Shown one piece after another: positions 1 through 59,967 of a stretch of DNA of 59,967 bases. Every line of letters starts with the position of its first letter. Within the stretch, counting starts at the first letter, position 1. Under the pieces are notes generated by a model. That model saw only the letters and a program-made list of their open reading frames with translations. It was not told the origin of the DNA and searched no databases. This DNA comes from an uncultured Myxococcales bacterium (lineage in GTDB: Bacteria; Myxococcota_A; UBA9042): assembly GCA_937910235.1 (NCBI GenBank), contig CALENB010000400.1, forward strand, positions 1 through 59,967, read 5' to 3'. The position numbers were made by a program, and so were the translations under genes.

Positions 1-2
1 GT

Positions 3-3000
3 TACAACGCGAACAAGACCATCAAGTGGAACTACTACCACGGCTACTACATGGGCGGCATCGCCTGCGACACGAAGAACTGCTTCGTCATGCGGCACAA
101 CAACAGCACGGTGTGGGTCCTGGATCGAAACACCGGTGGGGTGGAGCGATCCTATGGTTTGTCGGGCTGGGCCGGCTCCACGCTGTACGGCGGCTTGGCG
201 GTCATTGGTGACTCCTTGATCCGTGGCTCGAGTGGCAACTACATCCGGACGTTCAATAAGTTCACCGGCGCTGCGCGCGGCATCTCGTTCCGCGCGGCGG
301 TGCCCGTGTACAACATGGCGTTCCGCAATGGGCAGATGTGCGTCTCGGCGAACAACTCCTCGGTGTACTGCTACGACATGACCGACCAGACCGGCAAGGA
401 CACACCGCTGCTCTATGGTGACTCGAGCTCGGTGCAGATCTCCAGCTATAACCACAGCCACGGCATGGGCTACCACCCGTACTACAAAGAGCACTGGAAG
501 CCGAGCTGGGCGGGCGAGCGCGTCTACCGTTACGACCAGAACCGCAACTACGTCGGTCAGTTTGATAGTGGTCGTACGTATATGATGGACTTGACTGGCG
601 AGACCACCAACGACGACTGGTACTCGGCCAACTGGCAGTACTACACCATCCGCAAGCACGACGGCATGCTGCGCAAGACGTTGTGGGATCGCAGCATCGG
701 CTACTACGCTGGCGCCGTCGCGACGGAGGGCAACTACGTCTACGGTATTCGTCACGGCAGCAACTACATGTACAAGCTCAACAAGTCGAACGGCTCCGTG
801 GTGAGCTCGTTCGGCCTGACGGGCGGCAGCTACATGTCCGACACGATGTATGGCGGCGCCGCGGTGATTGGCACCAAGCTGTACCGTGCGTCGAGCAGCG
901 GCTATGTCGAGCGCTATGACCTCACGACCCAGAAGTACGACGGATTGACGCTGTACATGGGCACGAGCCACTACGGTACGTCGTTCCAGCCCGACATTCG
1001 GGAGTTCTGCACCTACGACAGCTCTGACAACGGCCAGTGCGTGACGTTGCCGGCCACGGTCGCGTCGGGCAGCGCGGGCGTGAACACCGTCGCGGGTATC
1101 GACACATACAGCTACGGCGGCGGCTTCCACGCCGGCTACAGCGAGTACTGGTATCCCGAGTGGAACAGCGCTAACGCGACGCAGGTGTACCGCTACGACC
1201 AGAACGCGAAGTACCTCGGTAGCTTCAACAGCGGGCTGCAGTACGTGCGCCAGATCGCGGGCGACAAGGTGCACACCGACTACTACGCCGGCGTCTACAG
1301 CGGCAGCTCGACCTACTCGCGGGTCTACCGCCTGAAGGCCAAGACGAACACGAAGGTGTGGACTAGCCCGTACGCCACGACCTACTACGGCGGCATGGCG
1401 ATCGACGCAAACTACGTCTACACGATGCGCTACGACGGCGATCGGCACGTCTACGCCTTCAACCGCAGCAACGGCGCGCAGCGGACGGATAAAGAGTTCG
1501 ACGTGGTTGGCGACTTGAACGGTGGCAACTGCTACGGCATCGCGATCTACGAAGGCAAGCTGTATCGGACCTCCACGAGCCGCTTCGTCTACCGCTACGA
1601 CATGGTTACGCATGAGCATGACGGCGTGAAGTTTGAGACGACGCCGACACCCGACACCGTCGCGCTGAATGACAAGGGCGAGCTCTGCGTCTCGGTGGCT
1701 AGCTCGCCGGCGGTTGTGTACTGCTACCCGCTGAAGGACGTCGGAACCAACTGGAACGCGACCACCTACACCGTGCCTACCTATGGCGAAGGTGCGGGTT
1801 TCCACAACTACCGCGCAGAGTTCTGGTTCAACAACTGGTCGTCCGGCACGACGCGTATCTATCGCTATAACAAGAACAAAGTCGCCCTTGGGGCCTTCGA
1901 CGTGGCGCAGCGCTACATCCGTCAGACCTGGGGCGACATCGGTACGGACCACTACTACTCGGCGAACTGGAGCGACAGCACCATCCAACGGCGCGCTGGG
2001 ATGAGCCCGAGCGTGCTGTGGTCGAGGAACATCGGCGGTAATCCGGGCGGCGTGGCGGGCGACGACACCGCCGTGTACGCGATGCGCTACAACTCTCAAA
2101 CCGTCTACCAGCTGAACAAGCTGACAGGCGCTATCACGCGGCAGTTCAACTTGACGGGTAGCTATTCGGGCAGCCTGTACGGGGGTCTGGCGGTCTCGGG
2201 TGGCAAGCTGTTCCGCGGCAACACGAGCGCGTGGGTCTATCGTTACGACCTCGCCACGGGTGAGCACGACAACGTGAAGTTCACCACCGCCGTTGGCATC
2301 TACGGCGCGGCGTTCGACGGCCAGAACTACTGCGTGCATGACTCCAGCTCCTCTAATCAGAAGCTGTACTGCTACGAGATCGTCACGACGAACTGCACCA
2401 AGGGCACGGACTGCGACGATACGCAGGCCTCCGTGAACCCGGGCAAGACAGAGATCTGTGATGACTTGGACAACAACTGCAGCGGCACCGTCGACACCGG
2501 TTGCGACGACGACAGCGACGGCTACTGCGACGCCAACATGGCCACCTACGGCACGCCGACCGTCTGCCCGAAGGGTGGTGGGGACTGCAACGACGCCAGC
2601 GCCACGGAGTCGCCCGCTTCTCCTGAGCTCTGTGACGGCAAGGACAACAACTGCAACAAGCTCATCGACGAAGAGAACGCCACAGGCTGCTCGACGTACT
2701 TCTACGACGGCGACAACGATGGGGTCGGCCTCACCGCGAGCTCGAAGTGTCTCTGCAAGGCGCAGGACCTGTACAAGACGACCGTGTCGGGGGACTGCAA
2801 CGACACCTGCTCGACGTGTGCGCCCAACAAGCCCGAGATCTGTGATGGTCAGGACAACGACTGCGATGCGCCGCTGCTCGACCAGCCGTCGCTGGCGACG
2901 ACCAAGCTCACGTTCAACAGCTCCAACCTGTACTACGGCGGCTGCTGGCACAGCAAACGCAACGAGTACTGGTTCACGTACTGGTCAGGCGCTGGCATGT

Positions 3001-5249
3001 ATCGCTACAACGCTAGTGGGAACTACCTTGGCGCGATGTCGACGGGACAAAGCGAGATGATGGGCTTGGCCTGTGATGACCTCACGGACGACTACTACAC
3101 CGCGAACTGGGGTCAGCAGACCGTGACGCGTCGCGCTGGGACGTCCACCAAGTGGGCTCGGAACATCTACTACTACCCCGCTGGTGTTGCGTACGAGGGC
3201 AGCCTCGTCTATGCGATGAAGTACTACTACAACATCACGACGGTCTACCGGATGGATCGCGCGTCGGGCGCAGCGAAGGGTGACTTCAACCTGAGTGGCT
3301 GGGGCCAGTTCAGCTCAAGCAGCATCTACGCGCCCTACGACGGGCTGGAGGTCGTCGATGGCAAGCTGTGGCGCATTACTCAGAACCGCTACGCGGCGCG
3401 CTACAACCTGACCAATGGCAAGTTCGACGGTGTGTACTTCTACGTGACGCCTGGCAGCTCCTACGTCAATCACTCCTTCATCAAGGACGGTAAGTTGTGT
3501 GTGGGTAGCTACGGACGCAACGACATGTACTGCTACGAGCTGCCGGACTCGAACCTCGGCTCGCTGACACGCAACCTCAGTATGAACACCTACTCGTATG
3601 GCGGCGGCTACCACCCGAGATACAGCGAGTTCTGGTACAACAACTACAACAACTCAACGATTTATCGCTATGATAACAAGGGAAAAGCGCTGGGCAGCTT
3701 CAATGGTGGTCACACCAACGTGCGTCAGATCTCCGCGACGGGTACGGAAGATGCCTACTACATGGCGCGCTACGGCAGCAACTCAAGCACTTCGTACATC
3801 GTGAAGAACTCGGGCAAGACGGCGACGAAGGTGTGGCAGTACTCGCCGGCGACGTACCTGTCCGCGGTGTCGGTTGACGGCGCGACGGTCTATGCCCAGC
3901 GGTACTACTCGAGCGATCGGGTGGTCTACATGATGAAGGCCACGGATGGCCAGAATCTCGGTAACTTCAGCCTCGGCGGTGATATCGGCAGCTACAACTA
4001 CGGCGGCTTGTTGGTGACCCAGGGTAAACTGTACCGCGCGACGAGCGACGGGTGGGTTCGGCGCTACGACATGAAGTCAAAGGCTTACGATGGGTTGAAC
4101 CTCTACTACGGCAACTGGCACAGCATCTACAACCTGACGTTTGACGGTAACGAGATGTGTCTGTCGAGCGGAAGCTCAAGCGTCTTCTGCTATCAGTTGA
4201 CAGGCAAGGGCTCGTTGGTTGACGAGAACTGCGACCCAGACGGCGACGGTTACTGCGACGCCAACATCCTGACGATCGGCAAGCCCAAGGCGTGTCCGAA
4301 GGGCGGCGCGGACTGCGACGAGACCAGCAAGAGTATTAACCCATCAGGCACCGAGCTCTGTAACGGCAAGGACGAGAACTGCAACGGCGCCATCGACGAA
4401 GGCGCGGACACTTGGTGTGAGGACGGCAAGAACGCGCAGGCCAAGTGCGAGAGTGGGGCGTGCAAGATCTACGAGTGCAACACCAACTACGTTGACTTGA
4501 ACGGTCTCGGTTCTGACGGCTGCGAGTGCTTGGACACGGACGGCTTTGAGCCGAATGACACGTGTAGTCAGGCGGTTTCGGTGGACACCAACATGGATGA
4601 TAACGGCGTCATACGCTACGTGACCGCGCGCCTGGTGAGCAACACGGACCAGGACTGGTTCAGCTTCCGCGCCATTGACAGCACGGATTCGGGCACCGCG
4701 GTGTGTGACAGGTTCAACGTGCGTGTGCGCTTCGTTCAGAATCCAAGCAACTCGTTGCGCTTCGAGATCTACCGTGGCGGTTGCCCAGGCACGAAGTACC
4801 CGAAAGAGGCCCATAACCTAGGGGTGAAGGTCGATAACGCGGTGTGTTGTGGCCAGACCGACTTCAACTGGTTCACGAACTTCAAGGGGTACCAGAAGAA
4901 CGCGTACTCGTCGTACTACTCTGAGTGGGGCGAGTGTAACTGCACCACGTCCGGATCGACGTTTGACACGCGCACCGGCTACAACTACGGCCCCGGCTAC
5001 AACCCCTACGGTACGGGTAGCGGGGGACCGTGGCTGCGCTACAACGGAAGCTCTGGGGTGACGGATCGCAACGTCAAAAGTCAGTCGCGCGGCTACGACT
5101 ACTCGCGTTGCCACAACGACACGGCGTACTTCTACATCAAGGTGTACAAGGGTGCGACGGCGACGCAGTGCAGCAACTACCGCCTGGAGATCTCCAACGG
5201 GGTCTACGGTGCTCCCAGCAATGGGCGCAATGGCTACATGGTCAACTAG
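3..5249 (+). CDS. Giant Tyr-rich surface protein with propeller-like repeats and MopE-type metal-binding modules (5' truncated)
   Basis: The reading frame is open from base 3, so the true start lies before the window; at least 1,748 residues remain. Seen: one partial and five complete copies of a ~220-residue Tyr/Gly-rich unit, beginning near nt 445, 1105, 1771, 2920 and 3589. Each unit opens with a YGGGFH...EYW-like stretch and contains short YGGLAVIG...KLYR...RYD blades typical of PQQ/Kelch-like beta-propellers. Two Cys/Asp-rich blocks with DCDD...P...ExCDxxDNxC patterns, as in the putative metal-binding motif of MopE-like proteins, sit at about nt 2395-2885 and 4213-4540. The C-terminus (about nt 4546 on) starts EPNDTCSQA and has DQDWFSF, resembling a bacterial pre-peptidase C-terminal domain. 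Inferred role: secreted or cell-surface structural or adhesive protein. It ends at a strong hairpin and converges on gatB. Confidence 0.85.
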   Translation, partial: YNANKTIKWNYYHGYYMGGIACDTKNCFVMRHNNSTVWVLDRNTGGVERSYGLSGWAGSTLYGGLAVIGDSLIRGSSGNYIRTFNKFTGAARGISFRAAVPVYNMAFRNGQMCVSANNSSVYCYDMTDQTGKDTPLLYGDSSSVQISSYNHSHGMGYHPYYKEHWKPSWAGERVYRYDQNRNYVGQFDSGRTYMMDLTGETTNDDWYSANWQYYTIRKHDGMLRKTLWDRSIGYYAGAVATEGNYVYGIRHGSNYMYKLNKSNGSVVSSFGLTGGSYMSDTMYGGAAVIGTKLYRASSSGYVERYDLTTQKYDGLTLYMGTSHYGTSFQPDIREFCTYDSSDNGQCVTLPATVASGSAGVNTVAGIDTYSYGGGFHAGYSEYWYPEWNSANATQVYRYDQNAKYLGSFNSGLQYVRQIAGDKVHTDYYAGVYSGSSTYSRVYRLKAKTNTKVWTSPYATTYYGGMAIDANYVYTMRYDGDRHVYAFNRSNGAQRTDKEFDVVGDLNGGNCYGIAIYEGKLYRTSTSRFVYRYDMVTHEHDGVKFETTPTPDTVALNDKGELCVSVASSPAVVYCYPLKDVGTNWNATTYTVPTYGEGAGFHNYRAEFWFNNWSSGTTRIYRYNKNKVALGAFDVAQRYIRQTWGDIGTDHYYSANWSDSTIQRRAGMSPSVLWSRNIGGNPGGVAGDDTAVYAMRYNSQTVYQLNKLTGAITRQFNLTGSYSGSLYGGLAVSGGKLFRGNTSAWVYRYDLATGEHDNVKFTTAVGIYGAAFDGQNYCVHDSSSSNQKLYCYEIVTTNCTKGTDCDDTQASVNPGKTEICDDLDNNCSGTVDTGCDDDSDGYCDANMATYGTPTVCPKGGGDCNDASATESPASPELCDGKDNNCNKLIDEENATGCSTYFYDGDNDGVGLTASSKCLCKAQDLYKTTVSGDCNDTCSTCAPNKPEICDGQDNDCDAPLLDQPSLATTKLTFNSSNLYYGGCWHSKRNEYWFTYWSGAGMYRYNASGNYLGAMSTGQSEMMGLACDDLTDDYYTANWGQQTVTRRAGTSTKWARNIYYYPAGVAYEGSLVYAMKYYYNITTVYRMDRASGAAKGDFNLSGWGQFSSSSIYAPYDGLEVVDGKLWRITQNRYAARYNLTNGKFDGVYFYVTPGSSYVNHSFIKDGKLCVGSYGRNDMYCYELPDSNLGSLTRNLSMNTYSYGGGYHPRYSEFWYNNYNNSTIYRYDNKGKALGSFNGGHTNVRQISATGTEDAYYMARYGSNSSTSYIVKNSGKTATKVWQYSPATYLSAVSVDGATVYAQRYYSSDRVVYMMKATDGQNLGNFSLGGDIGSYNYGGLLVTQGKLYRATSDGWVRRYDMKSKAYDGLNLYYGNWHSIYNLTFDGNEMCLSSGSSSVFCYQLTGKGSLVDENCDPDGDGYCDANILTIGKPKACPKGGADCDETSKSINPSGTELCNGKDENCNGAIDEGADTWCEDGKNAQAKCESGACKIYECNTNYVDLNGLGSDGCECLDTDGFEPNDTCSQAVSVDTNMDDNGVIRYVTARLVSNTDQDWFSFRAIDSTDSGTAVCDRFNVRVRFVQNPSNSLRFEIYRGGCPGTKYPKEAHNLGVKVDNAVCCGQTDFNWFTNFKGYQKNAYSSYYSEWGECNCTTSGSTFDTRTGYNYGPGYNPYGTGSGGPWLRYNGSSGVTDRNVKSQSRGYDYSRCHNDTAYFYIKVYKGATATQCSNYRLEISNGVYGAPSNGRNGYMVN

Positions 5250-5272
5250 CGATAGCGCACAAGACGCAGACG

Positions 5273-5311
5273 GCGGCCCGGTTCCTCATCCAAGGTGAGG
5301 GGCCGGGCCGC
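5273..5311. terminator. 16-bp hairpin between convergent genes
   Basis: Arms 5273-5288 and 5296-5311 pair over 16 bp with two G-U wobbles, loop of 7 nt. It lies 23 nt after the stop of the giant surface protein and before the gatB stop on the other strand. No T tract follows on either side, so it may act as a bidirectional or RNA-stabilising terminator rather than a classical intrinsic one. Confidence 0.6.
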
Positions 5312-5377
5312 GGCGGTATCATTCCGGAACCGGTGGGAGAGCGGGCTGGTCGGAGGACGTTGGCGACGTGACGAGGG

Positions 5378-6826
5378 CTACGCGGGATCGCCGAGGCGCT
5401 CTTGCAGCTTGCGGTTGACCTCTTGTGCGTTGGCCTTACCACCCAGCGCCTGCATGACTTGACCGACAAAAAAGCCGAGCAACTTAGGCTTTCCGCCCTG
5501 GTACGCCGCTACTTGTCCAGGGTTGGCGGCGAGGATTCGGTCGATCGCGGCGTCGAGTTCGCCCGTGTCTTGTTCGAGCAAGCCGACGGCCGCACGTGCT
5601 TGCGCCAGCGCTTTCGCAAACAGGTCTTCTGCTTCGAACGCGGCAGCTAGCAGGTCCCCGAGCATCTTGTTGCTGAGCTTGCCGGCGCGCCACTGATCAT
5701 GGACTTCAGCTAGGTCTGACAGGGCAGCGTCGAGGTCGAGCCAGGATCGCGTCGACTTGTTGAGCGCTCCGGCGATCCGCCCGCTGAGGAAGCTGGCGAG
5801 GCTTCGGGCGCGTGACGGCGATTGATCCTCGTCTAGCGCACGCTCAAAACGATCCGCGGTCGTGGGATCCTCACAGAGGTGCTGGGCGACAGCCACATCC
5901 AGGCCCAGCGTGGTCTGGAAGCGTGCGCGCTTCGCTGCGGGAAGCTCGGGCAGGGACGCCGCCCATGTCTTGAGGTCGTCCGCGTCGATCAGCAACGGCG
6001 GTAGATCTGGATCAGGAAAGTAGCGATAGTCATGGGCTTCTTCCTTGCTCCGCATCGCGGCTGTGCGGCCCTGGTCGACGTCCCACAGTCGCGTCTGTTG
6101 GACGATGGCTTCACCGGCTTCGATGCGCCGGATCTGTCGCGCCGTCTCGTAGTGGATGGCGTCTCGAATGCCTCGGAATGAGTTGAGGTTCTTGATCTCA
6201 CAGCGGGTGCCAAGGGCGCTCTGGCCTTTGCGTCGCACGCTGACGTTGGCGTCGCAGCGGAACGAGCCCTCCTCCAGGTTGCCGTCGTTGACCCCGATGT
6301 AGACCAGGATCGCGCGTAGCTCGCGGAGGTAGGCCACTGCCTGCTCAGGCGTGCGCAGGTCTGGTTCGCTGACGATCTCGATCAACGGAACGCCGGCGCG
6401 GTTCAAGTCGACCCAGCTTCCCTGCGCGTGATGGCTCGACTTGCCGGCGTCCTCCTCCATATGGATGCGCGTGATTCCGACGCGCAGCGGGGTGCCGTCG
6501 CTCTCGATGTCTAGAAAGCCGCCGAGACAGATCGGCTCGTCGAATTGCGAGATCTGATAGCCCTTGGGCAAGTCGGGGTAGAAGTAGTTCTTGCGCGCGA
6601 AGACCGAGCGCAGCTGCACGTCGCAGTGCGTCGCGAGGCCGGCGAGGGCCGCCATCCGCACGGCTTCCCGATTCAGTACGGGGAGGGCGCCGGGAAGGCC
6701 GAGGCTGACGGCGTCGACGTGACTGTTCGGCGCGCCGCCGTAGCTGGCCGATGCGGCGCCAAAGAGCTTGGTTTGGGTGCGCAGCTGGGCGTGCACCTCG
6801 AGGCCAATGACTGTTTCCCACTGCAT
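5378..6826 (-). CDS. gatB: Asp-tRNA(Asn)/Glu-tRNA(Gln) amidotransferase subunit B
   Basis: 482 residues, normal GatB length. The N-terminus WETVIGLEVHAQL and the KNYFYPDLPKGYQISQFD stretch are hallmark GatB motifs; the C-terminal half carries the YqeY/GatB tail domain that contacts tRNA. It phosphorylates misacylated Glu-tRNA(Gln) or Asp-tRNA(Asn) and accepts ammonia from GatA. The ATG overlaps the gatA stop by one base (TGATG), implying translational coupling. Last gene of a gatC-gatA-gatB run, the order placing all three subunits on one transcript. GltX in this window supplies the misacylated Glu-tRNA(Gln) substrate in the usual indirect pathway (inference). Confidence 0.97.
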   Translation of the reverse strand: MQWETVIGLEVHAQLRTQTKLFGAASASYGGAPNSHVDAVSLGLPGALPVLNREAVRMAALAGLATHCDVQLRSVFARKNYFYPDLPKGYQISQFDEPICLGGFLDIESDGTPLRVGITRIHMEEDAGKSSHHAQGSWVDLNRAGVPLIEIVSEPDLRTPEQAVAYLRELRAILVYIGVNDGNLEEGSFRCDANVSVRRKGQSALGTRCEIKNLNSFRGIRDAIHYETARQIRRIEAGEAIVQQTRLWDVDQGRTAAMRSKEEAHDYRYFPDPDLPPLLIDADDLKTWAASLPELPAAKRARFQTTLGLDVAVAQHLCEDPTTADRFERALDEDQSPSRARSLASFLSGRIAGALNKSTRSWLDLDAALSDLAEVHDQWRAGKLSNKMLGDLLAAAFEAEDLFAKALAQARAAVGLLEQDTGELDAAIDRILAANPGQVAAYQGGKPKLLGFFVGQVMQALGGKANAQEVNRKLQERLGDPA

Positions 6827-8301
6827 CAGACACCCCCACTGAGCGCGCGCGCCAGGGCGATCGGCGCGCTGGGAAGCGCCGGGGCATCCCGCTCTACCGA
6901 CGCGGCGCAGCGGAGCAGCGTCGCCTCATCGAACGCACCCGCCATGAGCTGAATGGCCAACGGCAAACCGCCTGCGCTGAGGCCGACGGGAACCGACATG
7001 GCCGGAAGCCCTGCGAGGTTGGCGACCGTCGTGTAGATGTCCATCTGATAGGCGGCGACGGGATCGTGGGTGTGGCTGCCGAGGGGCCACGCTGTGCTGG
7101 GCGCTGTCGGGCCCAAGATCACGTCGCATTGGCGCAGCGCTGCCTCCAAATCGCCGTGAATCAGGCGTCTCACGCGGCATGCGCGGTCATAGTAGGCCTC
7201 GTAGTAGCCAGAAGAGAGCGCCCACGTACCCATGATGATCCGCCGCTTCACCTCTGCGCCGAAACCTTCCGCGCGGCTGCGTGCGTAGAGCGTATCGAGG
7301 TCGTCGTCCGGCTCGAGCGCGGCGCGGTGTCCGAAGCGAACGCCGTCGTAGCGCGCCAGGTTGGCGGAGGCCTCGCTCATGGCGATGAGGTAGTAGGCCG
7401 GTACCGCTAGGTGGGCGTGGGGCAGCGTCACCTCGACCGTGACAGCGCCAGCGGCTTCGAGGCGTCGCTGCGTGCTCAGCACCGCGTCGTGGGTCTCGGT
7501 CGTCAACCCTTCGAGCCAGCTCCGCACGACGCCGACGCGCAGACCGCGCGCCGGTAGGTCGCAGGCGGCCTCGTAGTCCGCGACGGCTTCGAGGCGGCTG
7601 GTGGCGTCTTCCCCGCACGGGCCCGCGATGACCGCGAGCAGGCGCGCCGCATCGCGAACCGTCGTCGCCATCGGGCCGACTTGGTCGAAAGACGACGCGT
7701 AGGCGACCACGCCTGAGCGCGAGACGCGGCCGTAGGTTGGTTTCAAGCCGACCAAGCCGCACAGGGCGGCCGGCAAGCGGACGCTGCCACCCGTGTCGGT
7801 CCCGAGTGAGCCGTAGCCGTAGCCAGCTGCGACGGCGACGGCCGATCCGCCGGATGACCCGCCCGGTACGCGCCCCAGATCCCAAGGGTTGCGCGCAGGA
7901 CCCGTCACCGCGGTCTCGTTGGTGGAGCCCATCGCGAACTCGTCGAGCGAGGTCTTGCCGAGGATGACCGCGCCCGCGTCGCGGAGGCGGACGATCACGC
8001 TCGCGTCGCGCGCCGGCACGTAGCCGGCCAGCATCTTGGAGCCCGCCGTCAGCGGAAGCCCAGCTACGGCGATCAGGTCCTTGATCGTCAGTGGAACGCC
8101 GGCCAGCGGCCCCAAAGGCCCGCCTGCGGCCATCGCCGCGTCTACGCGCGCCGCCTGCGCCAGCGCGCCGTCGGAGTCGACGTGAACCATGGCGTTGAGG
8201 TGTGGCTCCGCAGCGACGATGCGGCTGAGCGCCCGCTCGGTGACCGCCGTCGCCGTCTGGGCGCCCGTGGCGATGGCCCGTGCGCATGCGATGAGTGACA
8301 T
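6826..8301 (-). CDS. gatA: Asp-tRNA(Asn)/Glu-tRNA(Gln) amidotransferase subunit A (glutaminase)
   Basis: 491 residues, typical amidase-signature enzyme that releases ammonia from glutamine or asparagine for GatB. The signature GGSSGGSAVAVAAG and the LGTDTGGSVRLPA segment are present. The Ser-cisSer-Lys triad maps to Lys74 (PLTIKD), Ser149 and Ser173. The start ATG has a GGGAG ribosome site about 5 nt upstream and lies 13 nt after gatC. Nothing appears missing; function is assigned with high certainty. Confidence 0.97.
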   Translation of the reverse strand: MSLIACARAIATGAQTATAVTERALSRIVAAEPHLNAMVHVDSDGALAQAARVDAAMAAGGPLGPLAGVPLTIKDLIAVAGLPLTAGSKMLAGYVPARDASVIVRLRDAGAVILGKTSLDEFAMGSTNETAVTGPARNPWDLGRVPGGSSGGSAVAVAAGYGYGSLGTDTGGSVRLPAALCGLVGLKPTYGRVSRSGVVAYASSFDQVGPMATTVRDAARLLAVIAGPCGEDATSRLEAVADYEAACDLPARGLRVGVVRSWLEGLTTETHDAVLSTQRRLEAAGAVTVEVTLPHAHLAVPAYYLIAMSEASANLARYDGVRFGHRAALEPDDDLDTLYARSRAEGFGAEVKRRIIMGTWALSSGYYEAYYDRACRVRRLIHGDLEAALRQCDVILGPTAPSTAWPLGSHTHDPVAAYQMDIYTTVANLAGLPAMSVPVGLSAGGLPLAIQLMAGAFDEATLLRCAASVERDAPALPSAPIALARALSGGV

Positions 8302-8314
8302 GATGACTCCCGGC

Positions 8315-8617
8315 CTAGCCGACGACGCGTGGCACGAGGAAGTGGTCCTCCGCTTGCGCCGGCGCGTTCGCGAGGACCTCCGACACCGTCAGCGTCTGGC
8401 CCGTGTCTTCGTCGGCCCGCAGGCGCATCGCGCCTTCGTGGGGATGCAGCATCGGCGCGACGTCGGCGACGGGGACGTCCTGCAACAGGGCCGCCCAGGC
8501 GCGCACGCGCTCCAGCTGCTCAGCCATCACTAGGCGCTCGTCTTCAGACAGGGCGATGCGCGACAGGCGCGCGGCCTTCGCGACGATCTCGGCGGTGATG
8601 GCGTTCGAATCACTCAT
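8315..8617 (-). CDS. gatC: Asp-tRNA(Asn)/Glu-tRNA(Gln) amidotransferase subunit C
   Basis: 100 residues, the normal size for GatC, the small belt that stabilises the GatA-GatB interface. Recognisable features are the early KAARLSRIALSEDE helix and the VADVAPMLHPHE segment, with a proline-rich C-terminal end (HFLVPRVVG). Its ATG overlaps the stop of the upstream phosphohexomutase gene by 4 nt (ATGA), so gatCAB is translationally linked to sugar-phosphate genes. Confidence 0.95.
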   Translation of the reverse strand: MSDSNAITAEIVAKAARLSRIALSEDERLVMAEQLERVRAWAALLQDVPVADVAPMLHPHEGAMRLRADEDTGQTLTVSEVLANAPAQAEDHFLVPRVVG

Positions 8618-9978
8618 GCGCTGACCTCTCGCTCAGCGCGTGCGATGGCGCGCTCAAGCTCGCCGCGGATGTCGGCGAGCGCAGCCTCACTCTGGGCTTC
8701 GCAACGCAGCACCAGGACGGGTCCGGTGTTCGACGCGCGGACCAAGCCCCAGCCGTCGCCGAAACGTATCCGCGCACCGTCGATCGCGTTGACGTCGTGA
8801 TCGGCTGAGAAGTGGGCACAGACGTGGTCGACGACCGCGAACTTGACCGCGTCTGGGCACGGCAGGCGCAGCTCCGGTGTGGCGCAGACCGCCGGAACGT
8901 CGGCTAGCAGCGCCGACAAAGGCGCCTCGGTGTGACTCAGGATCTCAAGCAGCCGGCAGGTGGCGTAGATGGCGTCGTCAAAGCCGAAAAAACGGTGTTT
9001 GTAGAAGATGTGGCCGCTCATCTCGCCGGCGAGCAGGGCGCCTTCGTCCTTCATCCGGGCCTTGATCAGGCTGTGACCAACCCGGCTCATGATCGCGTAG
9101 CCGCCGCGCGCTTCGATGTCGTCGAACAGCGTTTGGCTGCACTTCACCTCAGCGACGACCGTCGCGCCCGGCTCCTCGGCGAGCAGCGCGCGCGACAGGA
9201 TGATCATCAAGCGATCACCCCAGATGATCTCCGCGTTTTCGTCGACCACGCCGAGGCGATCCCCATCTCCGTCGTAGGCGATGCCCAGGTCTGCCCCGGT
9301 CGCGCGCACCTCCCGCTGCAGATCGACCAGGTTCTCCGCGACCGTCGGATCGGGGTGGTGATTCGGGAATCGGCCGTCTGGCTCGCAAAAAAGCGGGATC
9401 ACCTCACAGCCCAGCGCCGTCAGCAGGTCGGGCGCGATCGGGCCAGTCGGGCCATTGCCAGCGTCGATGACGACGCGCAGCTTGCGCGGTCCGAGCGTCA
9501 CGTTCTCCTTGATCCAGGTCTCGTAGCGCGGCTGCATCGGCAGGGACACGCCGACCCCTTGGCCGATCTCGAAGTCCTGCGCCTCGATCAGGTGACGCAG
9601 CGCCTGAACCTGTTCGCCGTGCAGAGAGCTAGAACCCAGCACCAGCTTGAAGCCGTTGTCGGGCGCCGGATTGTGGCTGCCCGTGACCATGATGCCACCG
9701 CCGACGTCGAGCTGATGCGTCGCGAAGTAGAGCAGCGGTGTCGGCACCATCCCCACGGCCACCGTGTCGCAGCCAGCGGCCTGGAGCCCCGCGAGCAGCG
9801 CGTCTCGGATACGCTCGCTCGAGAGTCGGGCGTCCCAACCCACGGCGATGTTCGGCGTTCCGCCGCCACGGATCACAAAGGTGCCAAACGCCTTGCCGAG
9901 ATCGCGGGCGAGCGCGTCATCCAAGTCGCGATCGGCGACGCCACGGATGTCATAGGCTCGAAAGATATGCGGGTTCAT
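8614..9978 (-). CDS. manB: Phosphomannomutase/phosphoglucomutase
   Basis: Alpha-D-phosphohexomutase family, interconverting mannose-6-P and mannose-1-P (possibly also glucose phosphates) in the cytoplasm. N-terminal FRAYDIRG, the phosphoserine loop VTGSHNPAPDNGFKL and the metal loop DGDGDRLG are all intact; length (about 454) is normal. Start choice: three in-frame starts GTG-ATG-ATG lie together at 9984-9976; GGGAG ends inside the GTG, so the last ATG (9978) has the correct 5-nt spacing. It follows manC by about 50 nt and overlaps gatC. Together with ManC it would feed GDP-mannose for polysaccharide or glycolipid synthesis. Substrate preference cannot be told from sequence. Confidence 0.92.
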   Translation of the reverse strand: MNPHIFRAYDIRGVADRDLDDALARDLGKAFGTFVIRGGGTPNIAVGWDARLSSERIRDALLAGLQAAGCDTVAVGMVPTPLLYFATHQLDVGGGIMVTGSHNPAPDNGFKLVLGSSSLHGEQVQALRHLIEAQDFEIGQGVGVSLPMQPRYETWIKENVTLGPRKLRVVIDAGNGPTGPIAPDLLTALGCEVIPLFCEPDGRFPNHHPDPTVAENLVDLQREVRATGADLGIAYDGDGDRLGVVDENAEIIWGDRLMIILSRALLAEEPGATVVAEVKCSQTLFDDIEARGGYAIMSRVGHSLIKARMKDEGALLAGEMSGHIFYKHRFFGFDDAIYATCRLLEILSHTEAPLSALLADVPAVCATPELRLPCPDAVKFAVVDHVCAHFSADHDVNAIDGARIRFGDGWGLVRASNTGPVLVLRCEAQSEAALADIRGELERAIARAEREVSA

Positions 9979-10035
9979 CATCACTCCCAGGTGGTGTGCG
10001 CGCGAGCTCAGGCGGACCCTACTAGGGTAGGTCGG

Positions 10036-11142
10036 CTAAAGTAGGTCGTCGCGGCCCCGTTGCCGCAGCAGCTCGACGATGGCGCGCACATCCTGCGAGC
10101 GGCCCACCGGCAGCGCCAGCACGGCGCCTTCGGTGGCGATGACGGCCACTCCCTCAAGCCCGATCGCGGCGAGCAACGGACCTTCGCTGACCAACACCGA
10201 GTTGGCGCAGTCCAGCTCGAGCACGTCGCCACGAATGAAGTTGCTGGCGTCGGCCTCGCGATGGTCGAGCAGGCTGCGCCACGCGCCGACGTCACTCCAG
10301 CTGGCATCGAGCCGCACGCTGCGTAGGTCGGTCCGATGCTCCATCACGCCATAGTCGACGCTGATCGACGGGCAAAGTGGGAATCGTTCGGTTAACGCCT
10401 CGGCGAAGGCGTCTGAGTCAAACCGCCCGACTTCGCCGCGTTCTAGCGGCGCTAGCGCCTCGTAGAGTTCGGGCAGGGCCGTGCGCACCGCTTTCAACGC
10501 GACGTCTGCGCGCAGCACAAACACCCCGGCGTTCCAGAGATGGCGTCCACCGAGCAGGTAATCCAACGCGGTCTCGACGTCTGGTTTCTCGACGAATCGC
10601 GCCACGGCCCAGACCGCAGGATCGGACTTGTCGGGGCTGAGTTGGTCACCGAGCTGGATGTAGCCGTAGCCCGTCTCCGGCCGCGTGGGCGCGACGCCGA
10701 GGGTGACGATGTGGCCCTCGTCCGCGTGGGCGCATGCGATCGACAGCGCCGCGACAAAACGCTCCGGTTGGCCGACGTGGTGGTCTGCGGGCAACAGCGC
10801 GAGGATGGCGTCGGGTGCGAGCTGGGCAGCGACGATGGCGGCGAGCGCCATGCACGGCGCGGTGTTGCGTGCGGCGGGCTCACCGATGACGTGCGCGGCC
10901 GGCACATTGGGAACGGCGGCGCGCACGTCGTCGACCAGGCGCGCTGCGGTGATGACCAACGCGCGTTCCGGCGGGCAGATCGGCGCGACGCGGGCGAGCG
11001 TCTCGGCCAGTAGCGTCTCACCGCTGACCAGCGCGACGAGCTGCTTGGGTCGCGCGCGACGACTCAGGGGCCAAAAGCGCGTGCCGCTGCCACCGGCCAT
11101 GACGGCGCAGACGAGGCGCTCGGTAGATGGATGAGGCTGCAT
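10036..11142 (-). CDS. manC: Mannose-1-phosphate guanylyltransferase
   Basis: About 368 residues. N-terminal VMAGGSGTRFWPLSR...PKQ is the nucleotidyltransferase signature, with VEKP further in. It lacks the C-terminal isomerase domain of long bifunctional ManC proteins, so it is a monofunctional GMPP making GDP-mannose from Man-1-P and GTP. TTG at 11145 and ATG at 11142 are adjacent; ATG has a GGAG site 7 nt upstream and is preferred. It sits 16 nt after the scoB stop and before the phosphohexomutase. Confidence 0.93.
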   Translation of the reverse strand: MQPHPSTERLVCAVMAGGSGTRFWPLSRRARPKQLVALVSGETLLAETLARVAPICPPERALVITAARLVDDVRAAVPNVPAAHVIGEPAARNTAPCMALAAIVAAQLAPDAILALLPADHHVGQPERFVAALSIACAHADEGHIVTLGVAPTRPETGYGYIQLGDQLSPDKSDPAVWAVARFVEKPDVETALDYLLGGRHLWNAGVFVLRADVALKAVRTALPELYEALAPLERGEVGRFDSDAFAEALTERFPLCPSISVDYGVMEHRTDLRSVRLDASWSDVGAWRSLLDHREADASNFIRGDVLELDCANSVLVSEGPLLAAIGLEGVAVIATEGAVLALPVGRSQDVRAIVELLRQRGRDDLL

Positions 11143-11158
11143 CAAGAGGCTCCGGAAC

Positions 11159-11818
11159 TCAGGCCAACGTCATGACACACAGGTCGTCGGCCACGGTGAT
11201 AGGCGCGCCGGTGCGCTCGCGAACCTCGGCGACCGTGACGCCGGGCGCGAGCTCACGCAGCAGGAATCCGGCGTCGGTGATGTCCAGCACGGCCAGATCC
11301 GTCACCACGCGGTCGACGCAGCGTTTTCCGGTCAGCGGCAGATCACACTGCGCCAGGAGCTTGGCGTTTCCGCGCTTATCGCAGTGGGTCATGGTGACGA
11401 CGACGCGTTTCGCGCCCGCGACGAGGTCCATCGCCCCGCCCATGCCCTTCACCACTTTGCCCGGGATCATCCAGTTGGCGATGTCGCCCTCCGCCGACAC
11501 CTGCATGGCGCCGAGCACGGTCAGGTCGACGTGGCCGCCGCGGATCATCGCGAACGACTCAGCGCTGTTGAAGTAGACCGAGCCTGGGATCTCGCTGATG
11601 GTCTGTTTGCCGGCGTTGATCAGGTCCGCGTCCTCCTCGCCGTCGAAGGGAAAGGGCCCGATCCCCAACATGCCGTTTTCACTTTGCAGCACGATGTCCA
11701 CGCCAGCCGGCACGTGATTGGCCACCAGCGTGGGGATCCCGATACCGAGGTTGACGTAGAAGCCATCTTTGAGCTCGTCGGCCACGCGGGCGGCGATTTG
11801 GTCGCGGTTGAGGGCCAT
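11159..11818 (-). CDS. scoB: 3-oxoacid CoA-transferase subunit B
   Basis: 219 residues. [12 protein letters not shown] holds the catalytic glutamate of family I CoA-transferases; [11 protein letters not shown] and [14 protein letters not shown] are further family motifs. With subunit A it moves CoA from succinyl-CoA to acetoacetate or a related 3-oxoacid (the PcaJ reaction on 3-oxoadipate is a close alternative). The frame is open 44 codons further upstream, but ATG at 11818 follows a GGAGG-like site and matches the family N-terminus ([12 protein letters not shown]). Oddity: subunit A is not next to it but about 27 kb away at 39209-39907 on the other strand. Confidence 0.93.
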
Positions 11819-11834
11819 GATGCCTCCGATTGGG

Positions 11835-13151
11835 TCAAGGTGATGGGGGAGCGGCGGCGTCTCGATCGCCTGGGGCTGCCGCCCCGCCGGTGCCTGCCGT
11901 ACTGTCGGTCCCGGCCGCGCTGCCGGTGGCTCCCGCGCTGCCGGCGCCACTTGGAGGGGCCTTGTCGAGCCCTGCGTATTTGCGCCACGCGGCGACGCTG
12001 CCGCCCAACCGCTCGCCGGAGAGGTTTTCTAGCGCGTACACGACGTAGTTGGCAACCGGCTTGCGGTCTCGTTCCAGCTCCCTGACCAGCGCCGGGATCA
12101 CCGTGCGATCTTTGAGGGCCGGGAGCGCCTTGAGCACGTCGATTCGGGCCTCATCATCGAGCTTGCCAAAGACCTCCATGAGCGCCATGCCGGCGCCAAG
12201 GGGTTTGAGTTGAACGACGGCGTGCAGCAGCCACGTGCGCTCGCTGGCGGTGAGGTCGAGCGCCAACGCCGAGACCAGGACGGCGCGCTCGAGGGTCTTG
12301 AGTTGGACCGCCGCCAGAGCGGCCTCGCCTCGCAATCCTGGCGTGCGCAGTCCGAAGGCGACCAAGGGTTCGGTCCACCGTGCGGGTGCGGCAGCCACGA
12401 CCTTCAGCGCTGCGCGCCCGATATCACGGGATGGGTGGTCGACCAGCCTCGCCGCCGTGGTCAGCGCAGCGGCAGGGCCAAGTTTGGCCAGCGCCAGCAG
12501 CGCGGCGCGACGCGTGGGGCCAAAGGCGTCGGGCGCTGAGGCCAACGCCACCAACGTCGGCACGCTCGCCTCGTCACCGACCACCGCCAGCGCGTTCGCC
12601 GCCGCGGCCTGCAGCCGTGGGTTCTTGGCGTCCAAGAGCAGGGTCGTGAGCTTCGCGGCGGCCGGCCGGTGAGCAAGACCGGCGAGCGCGCCACAGGCGA
12701 TCACGCGCGCGTGGGTGTCACCGTCACCGAGGATCTGCATGAGCTCGGGGGCGGCGCCCGTCGCGCCCGCCCGCGCCGCCGCGCCGAGCAACTCGATACG
12801 CGCCGCGCTGCCGGACGGTTGTTTCTGCGCCGCGGCGAGCAGGGCCGGTGCCGCGTCCTTACCCAGCAAGATGCCAAGGGCCACGCCCGCCCGGGCGCGA
12901 AGCGTCGCCGACGTGCCGGCTGCGTGGAGCGCGGCCGTCAGCTCGGGGGCCGCAGCCTTGGGGTCGGCGAGGGCCGCCTTGAGCGCAGGGCATACGCTCT
13001 GATCCAGCCGCGCGCATTTCAGGAGCGCTGCGCCAGACCCCGCGCGAGCCGAGGTCGGCGCCACGAGCGCCACCAGCAGCACGACGACAGGACCGCCGAC
13101 GCCGAGCCAGTGCGGTGCGCGCGAGGATGGGACGGTAAGGGGCTGCTCCAT
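11835..13151 (-). CDS. HEAT-repeat protein with N-terminal membrane anchor or signal
   Basis: 438 residues from the ATG at 13151, which has GGAG about 7 nt upstream (an in-frame start at 13208 is less likely). A hydrophobic segment near residues 20-35 ([21 protein letters not shown]) indicates export or anchoring with cleavage after ARA. The rest is alpha-helical Ala/Leu-rich repeats of ~35 residues with the [21 protein letters not shown] look of HEAT/PBS-lyase repeats, then a Gly/Ala/Thr-rich low-complexity tail. HEAT scaffolds usually bind proteins; the partner is unknown. It precedes scoB by 16 nt and follows the VWA gene by about 166 nt. Confidence 0.75.
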
Positions 13152-13317
13152 CGGGACTCCGTGGCTGAGAGGGCGTGAGTTTGCCTCTTCTCGATCGATC
13201 GCGTCCACCTCGGTTCGTCAGCGCGATCCTGTTCACGGGATGGTCCCTGTCCGTCTTTGGTCGCGCGGCGCCGCCCTCTCGGTGCGCCGCGCCGCGCTCT
13301 CGTTGTGCCACGCCGCC

Positions 13318-15549
13318 CTAGGCCAGACCCCAACGTCGCCGCAGCGCCCACTCGCCGGTGAGCAGCAGCAGCAGAGCGAGCGCGACCCACGGGCTGCTCC
13401 AGAGTTCGGTGCGGCTGTGCTCGTGGACCACGGGGCTTCGATCGGGCGCCGTTGGAACGGCGGTCGCCGGCGGCGTGTTGCGCCATCGCTGCCCGCTCGT
13501 CGCCTGAGATAACGCCGCCAGACGCTCTGGGGCGGCCTGCAGATGCAGGTCCTCGTCGGCCGCTTCGGCGACGGCTACCGCGACGCGACCGCGACGCACG
13601 CGACCGTCAACCGTCGCCTCCACGTCGAGGCGCCACGGACCGCCGATCGGAGGTGTCCAGCGCAATCGGGCCTGACCCGCAGCGTCGGTGGTGGCCTGCG
13701 CTGCTGCTGGGTGCCCGACCGCGTCGGCGTCCGCCGGCAGCGGGACGGGTCGGAGCACCACGCGCACGCCCTGCGCAGGGCGCTGGTCCAGACCGAGGAC
13801 CTGCGCCACGACCACAGCTGGTTGACCCGGTAGGAGCACGTCGCGGTCGACACTCAGCTGAACCGCTGCAAACGCGGGGTCTTTGAGCAGCCAGCCCCGC
13901 ATTCGCCCCAGGAAGTGATGGTATGCGGCGCGGATCGCATCGCGGCCCTGCGTCTCGCCGTCTGGGAACGCCCAGCTCCACAAGCTGTCCGTGCCCAGCA
14001 CCGCGATGCGTCCTTCGCCGAACTCAGACACGGTGAGCAGCGGCGCCCCTTCCGGCCCTTGCAGCAGCACCGCGGCGCCCTCACGTGGCGTCGTTCGGCT
14101 GTTGAGCCCTGCCAAGGTCAAGCGCCGCCACAGGGCCTCGTTGTCCGCGTCCGTCGCCGCGAGCCGCGTGATGGCGTGGCGCGTGCCCAGCTCGGTGCGG
14201 CGTGGCGAAAACTCCCCCTCTCGCCATCCGTCATTGGCGCCGCTGGCAGCGTCCAATCGCACGGGTAGCCAGAGCGCGATCGAGCTCCGTTCATAGCCGC
14301 CGGCGGACAACGCCTCCGGGCCACCAAACACAGCGAACGCGCCGCCATGCGATACCCAGCGTCGCATGTTGGGTAGGAATCGTTCGATGCCAAACGGCGC
14401 GAAGTCGAAGTCGGAGAAGACGATCAAATCAAAATCGTCGAGGGCTGGGCCGAACAGCTGCTCAGACGGAAAGGGGATCAGCGTCGTGTCGGCCGAGCGA
14501 ACGAAGACGCCGCCGCCACGGCCGACCATGATGTAAAACGAGATCAGATCGACCGCGGGGTCGGCGCCGAGGTGGCTTCGCAGAAACCTCGTGTCCCAGC
14601 TTGGGTGACCCGCCAAATGCAGCACGCGAACGCGATCACGCACCACGTGAAGGGCGCGATGGACGCGGTTGTTGACGCGCGTCACCTCGTTGGGGAGCGC
14701 CGTCGCCGCCACGCTCAGGACGTGGCCGCCGAGCAGCTTGGGTTGAACTTCCAGCGCGATGGTTCGGCGTCGGGGGCCATCGACCGAGACCAGCCTGCTC
14801 GCGACGGGGACACCGTCGAGCGAGGCGACGACCGTGATCTCCCCGGGACCCGCCGGTTGACCGTCGACTGAGAGGTCGATCTCGATGGGCAGGACATTGC
14901 GGGCGAACGCGAAGGGGCTGGCGCGCACCGCCGTGATAGCGACGTCAGGCAGTGGCGCGAGATCTGGCAGGCTGACGGTGTGGACCGGCACCCCGAGCGT
15001 CGCCAGCGTCTCCCTCGCGGCGTCCGACAAGCCGTGGCTCAACTTGGGATCCAGGCCATCGCTGATGACGACGACCGCCGCGACGGCAGATGGGCCAGCG
15101 GTCTCCGCCAATTGACTGAGCGCGCCCACGAGATCGCTGTCGCCGTCCTCGGCGTCCAGTGCGTCAGGATCGCGCAGCGGACGCAGGCGCTCTCCGACGG
15201 CATACAGGCGCACACCGGCCCGGCCCGACAGGCTTTTAGCGGCCTGACGTGCCCGCGCCAGACGTTGGTTGTGGCCCATCGACCGAGACGCATCGACGAG
15301 GACGGCGATGACTCGGTCGCGGCCAGCAGACCGTTCTTGCACCCACGTAGGTTGCAGGAAGACCACGAGCAACCCCAACACGAGGGCGCCGCGCAGACCG
15401 AGCAGCGCGGCTCGTTCCCGCATCGACGCGTGATGTCGCAGGTTGGCCCAGGCAAAGCCGAGGACAGTGAGCGCCAGGGCCAGCACGACCAAGCGCGCTG
15501 TCCAGCCCCAGCCGAGCGTCCACTCCAGGCGACCGATGACGTGCGGCAC
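13318..15549 (-). CDS. Membrane VWA-domain protein with glutamine-amidotransferase-like domain
   Basis: 743 residues from a GTG at 15549 that lies 2 nt after the upstream gene's stop; an upstream in-frame start would run inside that gene. Two hydrophobic segments near residues 15-75 and one at the very end (WVALALLLLLTGEWALRRRW) indicate membrane anchoring. A VWA domain follows (IAVLVDASRSMG, the DxSxS MIDAS motif; VVISDGLD). A class-I GATase-like region has VLHLAGHPSWDTRFLRSHL and GGAFAVFGGPEALSAGG, with no catalytic Cys in the nucleophile-elbow position that I can see. Same design as the 941-residue protein at 33016-35841. Likely part of a MoxR/VWA-type envelope system; function unknown. 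Confidence 0.8.
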   Translation of the reverse strand: MPHVIGRLEWTLGWGWTARLVVLALALTVLGFAWANLRHHASMRERAALLGLRGALVLGLLVVFLQPTWVQERSAGRDRVIAVLVDASRSMGHNQRLARARQAAKSLSGRAGVRLYAVGERLRPLRDPDALDAEDGDSDLVGALSQLAETAGPSAVAAVVVISDGLDPKLSHGLSDAARETLATLGVPVHTVSLPDLAPLPDVAITAVRASPFAFARNVLPIEIDLSVDGQPAGPGEITVVASLDGVPVASRLVSVDGPRRRTIALEVQPKLLGGHVLSVAATALPNEVTRVNNRVHRALHVVRDRVRVLHLAGHPSWDTRFLRSHLGADPAVDLISFYIMVGRGGGVFVRSADTTLIPFPSEQLFGPALDDFDLIVFSDFDFAPFGIERFLPNMRRWVSHGGAFAVFGGPEALSAGGYERSSIALWLPVRLDAASGANDGWREGEFSPRRTELGTRHAITRLAATDADNEALWRRLTLAGLNSRTTPREGAAVLLQGPEGAPLLTVSEFGEGRIAVLGTDSLWSWAFPDGETQGRDAIRAAYHHFLGRMRGWLLKDPAFAAVQLSVDRDVLLPGQPAVVVAQVLGLDQRPAQGVRVVLRPVPLPADADAVGHPAAAQATTDAAGQARLRWTPPIGGPWRLDVEATVDGRVRRGRVAVAVAEAADEDLHLQAAPERLAALSQATSGQRWRNTPPATAVPTAPDRSPVVHEHSRTELWSSPWVALALLLLLTGEWALRRRWGLA

Positions 15550-15551
15550 CG

Positions 15552-16397
15552 CTAGCGGCCTCGCCGTCGGCGTAGCAGGTGACCGACGTGGGTGTGATCG
15601 TCTTTGTAGTTCAACGACACCGCGTAGACGACAAGGTTGATGCCCAGCCGCCACGCTAGCTCGCGTTGCCGCTCTCCACCGGGCAGCACCGGCAGCGCGG
15701 GGCCACCGGAGGTCGACTGCGAAAACGCCCCCAGCAGATCATTGCGGCAGTAGAGGACGGCCCAGCGCTTGCCAACCTGAACCCCCTCCAGGATCCGCAC
15801 GTCCGCTCGCCGACCGAATGGCTGCGCGAGTCGGTAAAACGTGCGGTAGACCACGTCATTGCTCGGCACAGGTCGCAGTCCCTGGCCAAGGACGCGCTTG
15901 ACGAGTCGTCGCACGTCGCGATCGAAACTCGGGCTGGGTCCGCTCTGGCTCACGTCGTCCACAATGAGCAGCCCACCACTCGACAAGTGCTCACGGAGGC
16001 GGGCCGCTGCGACGTTCGAGACGGCGCCGAGCGCGCCATCACCAGCCAGGATGAGCAGCGGATAGCGCAGCAGCGTCGGGCTCTCCGCGCGGACAGGACT
16101 GGATTCATGCGCGATCCGCACGCTCGTGCGGAGGCGCACCTCCTGCGCCCAAGCGCGCAGCGCCGAAGGTCGCGCCGGCGCGTGATCGTTGAGTCGCACC
16201 TGGACCAACTGCACCGTCGATCGCGGCGCCGGTGTGGCGTGCGCCGTGCCTGCGCCGAGGCAGAGCAGCAGCCACAGCCAAGCCACGGACCCTGCTCTCG
16301 CTGGCGCCGGGCGCGGCCAGTGCGCGCTTTCACCTCGCAGCTGCGCCAAGATCGCCGCGCGTTGAAAGCCAGAGAATGGGTGAGGGTGAGGCGCCAT
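15552..16397 (-). CDS. DUF4159-type exported protein
   Basis: 281 residues with a long basic N-terminus, then a signal-like segment (SVAWLWLLLCLGAGTAHA). The mature part has the DUF4159 pattern: YPLLILAGDGALGAVS, LREHLSSGGLLIVDD, SFDRDVRRLVKRVL, and a C-terminal WRLGINLVVYAVSLNYKDDHTHV. DUF4159 proteins usually travel with MoxR, DUF58 and VWA genes, which fits the adjacent VWA gene 2 nt downstream. Start chosen as ATG 16397; no clear ribosome site is visible, so a later start nearer the signal core is possible. Confidence 0.75.
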   Translation of the reverse strand: MAPHPHPFSGFQRAAILAQLRGESAHWPRPAPARAGSVAWLWLLLCLGAGTAHATPAPRSTVQLVQVRLNDHAPARPSALRAWAQEVRLRTSVRIAHESSPVRAESPTLLRYPLLILAGDGALGAVSNVAAARLREHLSSGGLLIVDDVSQSGPSPSFDRDVRRLVKRVLGQGLRPVPSNDVVYRTFYRLAQPFGRRADVRILEGVQVGKRWAVLYCRNDLLGAFSQSTSGGPALPVLPGGERQRELAWRLGINLVVYAVSLNYKDDHTHVGHLLRRRRGR

Positions 16398-16444
16398 GGC
16401 GGCAGGTTAGCCCTTCGAGTCAGCAGGAGCCACCGTCACCGCGC

Positions 16445-16879
16445 TCAGCGGGTTGGAATGGCGCGGATCGTGCCGGAGCTCTCGTCGCAAGTGTCATCAC
16501 GATCGCAGAGCCGCACGCGAATTCGCTGAGATGGCCCCGCGGCGCGCGGGCGGCCGGGACGGACCAGCGCCAAGTCGAACGCCGTCGCCAACCAGACGAG
16601 GTCCGCCGCCGCAGTCAGGGTCATGTCTTGCGGTCCGTCCAGTAACGTCCAGCGCAGCCCGCCGGCGCCGGGATCGAGGGCCACGAGCGTCAGCGACCAC
16701 GAGACGCCGACCTCGGTTTCGTAGTCCCCAAGCGGCGCCATGGTCGGACCGGCCGGCGCGGACGCGCAGCCGCAGCTGAGCGCCATCGCCGCGACCACCC
16801 AGCGCACCCAGCGGCGGCGGCCTATCACCCGGGCAGGGAAGCGCAGCTTTGCTTGAGTTTCGGCCGGTGGCACACTCAC
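16445..16879 (-). CDS. Small putative lipoprotein
   Basis: About 144 residues if started at the GTG at 16879, which has GGAG about 6 nt before it; the open frame extends to 16933. A basic n-region (RRRWVRW), a short hydrophobic core (VVAAMALSCGC) and a Cys pair form a plausible lipobox. The mature part contains DDTCDESSGTIRAI and no domain I recognise. It is divergent from the lipoprotein gene at 16982 across about 100 nt, and precedes the DUF4159 gene by 47 nt, so it may head that transcript. Confidence 0.55.
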   Translation of the reverse strand: MSVPPAETQAKLRFPARVIGRRRWVRWVVAAMALSCGCASAPAGPTMAPLGDYETEVGVSWSLTLVALDPGAGGLRWTLLDGPQDMTLTAAADLVWLATAFDLALVRPGRPRAAGPSQRIRVRLCDRDDTCDESSGTIRAIPTR

Positions 16880-16981
16880 CCTCGCTCCGGTGTCGGTTTC
16901 GATTCTGGTTGCCGGTTCACCCCACGACAGCATCCCGCGCTGGGCTCCGCTCTACGCCGCTATCGTCCCAGGAGGTCGACA

Positions 16982-18394
16982 ATGTCCTTGACGCTCAGGC
17001 TACCACCTTCGGCTCGGGTCGCGATGCCGCTCGCGGCGTTGTTCGCTACGCTGTGCCTGGCCGCCGGGTGCGGCGACAAGACGGGCGCCACCGCCGGCAA
17101 GGCCGCGCCTTCGAAGGCGACCGGCGGCGCCGCGACGGCCCCTGCGCCCGTCGTCGCCACGGCCCCTGTGGTGGCCAAGCCGCCGGCGCTCAAGCTGCCG
17201 CTCAAGCAAGTCCTCCACGCGCGCGTGACGGAGCGCTGCGCCATCAAGGGCGGAGAATCTCCCGACGAGGCGCTCATCATCGCCGCAGATGCCGCCGCTG
17301 GGCGGACCTTTCAGCCACAGCACGTCGGTGACGGCGCAGCGATGGTCCCCGCGCCGGCGCCCGCAAAACCAACCGCTAAGAAGAAGGGCGACCCATCGGT
17401 GGCCATCGCCGCTCCCCCACCCACGGCCAAGCTCGCCGAGGGCATGGCCGCGACACCGAAGGGCCGCGTCTATACGGACGACGCGGCACACAAGCGTTGG
17501 ATCGCCGACTACGGCCACGATAAATTGGCGCTGGAGACGTGGCCGGCCTGGAAATCCGACGTGACCAAGCAGGTCGAGGTGTGCCAGTGGTCCCCAGAGC
17601 GCGGCCTCATCGACGGCGCGCTCATCGACCGTTACACCGGCGCGTTCGTCGAGGTGACGTGCCTGCAAGACAAACATCGCGGCGCCGACGGCAACCTCGA
17701 CGAGGTGGCCCACGCACAGGCCGCGATCAAGGTCTTCGAGAAACACGGCTTCGACGCGCGCAGCTTCTCGCTGCTGGGCTTGATCATGGCGAAGTTCCCG
17801 ACCGTGCAGGCGACCGTGCACGCGGTGCGGGCCAAACTCTGCCCGGACCCACGGATCGAGCTGACCGCCAAGGCGAACAACGGCCCCTACATTGGTGCGC
17901 TGCGTGGCGATCTCGCCGGCACCGTGAAGCTGGTCGCGAAGGACGGCGCGCTGGCAGGGAGCCTCGCGCTAACGCCGGGAAAACGGCTCAAGAGCGCGAT
18001 TCAGATCAAGCTCTCCGGGACCATTCACGGTGATCGGCTGCACCTCAATGGCGTGACTGGGCAGGACTGGGTACGTCTCGATTGCGCGGGCGACCTGAAG
18101 ACATGCGAGTGGAGTGGCGAAGTCGGCTTCAAGAAGCGCAAGGGCCGTTGGTCCTACGAGCGCCCGGTGGAGCCGGTCGCCGCGCCTGGGACGATCGAGG
18201 CGAAGACACGCGCTGGGCCAGGGCCGAAGGTTGTGCCCGTAGCAGGGATCGTCGAGACGACCAAACCGGCCGCGCCACCGACCGGGTCGCCGCCGCCGAC
18301 GCCAGCGCCGAAGCTTGCCGGCCCGCCGCCTGGCTCCGCCAAGCCCGTGCAGCCCGTCGTGGACGCGCCCGCTGCGCCACCCGCCACAAAGTAG
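16982..18394 (+). CDS. Putative lipoprotein with Pro/Ala-rich linkers
   Basis: 470 residues. ATG at 16982 lies 7 nt after AGGAGG, a near-perfect ribosome site; the open frame extends farther upstream but without one. Signal peptide MSLTLRLPPSARVAMPLAAL... ends in a lipobox LAAGC. Ala/Pro/Lys linkers (residues ~25-60 and ~120-155) flank a Cys-containing globular part (WSPERGLIDGALIDRYTG, VTCLQDKHRGADGNLDEVAHAQAA) and a beta-rich segment (GPYIGALRGDLAGTVKLVAKDG). The C-terminus is again Pro/Ala-rich. No known family recognised. Convergent with the next gene (43 nt between stops). Confidence 0.75.
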   Translation: MSLTLRLPPSARVAMPLAALFATLCLAAGCGDKTGATAGKAAPSKATGGAATAPAPVVATAPVVAKPPALKLPLKQVLHARVTERCAIKGGESPDEALIIAADAAAGRTFQPQHVGDGAAMVPAPAPAKPTAKKKGDPSVAIAAPPPTAKLAEGMAATPKGRVYTDDAAHKRWIADYGHDKLALETWPAWKSDVTKQVEVCQWSPERGLIDGALIDRYTGAFVEVTCLQDKHRGADGNLDEVAHAQAAIKVFEKHGFDARSFSLLGLIMAKFPTVQATVHAVRAKLCPDPRIELTAKANNGPYIGALRGDLAGTVKLVAKDGALAGSLALTPGKRLKSAIQIKLSGTIHGDRLHLNGVTGQDWVRLDCAGDLKTCEWSGEVGFKKRKGRWSYERPVEPVAAPGTIEAKTRAGPGPKVVPVAGIVETTKPAAPPTGSPPPTPAPKLAGPPPGSAKPVQPVVDAPAAPPATK

Positions 18395-18436
18395 CGCCGG
18401 GGCCGGACGCAGCCAGACCTGCAGCCCACGCAAACC

Positions 18437-19858
18437 TCAAGGCCGCGGTGGTCCGCTGCGCTTGTGCGACTTGTTGAGCGCTGGGGGCGCCAGGACGATC
18501 CATCCGACGAAGCGAGTCTCCAAGATCAGGCGCTGCGCCGACGCCCGCGCACCCGACACGGTGAGCCGCTCGATCCGCACGCGCGCTGGCACGGCGACCG
18601 CTCCGATTTTGAGCGACGTGGCGAGCTGTTGAAGCTGCGCGCGGGCCTGCGTCTCCACCTGTGCCACGGGCAGTGACAAGTGGCGGACGACCAGCTTGCG
18701 GAGGTCTGAAGCCCGCAGCGCCGCCGCGAGATCGGCCACGGCGTCGTCTAGCACGATGGACAGCTGCACCTGGGCGAGCCCGACGCGACCCTCGTGCAGC
18801 GTCGGCCGGCCCCAAAGGATCACCTCCCCGTCGATCGCGCGCGTGGTCGAGATGCCGAGGAAGCTGGCGCGGGCTCGGCCGTCCAGCATCGCGTGGACCA
18901 CAACGGCGCCGCGGCTGGTGTCGATGCGCAGATCTTTGACGCTGACGTGGCCGCCCGGCCACGTGATCGGACCGCGGCGTCGCAGCTCAGCCAGCAGCGC
19001 CTTGCGGGCTCGGTCTGTGCTCAGGCCGACGGGGATCAGCAGCCGACTGGCCCGCTGTTCAATGCGCAACGTCGCCTCGACCAACGGCGGCCGATCGGGC
19101 TGAGAATCCGGGCTACAAGGCGCCTCCAGGGTTGGGTGGCCACGCAGCGCCGCCGCGAAACGCAGCCCCTCCGACGTGATCTGCGGCTGGCCGAGGACCA
19201 CCGACTCCGCGCGCGGCCGCAGGCAGGCCCCGTCTCCCAGTCGGAGGCTCCCAGCCAGCGCGGCCGTCAGGGGCCGCAGCAGCGGCCGCAGTGGTAGTCG
19301 CAGCTCAGTCAGGGCGTCCGTGAGGGCTCGGGTCGCGTCGCCTCCGAGGAAAGCGCGCAGCTGGTCGACCAGCACCCGGCTGTTGAGCGCCATGCGGCCG
19401 CGCTCGACCTCCACTCGAATCGCTGGGTCCCGGAGAGACAGCACCGCGTCGGGGTTGAGCCGCGGTCGTGCGCAGACCTCGATCCGGCCGCTCACCGCCC
19501 GCCGCATCTCACGACCAAGCATCTGAACCGCGCCCTGCCCAAGGAACGGCACATCGAAGCAGAGCCGCTCGCCGTCACCACGAACCCGCACGCCCGGGCG
19601 TTTCTGGATCAACAACGACCACCCTGCCAGCGCGCTCGTTTGACCGAGTTTTCGGTCGGGGATCGCCACCTGCTCGACCAACCGCGTGAGCTGATCAAAG
19701 CCGAGCCGCAGGTTCAGGAGCAGGTCTGAGGTCTCTGTCGACGGCGCTATCCGCGCCCGCACGTCGAGATCGGGCGCCGGCGCCCGCGCGTGCAGCGCGC
19801 ACCCGCCGACCGAGAGCGCCACCAGCCCCACCGTCAGCAGCCCCACCGCACCGCTCAC
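18437..19858 (-). CDS. DUF4403-like lipoprotein (tentative)
   Basis: 473 residues; N-terminal MSGAVGLLTVGLVALSVGGC is a lipoprotein signal with lipobox VGGC. The mature part is all alternating hydrophobic beta strands and basic residues: SDLLLNLRLGFDQLTRLVEQ near the start, VEVERGRMALNSRVLVDQL, and a late repeat-like half (VKDLRIDTSRGAVVVHAMLDGRA). Overall shape resembles the DUF4403/TULIP-like lipid-binding proteins, but this is a pattern impression. The ATG overlaps the stop of the upstream Cys-rich lipoprotein gene (ATGA), so the two are co-translated. Confidence 0.7.
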   Translation of the reverse strand: MSGAVGLLTVGLVALSVGGCALHARAPAPDLDVRARIAPSTETSDLLLNLRLGFDQLTRLVEQVAIPDRKLGQTSALAGWSLLIQKRPGVRVRGDGERLCFDVPFLGQGAVQMLGREMRRAVSGRIEVCARPRLNPDAVLSLRDPAIRVEVERGRMALNSRVLVDQLRAFLGGDATRALTDALTELRLPLRPLLRPLTAALAGSLRLGDGACLRPRAESVVLGQPQITSEGLRFAAALRGHPTLEAPCSPDSQPDRPPLVEATLRIEQRASRLLIPVGLSTDRARKALLAELRRRGPITWPGGHVSVKDLRIDTSRGAVVVHAMLDGRARASFLGISTTRAIDGEVILWGRPTLHEGRVGLAQVQLSIVLDDAVADLAAALRASDLRKLVVRHLSLPVAQVETQARAQLQQLATSLKIGAVAVPARVRIERLTVSGARASAQRLILETRFVGWIVLAPPALNKSHKRSGPPRP

Positions 19859-20973
19859 TTCGGCACACAGAATCCGAGGTGGCTAGGTTTGGGCTGGCCG
19901 TCCTTGTCCTTCAACTCACTGCACTGTTGGCCACTGGGACACGCCTTGCCCTGCAGGGCGCCGGTGGTGTCGCACTTCAACACGCACAGCGCCTTGGCGC
20001 CGCCGCTGACACACGTCGTCGCCGCGTCGCAGTCCGCGAGCTGGTCGCACTCGCCGAGCAGGGCCGTGCTGCCGGGCAAGGTGCAGGCGGGTGTGCCGCT
20101 GCTGGTACCGATGCACTTGCCACCCGACTTGCAGCCCGCGTTCGAGACCAGATTGCAGTGTGCCAGCGTGCAGAAGCCCTGGCCGGCGGGGAGCGCTTCG
20201 GCCTTCTCGCTCTTCACCGGTGTGTAGGTGAGCGGTTTGCAGATGTAGTCCGTTTGGCACTGCTCCAGCCCCGCGCCCGTCTCCCCCGGCTCCGCGATGC
20301 GGCAGCCCCGCACGCACCGCGTCTCGCCGCTGGTTCCGCTGCTGACCGTCGCGCAGATGCCGCCCACCACGCAGTGCCCAGGACCCGTGCAGGGCGCGTC
20401 CAACGCGGCCTCGCCGGTCTTGTACGTCACGGTCTTACCGCCGATGGTGACGCTCTGCGGGTCGCCAACGGTGACGCAGCGAGGCTCAACGCCGCCGATG
20501 CATTTCTGCTCTGCGCTGCAGCCCTCGTTCGAGGCCGGCACGCATTGGGGCGACGAGCAGTAGCCGAGATCGCGCGCGCCGTTGTCCGTGACCCAGAGGC
20601 AGCTCGCCTGCTTGAGCGCCGCGTTGTCCTCGGCGATCCCCATCTCCTTGCAGCTGGAGGGTTTGGTGAGATCGCAGCGGCGTTGGCACGTGCGCGAGCC
20701 ATCCGAGGAGGCCACGCACAGATGGTGGGCAGCGCAGTCCTCGTCTTTGAGACACGCGATGCCATGCACGCCCTTCCCGGCCGGAATGCACTCGGGGACC
20801 TGGATGTTGATGCACGTCATCGTCTCTGCGCAGCCGGTATCGGCGAGGATGTCGCAGACGATGATCTCCGGATCGAACCCGAACGGGTCGCATCCAACGG
20901 TGCTCAGCGAGACCAACAGACTCAGCAGAAGTGGGGATAAAGGGAGGGGCGATAGGGTTGGCTGCCGTTGCAT
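19855..20973 (-). CDS. Cys-rich secreted lipoprotein
   Basis: 372 residues from ATG 20973, preceded by AGGAGCG; an in-frame start 18 codons upstream lacks a site. The signal peptide ends TVGC followed by Asp. The protein has 37 cysteines, mostly in CxxxxxCV...C spacing, with a conserved-looking repeating theme of a bulky segment, a Cys pair and NEGC/NAGC turns (SNEGCSAEQKCIGGVEPRC, SNAGCKSGGKCIG). These disulfide-type Cys modules are common in myxobacterial lipoproteins of unknown role. First gene of a two-gene operon with the DUF4403-like gene; a palindrome sits in the divergent upstream region. Confidence 0.75.
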   Translation of the reverse strand: MQRQPTLSPLPLSPLLLSLLVSLSTVGCDPFGFDPEIIVCDILADTGCAETMTCINIQVPECIPAGKGVHGIACLKDEDCAAHHLCVASSDGSRTCQRRCDLTKPSSCKEMGIAEDNAALKQASCLWVTDNGARDLGYCSSPQCVPASNEGCSAEQKCIGGVEPRCVTVGDPQSVTIGGKTVTYKTGEAALDAPCTGPGHCVVGGICATVSSGTSGETRCVRGCRIAEPGETGAGLEQCQTDYICKPLTYTPVKSEKAEALPAGQGFCTLAHCNLVSNAGCKSGGKCIGTSSGTPACTLPGSTALLGECDQLADCDAATTCVSGGAKALCVLKCDTTGALQGKACPSGQQCSELKDKDGQPKPSHLGFCVPK

Positions 20974-20986
20974 GTGCGCTCCTACG

Positions 20987-21000
20987 ATAGGCCGGCCTAT
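20987..21000. promoter_or_regulatory. 14-bp perfect palindrome in a divergent intergenic region
   Basis: ATAGGCCGGCCTAT is a perfect 14-bp palindrome, 14 nt upstream of the Cys-rich lipoprotein start (-) and about 118 nt upstream of the hydrolase start (+). The size and placement suit a dimeric repressor or activator site. No factor can be named. Confidence 0.35.
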
Positions 21001-21117
21001 GCTGGCGGATTCTGGTACCGACTGCAAAGCGTGCGGCCTTGCCCTGCTTGCACCCCAGACATAGGCTCACGGCCCTGCGGCCCCCGGGTGGGAGCACACG
21101 TCGCTGGCGGAGGTATC

Positions 21118-21987
21118 ATGGCTGAGACAGGTGTAGAGGCAGCGGCTCAAGTGGAAGAAGGCCATCTCGTCACCGACGACGGCGTGCGTCTGGTCTGGCG
21201 CTGGGATCGACCGAGTGAGCCGCGCGCCACCGTCGTTGTGGCCCACGGTTTTGCCGAGTACCTGACGCGCCACAAACACGACACAGCTGCGATGGTTGAG
21301 GCAGGATTCGAAGTCTTGCGCTACGACATGCGCGGGCACGGCAACAGCGGTGGGCGGCGTGGTCATGTCGACGCGTTCGACGACTATCTCGGCGATCTGC
21401 GGCGCATGTTGGCGTTAGCGCACGAGCGTGGCGTTGGCCCGGTCGCGCTGCTGGCGCACTCCCAGGGCGGCCTCATCGCCACCAAGGCGCTGCTGGATGG
21501 ACAGCTGCCCGTCTGCGCGGTGGTGTTGAGCAACCCCGCGCTCGTCACTAAAGCCGCGGTGCCCGAGTGGAAGAAGGCCGCCGCGAAGGTGCTGTCGCGT
21601 CTCCTGCCGACTTTCAGCCTCCCCACCGGTTTGCCGGCGAGCGCGATCAGCAGAGACTCCGAGTCTGTGCGCGACTATGAGCAAGATCCGCTGATTTTCG
21701 GCACCGGCAGCGCGCGCTGGGGCTGGGAGTTCATGAGCGCACAACGGCAAGTGCAGCGGCGGACGTTGCGCATCGAGGTGCCGCTGCTCGTGCAGCTTGG
21801 CTCCTCGGACGGCATCATCGACCCCGAGTTCAGCCGTACCTGGTTCGCCGACGCCCAGGGCGATGACGTCACGATCACGATGTGGCCCGACTTCTATCAC
21901 GAGCTCTACAATGAGCCCGAGGCGGAGCGCGCCCAGGTGCTCGCAGAGCTTGTGAGCTGGCTGACCGATCACACACAAGTCGCTTGA
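21118..21987 (+). CDS. Alpha/beta hydrolase, monoacylglycerol lipase/lysophospholipase type
   Basis: 289 residues. ATG 21118 has GGAGG 6 nt upstream. VVAHGFAEYLTRH, RYDMRGHGNSGG and the nucleophile elbow LLAHSQGG identify the serine-hydrolase fold; the acid is probably in LGSSDGIID and the His in FYHELYNE. No signal peptide, so cytoplasmic. Closest to the PldB/MAGL-like group that cleaves lysophospholipids or monoacylglycerols; real substrate unknown. The stop is 6 nt before the GTG of the Ser/Thr kinase, so the two form an operon. Confidence 0.9.
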   Translation: MAETGVEAAAQVEEGHLVTDDGVRLVWRWDRPSEPRATVVVAHGFAEYLTRHKHDTAAMVEAGFEVLRYDMRGHGNSGGRRGHVDAFDDYLGDLRRMLALAHERGVGPVALLAHSQGGLIATKALLDGQLPVCAVVLSNPALVTKAAVPEWKKAAAKVLSRLLPTFSLPTGLPASAISRDSESVRDYEQDPLIFGTGSARWGWEFMSAQRQVQRRTLRIEVPLLVQLGSSDGIIDPEFSRTWFADAQGDDVTITMWPDFYHELYNEPEAERAQVLAELVSWLTDHTQVA

Positions 21988-21993
21988 GCGCGC

Positions 21994-23889
21994 GTGCAGC
22001 AGGAGTTCGGCCGGTATCGCCTCGTTCGCCACCTCGCCTCGGGCGGGATGGGCGAAGTCTGGCTCGCGGAGGCGGCAGGCGCGGCCGGATTTTCCAAGCG
22101 GGTCGTCATCAAGACCTTGCGCCCAGAGCTGACCGCCGACCCGCGGCTGGTTGACCAGTTTGTCGCCGAGGGGCAGCTGCTCGAGCAGCTCGATCATCCC
22201 AACATCGCCCAGATTCTGGATCTAGGTCACGCGGACGACACCTGGTTTCTGGCCATGGAGTACGTCGAGGGTTTTGATCTGCGGGCGCTGCTGCGCGCTG
22301 GCCCGTCCGACGGTATCGGCGAAATCGCGACGGTGTGCGTGCTGGCCTCCGCCGCACGCGCGCTGGAACACGCCGGTACGCGGCGCGGCCAAGACGGCGA
22401 GCCGCTCGCCATCGTGCACCATGATGTGACGCCGTCGAACCTCATGGTGCGGCGCGACGGTCACGTGAAGCTCGTCGATTTTGGTGTCGCCCGCTCCGCG
22501 ATTCGCGCGCACCTTGAGCCGGGCGCGCTGCGCGGCAAGCTGCCGTATTTGGCGCCCGAGCAGGTCCGTACACCGGCGACGGTCGATGCACGCGCCGACC
22601 TCTTCGCGCTTGGTTTGGTCGCCGTCGAGCTGTTGACTGGCCAGCGCGCGATGCAGGTCGCCGACCCGGCGGGCCTCGAAGTCGCGTGGGCAGCGCTGCC
22701 CCAGCGGGTCGCACGACTGTGCGCCGGCGTGGATCCAGACACCGTCGCCCTCATCGCCCAGATGACCGCGCTCGACCCAGCCGACCGCCCCGCTGACGCC
22801 GCCACCGCGAGCGGCGCGATCCACCGCCGTCTCGCGGCCCTCTCCGTCTCCGACACCGACCGCCCCGTCGCGCAATACCTGCAGGCCGCGTTCACCCGAT
22901 TGGAGGCAGAGGCGAGCGGTTTTAGCCACACCCTCGGCGCGCTGGTCGCCGCCGGGCGCCAGGGCACAGCGCAGCCCAGCCTCGGCACCGTCAGTTTGCC
23001 TGGCTTAGCGGCCCTTGGACGCCCGGTTGACACCCACGCGCCGGGGCTCTCGCCGCCGACACAATCGCCGCCGACGCGATCGCCGGTGTCCAGCTCGCCG
23101 CCGCAGACGCCCGACGCGCCTGCCTCACCGCGCCCGCCACAATCAGCAGCCGTCGCGGCGTCCGATCGCGCGCCCACGCTCACCCGGGCCACCGCGCCAT
23201 TTGGCGTCAAGCGCCGCGTCTGGCTGGCGTTGCTGGTGTTACTCGGCGTCGCCACCACCGTGGGCTGGTGGCTGGGTGGGCGCGACAAGCCAGACCCAAT
23301 CGCCGTGCCGTCAGCGTCCCCCGGCGCCGTGTCGCGGGCGCTAGATCCCGCCCTGGATCCGGCGCCTGACCCCGTCACGTCCGTGGCCGCCGGCCGCGCG
23401 ATCGCTGACGTCACGCCGACGATCGCCGCCTCAGCTGCCTCAGCCGCCTCAGCCGCCTCAGCCGACGCAGCCGCCTCAGCCGCCTCAGCCGACGCAGGTA
23501 CGCGCCGCGCCGTGGCCACGAGCGCAGCCCTCTCTGAGTCGGCGACGCCTGTCGCGGTCGCCGCGCAGCCCAGGCGCGTCCCGCCCGGCGCGTCTCGCCC
23601 GTCGGCGCGACGCGAGGCGAATCACGCCCGAAAGGGTGATCGCCACCGCCCGGCGCGCGGCGAGCTCGTCTTTCGCGTGCTCCCGGTCGACGCCGAAGTG
23701 AGCGTGGACGGCGAGCCTTCCGCCACACGACCCGCGAACGGCGTCTATCGCCTCAGTCTCACCGTCGGCGACCACACCATCGCGGTGCGCGACCCCGCCT
23801 CTGGCAAACGACAGCAGCGCGTAGAGGCTGTATTCAAGGGTGTGAAGCGCCGGGTCAGTGGGTTCACCTTGGTGCGCACCCTGCCGTAA
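21994..23889 (+). CDS. Membrane Ser/Thr protein kinase with C-terminal PEGA domain
   Basis: 631 residues starting at GTG 21994. Kinase domain at about residues 8-280: GGMGEVWLA glycine loop, VVIKTL lysine, catalytic loop VHHDVTPSNLMV, LVDFGVAR, YLAPEQ. The loop has His-His-Asp and Thr where most kinases have His-Arg-Asp and Lys; the DFG and glycine loop are intact, so it is probably active. A Pro/Ser linker leads to one TM helix (WLALLVLLGVATTVGWW) and an external Ala/Ser repeat. The tail RGELVFRVLPVDAEVSVDG...GVYRLSLTVGDHTI is a PEGA domain, common on myxobacterial envelope proteins. Likely senses or binds wall material; targets unknown. Co-transcribed with the hydrolase. Confidence 0.95.
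   Translation: MQQEFGRYRLVRHLASGGMGEVWLAEAAGAAGFSKRVVIKTLRPELTADPRLVDQFVAEGQLLEQLDHPNIAQILDLGHADDTWFLAMEYVEGFDLRALLRAGPSDGIGEIATVCVLASAARALEHAGTRRGQDGEPLAIVHHDVTPSNLMVRRDGHVKLVDFGVARSAIRAHLEPGALRGKLPYLAPEQVRTPATVDARADLFALGLVAVELLTGQRAMQVADPAGLEVAWAALPQRVARLCAGVDPDTVALIAQMTALDPADRPADAATASGAIHRRLAALSVSDTDRPVAQYLQAAFTRLEAEASGFSHTLGALVAAGRQGTAQPSLGTVSLPGLAALGRPVDTHAPGLSPPTQSPPTRSPVSSSPPQTPDAPASPRPPQSAAVAASDRAPTLTRATAPFGVKRRVWLALLVLLGVATTVGWWLGGRDKPDPIAVPSASPGAVSRALDPALDPAPDPVTSVAAGRAIADVTPTIAASAASAASAASADAAASAASADAGTRRAVATSAALSESATPVAVAAQPRRVPPGASRPSARREANHARKGDRHRPARGELVFRVLPVDAEVSVDGEPSATRPANGVYRLSLTVGDHTIAVRDPASGKRQQRVEAVFKGVKRRVSGFTLVRTLP
23428..23497 (+). repeat. 9-bp tandem repeat coding Ala-Ser-Ala in the kinase
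   Basis: About 7.8 units of GCCTCAGCC and its GACGCAGCC variant give an alternating Ala/Ser/Asp stalk between the TM helix and the PEGA domain. The slippage-prone tract stays in frame because the unit is a multiple of three; a length change would shorten or lengthen the external linker only. Confidence 0.85.
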
Positions 23890-23967
23890 TGATCGGTCAC
23901 GGCCGCTCGTCGTCGCGGCGCGCGCGCACGATTTCCAAAGCTGACCCGGGCCCGCTATGTTCCGCAC

Positions 23968-25320
23968 ATGAACCACGCGACACGAACGCTCACGACCGCG
24001 ATGTCCGAGCGCTACACCCTCCCCACCTATCGTCTTCGAGTGCTCGATGGACCGAGCGCTGGCACCGAATGTGTCTTCGATCGGCGTCTCGTCTACTTGG
24101 GCTCCGCGCCCGACAATGATCTCGTCCTCGACGACGCAGCGGCCTCCCGCTCCCACCTCAAGATCGAGGGTGAGCGGCAGGGCTATCGCATCCGTGATCT
24201 GAACTCCAAGAACGGCACTTGGCTCGCCGGCAGTCGGGTCGTTGAGGTGGTGCTCACCGGCGACACCATCTTGCGTGTCGGCCAGACCCAGATCGCCTTC
24301 GAGCTGCTGGAGGAGGTGCACGAGGTCGCGCTCTCCCGCGAGCCTCGCTTCGGTGCGCTGCTTGGCGGGTCCCCCGAGATGCGCGAGATCTTCGCGCTGC
24401 TGGCGCGCGTAGCCGCGACCGACGTCACCGTCTTGGTGCAGGGCGAGTCGGGCACCGGCAAAGAGCTCGTCGCCGAGGCGCTGCACAGCCACTCTCGCCG
24501 GGCTTCCGGACCGCTCGTGGTGTTCGATTGCTCCGCCGTGCAGCACAACTTGGTCGAGAGCGAGCTTTTTGGCCATATTCGCGGCGCCTTCACCGGCGCG
24601 GTCGCCACGCGCGCAGGCGCGATGAGCGAGGCCGATGGCGGCACGCTGTTTCTCGACGAGATCGGCGAGCTGGACCTCGACCTGCAACCGAAGCTCCTCC
24701 GTGCGCTCGAGAAACATGAAGTGCGGCCGGTCGGCGGCAACGAGCGTCGGCGCGTCGACGTGCGGATCGTGGCCGCGACCAATCGGGATCTCGCCGCCAT
24801 GGTGCGCGACGGCACGTTTCGCGAGGATCTGTACTATCGCCTCAACGTCATCAAGGTCGCCTTGCCGCCGCTGCGTCGACGCCCCGAAGACATCCCGCTG
24901 CTGGTCCACCACTTCCTCGCTGAAGCTCAAGCGAAGGCGCCAGAAGGCCGACAAATGACGGTGGGGTTCGAGACGATGCGTCAGCTGCAAGCGCACAATT
25001 GGCCCGGAAATGTGCGTGAATTGCGCAACAACGTCACACGAGCCACGGTGTTATCGAGCGGCAAAGAGCTGGAGATGCGGCTGGACACCAACCCGCTGCA
25101 GACGCAGGCGACCAGCCCAGGCGATGGCCTGGCGGTGCGGTACGATCTGCCGTTCAAGGACGCAAAGTCGCGGCTCATCGAGGAGTTTGAGCGTGCGTAC
25201 TGGGCGCGCGCGCTCGAAGCGCACGGCTGGAACATCTCCGCGGCGGCGCGCGCGTCTGGGTTGCATCGCAAGTCGCTGGAATATGTGGTCCGCAAGCTCG
25301 ATCTGCAGCGCCCGACCTGA
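23968..25320 (+). CDS. FHA-domain sigma54-dependent transcriptional activator
   Basis: 450 residues. FHA domain about 20-112 (GSAPDNDLVL, SRSHLKI, DLNSKNGTWL), which binds phosphothreonine, in place of a receiver domain. AAA+ domain follows: Walker A GESGTGKE at 159-166, the sigma54-contact loop GAFTGA at 206-211, Walker B GGTLFLDEIGEL. C-terminal Fis-type helix-turn-helix near NISAAARASGLHRKSLEY. It remodels sigma54 RNA polymerase, probably in response to a phosphoprotein. The upstream kinase gene 80 nt away is a natural candidate for that input (inference). ATG 23968 versus an in-frame ATG at 24004 is undecided; neither has a clear ribosome site. Confidence 0.95.
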   Translation: MNHATRTLTTAMSERYTLPTYRLRVLDGPSAGTECVFDRRLVYLGSAPDNDLVLDDAAASRSHLKIEGERQGYRIRDLNSKNGTWLAGSRVVEVVLTGDTILRVGQTQIAFELLEEVHEVALSREPRFGALLGGSPEMREIFALLARVAATDVTVLVQGESGTGKELVAEALHSHSRRASGPLVVFDCSAVQHNLVESELFGHIRGAFTGAVATRAGAMSEADGGTLFLDEIGELDLDLQPKLLRALEKHEVRPVGGNERRRVDVRIVAATNRDLAAMVRDGTFREDLYYRLNVIKVALPPLRRRPEDIPLLVHHFLAEAQAKAPEGRQMTVGFETMRQLQAHNWPGNVRELRNNVTRATVLSSGKELEMRLDTNPLQTQATSPGDGLAVRYDLPFKDAKSRLIEEFERAYWARALEAHGWNISAAARASGLHRKSLEYVVRKLDLQRPT

Positions 25321-25338
25321 GCGTCGGCATAACCACAT

Positions 25339-25386
25339 GTCAACCGGCGGTAAGGGACGGTCAACGGCCGGTAACCGAGCGTCAAC
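25339..25386 (+). repeat. Three GTCAAC elements phased exactly 21 bp apart
   Basis: GTCAAC occurs at 25339, 25360 and 25381, each separated by 21 bp (two helical turns). The first two are followed by a GG-containing GTAA, giving a longer shared core GTCAAC-N4-GGTAA. They lie 19-66 nt after the sigma54-activator stop and before a 16-bp palindrome. Same-face phasing suits an activator or repressor array; the protein is unknown. Confidence 0.75.
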
Positions 25387-25387
25387 C

Positions 25388-25403
25388 CGATCTCTAGAGA
25401 TCG
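25388..25403. promoter_or_regulatory. 16-bp perfect palindrome next to phased repeats
   Basis: CGATCTCTAGAGATCG is perfectly self-complementary over 16 bp. It starts 1 nt after the third GTCAAC repeat. Probably an operator or binding half-site pair for a dimeric factor; it could instead fold as a short hairpin in a transcript. Confidence 0.6.
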
Positions 25404-25476
25404 CCAAGGCCATTGTAGATAACCGCTGTAAACGATCGACTGCGCGGCCGTGAGATCTCCAACATGCCGAAAAAAA

Positions 25477-25504
25477 TTGCCTTTCGATCGAGGCCCGCTA
25501 GTCT
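25477..25504 (+). promoter_or_regulatory. Candidate promoter for the sigma-region-4-like gene
   Basis: TTGCCT (25477-25482), 16-nt spacer, TAGTCT (25499-25504). The same -10 hexamer TAGTCT occurs in the candidate promoter at 37995-38023. The transcript would begin about 90 nt before the GTG at 25597. A GC-rich imperfect hairpin (25516-25540, one bulge) would lie in its leader. Confidence 0.4.
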
Positions 25505-25596
25505 GGCTGCAGGTGCTGAGCCCCTCCGCGGGGCGCTCAGATGGGCGGAGACGCCCTCGAATCCTCGGCCGCTTGACGCCGAATACGGAGTTCCAC

Positions 25597-25878
25597 GTGT
25601 CCAAGACCAAAACGCAACTGAACACTCAGACGCAAACCCGAATCGACCTCGAGCAGGGCCTCCTCACGGCCGGGCTCAGCGCAACCGAAGAGCGTGCGCT
25701 GCGAATGCGGTACGGCATGGCCCGCGATCTCGACGCCGAGCTCACGTTCGCCGACGAGGGGCATCCAGAGGCCCGCGCGCAGGTGGAAGCTATCGAGCGG
25801 CGTGTGGTGGCGCATCTCACCACCGACGCGGACGCGCGCCGCAAGCAGGCCATCATCGAGGCGCTGCGCGAGCTGTAG
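25597..25878 (+). CDS. Small protein with a sigma-70 region-4-like segment
   Basis: 93 residues from GTG 25597, preceded by GGAG 6 nt upstream; a longer in-frame start 49 codons upstream would give a basic, non-homologous-looking extension. Residues 27-41 (LSATEERALRMRYGM) closely match the start of sigma-70 region 4 (L-x-x-R-E-E-x-V-L-R-M-R-F-G), and residues 66-74 (IERRVVAHL) mirror its last helix. The recognition-helix area between is shorter and degenerate. The N-terminus is Thr/Gln-rich. Could be an anti-sigma-like or polymerase-flap-binding regulator; not a full sigma factor. Assignment rests on my reading of the motif. Confidence 0.7.
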   Translation: MSKTKTQLNTQTQTRIDLEQGLLTAGLSATEERALRMRYGMARDLDAELTFADEGHPEARAQVEAIERRVVAHLTTDADARRKQAIIEALREL

Positions 25879-25916
25879 CCCGGCGAGCGCTGCCGCGCGC
25901 CCGCGGCGTCTTCTCC

Positions 25917-25945
25917 TTGACTCTGATTTGAGCTTGGGGCATAGA
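25917..25945 (+). promoter_or_regulatory. Candidate promoter for the 53-residue basic protein
   Basis: TTGACT (25917-25922), 17-nt spacer, CATAGA (25940-25945). The -35 matches consensus in 5 of 6 positions, the -10 only in 3. A 6-bp CCCGGG hairpin with a tetraloop (25953-25968) follows before the ribosome site. Confidence 0.35.
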
Positions 25946-25990
25946 CGGCGCCCCCGGGAAGACCCGGGACCGATCCTGACGAGGTAGATT

Positions 25991-26152
25991 ATGGCTTCCC
26001 ATACCCAGCAGACCAAGAAGATTCGCAAGGCCAAGCGCCGCACCGCAGGGGCGCCCCGCAAGGCTGCCATTCGACGCGAGCATCGGCTCCAGTCGGAGCA
26101 GGTCCTTGAGCAGGCCCTCGGCCACGCCGTGTCGCTGTTGAAGACGACTTAG
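25991..26152 (+). CDS. Small, highly basic protein of unknown function
   Basis: 53 residues, ATG 25991 with GAGGT about 6 nt upstream. The N-terminal half is strongly basic (KKIRKAKRRTAGAPRKAAIRR), the C-terminal half a likely helix (SEQVLEQALGHAVSLL). That layout suits a nucleic-acid-binding or ribosome-associated peptide, but no family is recognised. It follows the sigma-region-4-like gene by 112 nt with its own candidate promoter. Confidence 0.6.
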   Translation: MASHTQQTKKIRKAKRRTAGAPRKAAIRREHRLQSEQVLEQALGHAVSLLKTT

Positions 26153-26181
26153 GTTCCGCGCTGTTCCGCCGCCGATCTTGG

Positions 26182-26237
26182 CTTCGAGACTGGGGCTTCG
26201 GGACTGGGGCTTCAAGACTGGGTCTTCAAGACTGGGG
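26182..26237 (+). repeat. 14-bp tandem repeat, four copies
   Basis: Four abutting 14-bp units of CTTCRAGACTGGGG at 26182, 26196, 26210 and 26224, with one to two differences between copies. Non-coding and immediately after the 53-residue gene. Looks like a minisatellite; may vary between strains. Confidence 0.85.
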
Positions 26238-26404
26238 CGCAGAACGGCCAGCTGAGCCCGCTCTGACTGCCCTCAAGCTCCTCTCGCTCCAACTCCACCT
26301 GGCAGTGACCGCAAATGGGTCAACCGCCGCTTGGCGGCGAGACGGCTAGCGGTCCTGAGTGGCGCGGACCCAACGCTCGCTCACAGCGTCCATACGCACT
26401 TCAG

Positions 26405-26476
26405 GAAGCGATCATCGTCCATCAGTGGCGGTGATCGCTTCTCTGCGTCACGATGGGCGCGATCGTCTTCGTGACG
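26405..26476 (+). other. Pair of adjacent hairpins upstream of the MoxR operon
   Basis: Hairpin 1 has 10-bp perfect arms 26405-26414 and 26432-26441 with a 17-nt loop. Hairpin 2 has 8-bp perfect arms 26446-26453 and 26469-26476 with a 15-nt loop. They sit only 4 nt apart and about 140 nt before the first operon gene, as a structured leader might. No riboswitch class is recognised. Confidence 0.4.
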
Positions 26477-26617
26477 ACGCCGCGCTGAATCGTATGGGTC
26501 GCCGAGACGTCTGTGCGCTCAGGTGCTGTCGGGAAGAGCGGCGACGTCTGCCGGGTTGAAACCGCCCGGTGGCGACCGGCTCGACGACGCGAGGCCACTG
26601 GGCACGAGGGGAGGCGC

Positions 26618-29005
26618 ATGGCGGTGGACAGCAGATCAGAGCGCCTCGGGGCGACGATGGATGTGCGCCCCGACCGCCTCGGCGACGACGCGCGTCAGCG
26701 TCTCCATGAGCTCATCGCCGTGTTGGCGCGCGTCCGCCGTCGACTTTGGCTCCAACGCAGCGCGGCCCGGAGCGTGCGCTTGCTCACCCTCGCCGGGCTG
26801 CTGTTCGCCTCCCTCATCATCCTGATTCGTTCCGCTGCTGTCGCCGCCGCGCTCGATTCGCGGGTCGAGCTTGGCGGCATCTGTGTCGGCGTGCTGGGTG
26901 TGCTCTGGATGGTGTTGCATCAGACGCGCTGGCGTACGGCGGCCCATGTGCTCGATGGTCGCGCGCAGGGCTACGACCGCGCCGCCACAGCGCTGGATCT
27001 CGCCGTTCGGCCGATGGATCCGGCCTGGACGTCGATTCAGGCGGACGCCGCGACCACCTGGGCGCGCGGCGTCGATCTGCCGGCGGCGCTGCCGTGGCGG
27101 CGACCGCAGGGGCTGGCTGAGCTGGCGGTAGCCGCGCTCTGCGTCGTGACGGCGTTCGTGTTGCCGTTGACGTGGCTCGCGCCGGCCGGCCGAGGCGGCG
27201 TCGCCCACGCAGTAGCCCCCTTTGTGCCACCAGCGCCGCTCGCCTTCCCGTCCGCCGCGGATCTGTTGAGCGCCGACGCGTTGACGCTGCTGCGTGAAGA
27301 CGCCGAGGTCTTGGCGGACATTGGTAAGCAAGTCGATGATGTCGCTACGAAACGGTGGCTCGAGCGCGTGGCCCAGGTGCTGCGAGACGTCGAGCAAGGC
27401 CGCGTCGACAAGCGCACCGCCCTCGTCGCGTTGGCCAAGTTGGAGAGGACGCGACCCGGGGCCTCCGGGAACGACTCGCTGGTCAAGGACAAGCCTAGCT
27501 CCGATCCGACGGGCAACGACGCAGATCCCAAGGATGCCGCGAACCAGCGCAGCGCCAGCAACGACGCGGCAAATCAGGATCCCGCAGGCAAGAATAGTGC
27601 TGGCAAGAATAGTGCTGGCAAGAATAGTGCTGGCAAGAACGCCGCCGGCACCCCGGCGGCCAGTGATGAACGCCGCGCCGAGAAAGACCGCCAAACCGAT
27701 CGCGCCGTGACCAATCGCGTCGCCAACGCCCTGAACGACGCCCTCGCCGGCGCTCCGGAGGGCGCGATGCGCGACGCGATGAAGAAGGCGGCCGAGAAGA
27801 AGGACCTCGGCCTCATGGGCAGGATGCTCGAAAAGCTCGCGGAGCGGGCGCAGAAGGACATGAACGACAAAGAGCTCAAGAAATGGATGAAAGTCGCCGA
27901 GAAGTTCGCCGACAAGCTGGGCGATCAGCAGGTGCCCAAGCGATTTTCGGAGCTGGAGAGACGGGTGCGGCGGCTGCAGGCTAAGCGCAAACAGCAGGGT
28001 GGGCTGGGGCAGTCTGACCGGCGGCGTCTCGCCTCGAACAAGCGCGAGCTTCAGCAGCTGCAGAAGGAACACGGCGACGTCGCGGGGGCGAAGTATCAGC
28101 TCCAACGTCTGCAGAAAGAGGCCAAGAAAGCGGCTCAGGAGCTGCGGCGAACGCGGGAAGCGGCGAGCCGACTGCAGCAGCAGCGCGGCAAGAAGTCGCA
28201 GCGGGAGCTTCGGCGCCAGCAAGCGCGCAGTCAGATGCAGCGAGGGCTGCGAGAGCAGATGCGGCGCGCGGCGGGGGAGATGCGGCGGCAAAGTGGGCAG
28301 CAACGCACGCGTCAGGCGCAGCGGATCGGTCAGCGACGGTTGCGAGATCTGAAGGACACGCTGCGGCGATCCGGCGAGAAAAACACCGCCCGCAAGGACT
28401 TTGAGCGGCGCGCGCGCGAGAAAAAAACGGCGCAGACGGGGCCGAAAGGGCGCATGCCGGATCGACCGACCCCAGGGCAGCAGAGCCGCCGCGCTGCGGA
28501 GCGTCGCGCGAAGGAGAAGGCGGCGCGGCAGGCGCAGGGCCAGGGCAAGCAGCGGTCGCGCGACTCAGAAGCCGGGCGGCGCGGCAAAAAGGGCCAGCGA
28601 TTTCGTCTCGGCCAAGGCGACATGCCCGATCGCACGCGGATGCGGATGATGCGCCAGAGCCAAGGGCAGGGGGACCCGACGCAGCCGGGCTCGCAGCAGG
28701 GTGAGGGGTCCAAGCCGGGCGGCAAAGGCAATCAGCCTGGACAGGGGCAAGGCGGGCCAAACACGGGCAAGCGCAACGCCATGGCGGCGGCGCGTACCGA
28801 GCAGGTGAAGGGCGTCGACGGCGAAGGCCCGAGCATCAAGAAGGTCTTCACGGAGGCCGCCAAACGCGGCTTTGCGCGGCGGGGTTGGCGGCAGGTCTAT
28901 GCCGACTACAGCGAAGTGGCTGAAGAGATGATGGAGTCCGAGGGGCTGCCGGTCGGGCGCAAGGCCCTGGTGAAGCGGTATTTCGAGTTGATCCGACCGC
29001 GTTAA
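26618..29005 (+). CDS. DUF4175-like membrane protein with long charged coiled-coil tail
   Basis: 795 residues from ATG 26618 (GGGAGG site); the open frame reaches 26513 without one. Two N-terminal TM helices (SVRLLTLAGLLFASLIILIRS, GGICVGVLGVLWMVL) and a third near residue 170, then an extracytoplasmic acidic domain. From about residue 320 the sequence is low complexity: NSAGK repeats, then ~350 residues of Arg/Lys/Gln heptad-like coil. The last 80 residues are ordered again (YADYSEVAEEMMESEGLPVGRKALVKRYFELIRP). The layout matches DUF4175-type proteins next to moxR genes. First gene of the operon 26618-35841. Confidence 0.75.
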   Translation: MAVDSRSERLGATMDVRPDRLGDDARQRLHELIAVLARVRRRLWLQRSAARSVRLLTLAGLLFASLIILIRSAAVAAALDSRVELGGICVGVLGVLWMVLHQTRWRTAAHVLDGRAQGYDRAATALDLAVRPMDPAWTSIQADAATTWARGVDLPAALPWRRPQGLAELAVAALCVVTAFVLPLTWLAPAGRGGVAHAVAPFVPPAPLAFPSAADLLSADALTLLREDAEVLADIGKQVDDVATKRWLERVAQVLRDVEQGRVDKRTALVALAKLERTRPGASGNDSLVKDKPSSDPTGNDADPKDAANQRSASNDAANQDPAGKNSAGKNSAGKNSAGKNAAGTPAASDERRAEKDRQTDRAVTNRVANALNDALAGAPEGAMRDAMKKAAEKKDLGLMGRMLEKLAERAQKDMNDKELKKWMKVAEKFADKLGDQQVPKRFSELERRVRRLQAKRKQQGGLGQSDRRRLASNKRELQQLQKEHGDVAGAKYQLQRLQKEAKKAAQELRRTREAASRLQQQRGKKSQRELRRQQARSQMQRGLREQMRRAAGEMRRQSGQQRTRQAQRIGQRRLRDLKDTLRRSGEKNTARKDFERRAREKKTAQTGPKGRMPDRPTPGQQSRRAAERRAKEKAARQAQGQGKQRSRDSEAGRRGKKGQRFRLGQGDMPDRTRMRMMRQSQGQGDPTQPGSQQGEGSKPGGKGNQPGQGQGGPNTGKRNAMAAARTEQVKGVDGEGPSIKKVFTEAAKRGFARRGWRQVYADYSEVAEEMMESEGLPVGRKALVKRYFELIRPR
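27586..27645 (+). repeat. 15-bp in-frame tandem repeat (AGKNS units)
   Basis: Three near-identical and one diverged 15-bp units encode successive G-K-N-S-A. The codons AAT and AGT are unusual for the surrounding G/C-ending codon use, which suggests recent duplication. Located at the start of the disordered tail of the DUF4175-like protein. Confidence 0.85.
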
Positions 29006-29026
29006 GCGCGGTCATGTGAGGCAGCG

Positions 29027-30040
29027 ATGAGCCAACAGTTGAACGGGTCCGGGGCGATGGATGAAGCGGCGCTGCGCGAGAAGATCACCTGGGTCACGGC
29101 GCGTCTGAGCGCGTTGCGCAGCACCATCGGTGAGGTGATCGTCGGACAGGAGGCCGTCGTGGAGGGCGCGATCATCGGCCTGTTCGCGGGCGGCCACGTG
29201 TTGCTTGAGGGCGTGCCGGGTGTCGGCAAGACCATGCTGGTGCGGACCCTGGCGAGCGCCGTGAACCTGCAGTTTTCGCGCGTGCAGTTCACGCCCGACC
29301 TGATGCCGACCGACATCGTCGGCACCCACGTCCTCATCGACGATGGTCGTGGCGGCCGGTCGTTTACCTTTCAGCAGGGGCCGGTGTTCACCAACATTCT
29401 GCTCGCGGACGAGGTCAACCGCGCGACGCCCAAGACCCAGTCTGCCCTGCTGGAGGCGATGGCTGAGGGGCACGTCACCGTGGGCCGTGACACACATCCC
29501 TTGTCGCAGCCGTTTTTTGTGATGGCGACCCAGAACCCGCTGGAGATGGAGGGCACGTACCCGCTGCCCGAAGCGCAGCTCGACCGCTTCATGTTCAAGC
29601 TCGACGTGCCCTTTCCGTCTCGCGCTGAGCTACATGAGATCGTCGTGCGGACGGTGCGCAATGAGCTGACGACCGTGTCTGCGGTGCTGACCGGCGAAGA
29701 GATCTTGGCGGTACGCAAGATCGCGCTGGGCTGTCCGATCGCCCATCACATCGTCGATTTTGCGATCCGCATCGTGGAGGCCACCCACGGCAACGCCAAG
29801 GGCGCGCAGCAGTACCTGCGTGCGGGCGCGAGCCCACGCGCGGTGCAGGCCTTGATCGTCGGCGCGAAGCTGCGGGCGTTGTTCGACGGCCGCACCAACG
29901 CCGCCATTGAGGATATCCGCCATCTCGCCACGCCGGTCCTGCGTCATCGTGTGTTGCTGAACTTCGACGCAGAGGCCGACAACGTGAACCCGGCGCAGGT
30001 CTTGGAGACGATCATCGCCGAGGTCGATCGGACGCTGTAA
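29027..30040 (+). CDS. MoxR-family AAA+ ATPase
   Basis: 337 residues, normal for the family. Walker A GVPGVGKT at 62-69, Walker B LLADEVNR near 125, sensor stretch MATQNPLEMEGTYPLPEAQLDRF, and the C-terminal lid. MoxR ATPases act as chaperones that load or remodel VWA-domain partners, and its partners are encoded immediately downstream (DUF58 and two VWA genes). ATG 29027 is 22 nt after the preceding stop. Cytoplasmic. The substrate of this particular system is unknown. Confidence 0.97.
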   Translation: MSQQLNGSGAMDEAALREKITWVTARLSALRSTIGEVIVGQEAVVEGAIIGLFAGGHVLLEGVPGVGKTMLVRTLASAVNLQFSRVQFTPDLMPTDIVGTHVLIDDGRGGRSFTFQQGPVFTNILLADEVNRATPKTQSALLEAMAEGHVTVGRDTHPLSQPFFVMATQNPLEMEGTYPLPEAQLDRFMFKLDVPFPSRAELHEIVVRTVRNELTTVSAVLTGEEILAVRKIALGCPIAHHIVDFAIRIVEATHGNAKGAQQYLRAGASPRAVQALIVGAKLRALFDGRTNAAIEDIRHLATPVLRHRVLLNFDAEADNVNPAQVLETIIAEVDRTL

Positions 30041-30078
30041 CCCCGACAATCCGGCCTCGCCGCCCTCACCGCGCCCCT

Positions 30079-30083
30079 GGAGG
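30079..30083 (+). promoter_or_regulatory. Ribosome site pointing to a CTG start
   Basis: GGAGG at 30079-30083 is followed by six bases and then CTG at 30090. No ATG, GTG or TTG lies in frame between here and the TTG at 30156. The amino acids encoded from 30090 (FDAAFLRRIEHLSLLARRM) are the conserved start of DUF58 proteins, so this site decides the start. Confidence 0.6.
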
Positions 30084-30089
30084 CTCCCC

Positions 30090-30992
30090 CTGAGCACCGC
30101 TATTCGCACGGACCTGTTTGACGCTGCGTTTCTGCGACGCATCGAGCACCTGTCGTTGCTCGCGCGCCGGATGGCGTCGTCGGGCCAGCGGGCCCAGCGT
30201 CGGGCGCGCAAGGTGGGCAGCGGCATCGAGTTTGCCGACCACCGCGCGTACACGGCCGGCGACGATCCCCGCCACATCGATTGGAAGGTGTTTGGTCGCT
30301 CCGAGAGGCTGCTGCTCCGCCAGTACGAGGAAGAAGAAGATCTCTCGGTCTACTTTCTGCTCGATCGCAGCTCGTCCATGGGCATGGCGCCCGCCGGGCA
30401 ACTCAGCCTGTTTGAGCGCGCGCTGCAGATCACCGCCGCGCTCAGCTACATCTCCCTGTCGAACCTCGATCGCGTCGCGGTCGTGCCCTTCGCCGATCGC
30501 CACGCCCGGCCACAGCGACCCTTGCGCGGCAAAGGCCAGTTTTTCCGCATTCTGCGCGAGCTGTCGGCCCTGGAGCTGGGCGGGCAAACCCACCTCAACA
30601 GTGTCCTGCGCGACTTCCCCCGCTATCGCCCGCGGCGCGGCCTCGTGGTGCTGATCAGCGATTTTTACGACACGGAAGGCCTCGGCGACGGGCTGCGCTA
30701 TCTCGCGCTGAACGGCTACGAGCCTATGGTGCTGCAGCTGGCCGATGAGGGGCTGTTTCGGGCCGACCACTGGGGCGATCTTAGCCTCGTCGACTGTGAG
30801 ACCGGCGACGTTCGCGAAGTCACGCTCACGCCAGCGCTGCTGCGCGCCTATCGCGCGGCGTTTGAGCGGCTCTCCGCCCGCATCAGCAGCCTCAGCCGTG
30901 AGGTGGGCGCGCGCCATCTGCGGGTCGACGTCTCCAGCCCATTTGACGAAGTGGTGATGAAGATCTTCCGATCCGGAGGATTCCTCGGGTGA
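30090..30992 (+). CDS. DUF58 (VWA-like) protein with probable CTG start
   Basis: 300 residues if read from CTG 30090. Family marks: LRRIEHLSLLARRM at the N-terminus, GIEFADHRAYTAGDDPRHIDWKVFGRS (the DUF58 signature YxxGDDxRxIDW), then a VWA core with FLLDRSSSM and LISDFYD. No TM helix, so cytoplasmic or membrane-associated through partners. A later TTG (30156) would delete the conserved first 22 residues. Works with MoxR in the usual MoxR-DUF58 pairs. The stop overlaps the start of the next gene. Confidence 0.9.
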   Translation: MSTAIRTDLFDAAFLRRIEHLSLLARRMASSGQRAQRRARKVGSGIEFADHRAYTAGDDPRHIDWKVFGRSERLLLRQYEEEEDLSVYFLLDRSSSMGMAPAGQLSLFERALQITAALSYISLSNLDRVAVVPFADRHARPQRPLRGKGQFFRILRELSALELGGQTHLNSVLRDFPRYRPRRGLVVLISDFYDTEGLGDGLRYLALNGYEPMVLQLADEGLFRADHWGDLSLVDCETGDVREVTLTPALLRAYRAAFERLSARISSLSREVGARHLRVDVSSPFDEVVMKIFRSGGFLG

Positions 30993-33019
30993 TGGACGCT
31001 TTCCTACCGCTGCAAGAGTGGGCGACGCTGGCGGCCGGCGTGCTGCTGGGTGTGGCGTTGCTGTATCTGCTGCGACCGCGTCGGCGCCGGATCGACGTGC
31101 CCTTTGGTGGACTCTGGCAGGAGGTGTTGGCGCAGGCCGACGCGCGCAGCCTCGGTCGACGCTGGCGGCGGGTGCTCTCGTGGCTGCTGATGAGCGCGCT
31201 CGCAGCCCTGATGTTGGGGGCGATCGGCGAAGCCCACATCGGCCTGCGTGGCTGCACCGCCCCACCGGTCATCGTGCTTCGCCACACCGTCATCGTCATC
31301 GACGCCTCGGCGTCGATGCAGACCGAAGACGGCTTGCCGCTACCCGGTCGCCTAGACGCGCGCACCCGGCTTGAGGAGGCCCGTGATCGCGCGGTGAAGC
31401 TGATTCAGGACGCGCCCCGCGGTGAGCGCTTCTTGGTGTTGAGCGCGTCCGGCCGACTGCGGGCGCGATGCGGTTGGACGACAGACAAGCAGGTCTTGGC
31501 CAAAGCCATCGCCGGGATCGCCGCGAGTGACGGCGGTCTCGACCTGCAGCGCGCCCTCGACGCCGCGAGCGACGCGCTGGTGGGTCGGCAGGCGCCACGC
31601 ATCGTGTTTGTGACGGACGGCGGCCCCCCGATCACCCCGTTGGTCCGGCAGCTCGACGCCGCGCACGCGACCGTCCACGCCGTCGTCCATGCGACTGTCG
31701 GACCACTTCGCGAGCCCGCAGACGCGTCGCCGCCGACCAAGGCGGCCGCGTCGCGTCGCGCCCAGACGACCCAGGCGGTCGATAACCTCGCTGTGGAGCG
31801 TGTCAGCGTGCGCGCCCAACCTGGCGACGCGAGTCGTGGCGTGCTCATGGCGCGGGTGCGCAACGATCGCGCCGTTGACGTCGTCGCGCGCCTGGAGATC
31901 GCCGCCTCGGCCGACGCGCAGACCGTGGCGGATTTCCAGGATGATCGCTCGGTCCGCGCCCTCCGCTCCCTCGCGGTTCCGGCGCGTCGCAGCGCGTGGC
32001 TGCGGGTCGATGATCTCGACTTGTCGGTGGGTCGCTTCGCCGTGCGTGTGCGACCGCCAGAGGACGCCGATTGGCGCGATCGCGCACCGTGGGATGACTG
32101 GGGGTTTGCGGTCGTCGCCGAGCGCAAGCGACTCGGCGTGCTGCTGGTCAGCGAAGGCAACCTGTTCCTCGAGGCGGCCTTGATCGCCAACGATCGCTAT
32201 CGGGTCCGCGTCGTCAAACCGAAAGACTACGATCCCGCCACAAAACCTAGCGGCGTGCAGGTCGTCGTGCTCGACCAGGTGCCGCAGAGCCTGCCGCCCG
32301 GTCTGCCGGGGATGAGGTTCGCGCTCGCCCCGCCAACCGGCGCGCCCGCCACGAGCCTGCATGACGCCGGCGACCTGATCGTGCGCGACCACAACCACCC
32401 TGTGATGCGCGGCGTGACGTTTCACGACGCCAACCTCGACCAGGTGCGCACGCTGCCCACGCTCGCCGGGGATCAGGTCCTCGCTGGCGAGCGCGGCGGC
32501 GGCGCGGTGTTGGTGGCGCGGGACGACGAGGTCAGGACGTTGGAGTTTGGTATCAACCTGATGGAGACCGATCTAGGCGCTCGCTACGCCTTGCCCGTGT
32601 TCATGGGCAACGCCATCGATTGGCTGGCCGGCGAGGAGGGCGGTCTGCTGTCGCCGCTGGTGCTCGGTCAGCCCTTCTCGGTGCAGGCGCCAGTGCGCTC
32701 GCAGATGTGGATTTGGGCCGCGCCGAACCGCGCGCCGGTCCCCGCTCGGGTCTCTGGCGGACAGCTGGTGGGCACCACCGAAGCCCAAGGCGTGCACGAG
32801 TGGCGCACCGGCGAGAGTCAGCTGCTGGCGCGGCCGACCCGGTTGCCCGAGAGCGAACGACCGGGGCTGCTACGCCCGCCAAAACAGCGTTTGAGCGCGC
32901 AATTCGCGCCGACCGAGCCCTTGCGCGCGACCACCCCAGCATGGGCGTGGCTGCTGCTGGCCGCGTTGGCGCTGCTCGTGGTGGAGTGGACCCTGTATCA
33001 CCGCAGGAGGACCGTATGA
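30989..33019 (+). CDS. BatA-type membrane VWA protein
   Basis: 676 residues from GTG 30989 (ATG 30992 equally possible); GGAGGA lies 8 nt upstream. N-terminal FLPLQEWATLAAGVLLGVALLYLLRPRRRRIDVPF is the BatA-like start: TM helix then basic motif. A second TM (LLMSALAALMLGAIGEA) precedes the VWA domain with MIDAS VIDASASM and FVTDGG. A long beta-rich part follows, and a C-terminal TM (AWAWLLLAALALLVVEWTLY) ends the protein. Stop and next start overlap (ATGA). The VWA faces the periplasm if both TM helices are used; role in envelope stress or maturation is inferred from homologous operons. Confidence 0.88.
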   Translation: MMDAFLPLQEWATLAAGVLLGVALLYLLRPRRRRIDVPFGGLWQEVLAQADARSLGRRWRRVLSWLLMSALAALMLGAIGEAHIGLRGCTAPPVIVLRHTVIVIDASASMQTEDGLPLPGRLDARTRLEEARDRAVKLIQDAPRGERFLVLSASGRLRARCGWTTDKQVLAKAIAGIAASDGGLDLQRALDAASDALVGRQAPRIVFVTDGGPPITPLVRQLDAAHATVHAVVHATVGPLREPADASPPTKAAASRRAQTTQAVDNLAVERVSVRAQPGDASRGVLMARVRNDRAVDVVARLEIAASADAQTVADFQDDRSVRALRSLAVPARRSAWLRVDDLDLSVGRFAVRVRPPEDADWRDRAPWDDWGFAVVAERKRLGVLLVSEGNLFLEAALIANDRYRVRVVKPKDYDPATKPSGVQVVVLDQVPQSLPPGLPGMRFALAPPTGAPATSLHDAGDLIVRDHNHPVMRGVTFHDANLDQVRTLPTLAGDQVLAGERGGGAVLVARDDEVRTLEFGINLMETDLGARYALPVFMGNAIDWLAGEEGGLLSPLVLGQPFSVQAPVRSQMWIWAAPNRAPVPARVSGGQLVGTTEAQGVHEWRTGESQLLARPTRLPESERPGLLRPPKQRLSAQFAPTEPLRATTPAWAWLLLAALALLVVEWTLYHRRRTV

Positions 33020-35841
33020 GCGTGCGACGCGCGTTGGCGATCCTGTTGTGGCTGGTAGGCGGCGCCGCGCTGGCCGTGATCTTTTCGGATGACCTGCCGC
33101 GCTGGATCGCCGACGCCGAGAGCGCTGGCTGGTTCCTGGCGCGGCCACGTTGGCTGCTCGCGGCCGGCCTCGCCTGGTTGCTGCCGGTCGCCGCGCTCGG
33201 CTCGCTGACCGATTTGCCGCGCTGGCAGCAGGTGCTGCAGACGCTCGTGCGCATGACGATCATCGTGCTGCTCGCGCTCGCGCTGGCCGGTCCACGGGCC
33301 CGAGAAAACAAGCCGCGCGGCGTGCATGTCGTGCATTTGGTCGATGTCTCGGCGTCGATGACCAGCGTCGCCCTCAAGCAGGCGCAGGACCGCATTCACC
33401 AGTCCCTGCGCGCGCTGAAACGACCGCATCTGGACCGCTTCGCGCTGCCCGGTGTCGACGCCAAGGACGCAGACCTGCGCGTCGACGTGGTGCGGTTCGA
33501 CGGTCGCGCCCTGCGCCTGCCGTGGCCAGCCACCGCCGTGGCAGACCCAAGCAAGTCCGATGCCGGCACGCTGGCCGCCGACCCAAGCTCGCTCGCGCCC
33601 CCGCCGCTGCGGCGCGACCCAAAGACGGGCCGCGCCACAGACTTGGAGGGCGCGCTGAACGTCGCCCTTGGTCTGGTCGATCCCGAGCGGGTGGGTCACA
33701 TCGTGATCTGGTCGGACGGCGTCGAGACCCGTGGCGATCTCAGCGGCTTGGCTGCGCCGCTCCGAGAGGCCGGTGTCCGCGTCCACACACCCGCGAACTT
33801 CAGCGTCAAAGCCGCGGCCGAGCTGCTGGTCGAAGGCATCGATGTACCCGGCACCCTACGCGCGAACTTGCACTTTCCAGTCGCGATTCAGGTCCGCACC
33901 AGCGACCCCGCCACGGTGCGCTGCGAACTGAAGGGCAAGGGCGACATGCCCGATCCGGTGACGGTGACGCTGCACCCTGGCACGCAGAAGGTGGCGCTCG
34001 GTCGCGCGCGGATCAAAGACGGCGGCCACCACGAGCTGAGCGCCGCGTGCACGGTCGTGACCGGCAGTGATCGATTTGCGTCCAACAATCAGATCCGCGC
34101 CCGCGTCGTCGTCAAGCAGCGGCCCAAAGTGCTGTACGTCGAGGGTGCGCGGGGCCAGGCGCGCTATTTGGCCCGCGCGCTCGAGCATGACTTTGAGGTC
34201 GAGGTCCGCGACGCGAGCGGCGTGCCGCGCACCGTCACCGACATGAAGCGCTACAACGCCGTGATCCTCTCGGACGTCGCACGGATCTCCGCGGCCGGCG
34301 TGCAGCAGGTCACCGAGGGCGACATGCGGGCGATGGAGCGCTACGTCAAACAAGGCGGCGGCTTGCTCGTGCTCGGCGGCGAGAACAGCCTCGGCTCGGG
34401 CGGCTTTCAGGGCACGTACCTCGACAAACACGTGCTGCCCGTGCGCATGGACATCGACAGTGAGATCGAGCAGCCGTCCATCGCCATGATGCTCACGATC
34501 GACCGGTCGGGCTCCATGAGCGGCGCCAAGATGGAGCTGGCCAAAGAAGCAGCGCGGGCGACGGCGGACGCGCTGGGTCACGAAGACAAGATCGGCGTCA
34601 TCGCCTTCGACAACATCGCGCGGACGGTGGTGCGGCTGCAGCGGGCGGGCAATCGCTACCGGATCGCCACGAACATCTCGCGCATCAGCGCTGGCGGCGG
34701 AACCCACATCTATCCGGCCTTGCAGCAGACTTTTACGGCCTTGCAGCGGGTCCGCGCCAAGGTCAAACACGTCATCTTGCTCTCTGACGGTCAGGCGCCG
34801 CGGGCGGGGATCGACGCGCTGGTCCGCCAGATGCGCCGCGCCGGCATCACCGTCACGACCGTCGGTGTCGGCGCTGAGGTCGATCGCACGCTGCTGGAGG
34901 CCATCGCGGATCGGGGCGGCGGGCGGGCCTACTTCACCGATCGACCAGAGACCCTGCCGCGCATCTTCGTGCGGGAGACGCGACAGCTGTCGGGCGAGAC
35001 CCTCGTCGAGAAGCGGGTGCGGCCCCGCAAGGCCCCCAACGTCGGCCGTGTCGACATGCTGCGCGGCATCGACTGGCGCTACGGACCCGTGTTGATGGGC
35101 TTTCTGACCACGAAGGTGAAGCCGACCGCGCAGGAGATTCTCCGCGTCTCGACCGGCGAGCCGCTGCTGGTGCGGTGGCGGCTTGGGCTTGGCAAGGTCA
35201 CGGTGTGGACGTCCGATCTGAAAAATCGCTGGGCCCATCATTGGATCGATTGGCCCGGCTATCCGGTGCTCGCGCGTCAGATGGTGGGTGATCTGCTGCA
35301 GGAGGAGATGGGGATGCGCCTCGTGGTCCAGCTCGCCCGCGAGCGCGATCGGCTGCGGATCGCCGTGGACGCCGTCGATGAAGACGACCACTGGATGAAG
35401 GAGCTCTACGGCCGCGCCGAGCTGACGATGCCCGACGGCTCCAAACGCACGCTGTCGCTGCCTGAGGTGGCGCTGGGTCGCTACGAGACCACCGTGCCGC
35501 TGCGTCAGTTTGGGCCGTATGACGTGCGGGTGACGCTGCGCGGCGATCCGACCAGCCCCGCGCTGGCTAGCGGTGGCGCGACGGCGGTGCATCCCTACCC
35601 CGAGGAGTTTCGCCTCGGCGGCGCCGATCTGCGCGGTCTGCACAGCCTCGTTCGAGAGACGCACGGCACCGTCGGCGCGACCCCCGCCGCGTGGCGGGAC
35701 GCGCAGGGCCGCAGCGTGAAGTCGTGGCGGTGGATCTGGCTCGATCTCGTCCGCCTCGCCCTGCTGCTGCTGCTGGTGGACATCGCCTTGCGCCGCGTCC
35801 GTCTCGGCCGCGCGACGGCGACGAGCTGGTATTCGCGCTAG
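33016..35841 (+). CDS. Large membrane protein with two VWA domains and a GATase-like domain
   Basis: 941 residues from ATG 33016 (AGGAGG site). An open frame begins at 32620 but runs antiphase inside the previous gene and is rejected. Two TM helices near residues 10 and 50 and a third near 80. VWA 1 has VHLVDVSASM; a GATase-like segment follows (VLYVEGARGQARYLARAL, GGGLLVLGGENSLGSGGFQGT). VWA 2 carries a full MIDAS (MLTIDRSGSMSG, HVILLSDGQAP). A final TM stands near the C-terminus (WIWLDLVRLALLLLLVDIAL). Parallels the protein at 13318-15549, which lacks the second VWA. Terminal gene of the MoxR operon; convergent with uvrB. Confidence 0.88.
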   Translation: MSVRRALAILLWLVGGAALAVIFSDDLPRWIADAESAGWFLARPRWLLAAGLAWLLPVAALGSLTDLPRWQQVLQTLVRMTIIVLLALALAGPRARENKPRGVHVVHLVDVSASMTSVALKQAQDRIHQSLRALKRPHLDRFALPGVDAKDADLRVDVVRFDGRALRLPWPATAVADPSKSDAGTLAADPSSLAPPPLRRDPKTGRATDLEGALNVALGLVDPERVGHIVIWSDGVETRGDLSGLAAPLREAGVRVHTPANFSVKAAAELLVEGIDVPGTLRANLHFPVAIQVRTSDPATVRCELKGKGDMPDPVTVTLHPGTQKVALGRARIKDGGHHELSAACTVVTGSDRFASNNQIRARVVVKQRPKVLYVEGARGQARYLARALEHDFEVEVRDASGVPRTVTDMKRYNAVILSDVARISAAGVQQVTEGDMRAMERYVKQGGGLLVLGGENSLGSGGFQGTYLDKHVLPVRMDIDSEIEQPSIAMMLTIDRSGSMSGAKMELAKEAARATADALGHEDKIGVIAFDNIARTVVRLQRAGNRYRIATNISRISAGGGTHIYPALQQTFTALQRVRAKVKHVILLSDGQAPRAGIDALVRQMRRAGITVTTVGVGAEVDRTLLEAIADRGGGRAYFTDRPETLPRIFVRETRQLSGETLVEKRVRPRKAPNVGRVDMLRGIDWRYGPVLMGFLTTKVKPTAQEILRVSTGEPLLVRWRLGLGKVTVWTSDLKNRWAHHWIDWPGYPVLARQMVGDLLQEEMGMRLVVQLARERDRLRIAVDAVDEDDHWMKELYGRAELTMPDGSKRTLSLPEVALGRYETTVPLRQFGPYDVRVTLRGDPTSPALASGGATAVHPYPEEFRLGGADLRGLHSLVRETHGTVGATPAAWRDAQGRSVKSWRWIWLDLVRLALLLLLVDIALRRVRLGRATATSWYSR

Positions 35842-35890
35842 CGCGTCGCGCGTTCATCCCGCGTCCATCGCGCTCCGCCAAGCCCACCCT

Positions 35891-37873
35891 TCAGCTCACC
35901 GCCAGCAGCAGCTTCTGCATGTGCTTGACCTCATCTCGCAGCGCCGCGGCTCTCTCAAACTCGAGTGACCGCGCCGCCGCCTTCATCTCGTCGCGCAGCC
36001 CTTCGATCCGGGCTTGCAGCTCCTTGAGGTCGGTGATGTGCATCACATCGGCCGCCTCCTGCTCGCCGCCGCCCTTCTGCAGCGTCTCGATCCCGGTGAT
36101 CGCTTTGCGAATCGACGTCGGCGTGATGCCGTGCGCGACGTTGTAGGCCGCCTGGATCTCACGGCGCCGATCCGTCTCGTCCATCGCCGATCGCATCGAG
36201 CCGGTGATGCGGTCTGCGTACAAGATGACGCGCCCCTCCAGGTTGCGAGACGCCCGGCCGATCGTCTGCACCAGCGACCGATGCGAGCGCAAAAAGCCCT
36301 CTTTGTCGGCGTCCAAGATGCCTACCAGCGAGACCTCGGGCAGATCGAGCCCCTCGCGCAGCAGGTTGATCCCGACCAGCACGTCAAAATCACCGGCCCG
36401 CAGTCCACGCAGCAGCTCGATGCGCTCCAGGGTCTCGATGTCGCTGTGCATGTAGCGCACACGCACTCCCAGATCGGCGTAGTACTCGGTCAGGTTCTCG
36501 GCCATGCGCTTCGTCAACGTCGTGATCAACACGCGTTCGTGGCGCTCGACGCGCAGCCTGATCTCACCGAGCAGGTCGTCGATCTGTGTGCCCACCGGCC
36601 GCAACTCGATGACCGGATCGAGCAGCCCCGTCGGCCGCACCACCTGCTCGATGATCTCGCCCTCCGTCTGCTCCAACTCCCAGTTTCCCGGCGTCGCGGA
36701 CACATAGATCGACTGCCCGATGCGCGCCCGGAACTCGTCGAACATCAGGGGCCGGTTATCCATGGCGCTCGGCAAGCGAAAGCCAAACTGCACGAGGTTC
36801 TGCTTGCGTGACCGATCGCCGCGATACATGGCCCCGACCTGCGGCATCATGACGTGCGACTCATCGACGACGAGCAAAAAATCCTTGGGAAAGTAGTCGA
36901 TCAGCGTCGGTGGCGGCTCACCGGCGTCGCGGCCGGTCAGGTGGCGCGAGTAGTTCTCGATGCCCTTGCAGAAGCTGCGGCTCTGCAGCTCCTCCAGATC
37001 GAACATCGTCCGCTGCTCGAGGCGCTGCCGCTCCACCAGCTTGCCCTCCTCCGTGAGCTCCTGCAGCCGATCGCGCAGCTCCATCGCGATGGTCCCGCGC
37101 GCGCGGGCCACGGTCTCCGCAGAGGTCACGAAGTGGCTGTTCGGGTAGATGTGAACACTCTCCACCGACGCGTCAGATCGACCTCGCAGCGGGTCGATAC
37201 GGTCGATCGCCTCGATCTCGTCACCCCACATGGAGATGCGGTAAGCGTAGTCGTCGGCGGCGGCCGGCTGCACCTCGATCACGTCGCCACGGGCGCGAAA
37301 GTGGCCACGACTCAGATCCATGTCGCTGCGTTCATACTGAATGTCGACGAGGGCGCGCAGCAGATCGCGGCGGCCGATCTGCTGACCCACCGCGAGCGGT
37401 AGCCGCATGTCGACGTAGTCCATGGGCGCGCCGAGGCCGTAGATGCAGCTGACGGAGGCGACGATGATCACATCCCGTCGCTCGAGCAGCCCGAACGTCG
37501 CGGCGTGGCGCATCCGGTCGATCTCTTCGTTGATCAGCGAGTCTTTTTCGATGTAGGTGTCGCTCGACGCGATGTAGGCCTCAGGCTGATAGTAGTCGTA
37601 ATAACTAACGAAATACTCGACGGCGTTGTTGGGAAAGAAGCTCTTGAACTCGGCGTGCAGCTGCGCCGCGAGCGTCTTGTTCGGCGCCAGCACGAGCGTT
37701 GGCCGCTGGGTCTGCATGATGACGTTGGCGATCGTGAAGGTTTTGCCCGATCCGGTGACCCCCAACAGCACCTGGCTCTCTTTTCCAGCCGCCAACCCCG
37801 CAACGATCTCCGCGATCGCCGCCGGCTGGTCGCCGCTGGGGGTGAATGGGGAGACCAACTCAAAACCGCTCAT
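35891..37873 (-). CDS. uvrB: Excinuclease ABC subunit B
   Basis: 660 residues from ATG 37873 (AGGAGT upstream); the frame is open a further 136 codons without family homology. [17 protein letters not shown], Walker A GVTGSGKT at 38-45, the beta-hairpin [11 protein letters not shown] that inserts next to the lesion, helicase motif DEVRRR-type DESHVMMPQ, and the C-terminal UVR domain ([25 protein letters not shown]) that binds UvrC. Verifies damage in nucleotide-excision repair. Single gene with its own promoter. Confidence 0.98.
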
Positions 37874-37933
37874 AAACAAACTCCTTTGGGGCGGTAGGCC
37901 TCGCAGTGGGACGAATGCGGAGGCGCGGAGGTC

Positions 37934-37963
37934 GGTATAGCCGCGTTGCAAGCGCGCTGACCA
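37934..37963 (-). promoter_or_regulatory. Candidate uvrB promoter
   Basis: Read on the minus strand: -35 TGGTCA (37958-37963), 18-nt spacer, -10 TATACC (37934-37939), about 60 nt before the uvrB ATG. I see no SOS (LexA) box of the CTGT-N8-ACAG kind in this region. Confidence 0.45.
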
Positions 37964-37994
37964 GACCGCGTTTTTTTGTCGATGCACAACAGAG

Positions 37995-38023
37995 TTGACC
38001 GTTGCGCGCTCCCTGCCTAGTCT
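37995..38023 (+). promoter_or_regulatory. Candidate promoter for the 63-residue lipoprotein
   Basis: TTGACC (37995-38000), 17-nt spacer, TAGTCT (38018-38023), about 90 nt before the ATG at 38112. Shares its -10 hexamer with the candidate promoter at 25477-25504. Confidence 0.45.
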
Positions 38024-38111
38024 GCCGCGTCCAACTGCTCGTGTTGTCACAGTAGCCGTCAGGTAGGGGCTTGGCGGCGATGGTGAGCGGGCAGTAAGGG
38101 GAGATAGACGG

Positions 38112-38303
38112 ATGCGCCGCCTTTTGCAGCGGGTCGCTCCGTGGTTCGGCTTCGTCAGCGCGTTGATCTTGCTCGTCGGCTGTTCCAGTCGTGTCGAGTC
38201 GGCCAGCGCCCCGATCAAGCCGCCACCGCGGGTCAACTCAGCACCAGGGGTCGCTCCGCCAATTACCGCCACAACGACCACACGGATGGTTCCAGGCGGT
38301 TAG
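38112..38303 (+). CDS. Very small lipoprotein
   Basis: 63 residues. [24 protein letters not shown] is a complete lipoprotein signal with lipobox LVGC; the mature part is only about 40 residues, Pro/Thr/Ala-rich. ATG 38112 follows GGGGAG. It precedes the next lipoprotein by 30 nt, so both probably share a transcript. Function unknown; may be an entericidin-like anchor or spacer peptide. Confidence 0.6.
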
Positions 38304-38333
38304 CGGCACCAGTGGTGCCACGGGAGATACAAT

Positions 38334-38969
38334 ATGTCGCGCAACGTTTTCGGGCGGATCACCGCCATCGCAGCGGTCGCGGTCGCGCTCTCGCTGACCG
38401 GTTGTGGCAAGAAGGCTGACAAGAAAGCCGCACCTGCCAAAGCCGAAGCAAAGAAGGGTGACGAGAAGGCTGGAGAGAAGAAGGCTGACGAGGCCGCCAA
38501 GCCGGAAGAGGCCAAGGCCGCCGAGGCTGCAGCGCCGGGTGCTGCTGGTGAGAACGTCGTCAAGGCTCAGGCCCTCGTCGACAAGATGGCCGGCAAGATG
38601 GAAGAGATGCTGAAAGAGGTCGAAGGCGCCGGTGGCGACCAGGCCAAAATCAAGGAGATCGGCGAGAAGTTCAAGACGTTCGCCGAGTCCAACAAGACCG
38701 AAGGCGAGGCCCTGAACAAGGCCCTCTCGCCCGAAGAGAAGAAGGTTGTGGACGGTTACGCCCGCAAGAAGATGGCGCCGCTCATGGGTAAGTTCATGGC
38801 CGTCATGATGAAGAACCGCCCAGCACCGGGTGCTGCTGCGCCTGGCGCCGCCGCTGCTCCTGCTGGCGCCGCTCCGGCCGCTGCTGCTCCGGCCGCCGCT
38901 GCTCCGGCAGCTGGTGCTCCGGCCGCTGCGGCCGCCAAGCCTGCTGAGGCCGCGCCCGCCGCTCACTAA
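38334..38969 (+). CDS. Lys/Ala-rich lipoprotein
   Basis: 211 residues; signal ends SLTGC after MSRNVFGRITAIAAVAVAL. The mature part starts with a Lys/Ala/Glu-rich stretch (KKADKKAAPAKAEAKK) of probable helical linker type, then a compact helical segment (LVDKMAGKMEEMLKEVEGAGGDQAKIKEIGEKFKTF), and ends with a ~45-residue Ala/Pro repeat. ATG 38334 has GGGAG upstream. Ends at an excellent terminator. Confidence 0.72.
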   Translation: MSRNVFGRITAIAAVAVALSLTGCGKKADKKAAPAKAEAKKGDEKAGEKKADEAAKPEEAKAAEAAAPGAAGENVVKAQALVDKMAGKMEEMLKEVEGAGGDQAKIKEIGEKFKTFAESNKTEGEALNKALSPEEKKVVDGYARKKMAPLMGKFMAVMMKNRPAPGAAAPGAAAAPAGAAPAAAAPAAAAPAAGAPAAAAAKPAEAAPAAH

Positions 38970-38995
38970 GCGTGCGCTGGTAAGCGAAACAGTTG

Positions 38996-39042
38996 GCGCG
39001 CGGCGCGGTCGAGACACTCGGCCGCGTCGCGCGCTTCGTTTT
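38996..39042 (+). terminator. Strong intrinsic terminator
   Basis: 18-bp hairpin (38996-39013 with 39017-39034, two G-U pairs, 3-nt loop), then TTCGTTTT. The same TTCGTTTT tail follows the terminator at 54959-54998. Ends the two-lipoprotein transcript; the next gene is 160 nt on. Confidence 0.85.
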
Positions 39043-39208
39043 GCGGCCCTGCGCTTCGCCCCGCTTCGTGTTGCAGACCCCCATTGGAGTGGGCGTCGGT
39101 TGGCCGCAGCGGCGCCCCCCGGCGTCGAGCGCGTCGGCATTGACACCACCTAGCCGTCGGGGCTATCGCCTTGGTCGCTCACACGGATCGCATTCGGGAG
39201 ACACGCGC

Positions 39209-39907
39209 ATGAACAAAGTCTTTGCCAACGCAGTGGAAGCCATCTTTGATGTCGGCGACGGCGCAACGATCCTCAGCACTGGATTTGGCCTGTGCGGCAA
39301 CCCGGAGAACCTGATCGCCGCGCTGAACGCGAAGGGCGTCAGCGGCTTGACCGTGATCTCCAACAACGCGGGTGTCACCAACGACGGCCTCGGCGTGCTG
39401 CTCCAGAGCCGCCAGGTCAAGAAGATGATCTCCAGCTATGTCGGCGAGAACAAGGAGTTCGAGCGCCAGTTCTTGGGCGGCGAGCTCGAGGTTGAACTCA
39501 ACCCGCAGGGCACACTGGCGGAGCGAATCCGCGCCGGTGGGGCCGGAATCCCGGCGTTTTACACGCCGACCGGCTACGGCACGCTCGTGAGCGAGGGCAA
39601 GGAGACGCGGGATTTCGACGGCCGCCCCTGTGTCCTCGAGACGGCCCTGACGGGGGATTTCGCCTTCATCAAGGCCTGGAAGGGCGACACGTGGGGCAAC
39701 CTCGTCTACCGCAAGACCGCACGTAACTTCGCGCCGATGATGGCGGCCGCCGGCAAGATCACGATCGTCGAGGTCGAGGAGCTGGTACAGCCTGGCGAGC
39801 TCGACCCGGACGCGATCCACACGCCGGGCATCTACGTGCAGCGCATCTTCCAGGGCGCTGACTACCGAAAGCCGATCGAGCAACGCACGACGCGGCCGAG
39901 GAGCTGA
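39209..39907 (+). CDS. scoA: 3-oxoacid CoA-transferase subunit A
   Basis: 232 residues from ATG 39209 (GGGAG site); the open frame reaches 38993 through the terminator and is not used. Family marks: [27 protein letters not shown] with [17 protein letters not shown], and [22 protein letters not shown]. Pairs with ScoB (11159-11818) to form the heteromeric enzyme. Almost always these subunits are adjacent; here they are 27 kb apart on opposite strands. The next gene, an amidohydrolase, starts 3 nt after the stop. Confidence 0.95.
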
Positions 39908-39910
39908 GCC

Positions 39911-41128
39911 GTGTGCACACGTGCGCCACATGGCGCGATGCAGCTCGTGCTGCTCGCCGTGGGCCTCTGGTTTACGGCCTGCCAGTCCCCCGCCACATCA
40001 GCCACGTCTGCGCCTGCGCCGGCGGCTAGCGCCACGCTGTCAGCCCCAGTCTCCGGCGCGATCGCCAAGGCACCGCCGTGGTCACGGCCTGGCTACGTGC
40101 GTCCCAAAATCATTGATTTCCATGGTCACCTGAGCATCTACGGCGTCGACGCCATCGCGACGATCCTCGACGACAACGGCATCGATCAGATCGTCAACCT
40201 GTCGGGCGGCAGCGGCCGTGGTGGCGGTCGGTCGTGGATCTTGAGCCGCGTGCTGTCGGAGCGCTTCGGCGGCCGCGTTCTGAACGCGATGAACGTGGAT
40301 TGGCGGGGCTTTGGTCAGCAAGGCTGGGCGGAGCGAGAGGTCGCGAACTTGCGCACGGCGGTGCGTGACCAGGGATTTGTCGCCTTGAAGATCAGCAAGG
40401 CCCTCGGCCTCGGTGTGGAGGCACCGGACGGCAAGCTGGTGATGCCCGACGACCCGCGCCTCCGCCCGCTGTGGGGCGAGGCGGCTCGACTCGGGGTGCC
40501 CGTGTGTATCCACGTCGCAGATCCCAAAGCGTTTTGGGCCAAGCCGGACGCGAGCAATGAGCGCTACGCCGAGCTGTCTGCCCATCCAAGCTGGACGTAT
40601 TTCGGCAAGGCTGGCGTCGCCTCGTGGACCGCGCTGCTCGACGCGAGCGAGCGCTTGTTTCAGCAAAACCCCAAGACCACGTTTGTGGCGGTGCATTTTG
40701 GCAACGCCGCGGAGGAGCTCGATCGGGTCGACCGCATGTTGACCCGACTGCCCAACGTCTGGATCGATGTGTCCGCGCGCGTCGGCGAGTTTGGTCGCCA
40801 CGCGGCCGAAAAAGTGCGCGCGTTTTTTGTGCGGCACCAAGATCGCGTGCTGTTTGGCACCGACATTGGCATCAGCGATTCGTACCTCATGCTTGGCTCC
40901 AACGGCGAGCAGCAGCCGACGATGGCGGATGTTCGACCCTTCTACGAGGCCCATTTTCGGTACTTTGAGGGCAGCGATCGCCAAATCGCGCACCCGAGCC
41001 CGATCCAAGGCACGTGGAAGGTGGACGCGATCGCCCTGCCCGATGGTGTGCTGAACAAGCTGTATCGCGACAACGCGCTGCGGCTTCTGGCCGCGGGTCG
41101 TCAGCGTCGCAGCCTCATGGTGCGCTAG
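39911..41128 (+). CDS. Lipoprotein amidohydrolase (amidohydrolase-2 type)
   Basis: 405 residues from GTG 39911, GAGGAG 7 nt upstream. Signal with FTAC lipobox, Ala/Pro/Thr linker, then a TIM-barrel metal hydrolase: metal pair HGH in IIDFHGHLS, His in CIHVADPKAF, His in VHFGNAAEELD, and Asp in FGTDIGI. Resembles decarboxylase- or lactonase-like members of the amidohydrolase-2 group; substrate unknown. Lipid-anchored amidohydrolases are uncommon. Overlaps the following convergent gene by 14 bp. Confidence 0.88.
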   Translation: MCTRAPHGAMQLVLLAVGLWFTACQSPATSATSAPAPAASATLSAPVSGAIAKAPPWSRPGYVRPKIIDFHGHLSIYGVDAIATILDDNGIDQIVNLSGGSGRGGGRSWILSRVLSERFGGRVLNAMNVDWRGFGQQGWAEREVANLRTAVRDQGFVALKISKALGLGVEAPDGKLVMPDDPRLRPLWGEAARLGVPVCIHVADPKAFWAKPDASNERYAELSAHPSWTYFGKAGVASWTALLDASERLFQQNPKTTFVAVHFGNAAEELDRVDRMLTRLPNVWIDVSARVGEFGRHAAEKVRAFFVRHQDRVLFGTDIGISDSYLMLGSNGEQQPTMADVRPFYEAHFRYFEGSDRQIAHPSPIQGTWKVDAIALPDGVLNKLYRDNALRLLAAGRQRRSLMVR

Positions 41129-41864
41129 GCGCGCTCGGCGCGGGCTGCGCTGGAACCGCGCTGTCGCCTTCGCCCACTGCGGCTGCCGCACCCCTTGCGT
41201 CGCCGTGTGCGGCCGGCGTGGCGGCTCGCAGCAACAACCACACGCTGTCGCGCTCGCGCCGGATCCGCTGCCGGTCGAACTCCCCGGGTCCGTCGAAGGT
41301 CGGATGTTCGGTCACCAGGGCGTTCAGGTTCTTGTGCAGGTCCTTCAGCACATCCACGCCGAGTCCACGCCGCGCGACGCTGCCTGCGCCGTCTGAGATC
41401 AGGATCCAGCGCAGGTACGCCAGCGCGAAGTGCGTCTCCGGTGTCTTCGGCGCGTGTTTCACCATGCGGTCGACGAGATCCCTGATCTGCTGGAACTGCT
41501 CGCCGAGCACACCGGCTTGCACCGAATGATAGATCGCGGCGATGGCCGTCTTCCGGGCGCCGCTCGCCGCCTGCAACGTCGCGTCATCCCAGCTGACCGC
41601 CACACTCAACAGCATGCGGGCAGCCGGCTTGCGGCCCTCCAGACTCACCAGCGCATCATGCAACGCCGCGAGCACGCCAGCGCCGTCGGCCGGGGCCTGC
41701 ATCAGCACGAGGCCCGGCGGTGGCTGCGTCACCGCGACGGATTGCCACGGTGATGACGGCGCTGCCGCGTGGCGACAGCCCGGGATCGCGACCAGACAAG
41801 CGCCGAGCACCCAGCCCAGCCACTGAGAGGGGAAGCGGAGGCCTCGCTGTGCAATCCCTATCAC
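41115..41864 (-). CDS. Putative lipoprotein
   Basis: 249 residues. GTG 41864 overlaps the folK stop (GTGA) and has GGAG upstream, so translation is coupled. Signal ends AIPGC. The mature part is helical, with KTPETHFALAYLRWIL and VDVLKDLHKNLNAL segments, and an Ala-rich tail; no domain recognised. The last 14 bp overlap the convergent amidohydrolase gene. Confidence 0.7.
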   Translation of the reverse strand: MIGIAQRGLRFPSQWLGWVLGACLVAIPGCRHAAAPSSPWQSVAVTQPPPGLVLMQAPADGAGVLAALHDALVSLEGRKPAARMLLSVAVSWDDATLQAASGARKTAIAAIYHSVQAGVLGEQFQQIRDLVDRMVKHAPKTPETHFALAYLRWILISDGAGSVARRGLGVDVLKDLHKNLNALVTEHPTFDGPGEFDRQRIRRERDSVWLLLRAATPAAHGDARGAAAAVGEGDSAVPAQPAPSAPSAP

Positions 41865-42358
41865 GTGGGCTCCTTCGGCAGCGTTCGCTCCGCTGGCGCA
41901 AGCGCGTGCAGCAACGCCGCTGCGGATCGTCCCGACCGCGGCTCAATCCACTGCGGCAGCAGCTCGAGCAATGGCACCAGCACAAAGTCACGATCGGCGA
42001 TTCGCGGATGGGGCAGGGTCAACGTCGGCTCCTCGCGGCGCAGCTGGCCAACGGCGAGTAGATCTAGGTCGAGCGCTCTGCTGCCGTGGTGGCCCTCTCG
42101 CGCGCGGTCACGACCAAACGCCGCCTCGATGGCGTGCAGCTGCGCCAACAGCGTCGCCGGGTCGGCGCTCGTATAGCCGAGCCCCACAGCGTTGGCAAAG
42201 CGTGGGCCGTTGGCCTGCTCGGCCGGGCGGGAGCGCCACACACGACTCAATCGCGGCCGCACTAAGCCAAGCTCCGCGACGACCGCACGCCAAGCCATCG
42301 GCAGCGTGCGGACCGGGTCTGCGACGTTGGCTCCGAGGGCGATCAAGGTGAGCTCCAT
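41861..42358 (-). CDS. folK: 2-amino-4-hydroxy-6-hydroxymethyldihydropteridine pyrophosphokinase
   Basis: 165 residues from ATG 42358 (an open-frame start at 42394 adds 12 residues outside the family). Starts MELTLIALGANVADP, with the diphosphokinase signature RALDLDLLAVG and HPRIADRDFVLVPLLEL. Transfers pyrophosphate from ATP to the pterin before dihydropteroate synthesis in folate production. First gene of a two-gene operon with the lipoprotein; divergent from the DsbA-like gene. Confidence 0.93.
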   Translation of the reverse strand: MELTLIALGANVADPVRTLPMAWRAVVAELGLVRPRLSRVWRSRPAEQANGPRFANAVGLGYTSADPATLLAQLHAIEAAFGRDRAREGHHGSRALDLDLLAVGQLRREEPTLTLPHPRIADRDFVLVPLLELLPQWIEPRSGRSAAALLHALAPAERTLPKEPT

Positions 42359-42388
42359 GCCGGGCAGCATGCACCACGCTTGCCGCCG

Positions 42389-42404
42389 TGGCACGTGGGT
42401 CGCA
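42389..42404 (+). promoter_or_regulatory. Near-consensus sigma54 promoter
   Basis: TGGCACG at -24 and TCGCA at -12 place GG (42390-42391) and GC (42402-42403) exactly ten bases apart, the invariant sigma54 (RpoN) spacing. The predicted start is about 42414, some 28 nt before the GTG with its GAGGAGG site. An overlapping sigma70-type pair (TTGCCG and CATTAT, 17-nt spacer) is possible instead. Confidence 0.55.
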
Positions 42405-42441
42405 TTATCCCGTCCCCAACGCTGCGCGAGGAGGTGATTCG

Positions 42442-43557
42442 GTGAACCGTTATGACATGAGTTCGAGCACGCAACCCGCGATGGGCCACCACGGCGCGCT
42501 GGTCACGGCGCTCACGGCTGTGCTGCTCCTGTCGCTGGTCGGCTGCAAACACGCCGACTCGGCCAAGGCCGCCACCGTCGACACGACGTCGGCCGCGCCG
42601 CCGACGGCCAAGGGCGGCGCGACGACCACGAAGGTGGAGCCGGCCCCAGCCCCCAAAGCGCCAGCTTCTGCGCTGCCGAAGAACGTCGACACCAAAGGGT
42701 TGGATCCCGCCGAGGTGAAGATCCTCGCCCAGCTCCTGGACGATCAGTTCGATCCGTGTGGCAAGCCGCGCTCCTTCAAGCAGGCCGTCGTCGCCGGTGA
42801 TTGTGCGATGGCGACCCGCCTGGTGCGCTTCATCAGCCACAAGCTGCAGCAGGGCTATGGCAAACGAAAGATCCTCGCGCTGCTGCTGCGGGAGATCGAG
42901 CGACTCAACACGGTCGTCGAGTTGGATCTGGACGGCGCGCCACGCGCTGGGCCCGAGCACAGCAAGGTCAAGGTCGTCATCTTCTCCGACTTCCAGTGCC
43001 CCTTCTGCGGCAAGGCCTACAAACCGCTGAAAGAGCTGCAGACGCACTACAACGTCGCCGTCTACTACAAGCATTTTCCCCTGCGACAAGCCCACAAATA
43101 CGCGGAGGGCGCCGCGCGCGCCGCCTGGGCTGCCCAACAGCAGGGCAAGTTCTGGTCGATGCACGACACGCTGTTCGCCAACAACCACGCGCTCACCTGG
43201 ACCGACGTGCAGGGCTACGCCAAGAAGTTGGGCCTCGACATGAAGAAGTTCATCGCGGCGGTGAACAGCGACGCGTCCAAGGCCGCCGTCGAGCGCGACT
43301 ATCAGCAGGGGCGGGAAGCGCAGGTTGACGGTACGCCGACGTTCTTCGTCAACGGCCGCCGCGCCGAGACGCTGAAGCAACTTCAGGCCGCCGTGCGGGA
43401 GCATCTGAGCCTGACTGGCGAAAAGAGCCTGCCCAAGCCGCTCGAGCTCTCGGAGATGACGGCGCCAGAGACCCCGCAATCCGGCGAAGAAGCCGAGACC
43501 CCGCAACCCGGCGTCGCCCAGCCCGCCGCCGGTCAGCCAGCGGCACCGGTTCCGTAG
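42442..43557 (+). CDS. DsbA-like thioredoxin-fold lipoprotein
   Basis: 371 residues from GTG 42442, GAGGAGG 9 nt upstream. Lipobox LVGC; Thr/Ala/Pro/Lys linker; helical domain to about 155; then a DsbA/BdbD-like fold. KVVIFSDFQCPFCGKAYKPLKEL has the CPFC active site near residues 185-188, and DGTPTFFVNGRR carries the cis-Pro. Likely a periplasmic or outer-membrane-anchored oxidoreductase. Divergent from folK, behind a sigma54-like promoter. Confidence 0.88.
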   Translation: MNRYDMSSSTQPAMGHHGALVTALTAVLLLSLVGCKHADSAKAATVDTTSAAPPTAKGGATTTKVEPAPAPKAPASALPKNVDTKGLDPAEVKILAQLLDDQFDPCGKPRSFKQAVVAGDCAMATRLVRFISHKLQQGYGKRKILALLLREIERLNTVVELDLDGAPRAGPEHSKVKVVIFSDFQCPFCGKAYKPLKELQTHYNVAVYYKHFPLRQAHKYAEGAARAAWAAQQQGKFWSMHDTLFANNHALTWTDVQGYAKKLGLDMKKFIAAVNSDASKAAVERDYQQGREAQVDGTPTFFVNGRRAETLKQLQAAVREHLSLTGEKSLPKPLELSEMTAPETPQSGEEAETPQPGVAQPAAGQPAAPVP

Positions 43558-43690
43558 AGACGGCACCCCCCGTCGCCCCGCCGAGCCGCTTCAGAGCTGC
43601 GCTGCCGCCGGGTCGTGCAGCGATCGCGTCGCGGGTTCGACCGCCGATCCGGTCGCGCTCAGCGCCCACCCCGCTTCATTGGAGAGCCTC

Positions 43691-44572
43691 GTGCCCGAGT
43701 CCATGACCGGCTTCAGCGCCGCCCACGTCACCACCTGCGGCCTCGATGTGCGCGTCGAGATGCGCAGCGTCAATCACCGCCACCTCGATCTACGTTTCAA
43801 GCTGCCGCCGACCTTGACCGCGCTGCACGGTGAGCTCAACGCCCTCGTGCGGGCGCAGATCGACCGTGGTCACATCGACGTGATCGTCGTCATCGGGCGC
43901 GACGAGCAAGCCACACCTGACGTGCGCGTCGATCTACCGCTGGCGCGGGCGTGGCATCGCGCCCTCACCGAGGTCGCGGCCGGACTATCTCTGCCGGACG
44001 GGCCAGATCTGGCCCTGATCGTCGGCCAACCCGGTGTGCTCGTCGTCTCCCGGCCCGAGACCGAGCTCGCCCATGTGCAGCCAGCGGTGGTCGACGCCGT
44101 ACAGCAGGCCACGGCCGCGCTCGTCGCCAATCGTGCCCAAGAAGGCGCCGCGCTCACCGAAGATCTGGTCACACGGCTGGCCTCGTTGCGCACGCTGCTA
44201 GCGCAGCTCGAGGGGTTGGCCGCGACGATCGTCACCGTGCAGCGCGAGCGCCTGCACGACCGCGTCACGCGCGCCTTGGCGGAGACCGGTCACGACCTCG
44301 ATCCCGGACGCCTCGCGCAGGAGGTGGTGATGCTGAGCGACAAGTCCGACATCACCGAAGAGTTGGTCCGCCTGCGCGGTCATCTCGAGGCCACCGACAC
44401 CCTGCTGACCCAGGCGCGACCGGGCAAAAAGCTTGGTTTTCTAGCCCAGGAGATCTTGCGCGAGTTCAACACCATCGGCTCCAAGAGCGGCGCGCTCGCG
44501 ATCACCGAGCGTGTGGTGAGCGCCAAGGTCGAGCTCGAGAAGGTGCGCGAACAGGTGCTCAACCTCGCCTGA
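43691..44572 (+). CDS. yicC: YicC-family endoribonuclease-like protein
   Basis: 293 residues. GTG 43691 follows GGAG by 6 nt and gives PESMTGF, matching the family N-terminus. RSVNHRHLDLRFKLP and the end GKKLGFLAQEILREFNTIGSKS...ITERVVSAKVELEKVREQ are conserved. YicC proteins take part in RNA turnover; here it lies 36 nt before gmk, the usual gene pairing. Confidence 0.92.
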   Translation: MPESMTGFSAAHVTTCGLDVRVEMRSVNHRHLDLRFKLPPTLTALHGELNALVRAQIDRGHIDVIVVIGRDEQATPDVRVDLPLARAWHRALTEVAAGLSLPDGPDLALIVGQPGVLVVSRPETELAHVQPAVVDAVQQATAALVANRAQEGAALTEDLVTRLASLRTLLAQLEGLAATIVTVQRERLHDRVTRALAETGHDLDPGRLAQEVVMLSDKSDITEELVRLRGHLEATDTLLTQARPGKKLGFLAQEILREFNTIGSKSGALAITERVVSAKVELEKVREQVLNLA

Positions 44573-44608
44573 CCCCGTTCTTTCGAGATCTACGCATAGG
44601 AGTGTTTC

Positions 44609-45277
44609 ATGCAGCCGTCTGCCGTCCACAGTGGTCGATTGATCGTTTTTGTTGGCCCAGCCGGCGCGGGCAAAACGACCCTCGCACACCGCTTGATTTC
44701 GTCAGCGCCGCAGCGTCGGCGATTCTCCGTGAGTCACACAACCCGCAAGATTCGGCCTTCCGAGACCGATGGTGTGGACTACCACTTCATCGACCGCCCT
44801 GCGTTTGAGGCGTTGATCCGGGCCGATGCGTTCCTGGAGTGGGCGTTGGTGCACGACAACTACTACGGCACCTCTCGCACCGAGGTCGAACGTGATCTGG
44901 CCGCTGGGCGGGACGTGTTTTTTGACATCGACATCCAAGGCGCGCTCAACCTGCACCGCCAGCTGGGCGACAAGACGGTCCTCGTGTTCATCGTGCCACC
45001 GAGCTGGGCGGTGCTCGTGGCCCGCCTCGAAGGCCGCGGGTCGGAGACCGACGCGACGCTGCGCCGGCGGCTGCGCACCGCCCGAACGGAGCTGAACGCC
45101 CTGCGCGAGAGCCCACTGCCGTGGCTGGTGATCATCAACGATAAGCTCGCCCCGGCCCAACAAGACCTGGAGCGCCTGCTGACGTCAGCGCACCCCGGCA
45201 CGCCCGATCGTGCCGACCTCGTAGCCCAGATGTGTGCCGCCGCCGCCGCCGATCCGCGTGCTGAAGCGCCAACCTAG
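44609..45277 (+). CDS. gmk: Guanylate kinase
   Basis: 222 residues. P-loop GPAGAGKT at 16-23 (Ala in place of the common Ser), TTRKIRPSETDGVDYHFID, and DIDIQGALNLH. Phosphorylates GMP to GDP. It follows yicC by 36 nt with its own GGAG site. The C-terminal 25 residues are an Ala/Pro-rich extension. Confidence 0.96.
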   Translation: MQPSAVHSGRLIVFVGPAGAGKTTLAHRLISSAPQRRRFSVSHTTRKIRPSETDGVDYHFIDRPAFEALIRADAFLEWALVHDNYYGTSRTEVERDLAAGRDVFFDIDIQGALNLHRQLGDKTVLVFIVPPSWAVLVARLEGRGSETDATLRRRLRTARTELNALRESPLPWLVIINDKLAPAQQDLERLLTSAHPGTPDRADLVAQMCAAAAADPRAEAPT

Positions 45278-45599
45278 GTTCGCCAGACCACATCGACGCT
45301 TGACCGGTTGACGCGGCCACAGCCACGATGCACGCCCCGACGGCGACGGCGTCTGCAGGACCCGTTCTGCACGACCCCTGGACGGTTTGACGCCAGCCTG
45401 CCAGAACGCCGACTGTGCCTGCCTACCGCCTGACTACCCCACCGCCCGGCCGTTCCGCCGCCGGGCCCCTCCACCGCCCGGCGCCGCCACTGCCAGGCCC
45501 CCGCATCGACCGACCCCCGCATCGACCGACCCCGCACCGCCGGCGCCACACACTCCGCCAGGGCCAGCGCCCACTAGCCTCAGGGCTCCGAGGAATCCC
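45278..45599. other. 322-nt GC-rich intergenic region
   Basis: The reading frame of gltX is open back to 45387 with a Pro/Arg-rich composition, but the only convincing site (CGAGGAATCCC before ATG 45600) supports the short start. The region contains a two-copy 16-bp tandem repeat at 45499-45530. No RNA gene or clear terminator is seen. Confidence 0.55.
45499..45530 (+). repeat. 16-bp tandem duplication
   Basis: Two identical abutting copies of CCCCGCATCGACCGAC at 45499-45514 and 45515-45530, in the gltX leader. Confidence 0.75.
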
Positions 45600-47240
45600 A
45601 TGTCCGCTCCCCGCGACGACGCGCCGAAGAACAGCTCCCGCCGAATCCCCGTCACGCGGACGCCCGTGCGCGTGCGGATCGCGCCCAGCCCGACCGGCGC
45701 CCCGCATGTTGGCACCGCCTACATCGCGCTCTTCAATCTCGCCTTCGCGCGCCACCACGGCGGCCAATTTGTGCTGCGCATCGAAGACACCGATCAGCGC
45801 CGCTCCTCCCGCGAGAGTGAGCAGGCCATCTTCGACAGCCTGCGCTGGTGTGGATTGCAGTGGGACGAGGGCCCCGATGTCGGCGGTCCTTTTGGCCCCT
45901 ACCGACAGAGCGAGCGCAGCGCCTTGTACGTCACCCATTGCGCGCAGCTCGTGGCGCGCAAGCGGGCCTACCCGTGCTTTTGTTCGGCGGCGCGGCTCGA
46001 TGTCGTCCGCGAGGCCCAGAAAGCGGCCGGCGAAGACTGGCGCTACGACCGCCACTGCCGCGGCATGGATGCAGACGAGGCGCAGCGACGCATCGACGCT
46101 GGCGAGACGCACGTCATCCGCCTGGCGATGCCCACGGATGGCGCTACGACGGTGCCAGACGCGCTGCGCGGCGCCGTGATCTACGAGAACCATCGCGTCG
46201 ACGATCAGATTTTGCTCAAGAGCGATGGGCTGCCGACGTACCACCTCGCGAACGTGGTCGACGACCACCTCATGGAGATCACGCACGTGATCCGCGCGGA
46301 GGAGTGGATCAACTCGACCCCGAAGCACGTCGAGCTGTACGACGCGTTTGGCTGGGAGCCGCCGGTGTTCATCCACATGCCGCTGCTGCGTAACGCGGAC
46401 AAGAGCAAGATCAGCAAGCGTAAGAACCCCGTCAGCCTCGAGTACTACCAGCGCGCTGGCATCCTTCCCGAGGCGTTCCTGAACTTCCTGTCGCTGCTCG
46501 GGTACTCGATGCCGGACGAGCGCGACTTCTTTTCGCTCGCGGAGTTCATCGCCGACCTCGATCTCACGCGGGTCTCCCTCGGTGGACCGGTGTTTGATCT
46601 GGCCAAACTTGAGCACATCAATGGTCTATACGTGCGCGCGATGAGCCCCGAGCTGCTCGGCGACCGGGCGCAGGCCTGGCTGACCGAGGAGAGTCGTCAC
46701 CACGCCGTCGCCGAGCTGGTGCAGGATCGCGTGCCGACGCTGGCGGCCTGGAACGCGCAAATCGCCATGTTTTACGGCGGAAAAGTGACCTGGGGCGATG
46801 AGGCGCGCCACTTCCTGGTGGGGTGCAGCAGTCGCAAGAAGAAGAGCGTTCGCCTCGACGCCAAGCGTTCGCGCGCGATGTTCGACGATTTGATCGCCCG
46901 CTTTGAATCGCTCGCGCCCTGGCATCGCACGGAGATCGAAGCGGCGCTGCGAGCGGCGGTAGAGCTCTCAGGTGCGCAGATTGGCGACGGTTTCATGGCC
47001 GTGCGCGTCGCGATCAGCGGCAGCACGGCTTCGCCCCCGCTCTTTGAGAGCATCGAGACCCTCGGCCGCGCCGTGGCGGTGGTGCGCCTGCGCGCCGCTT
47101 CTGATTGGCTGCGTGGTAAGGGGCACCTGAACGATGAGATCGTCACGATCGAGAAACAACTGGCCGCGCTCCGACTCACGCAGGAGCGCCTCGCCGAAGC
47201 GCAAGCCGCCGGCGGCCGCATCGCCCCTACGGAGCAGTGA
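45600..47240 (+). CDS. gltX: Glutamyl-tRNA synthetase
   Basis: 546 residues from ATG 45600. RIAPSPTGAPHVGTAYIALFNLAFA contains the HIGH-type motif; KSKISKRKNPVSL is the KMSKS-type loop. A CFCSAARL...HCR stretch resembles the zinc site of long bacterial GluRS. Somewhat longer than the usual 470-490 residues. Genome carries GatCAB, so this enzyme may be non-discriminating and also charge tRNA(Gln) with Glu; the discriminating residue cannot be called by eye. The next gene starts 3 nt after the stop. Confidence 0.95.
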   Translation: MSAPRDDAPKNSSRRIPVTRTPVRVRIAPSPTGAPHVGTAYIALFNLAFARHHGGQFVLRIEDTDQRRSSRESEQAIFDSLRWCGLQWDEGPDVGGPFGPYRQSERSALYVTHCAQLVARKRAYPCFCSAARLDVVREAQKAAGEDWRYDRHCRGMDADEAQRRIDAGETHVIRLAMPTDGATTVPDALRGAVIYENHRVDDQILLKSDGLPTYHLANVVDDHLMEITHVIRAEEWINSTPKHVELYDAFGWEPPVFIHMPLLRNADKSKISKRKNPVSLEYYQRAGILPEAFLNFLSLLGYSMPDERDFFSLAEFIADLDLTRVSLGGPVFDLAKLEHINGLYVRAMSPELLGDRAQAWLTEESRHHAVAELVQDRVPTLAAWNAQIAMFYGGKVTWGDEARHFLVGCSSRKKKSVRLDAKRSRAMFDDLIARFESLAPWHRTEIEAALRAAVELSGAQIGDGFMAVRVAISGSTASPPLFESIETLGRAVAVVRLRAASDWLRGKGHLNDEIVTIEKQLAALRLTQERLAEAQAAGGRIAPTEQ

Positions 47241-47243
47241 CCC

Positions 47244-48392
47244 ATGCCCAAAAACACCACAACGCAGGCCGCGATCACTTGGCTCGAAACCGGGGAGGCG
47301 CCTAATGAACGCAGCCCTGAGGTCGTGGCCGGACTGATCTTGCTGGCGCACGATCTCCCGCTTGAGGTGCGCCTCGAGGCGCTGCCCAACGCCAACTTTA
47401 GTCCCGACGTCGAGATGGCGTTGCTCGTGCTGGCCCAGCGCGCCGACGCGGTCGATCTGATGATTCACCTGCGTGACCACGCGACCCACAAAACCACGGC
47501 AAAACAGGCCAAGAAGTTCCTCTTTCGGGCGAAGCAGCGCGGCGCCGACGTCCCGCTCGAGGACGCCCCGACCCGGGCGGTTTGCCTCACGCAGCGCCCT
47601 GATCCCTTGCCGAGCTACTGTTCGACGTTCGATCGTGAAGGTGGCCAAGTCGTGGTGCTGGGCGGCTGGGACGAGGAGCACGGCGCGTGGGCGCTCGTCG
47701 GAATCGTGCAGGGCGATCACGGGCTGAACACGGTGGCGTGGTTGCCGAAGATGTCCCGCAGCCGCCTCAAGACAGTGCTGGTCACCCTCGCTGGCGAGCG
47801 CAGTGAAGAGCTCGTAGAGGTCTCATCGACGTTCGCGGCCGGTTGGCTGAAGTGGGCGCTGTGTCACGCTGAATCCGCATCGCGCCGCATCGAGGGCGAC
47901 CGATCACGTGTCCGACGAGTGTTGCAGGATGTGGAGCCTCTGGCCGACTTCTGCCTCGTGCAATCGGAGCCAGACGCTGGCGCGTTGGCCAGCAGCGCCA
48001 CCTTGTTGGACGACTCCTGCTTCGAGGCCTGGCTGCTCTGCCTGCCGCAGCTGTTGGAAGACGCAGCGCCGACGATGGCAGCGGCCGCCAGCGCCGGCGG
48101 CGTTGTGACGTCCGACGCGGCGCTGCTCGATGCGCTCATCGCCCACGCCGAGCGTTGGTTCGATGACGAGCGGCGGCTGGCGCTGGCCCGTCGCCTTGAG
48201 ATTACGGCTATGTTGCTCGCCAACCTGCGCCGGAACCTCGGCAGCAGCGCCGCGCTCGCCGTCGCCCGCGCCTTGCGGCCCGGCGGCGAGGCGATCGCCG
48301 GGATCCCGCTGATTCGCGCAGCGCTCGCCAGCGCGGCGCCGCTCGATGCGTGGCGCGCGACGGTTGAGCCCGCGGTCGTCGCTGAGCCCTGA
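47244..48392 (+). CDS. Conserved-looking protein of unknown function, linked to gltX
   Basis: 382 residues, ATG 47244 just 3 nt after the gltX stop; the ribosome site lies inside gltX. No signal or TM helix, mostly helical, acidic, with a central beta segment (GGQVVVLGGWDEEHGAWALVGIVQGDHGLNT). Contains a few Cys with no motif. No family recognised. The tight link with gltX suggests co-translation rather than shared function. Confidence 0.7.
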   Translation: MPKNTTTQAAITWLETGEAPNERSPEVVAGLILLAHDLPLEVRLEALPNANFSPDVEMALLVLAQRADAVDLMIHLRDHATHKTTAKQAKKFLFRAKQRGADVPLEDAPTRAVCLTQRPDPLPSYCSTFDREGGQVVVLGGWDEEHGAWALVGIVQGDHGLNTVAWLPKMSRSRLKTVLVTLAGERSEELVEVSSTFAAGWLKWALCHAESASRRIEGDRSRVRRVLQDVEPLADFCLVQSEPDAGALASSATLLDDSCFEAWLLCLPQLLEDAAPTMAAAASAGGVVTSDAALLDALIAHAERWFDDERRLALARRLEITAMLLANLRRNLGSSAALAVARALRPGGEAIAGIPLIRAALASAAPLDAWRATVEPAVVAEP

Positions 48393-48415
48393 CCGCGCTG
48401 CCCGGGTGACGCTGC

Positions 48416-50230
48416 CTACTTGTGCCGCGGCTTCGTCTTGCTAGGCCTCTTGCCGGGCTTCTTGCCGGGCTTCTTGCCGGGCTTCTTGCCGGGCTTCTTG
48501 CCGCGGCTCCCCGCTTCGTGTCCTCGCTGGGCCCGCGCCGGTGACGCCTCCGCGGCAGTCGTCGCCGCGGCGACCGGCGCGCGCGAACGTGGCCGCCGCC
48601 CCTGCGCTTCGTCCAGCAGCTGCATGAGCCACGCCGACCACGCAGCCACCTCAACCCCCGTCCCGGTGTGCACGGCTCGCACGATCCCCAGGTCGTCGAT
48701 CGCCACGACCGTCGGGATCCCCCGAATCGGCAGCTTCGCCAGCGGCTCCGGACCGACCCACGCGACCGCCGGCGCGCCCTCCAGCTCGGCGTCCACGTAG
48801 TCCTGTAAGGCGAGCTCGTCGCGATCGACGGACGTCGGAACGACCACCAACCCGCGTGCGCCGAGCCGGGCGTGGAGCTCCGACATCATCGGCGACACGC
48901 GCTTGCACGGTCCGCACCATGTCGCCCAGAAGTAGACCAACAGCACCTTGCCCTTCAGGGTCCCACCGAGCGGCCGCTGGCCGCCGAGCCACTTCTGCAC
49001 CGCGATGTCCGGCAGCGGCTGACCGACAAGGCTGTGCTGAAATGCAGCGGCCGGCAGCGTCGGCGCCGCGTCGCCCTGCGTCGCCACCGGTCGCTTCGTC
49101 GCCACCGTCACGTCCACCGTCTCCCCAGCCTTACAACGCACCGTGATCGTCTCGGGCAGGGTGGCGGCGTAGAAGAGATCATGCCCCGCGCCCGCCAAGC
49201 TCGATTGCAGGCCGTTCACGATCCAACGCCCCGCTGGCAAGCGCAAAACCCCGCCGCCGCTCGCGTTCATCCGCACCGTCGGGGTCGGTCTGGCGTCGCC
49301 CTGCGCGTCCGTCATGCGCAACGTTAGCCGATAATCAGCCGCCGCCGAGCCGTCTACCTGCGCCTGCAATCGCAGCGTGCACGGCCCCGCGGGCCACTTG
49401 ATACGGTAGGATTGAGGCGCCGCCCGTGGCCGCACGTACTGCGCCGTGGCTGGATCGGCGGCCACCCACTCAGCGGCGGCGACGGGCGCCAGCGGTAGAT
49501 TCGAGTCCGCCACGATCAGCTTGCCTTGCGCCGGCCAGGGCTTCAGGTCCAGTCGCCAGTCGCCAATCTGTACCGTCGCGCCGCCGCGCCCCCACGCCAC
49601 CGCGCCAAGTCCGCGTTGGGCTGACGCCGCCGACAGCTTCTGTCCCGCCGAGACCAACGCCCACTGATACGTCAGCAGATCACCTTGCGCACCGCCACGC
49701 GGAAACATCACGCCGAGGCTCCAGCGCCCGCTCGTCGCGATCAGCGCCAATCCGGGCTCCACCACGAGGACTCTGCGGGCGCGTTTCGGGAACAGGAGGC
49801 TCAAATCCGCCCTGCGAACCTGCAAGATCAACGGTTTCAGTGCGCCATCGCGCTGAACGCGCAGCGCGGCGGAGCCCCCAACGGGGCCGCGCACCATGCC
49901 AGCGACCTTGGACACCGGCGCGCCAGGCTGCACGTCAGCGCCGTCGACCGACAACACGACGTCGCCAGGTTTCACCCCCGCCTGCGCTGCCGGTCCGCCG
50001 GGCACGACGCGAGCGACCACGACGCGTCCACCGCGGCCGTCGAGGACCATGCCCACACCCCCAACGCGGGGCGCGATCTTTGATGTGCTCGGCGCGGCCC
50101 CGATCAGCGGAGACCTGCCGGGTGCGCGCGGTGCCGCCGTCGCTGTCGTGACCACCACCGCGGCAAGAAACGCGCAGATGGCGAGCCCCACGATCGTCGA
50201 CTTCAGCTTTTCCATCGGTATACCTGTCAC
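48416..50230 (-). CDS. PDZ-thioredoxin fusion with Lys/Gly/Pro repeat tail
   Basis: 604 residues from GTG 50230 with GAGGAG just upstream. Signal peptide to about residue 32 (LKSTIVGLAICAFLAAVVVTTATA). PDZ-like domain at about 55-135 (VVVARVVPGGPAAQAGVKPGDVVLSVDG). A beta-rich middle (carbohydrate-binding-like strands) leads to a TlpA/ResA-type thioredoxin domain with LLVYFWATWCGPCKRVSP near residue 440 and IRGIPTVVAIDD. The tail is a perfect GKKP repeat ending in basic residues. Periplasmic redox protein; partner unknown. Convergent with the gltX-linked gene. Confidence 0.85.
   Translation of the reverse strand: MTGIPMEKLKSTIVGLAICAFLAAVVVTTATAAPRAPGRSPLIGAAPSTSKIAPRVGGVGMVLDGRGGRVVVARVVPGGPAAQAGVKPGDVVLSVDGADVQPGAPVSKVAGMVRGPVGGSAALRVQRDGALKPLILQVRRADLSLLFPKRARRVLVVEPGLALIATSGRWSLGVMFPRGGAQGDLLTYQWALVSAGQKLSAASAQRGLGAVAWGRGGATVQIGDWRLDLKPWPAQGKLIVADSNLPLAPVAAAEWVAADPATAQYVRPRAAPQSYRIKWPAGPCTLRLQAQVDGSAAADYRLTLRMTDAQGDARPTPTVRMNASGGGVLRLPAGRWIVNGLQSSLAGAGHDLFYAATLPETITVRCKAGETVDVTVATKRPVATQGDAAPTLPAAAFQHSLVGQPLPDIAVQKWLGGQRPLGGTLKGKVLLVYFWATWCGPCKRVSPMMSELHARLGARGLVVVPTSVDRDELALQDYVDAELEGAPAVAWVGPEPLAKLPIRGIPTVVAIDDLGIVRAVHTGTGVEVAAWSAWLMQLLDEAQGRRPRSRAPVAAATTAAEASPARAQRGHEAGSRGKKPGKKPGKKPGKKPGKRPSKTKPRHK
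48455..48502 (-). repeat. 12-bp in-frame tandem repeat (GKKP units)
   Basis: Four perfect 12-bp units (GGGCTTCTTGCC on the plus strand) plus a degenerate copy at 48443-48454 encode GKKP repeats at the C-terminus of the thioredoxin fusion. Slippage keeps frame. Confidence 0.85.
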
Positions 50231-50345
50231 GGGGACTCCTCAGTCGCGGGGTTCTTGCATCTGTCGCGCCTCAGCCTGATTCTGCGCCCCGGCCGCCCAT
50301 CGTGCCGCCCGCGATCGCGCACCGTCAACGACACTCGGAGACCCC

Positions 50346-51542
50346 ATGCAGCCGGTTTATGTGCTCGACGCCGTCAGGACCCCCATCGGTCGCTACGGCG
50401 GTGGCCTGTCGCGCGTGCGACCTGACGACCTCGCCGCACACTGTATTCGCGCGCTGCTAGCGCGAGTCGGCGTTGACGGGGCACGCGTCGATGAGGTCAT
50501 CCTGGGCTGCGCCAATCAGGCCGGTGAAGACAATCGAAACATCGCGCGGATGGCCACGCTGCTTGCCGGACTGCCGTACGAAGTGCCCGCAATCACGGTC
50601 AATCGACTGTGTGCGTCGGGGCTCGACGCGATCAACGCGGGCTTTCGCCGCATCGCTTTGGGCGAGGCCGACCTGCTCGTAGTCGGAGGCGTTGAGAGTA
50701 TGTCTCGGGCGCCGTGGTCTGTTCCCAAACCCTTCACTGACGCGCCGCGCGGCAACAACACGATGTGGGACACCGCCCTGGGCTGGCGCTATCCCAACCC
50801 GCGGCTGGCGGAGCGTTTTGCGCTTGAAGCCATGGGCTGCACAGCCGAGAACCTCGCCGATCAACATGGCATCTCGCGCGACGCGCAGGATGCGTATGCC
50901 CAGGAGAGCCATCGCCGCGCGCTGGCGGCCCAGGAATGCGGCCGTTTCGATGCCGAGCTCGTCGCTGTCACCGCGCCGCAGCGCAAGGGCGAGGTGGTTG
51001 TCGATCAAGACGAGGGACCACGGGTTGGCAGCTCAGTTGAGAAGTTAGGCCGGCTGCGGCCGATCTTCCGAGAGGGGGGCACGGTGACGGCAGGCAACTC
51101 CTCCAGCTTGAACGATGGCGCTTCGGCCCTACTGCTGGCCTCCGCATCGACGGTCGCGTCCCTGGGCGTGACGCCGATGGCGCGCGTCTGTGGCGCAGCG
51201 CAGGCCGGCGTGGACCCAACGATCATGGGGATTGGACCGGTTCCTGCGACAGCCAAGTTGCTGGCGCGGGTCGGCTGGGCTTGGTCGGATGTCGACCTCG
51301 TCGAGCTCAACGAGGCCTTCGCGGCGCAATCCCTCGCCGTGTTGCAGCAGTGGCCGATCGATCATGGCTGCGTGAACCCAAACGGCGGCGCGATCGCCCT
51401 TGGTCATCCCCTTGGCTGCAGCGGCGCGCGCATCGCGACGACGCTGCTTCACGAGATGGCGCGGCGCGACGTGCACCGCGGAATTGCGACGTTGTGTGTG
51501 GGGGTGGGCCAGGGCGTGGCGACGGCGTTCGAGCGATCCTGA
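50346..51542 (+). CDS. Acetyl-CoA acetyltransferase (thiolase)
   Basis: 398 residues, normal thiolase size. Nucleophile Cys89 in LCASGLD; active-site [19 protein letters not shown] and the C-terminal CVGVGQG stretch (most thiolases have GGGQG, here VGVGQG). Joins or cleaves acyl-CoA at the beta-keto position. With ScoA/ScoB in the same window it could complete acetoacetate or 3-oxoadipate degradation (PcaF-type is possible). Starts 115 nt after the divergent thioredoxin fusion. Confidence 0.92.
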
Positions 51543-51578
51543 GCCAGCTGAAGCCGCCGGCCACACCCCGTGCGCGCG

Positions 51579-52250
51579 TTAGTTCACGCCATCCAGATCG
51601 AGGGCGTCCAGCGCGTCCAGCGCCGCGTCGAGCAGGTCCGACAGCGTCGACTCGGCGACGAGATCGCGCTCCAGATTTCGCAAGTACAAGGTCACGCCGC
51701 CGTCGGCCATGAGCTCGGCGCGCCGCAGCATGCCGCCCGGCTCGGCGACCTCCGGCAGCTCTTCAACGTCGACCCGCGCAGAGTCGATCTCCTCCTGCAG
51801 ATACAGCGCCGCCTGGTTGCGCTTGTAGCGCTTGGGCGCCGGCCACAGCGAGTCGGCCTCCTCCCCCTTGCCGTACAGCGCGTCCGCCAGGTTGAAATCG
51901 CCGGACAGCTCAGCCAACAGCGCCTGAGTCCGCAGCACCCGCGCGTCATCGCCGACAAGCTCCGCGACGACCGCTAACTCCATCCGCGCCGCGTGCAGAT
52001 CGCCCGCGTCGGCAAAAAGCTCGCACCGCGCCGTGTACGCCTCGGGCCAGTGGGGATCCAACGTCAGGTAGTGCGCCCAGCTCGTGAGCGCCCCCTCGCG
52101 GTCCTCCAGCTCGGTCTGGCACTCCGCGAGGTAGGCCCACAAATCGGCGTCGCCGTCGTCCTCCTCCAGCAACTCCCTCACCATCGCCAATGCTTCCCTA
52201 GGGGCCTCTTCGAGCGCTTCCTCGATAGCCTCACCGTCGCTCCGTCGCAT
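51579..52250 (-). CDS. Acidic TPR protein
   Basis: 223 residues from ATG 52250, which follows GGAGGTGATC, an excellent ribosome site; the open frame to 52331 is less likely. Strongly acidic N-terminus (EAIEEALEEAPREALAMVRELLEEDDGD). TPR-like helices ADLWAYLAECQTELEDREGALTSWAHYLTLDPHWPEAYTARCELFADAGDLHAAR. The end contains VEELPEVAEPGGMLRRAELMADGGVTLYLRNLERD, which I do not recognise. Cytoplasmic adaptor likely. Convergent with the thiolase. Confidence 0.75.
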   Translation of the reverse strand: MRRSDGEAIEEALEEAPREALAMVRELLEEDDGDADLWAYLAECQTELEDREGALTSWAHYLTLDPHWPEAYTARCELFADAGDLHAARMELAVVAELVGDDARVLRTQALLAELSGDFNLADALYGKGEEADSLWPAPKRYKRNQAALYLQEEIDSARVDVEELPEVAEPGGMLRRAELMADGGVTLYLRNLERDLVAESTLSDLLDAALDALDALDLDGVN

Positions 52251-52518
52251 GATCACCTCCAGCGCAGCTAACGCGCAGCGGGCCGATTCGGCCACGCTCT
52301 GCGACGAGGCGCAAGGCGTCGCGTCAAACAACTGGCCTCACAAACCCACACCGTCAGCTGAAACACCTCGACTGCCGTCCGCACCACAGAAGCTAACCGC
52401 GTAGCAAGCTATGATTTTTGTTTGCCACTGCGACCCGAAAACGACCGCGACCACGGGTTCGTCCGCGGGGCCGTGTTGCAACGTGTCAACCTCGGGTCCG
52501 CGGTCGCCGTCTAGTGAC

Positions 52519-52548
52519 TTGACCGTCCCGCAAACCCGGTGCTAAATA
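52519..52548 (+). promoter_or_regulatory. Candidate promoter P1 for the ExbB cluster
   Basis: TTGACC (52519-52524), 18-nt spacer, TAAATA (52543-52548). Confidence 0.45.
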
Positions 52549-52586
52549 CCGACCACTCGACTGCCGAGTCCGCCCGGTCTATCCCG

Positions 52587-52616
52587 TTGACACGAACCAA
52601 TGTCTGCAGGAACAAT
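52587..52616 (+). promoter_or_regulatory. Candidate promoter P2 for the ExbB cluster
   Basis: Perfect -35 TTGACA (52587-52592), 18-nt spacer, AACAAT (52611-52616, four of six matches). About 160 nt before the exbB ATG. Confidence 0.5.
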
Positions 52617-52777
52617 CACGGCGGCCTCACAGGCGAAGGCAGAGGATGCGTAGGACTCGTCGCTTGTCTGGCGAAGGATCCAACGGACAATACGCATCTA
52701 CAACGGTCCACAATGTCCTTCCAGCGTCGCGACGGCACAGAATGTCCGGGCGCCTGCTGAACTAGGGAGTTTTCAGG

Positions 52778-53440
52778 ATGTTCCACACGATTGCAGAGTT
52801 CTTCGAAGAGGGCGGATGGGGCATGTGGCCTATCCTTGGGCACCTCATCTTCATCCTCGCGATCATGTTCGAGCGGATCTTTGTGCTGTACATCCGCTCC
52901 AGCGTGAAAAAAGAGGAATTCATCAAGCTTTTGCAGGTGCCGATCTTGAAGGGCGACCTCAACCGCGTCCTGAAGGTCTGCTCGACCTACCAGTACCCGC
53001 TCGCGCGCATCGTCCACTCGGGCGTGCTCAAAGTGAAGCGCTCGGACGAGGAGGTTCAGGCCGCCATGGACGAGGCTTACCTGCGTGAGATGCCGCACAT
53101 CAAGAAGCGCGTCGACTACCTCAACCTTCTCGGTAACACGGCGACCCTCGCTGGCCTCCTCGGCACCATCACCGGTCTGATCGGCACCTTCGGCGCCATC
53201 GGTCGTCCGGACGTGGATCCGTCGCAGCGCTCGACACTTCTGGCTCAGGGTATCTCCGAAGCCATGAACTGCACGGCGTTCGGTCTGGCCACAGGTATCA
53301 TCGGCGTTCTGTCGTTCGCGATCCTCTCGTCGAAGGCCACGGCCATCGAGTCGGATATCAACGAAGGCACCGTGCGCGTTCTCAACTTGATCGTCGCCAA
53401 TCGAAACAAGATGGGCGACATCAAGGAAGACGCAGCTTAA
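52778..53440 (+). CDS. MotA/TolQ/ExbB-type proton channel
   Basis: 220 residues. TM1 near 19-38 (MWPILGHLIFILAIMFERIF), then a cytoplasmic loop, TM2 (YLNLLGNTATLAGLLGTITGLIGTF) and TM3 (AFGLATGIIGVLSFAIL) with the GTITGLIGTFGAIG signature. Three-TM stator subunit that uses the proton gradient, working with ExbD partners encoded next. ATG 52778 follows AGGGAG. Related complexes energise TonB transport, Tol-Pal or, in myxobacteria, gliding motors; which applies here is unknown. Confidence 0.93.
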   Translation: MFHTIAEFFEEGGWGMWPILGHLIFILAIMFERIFVLYIRSSVKKEEFIKLLQVPILKGDLNRVLKVCSTYQYPLARIVHSGVLKVKRSDEEVQAAMDEAYLREMPHIKKRVDYLNLLGNTATLAGLLGTITGLIGTFGAIGRPDVDPSQRSTLLAQGISEAMNCTAFGLATGIIGVLSFAILSSKATAIESDINEGTVRVLNLIVANRNKMGDIKEDAA

Positions 53441-53572
53441 TCAAGCTGCCCGAGTTCTCAGAGCGTGTTTGGGTGGTGCTGTAGCCCCGCCAAATCAAGC
53501 TCGGAAGAGCGCAATGGACCAAGGCTGGTCGTCACGACGACCGCCACACCTGCCGACGACAACTCTGTGAGG

Positions 53573-53610
53573 TCGGGGGCTGAGTAGCAAGACCGTTACT
53601 CAGTCCCCGA
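53573..53610 (+). other. 14-bp hairpin between exbB and exbD
   Basis: Arms 53573-53586 and 53597-53610 pair over 14 bp (one G-U) with a 10-nt loop; no T tract. It ends 30 nt before the exbD ATG. Could tune the ExbB:ExbD ratio by RNA processing or attenuation. Confidence 0.55.
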
Positions 53611-53640
53611 TCCGCAGCGTCAGGCAACCAGGAGACCGCG

Positions 53641-54246
53641 ATGGCCGGTGGAGCTAGTGGTAAGGGCGGCGTAGCTGACGCTTCGTTGAACGTCGTCCCC
53701 TTTATTGACCTCCTCATCTGTCTCATCTGCTTCCTCGTCATCTCCGCGGCATGGACCAGCCTGTCGCGAATCGATGTGGACCAGGCATTGCCGAAGGCGA
53801 GCAAGACGCCGCCGAAGGACAAGCCTGAGAAGAAGGCAGCGATCAACCTCGCCATCACGCCCACGGGCTACCTGGCGAACTTGCACGACGCCGAGAACGC
53901 CGATCTGGCGCAGCCCAAACGCATCCCAACGATTGGCGAGACCAAGATTTGTCGCGGCAAAGTCGGCAAAGACGGGGCCTGCCCCGGTGGTTTCGACACG
54001 TTCAAGAAGTACGACAAGATCAAGCTCAAAGAGACGCTGGCCGGCTTCATGAAAGAAGGAAAGCTGGGCGACAAGATCAAGATCATGGTCGCCGCGCACG
54101 ATAAGGTTCAGTACTTGCACCTCATCGGCACGCTCGACGTCGTGTTGCACTCCTGTGAAGACGAGGCCGGCAAGACCTGCCTCCGCAATCCCAGCGTCGG
54201 CGACATTAACTTGTTGCGCGCTAAGGGTTTCACGACCTTCGAGTAG
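53641..54246 (+). CDS. ExbD/TolR-like protein 1 (long, with Cys insertion)
   Basis: 201 residues. One TM near 18-38 (VVPFIDLLICLICFLVIS) with the proton-carrying Asp (FID). The periplasmic part is longer than usual ExbD (~140) and holds CRGKVGKDGACPGG and SCEDEAGKTC, likely two disulfides. ATG 53641 follows AGGAG. Partner of the ExbB-like channel. Confidence 0.88.
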   Translation: MAGGASGKGGVADASLNVVPFIDLLICLICFLVISAAWTSLSRIDVDQALPKASKTPPKDKPEKKAAINLAITPTGYLANLHDAENADLAQPKRIPTIGETKICRGKVGKDGACPGGFDTFKKYDKIKLKETLAGFMKEGKLGDKIKIMVAAHDKVQYLHLIGTLDVVLHSCEDEAGKTCLRNPSVGDINLLRAKGFTTFE

Positions 54247-54344
54247 CTGTTTCTCGCGGCTCGCGCCGCCGTCGGGGGCTACCGCGCTCGGCTCCTTCCC
54301 TCCGGGCACACCTTCGCTCACCGAGAGCGACACAGGACGCACAG

Positions 54345-54920
54345 ATGGCCATTCATAATCCAGGATCGCGCGCCGGCTCCGGCATCGCGCTCAAGAGCGT
54401 CGCCAAGCACGTGATGAGCGGCGGCGGCAAGGGCATCTTCGCGACGCTCAACGTTGTGCCGATGATCGACATGTTCATCATCCTCGTGGTGTTCCTGGTC
54501 ATGCAGTTCAGCTCCTCCGGTGAGCTCATGCTGATGAACCCGAACATCACGATGCCAAAGGCCAGCGCCTCAAAAGAGCTTGAGCGCGCGCCGATGATCG
54601 CGCTGACGCGTGGTGAAGGCGGCAAGCCCGGCACGATGCTGTTTGAGGGCAACATGGTCCTGAGCCTCGCCGACGTGAACGAAGTGAAGTACCCGTCCTG
54701 GGACATCAAGCCGCTCGCCGAGACGCTGAAGAAGGCGTGGAAGCTGCAGCAGCGCAACTCCGACGCGAAGATCCGGAAGAATCGCAAGATCATCATCCAG
54801 GCTGACCGCTCCGTACCGTTCGGGGTCATCAAGATGGTCATGGCTACCTGCGGTCGCAACGAGTACCGCGAGCCCAACTTCGCGATCATGGTCGGTACGG
54901 ACGACGCACCGGCCAAGTGA
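54345..54920 (+). CDS. ExbD/TolR-like protein 2
   Basis: 191 residues. TM near 42-62 (NVVPMIDMFIILVVFLVMQF) with its Asp. Longer than typical ExbD; a basic insertion (RNSDAKIRKNRKIIIQADRSV) precedes the usual ADRSVPFGVIKMVM end, which is the conserved C-terminal ExbD pattern. Two different ExbD-like proteins next to one ExbB is the pattern of TolQRA-like or AglRQS-like systems. Confidence 0.9.
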   Translation: MAIHNPGSRAGSGIALKSVAKHVMSGGGKGIFATLNVVPMIDMFIILVVFLVMQFSSSGELMLMNPNITMPKASASKELERAPMIALTRGEGGKPGTMLFEGNMVLSLADVNEVKYPSWDIKPLAETLKKAWKLQQRNSDAKIRKNRKIIIQADRSVPFGVIKMVMATCGRNEYREPNFAIMVGTDDAPAK

Positions 54921-54929
54921 TTCGTACAC

Positions 54930-54998
54930 GCCGAGTCATCTCGGCATGAGTCGAACTGGCGGCGTGTGCTCATTCGGGCACACGCCGCTTCGTTTTCC
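54930..54998 (+). terminator. Tandem hairpins with intrinsic terminator
   Basis: A small hairpin (54930-54935 with 54940-54945) precedes the main one: arms 54959-54969 and 54978-54988, 11 bp perfect, 8-nt loop, then TTCGTTTT. The cluster may therefore be split into exbB-exbD-exbD and a second transcript from 55058. Confidence 0.85.
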
Positions 54999-55003
54999 GC
55001 GGC

Positions 55004-55032
55004 TTGACAAGCGTCGGGCTGTCCGCTGGGAT
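55004..55032 (+). promoter_or_regulatory. Candidate promoter for the nuclease-like gene
   Basis: Perfect TTGACA (55004-55009), 17-nt spacer, TGGGAT (55027-55032), a weak -10. It starts 6 nt after the terminator tail. Confidence 0.35.
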
Positions 55033-55057
55033 CCCGACGTTCAGAGAGGGAGGCGCC

Positions 55058-56104
55058 ATGAGCCGTTCGCGCACAAAAGTCGCCGTGTCAGCGTTGCTGC
55101 TCGCGCTCGTCGTGAGCGCCGTTGGCCTCGCGCGCGACGCTGTGGCGACGCCAGCGAGCAAGGTCTACCTCAACGGCGTGCCCTATCCGGTCTACTTTAA
55201 CGATGGGGACAGCTTCCGCGTCCTCGGCGGACCGCTCAAGGGCACCAAGGCACGGCTCGCCGGGTTCAATACGCTCGAGAGTTACGGCAAGACCCACTCG
55301 TGGGGCGGCTGGGACCCGAAGGAGCTGTACCACAACGCAAAAATGGGCACGTACAACGCCCGCCGTGGTCCATGTTGGGATGACGCCTCGGAACGCTACC
55401 GACGCGGGTGCAGCCAAGCCTGGCATTGCACGTCGGACATGAAACGTGACGGCTACGGTCGGATTCTTTGGTGGTGTCCCGATCTGGCCGAAGACCAGAT
55501 TCGCAAGGGGCTCGCACACGTCATGAGCGTCAAGGGTCCCGGTATCCCGATGCTCGTGGCGGCCCAGGCGGAGGCCATCAAGAACCGCCGCGGGATGTGG
55601 TCGCACGGCGTGCCGCGCTACGTGGTCACATCGCTCCACGCAGCCGACGAGCCCTGGTTCGGTGGATTTCCGTACAACCGCATGGTGTCCAGCGTCACTG
55701 GCGCGTCGCGAAAGTGGAAACACCGCAAGATCTACAGCGAGTGCGACAACGTCTGCTGGTGGGAGGTGGTGTTGACCCCCGCGGCCCACGCCATGGGAAT
55801 CAAGGCCCTCCGCGCTGATCCCACGCTGGCCGGCTTCATCAAAGCCTACGACGACGACCGCTTGCGCGCGCTGCTCAACTCCTACCGGCTCAACGGGGAC
55901 CTGGGCCTCGTGAGGAACCACAGGAACAAGGGCGTCTTCGACTTGGTGACGACCCGCAAACACCTGGTGGCCTTCGACCAGGCGCTCTCCGCCTTGGTGC
56001 AGGGCGGGGGACTGACGATCCTGAGCAAGGAGCTGGGCTCCTGTATGGTTCACGCCGCATTCAATCGCCGCTACGGCTCGGGGTCCGCGTCTTGTCTGCA
56101 CTAA
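55058..56104 (+). CDS. Exported staphylococcal-nuclease-like protein
   Basis: 348 residues from ATG 55058 (GGGAGG site); signal peptide to about residue 31 (ALLLALVVSAVGLARDAVA). SNase-like fold: NDGDSFRVL, ARLAGFNTLESYG, KRDGYGRILWW and AEAIKNRRGMWSHGV. Compared with staphylococcal nuclease, the catalytic Arg35, Glu43 and Arg87 positions are kept but Asp40 is Asn. A Cys-rich insertion (CWDDASERYRRGCSQAWHC) and a ~150-residue C-terminal extension with CDNVCWW are additional. Could be an active DNase/RNase or a binding protein. 20 nt before the Cys/Asp-repeat lipoprotein. Confidence 0.82.
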   Translation: MSRSRTKVAVSALLLALVVSAVGLARDAVATPASKVYLNGVPYPVYFNDGDSFRVLGGPLKGTKARLAGFNTLESYGKTHSWGGWDPKELYHNAKMGTYNARRGPCWDDASERYRRGCSQAWHCTSDMKRDGYGRILWWCPDLAEDQIRKGLAHVMSVKGPGIPMLVAAQAEAIKNRRGMWSHGVPRYVVTSLHAADEPWFGGFPYNRMVSSVTGASRKWKHRKIYSECDNVCWWEVVLTPAAHAMGIKALRADPTLAGFIKAYDDDRLRALLNSYRLNGDLGLVRNHRNKGVFDLVTTRKHLVAFDQALSALVQGGGLTILSKELGSCMVHAAFNRRYGSGSASCLH

Positions 56105-56124
56105 AGCGTCACGAAGGAGTCGGC

Positions 56125-57741
56125 ATGTTCCCGAAGTCGTCACAACGTCGACGCGCGCCATGGCTGTGGCTGCTGCTTGCGGCCGTGTCCACGGTGGTTG
56201 GGGCCTGGGGCTGCAACGTCGGACCCTTTGAGTTCACGCGTCCAACGTCGGCGCCGTATGGCTACGAGACCAGCGATCAGAGCTGCAACGACGGCCTCGA
56301 TAACGACCAAGATGGTCTGACCGACTGCGACGATCCGGACTGCATCTACGAGACCGGCCACTGCGGTGAGATCATCCCGGCGATCCCCTACTGGCAGCCT
56401 GAGAACTCGTACAACCTGTGCATCGATCAGGTCGACAACGACGACGACGGGCAGTTCGACTGCGGCGATCGCAAGTGCCAGTCCATCCCCGAGGTCTGCT
56501 GCAGCCGCGAGTTTACGAACGAGCAGTGCAAGGACGGTGTCGACAACGACGCCAACGGGTACACGGACTGTGAGGACTTCGGCTGTCGCAACGGCATCTT
56601 CGTGACGGTCTGCGTCGAGAACACCGACGTGCTGTGTGACAACAAGAAGGATGATGACGGCGACGGCTACACCGACTGCCTCGATGCCAACTGCGCCAAA
56701 GCGACGGCCTGCGGCGGATCCGGTCTGGGCGGCGCTGCGCCGCCGCAAAAAGGCGTGGACGGCCCAGAAACCAGCCTAGAAGCGTGCTCGGACGGGTACG
56801 ACAACGACGGCAACACCTACGTCGATTGCGCCGATTTTTCGTGCACCAAGTCTGCAGATCCGGCCGCGGTTGCCTACTGCGCGGACTCCAAAGAGGACAC
56901 CGCGGCCAAGTGCACGGACGGCAAGGACAACGACGGCAACGGGTTCACCGACTGCGGCGACTTCTCGTGCAGCAAGTCTTCTGACGCAGAGGTGCTCAAG
57001 GCCTGCGCCGACGCCGCCGAAGATACGCTCGAGAAGTGCAAAGATGGCAAAGACAACGACAGCAACGGCTACACGGACTGCAACGACAACGTCTGCAGCC
57101 AGTCGGAGAACGTCGTGATCCGCAACTACTGCGAGTCGATCGGCGAGAACACGCTCGACAAGTGCAAGGATGGCATCGACAACGACCACAACGGCTACAC
57201 GGACTGCAACGACAACGCGTGCGCGAAGTCGGCCAACTTCATCATCGTGAGTCACTGCGCCTCGTTGCAAGAGAGCAGTGACGTGGAGTGCACCGACGGC
57301 AAGGACGGCGATGGCGATGGGTTCGCGGACTGCGCGGACTTCTCCTGCCAGGGATCGCTGGAGCCTTACACCAAGGACGACAAGACTGGCGACGCGTTCA
57401 AGACCGTCGCGGAGTACTGCAAGTCCCTCGCCGAAGACACCTGGGTCAAGTGCAAGGACGGCAAGGACAACGACGGCAACGGCTACGAGGACTGCTCGGA
57501 CCGGTCATGTCGCGGCGCGGACGCCTGGGATCCAGCCTCGACGGTGCCCCCGATCCATCTGGACCGCCATCCGTGCCAGGAGAGCTTCAGGCCGGGCGAT
57601 GATCCGAAGGAGCTCAACGCGGTCTGTAGCGATGGAGTCGACAACGACGAGGACGGCTTTACCGACTGCGACGACTGGGACTGCGCTTGGAATCCGAAAG
57701 TGACGGTCTGCGACGGCAAGAAGCTGAAGGTCTGCCAGTGA
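56125..57741 (+). CDS. Lipoprotein with eleven Cys/Asp metal-binding repeats
   Basis: 538 residues from ATG 56125 (AGGAG). Signal ends AWGC, a plausible lipobox. Eleven copies of a ~20-residue motif C-x-D-x-x-D-N-D-x-x-G-x-x-x-C-x-D-x-x-C run through the protein at about 30-60-residue spacing. The DNDxDG core is a calcium-type loop and the four Cys may make disulfides or bind metal. MopE-like proteins carry similar patterns. The same motif occurs in the next gene. Likely surface-exposed metal-binding scaffold (inference). Confidence 0.85.
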   Translation: MFPKSSQRRRAPWLWLLLAAVSTVVGAWGCNVGPFEFTRPTSAPYGYETSDQSCNDGLDNDQDGLTDCDDPDCIYETGHCGEIIPAIPYWQPENSYNLCIDQVDNDDDGQFDCGDRKCQSIPEVCCSREFTNEQCKDGVDNDANGYTDCEDFGCRNGIFVTVCVENTDVLCDNKKDDDGDGYTDCLDANCAKATACGGSGLGGAAPPQKGVDGPETSLEACSDGYDNDGNTYVDCADFSCTKSADPAAVAYCADSKEDTAAKCTDGKDNDGNGFTDCGDFSCSKSSDAEVLKACADAAEDTLEKCKDGKDNDSNGYTDCNDNVCSQSENVVIRNYCESIGENTLDKCKDGIDNDHNGYTDCNDNACAKSANFIIVSHCASLQESSDVECTDGKDGDGDGFADCADFSCQGSLEPYTKDDKTGDAFKTVAEYCKSLAEDTWVKCKDGKDNDGNGYEDCSDRSCRGADAWDPASTVPPIHLDRHPCQESFRPGDDPKELNAVCSDGVDNDEDGFTDCDDWDCAWNPKVTVCDGKKLKVCQ

Positions 57742-57861
57742 TCGTCACTGGGCCATAGGGGTTGGCCGCGTGCGCGACTGGGTGCCAGCCGCCTCGTGGG
57801 CGGCGCTGATCGAGCCGACATTGTGAGGAACCGACATCCTGGTCACGACTAGGGATGGGAG

Positions 57862-59709
57862 ATGAAGATGAACCGTTTGACGGCCCTGGGTGCCTTGGTT
57901 CTGCTGCTACCGACTGTGGGCCTCGCCGCTCCGCCGCCCCCTGAGGCGGCACCGGTCGCGCCCGCGGCAAAGGCGGATGCAGCGAAGCCGGACGTAGCGA
58001 AGGCGCCCGCGGCGAAGACGGCCAAGGCCGATCCGGCGGCCGCGAAGCCAGTCGCGGACGATCCGAAGGCTGCTCCGGTCGCCCCAGCTGCCGCGCCGCC
58101 TGCGCCTGCTGCGAAGCCCGCACCGGCTGCAGCCGCTGGGGCGCCAGCGCCGACCGGCGCGAAGGACGGCGCCGCGCCGACCGTGAAGGCCGGGTTGCCG
58201 GACGCGACCCCAGCCGTGGGCGCGCAGGGCACCGAGCGCAAGTGCGCGGACCGCCGCGACAACGACAACGATACGATGATCGATTGCGCCGACGCTGACT
58301 GCTACAAGACGCACGCGTCGTGCAGGGCGGGCAAGGGCCAAGAGAACAGCAACGCCAGGTGCAGCGACTGGATCGACAACGACGGCAATGGCGCCGTGGA
58401 TTGTGACGATTCAGCTTGCGACGGGCCCGGAATTACGGTCTGTAAGGGCTCCTGGAAGGGCAGCCTGGACACTGGCGGCGGCGCCGGCAATGGCGCAGGG
58501 CCCGAGGACGACGTCCCTGAGCTTGGCAAAGGGATGGCCGTCGAGGATCTGATCGGCAAGGGCAGCGACAAGGACGGCGAGCGCAATGACCAGCTCTGCT
58601 CCGATGGCATCGACAACGACAAGGACGGCCGCACAGACTGCGCGGACTTTGGTTGCCGTTTCGATCCGAGCGTGACGGTGTGCCGAGGCAACGCCGGCAT
58701 GCGGTTTTCGGTCGTGGCTGGCATCGCGCAAGACTACAACATCAAGAACTACCGCGACGGCGACGGGACCTTGGATACGCGCTTTTCGCGCATCCAGCTG
58801 CGCTCATTCGGCCCGATGCCGCTCATCCAGAACAGCTTCTACCTGCTGAGTCTGCGGGCTGAGAAGACGCCGCGGTTGACGTTTGCGATGTTCCAGATGC
58901 CGATCGGGAGCCAGGGCCACTACGTCAACGTCAACAGCGGCGGCGGCGGCCTGTCGAGCGCGCTGATCGTCTCCGCAGCCAAGCAGCTGCTCTTGGAGCC
59001 GGCGTACTACGTGTACAACGCTTTCGAGCAGGGCAATGGCGCGTCGGCTGAGGTGGGTGGACCGATCGGCAGCAGCGGCAAGCTCAAGTTTCGCGTCTTC
59101 GCCGCGGGAGGTTCGGGTCGCTTCTCCGGCAACGTTGGCGGTCGCTACTTCAGCTACAACAACCGCAACTACACGTACGCGTTGGGCGCGCAGCTGGCCG
59201 TGAACGTCATCGGCCACTACAGCCGCTTCGACAGCCCATTCCTGTACACGCCGGTGCCGCTGACCCTGGCGATGTGGGCGGGCGCGAAATACGACCAGCG
59301 CGCGCAGGAGCGTTACCCGGCCGTGAACGTGGCGGCCGTGTTTCGTTGGAATCGCTTCGTGCTGCTCACGGAGAGCTACACCAAGAAGGAGCTTGAGTTC
59401 GACTCGCTGCAGACGGCCTACGTGGCGCAGATTGGCTTCCTGGCGATTCCGAAGCGGCTGCTGATCGCCGCGGACTTTGGCGCGTACGTGATCTTGCAGC
59501 AGATGAAGAATCCGCCGGCGACGTTGGAGACCGACATCAAGAAGCAGCTCGACGAGCAGCAGTTTCGCGTCGCGGCGCACTTCTTCTTCTACCGCAACAT
59601 CGGGATCCTCTCGCTGCTCTACAAGGACCGCCAGGTTCAGAACGCGAAAGCGGAGCTGCCGGCGAATCGAGAGCAGGGCGTGAGCCTTGAGGCCCAGTAT
59701 CGCTTCTAG
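57862..59709 (+). CDS. Outer-membrane barrel protein with three Cys/Asp repeats
   Basis: 615 residues. Signal peptide MKMNRLTALGALVLLLPTVGLA; a ~110-residue Ala/Pro/Lys linker; three Cys/Asp repeats of the type in the upstream lipoprotein at about residues 128, 156 and 255; then a ~320-residue barrel-like region with alternating strands ending in VSLEAQYRF, a terminal Phe typical of outer-membrane porins. May dock the upstream lipoprotein or form its channel. ATG 57862 (in-frame ATG at 57868 nearby) follows GGGAG. Confidence 0.85.
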   Translation: MKMNRLTALGALVLLLPTVGLAAPPPPEAAPVAPAAKADAAKPDVAKAPAAKTAKADPAAAKPVADDPKAAPVAPAAAPPAPAAKPAPAAAAGAPAPTGAKDGAAPTVKAGLPDATPAVGAQGTERKCADRRDNDNDTMIDCADADCYKTHASCRAGKGQENSNARCSDWIDNDGNGAVDCDDSACDGPGITVCKGSWKGSLDTGGGAGNGAGPEDDVPELGKGMAVEDLIGKGSDKDGERNDQLCSDGIDNDKDGRTDCADFGCRFDPSVTVCRGNAGMRFSVVAGIAQDYNIKNYRDGDGTLDTRFSRIQLRSFGPMPLIQNSFYLLSLRAEKTPRLTFAMFQMPIGSQGHYVNVNSGGGGLSSALIVSAAKQLLLEPAYYVYNAFEQGNGASAEVGGPIGSSGKLKFRVFAAGGSGRFSGNVGGRYFSYNNRNYTYALGAQLAVNVIGHYSRFDSPFLYTPVPLTLAMWAGAKYDQRAQERYPAVNVAAVFRWNRFVLLTESYTKKELEFDSLQTAYVAQIGFLAIPKRLLIAADFGAYVILQQMKNPPATLETDIKKQLDEQQFRVAAHFFFYRNIGILSLLYKDRQVQNAKAELPANREQGVSLEAQYRF

Positions 59710-59967
59710 ACGTCGCGCCGCCCGTAGCCGTCCAATCGGCAGGCCGAACGACCGGTGCCCAGAAATCTGCCCGGAGTTTGGCCTTTTTTCGACACGCACC
59801 CGACGATCTCCTTGCGCCCCAGCGTTGTACTAGGGGGGCAACCGCGACCTCCTAGCGGGGGCAGCGTTGGAGTTAGGACGAGGCCGATGGTGGGGGTTCG
59901 CTGCGCCGGTCGCCTGGGCCGGTTGCGCGGTGTTGCCTGGGCTCGTTCATCCGCTCCTCGCGCCGGT
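59710..59967. other. 258-nt downstream region with possible terminator
   Basis: A run of six T at 59784-59789 follows GGCC, after GC-rich weakly pairing sequence; a terminator is possible but the stem is poor. The rest shows no gene start or RNA feature. Confidence 0.35.

Follow-up and report, generated by a model that had tools for sequence, protein, structure and literature searches.

The gliding motor of Myxococcus xanthus, of the Agl/Glt kind (AglRQS together with GltG), combines one ExbB-type with two ExbD-type subunits (PMC3169522), and its pairing of AglR with GltG serves as the model for the analogy between motor and transducer used below (PMC3169522, PMC5349195). A comEC gene close to exb-type motor genes is found in Pseudomonas, where comA (the gene of the ComEC protein) and exbB of P. 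stutzeri both serve natural transformation (PMC7660920, PMC10234333), inactivation of exbB lowers transformation (PMC10234333), and PA2984 and PA2983 of P. aeruginosa have neighbouring locus numbers (PMC7660920, PMC10234333). Among calcium-binding proteins, the C-rich domain of teneurin-4 is known to bind three Ca2+ (PMC9058538). Furthermore, other bacteria are known to exploit extracellular DNA by means of secreted nucleases, Dns/Xds of V. cholerae and ExeM of Shewanella being exported enzymes that act on such DNA.

The stretch of DNA analysed here (the window, 59,967 nucleotides) belongs to an uncultured myxobacterium represented by a draft assembly of 593 contigs. All six open reading frames claimed in the preliminary description are present on the + strand at the positions given there. 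The cluster does not end at 59709, as had been supposed, since a comEC gene, which encodes a DNA-import channel, begins within the final ~100 bases of the window. The features are the following:

52778..53440, + strand: ExbB/TolQ/AglR-type proton-channel subunit, 220 aa (PF01618, 1.6e-23)
53641..54246, + strand: ExbD/TolR-type subunit 1, 201 aa, VVPFID motif (PF02472, 3e-12)
54345..54920, + strand: ExbD/TolR-type subunit 2, 191 aa, VVPMID motif (PF02472, 2e-14)
54958..54998, + strand: intrinsic-terminator-like hairpin in the exbD2/SNase gap (sequence scan, RNA fold)
55058..56104, + strand: exported SNase-fold nuclease, 348 aa, with signal peptide and additional C-terminal domain (PF00565, AF2/Foldseek)
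56125..57741, + strand: lipoprotein with 11 acidic double-disulfide repeats (NF033662 x11, lipobox Cys)
57862..59709, + strand: outer-membrane protein with signal peptide, Ala/Pro/Lys-rich stretch, 3 repeats, predicted 16-strand barrel and YRF end (NF033662 x3, alignment, AF2/Foldseek)
59742..59789, + strand: intrinsic-terminator-like hairpin with T6, 3′ of the barrel gene (sequence, RNA fold)
59867..59967, + strand: 5′ end of comEC, starting at TTG or close by, truncated where the contig ends (RGRWWGFAAPVAWA alignment, synteny of relatives)

The ExbB-ExbD-ExbD genes are referred to below as the triad, and the genes for SNase, repeat lipoprotein and barrel as the trio. The Agl/Glt subunit set, with one AglR-like and two ExbD-like proteins (AglQ/AglS), is present in one cluster, and the window ExbB clade resembles the Agl/Glt system also in standing beside GltG-like transducers in sister families, whereas no glt genes occur at the window locus and the GltG-like proteins of the genome are encoded on other contigs and score below the equivalog cut-off. 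Closeness of comEC to motor genes is shared with P. stutzeri comA-exbB and P. aeruginosa PA2984-PA2983, but the window differs from them by its pair of exbD genes, the Agl-like character of its exbB and the nuclease-repeat-porin operon that lies between motor and comEC. The window nuclease, exported like Dns/Xds and ExeM, is of another nuclease family than these, and we know of no system of that type with a linked repeat lipoprotein and repeat-bearing porin. No paper describing the gene set of motor, SNase, repeat protein and barrel was found in the open-access literature, most subscription journals being outside the scope of the search; the conserved nuclease-repeat-porin operon is real and apparently undescribed. 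A reading of the six genes as a defence system was ruled out, as the anti-phage models of PADLOC-DB (Zorya and others) gave 0 matches for all six proteins, and so was a plasmid-borne origin, the barrel having no match in plasmids.

Nuclease, calcium-type repeats and barrel

A nucleic-acid-processing component had been suspected in the cluster, and the intact catalytic residues and the fold of the SNase protein speak in its favour. Equivalents of the catalytic Arg35/Glu43/Arg87 and of Asp21 are invariant in 35 sequences from many families, the canonical Asp40 equivalent is Asn in all orthologues, and the Pfam match is marginal (PF00565, 21.4 bits against a cut-off of 21). The AF2 model (pLDDT 87, pTM 0.84) is predicted to adopt the SNase OB fold, its best nine Foldseek matches (E below 0.001) being SNase-type structures, including staphylococcal nuclease. 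The protein is a putative Ca2+-dependent nuclease.

The Cys/Asp repeat corresponds to the acidic double-disulfide repeat of NCBIfam (NF033662, acid_disulf_rpt), which was found in 11 copies in the lipoprotein (5e-86, 281.9 bits) and in 3 copies in the barrel protein (1e-22, 79.1 bits), both far above the cut-off of 41 bits and in exactly the numbers counted in the preliminary description. A lipobox-type signal with Cys is present in the window lipoprotein and nearly all its orthologues, which hold about 7-12 repeats, while the barrel has exactly three, on the N-terminal side, in all 25 members. The repeat had also been proposed to tie the last two genes together; they do share it, but the tie is weaker than assumed because the repeat is common in the window genome, where 18 of the 32 matches to NF033662 are located in seven or so other large ORFs, and this weakens any claim that the shared repeat proves partnership. 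The repeat-bearing large ORFs of the genome (C232, C321, C225, C414, C442, C285) are open frames of 697-2191 aa. In two of the other loci, L010 (7584-8408, -; 5 repeats) and, at the matching position, L014, the gene of a further repeat protein lies upstream of the trio in divergent orientation.

Sequence searches with the repeat reach the crystal structure of the teneurin-4 C-rich domain (7plp). The spacing of the first three cysteines is the same, and each of the 14 window repeats keeps 7-9 of the 9 side-chain Ca2+ ligands of that domain, whereas the repeats described here are bacterial and organized in tandem, with 3 units in the barrel protein and about 7-12 in the lipoprotein and its orthologues. 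This likeness suggests that the repeats bind Ca2+. Those of the barrel protein were modelled poorly by AF2.

For the barrel itself, AF2 predicted 16 strands and no plug at medium confidence (pLDDT 71), and the C-terminus has a YRF-type end (alignment A1). The best Foldseek matches (E 6e-11) were nearly all porins, including OprP/OprO for phosphate and Omp32 for anions, and their TM-scores, taken over the query, were about 0.4-0.48; in Pfam, none of the 25 barrel members matched a porin family, and one weak match to OMP_b-brl was obtained. The similarity to 16-strand porins (OprP/OprO, Omp32, DcaP) concerns the fold, the strand number and the C-terminal Phe, while the identity is about 10% and the window barrel additionally has the Ala/Pro/Lys stretch and the three calcium-type repeats. 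The model thus predicts a 16-strand porin without plug. In known porins, both the N- and the C-terminus of a 16-strand barrel are periplasmic, so the repeats of the barrel protein should lie in the periplasm as well. The anatomy of TonB-dependent transporters, with 22 strands and an N-terminal plug, was not found in the barrel, nor was any Pfam match to such transporters, and TonB-dependent metal uptake is ruled out on these grounds; metal uptake in general, one of the roles first considered, received no positive support from a porin fold without TonB plug.

Gene order within and outside the family

Relatives were drawn from a species-level genome collection and represent f1 (the window's own family of uncultured myxobacteria), as well as the class and the phylum of the window genome. 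The order exbB-exbD-exbD-SNase-repeat-barrel on one strand was found in 18/18 other f1 genomes with a spanning contig, the cluster being interrupted by contig ends in the remaining three. The neighbourhood search proposed in the preliminary description therefore finds the six-gene order kept outside its own genome. As a control, the upstream flanks were inspected as well: gmk, gltX, the gene of a 382-aa protein, a thiolase gene and a TPR protein gene are kept in most of the same f1 loci, about as well conserved as the cluster itself, and the linkage within f1 is therefore partly ordinary family synteny. A fusion protein of PDZ and TlpA/ResA-like thioredoxin-fold parts, encoded in the window at 48416-50230 (-), is kept less widely than its neighbours in f1.

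Outside f1, the barrel is present in 8/30 genomes of the class, in scattered families, and in 8 genomes of a phylum sample of 141 outside the class. The repeat lipoprotein precedes it in every fetched case and the SNase in every case with room, giving 17 trio loci in other families and classes, with about 40-60% identity and otherwise unrelated surroundings. The trio is inherited as a block across Myxococcota. No window-type ExbB-ExbD-ExbD triad adjoins the trio in any of these 17 loci, and co-occurrence of the trio and the motor clade outside f1 was not detected (3 genomes with both, 5 with the trio only, 12 with the motor only and 10 with neither; Fisher p=0.68). Since each occurs without the other there, the three-gene block is the evolutionary unit. 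The earlier proposal of one obligate machine built from all six products is at odds with the 17 loci of the trio without motor, with triads of sister families that lack the trio and adjoin a GltG-like transducer, and with the missing co-occurrence; six-gene synteny as proof of one machine is likewise weakened by the background synteny in f1 and the absent co-occurrence elsewhere. In one locus of an unrelated family (L195, about 3137-5100, trio oriented +), a distant ExbB (32% identity) and a single ExbD are encoded upstream of the trio at a distance of ~2-3 kb, with an intervening pyruvate-kinase-like gene, and this could be either chance or a second motor association.

A terminator had been reported to split the cluster. 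The hairpin between exbD2 and the SNase gene is real in the window (about 54958-54989, 14 pairs with G-U, T-rich tail), but in its strong form it is confined to this genome, as no comparable hairpin was found in this gap in 16 of the 19 relatives scanned, and weaker ones in 3, which rules out a conserved terminator between motor and trio. Another strong hairpin of the window (59742-59789) precedes the comEC start. Because terminator-like hairpins separate them, the motor, the trio and comEC are probably expressed as three transcripts in the window genome. In one genus, the exbD2-SNase gap shrinks to about 35-47 bp, and one transcript is possible in the genus with short gaps. The gap between exbB and exbD1 (53441-53640 in the window) is unusually long in all f1 relatives measured (135-599 bp), and two tandem exbB paralogues were found upstream of exbD in L158 and L159 (G049).

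The motor and the comEC neighbour

Across f1, the orthologues of the window ExbB share 83-99% identity with it, compared to 59-74% for gltX at the same loci. The proton-binding motifs of the ExbD proteins, VVPFID in subunit 1 and VVPMID in subunit 2, are invariant in 26 sequences, and so are the Thr/Glu positions of ExbB. In the ExbB tree, the window ExbB groups with triads of sister families (97/93 support), and this clade is sister to Agl-type motors, a separate group of triads located beside GltG/GltC-like genes; the four other ExbB proteins of the genome lie apart from the window ExbB, though on long branches. A GltG-like protein with an AgmX/PglI TonB-like C-terminal domain is encoded beside or near nearly every examined triad of the window clade and of the Agl type. 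The gliding-type motor considered in the preliminary description gains support from both the tree and these sister-family neighbours. No GltG-like gene was found near the f1 cluster. The window genome has two close GltG-like homologues on other contigs, C35 (4e-101) and C553 (3e-71), whose genes (L178:4431-6182, L179:2416-4191) have no motor genes adjoining and whose products reach 120-144 bits, below the cut-off of 650 for the GltG equivalog NF033760. The triad is a working-looking Agl-like motor and, by analogy with AglR and GltG, probably has a GltG-like transducer as its natural partner.

Scores for the TolQ and ExbB equivalogs stayed below their cut-offs (56.5 bits against 221 and 31.9 against 206), and such an equivalog with linked tolA/tonB was not found at the locus. 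A housekeeping TolQR role was ruled out, given that other ExbB paralogues of the genome are located in separate Tol-Pal-like and TonB-ExbBD-like clusters and that the ExbB tree, despite its long branches, separates them.

Directly 3′ of the barrel gene and on the same strand, a comEC/Rec2 gene was found in 19/19 f1 loci with room. In the window, only the first ~33 codons are present (59867-59967), and RGRWWGFAAPVAWA aligns with the N-terminus of ComEC from relatives at a score reached by 0/1000 shuffles; full-length genes are available from relatives of the same genus (L056:13532-16012, L057:11571-14051). Three f1 relatives tested exceed the ComEC cut-off of TIGR00361 (198-220 bits against 190), and the zinc motif HAHPDH/HGHPDH of the nuclease-like domain is intact in five sequences checked. 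The gap between the barrel gene and comEC ranges from 37 to 1181 bp in f1 (median 123) and from 37 to 76 bp in one genus. In other families, no comEC was found near the trio within the DNA examined.

A candidate entry module for nucleic acids

In regard to function, we propose, with a probability of about 0.45, that the trio forms an outer-membrane module for the cutting and entry of nucleic acids, which in f1 feeds ComEC. According to this proposal, the Ca2+-loaded repeats would become rigid and hold the lipoprotein, the barrel and the nuclease together at the outer membrane, where, or just beneath which, the Ca2+-dependent nuclease would trim bound DNA or RNA, and the barrel would admit the cleavage products into the periplasm. 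In f1, where the module is set between an Agl/Glt-type motor and comEC, longer periplasmic DNA may proceed through ComEC, either as food or for transformation. The motor would most likely act via a GltG-like transducer encoded elsewhere in the genome, while driving of the porin directly by the motor is possible; its action on the trio complex is the weakest step of the mechanism. Wherever a locus has room, within f1 or beyond it, the three genes of the trio occur together, and because comEC adjoins the trio in f1, the reading that involves DNA is the best one to pursue. Several results count against the module: adjacency of the trio to comEC and to the motor is limited to f1, a family with high background synteny, so that a single ancestral placement could explain both links; hairpins part motor, trio and comEC in the window genome; and the barrel model is of medium confidence, the SNase Pfam score is marginal and Asp40 is changed to Asn.

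Of the alternatives, the one that survives best, although we regard it as unlikely, is nutrient scavenging only. Nucleotides or phosphate from nucleic acid in the environment or in prey would be released and taken in by means of the nuclease and the porin, and the motor and comEC would be unrelated to them, their position being kept by family synteny. The 17 other trio loci with neither motor nor comEC adjoining would be expected in that case, and so would a porin fold that works without energy and counts OprP/OprO and Omp32 among its matches, the about equally conserved gmk-gltX-thiolase-TPR flanks in f1, and terminators parting the units in the window genome. However, the conserved position of comEC next to a nuclease operon, on the same strand, is unlikely to be due to chance, and the gaps of 37-76 bp in one genus resemble a single transcript.

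Considerably more doubtful is one energised trans-envelope machine of six or seven products, with the triad driving DNA through the repeat lipoprotein and the barrel. The full order in all 18 f1 relatives with spanning contigs, comEC in all 19 loci, the exbD2-SNase gap of about 35-47 bp in one genus and the effect of exbB on transformation in P. stutzeri, as cited by PMC10234333, are all consistent with such a machine, but the trio occurs elsewhere without the motor, the motor clade is found elsewhere with a GltG-like partner of its own and without the trio, there is no co-occurrence of the two outside f1, and the barrel is without a plug like that of TonB-dependent transporters. Least probable of all is that the triad is an Agl/Glt-like motor for gliding or envelope transport and that the trio forms a complex for adhesion or envelope integrity with a structural SNase domain, since, despite the sister position of the ExbB clade to Agl-type motors, the GltG-like transducers in the genome and the calcium repeats typical of adhesion proteins (such as teneurin), the SNase catalytic residues are invariant, which would not be expected if the domain were only structural, the barrel resembles porins and no GltG-like gene is located near the trio.

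A more far-reaching reading is a DNA-import apparatus in which an Agl-type proton motor, and not a type IV pilus/secretin, powers entry via a repeat-scaffolded porin barrel. We consider this apparatus improbable; if it is real, a dedicated SNase trims the DNA, ComEC carries it over the inner membrane, and calcium-loaded repeats scaffold the barrel. Little is understood of how DNA or nucleotides pass the outer membrane other than by the type IV pilus/secretin route, and large amounts of nucleic acid have to be digested by predatory or saprophytic myxobacteria. The conserved nuclease-repeat-porin operon offers a defined three-gene set for such study and would place teneurin-like calcium modules in a bacterial outer-membrane complex, and because it adjoins comEC and a gliding-type motor in one family, motor-driven DNA entry becomes a testable question.
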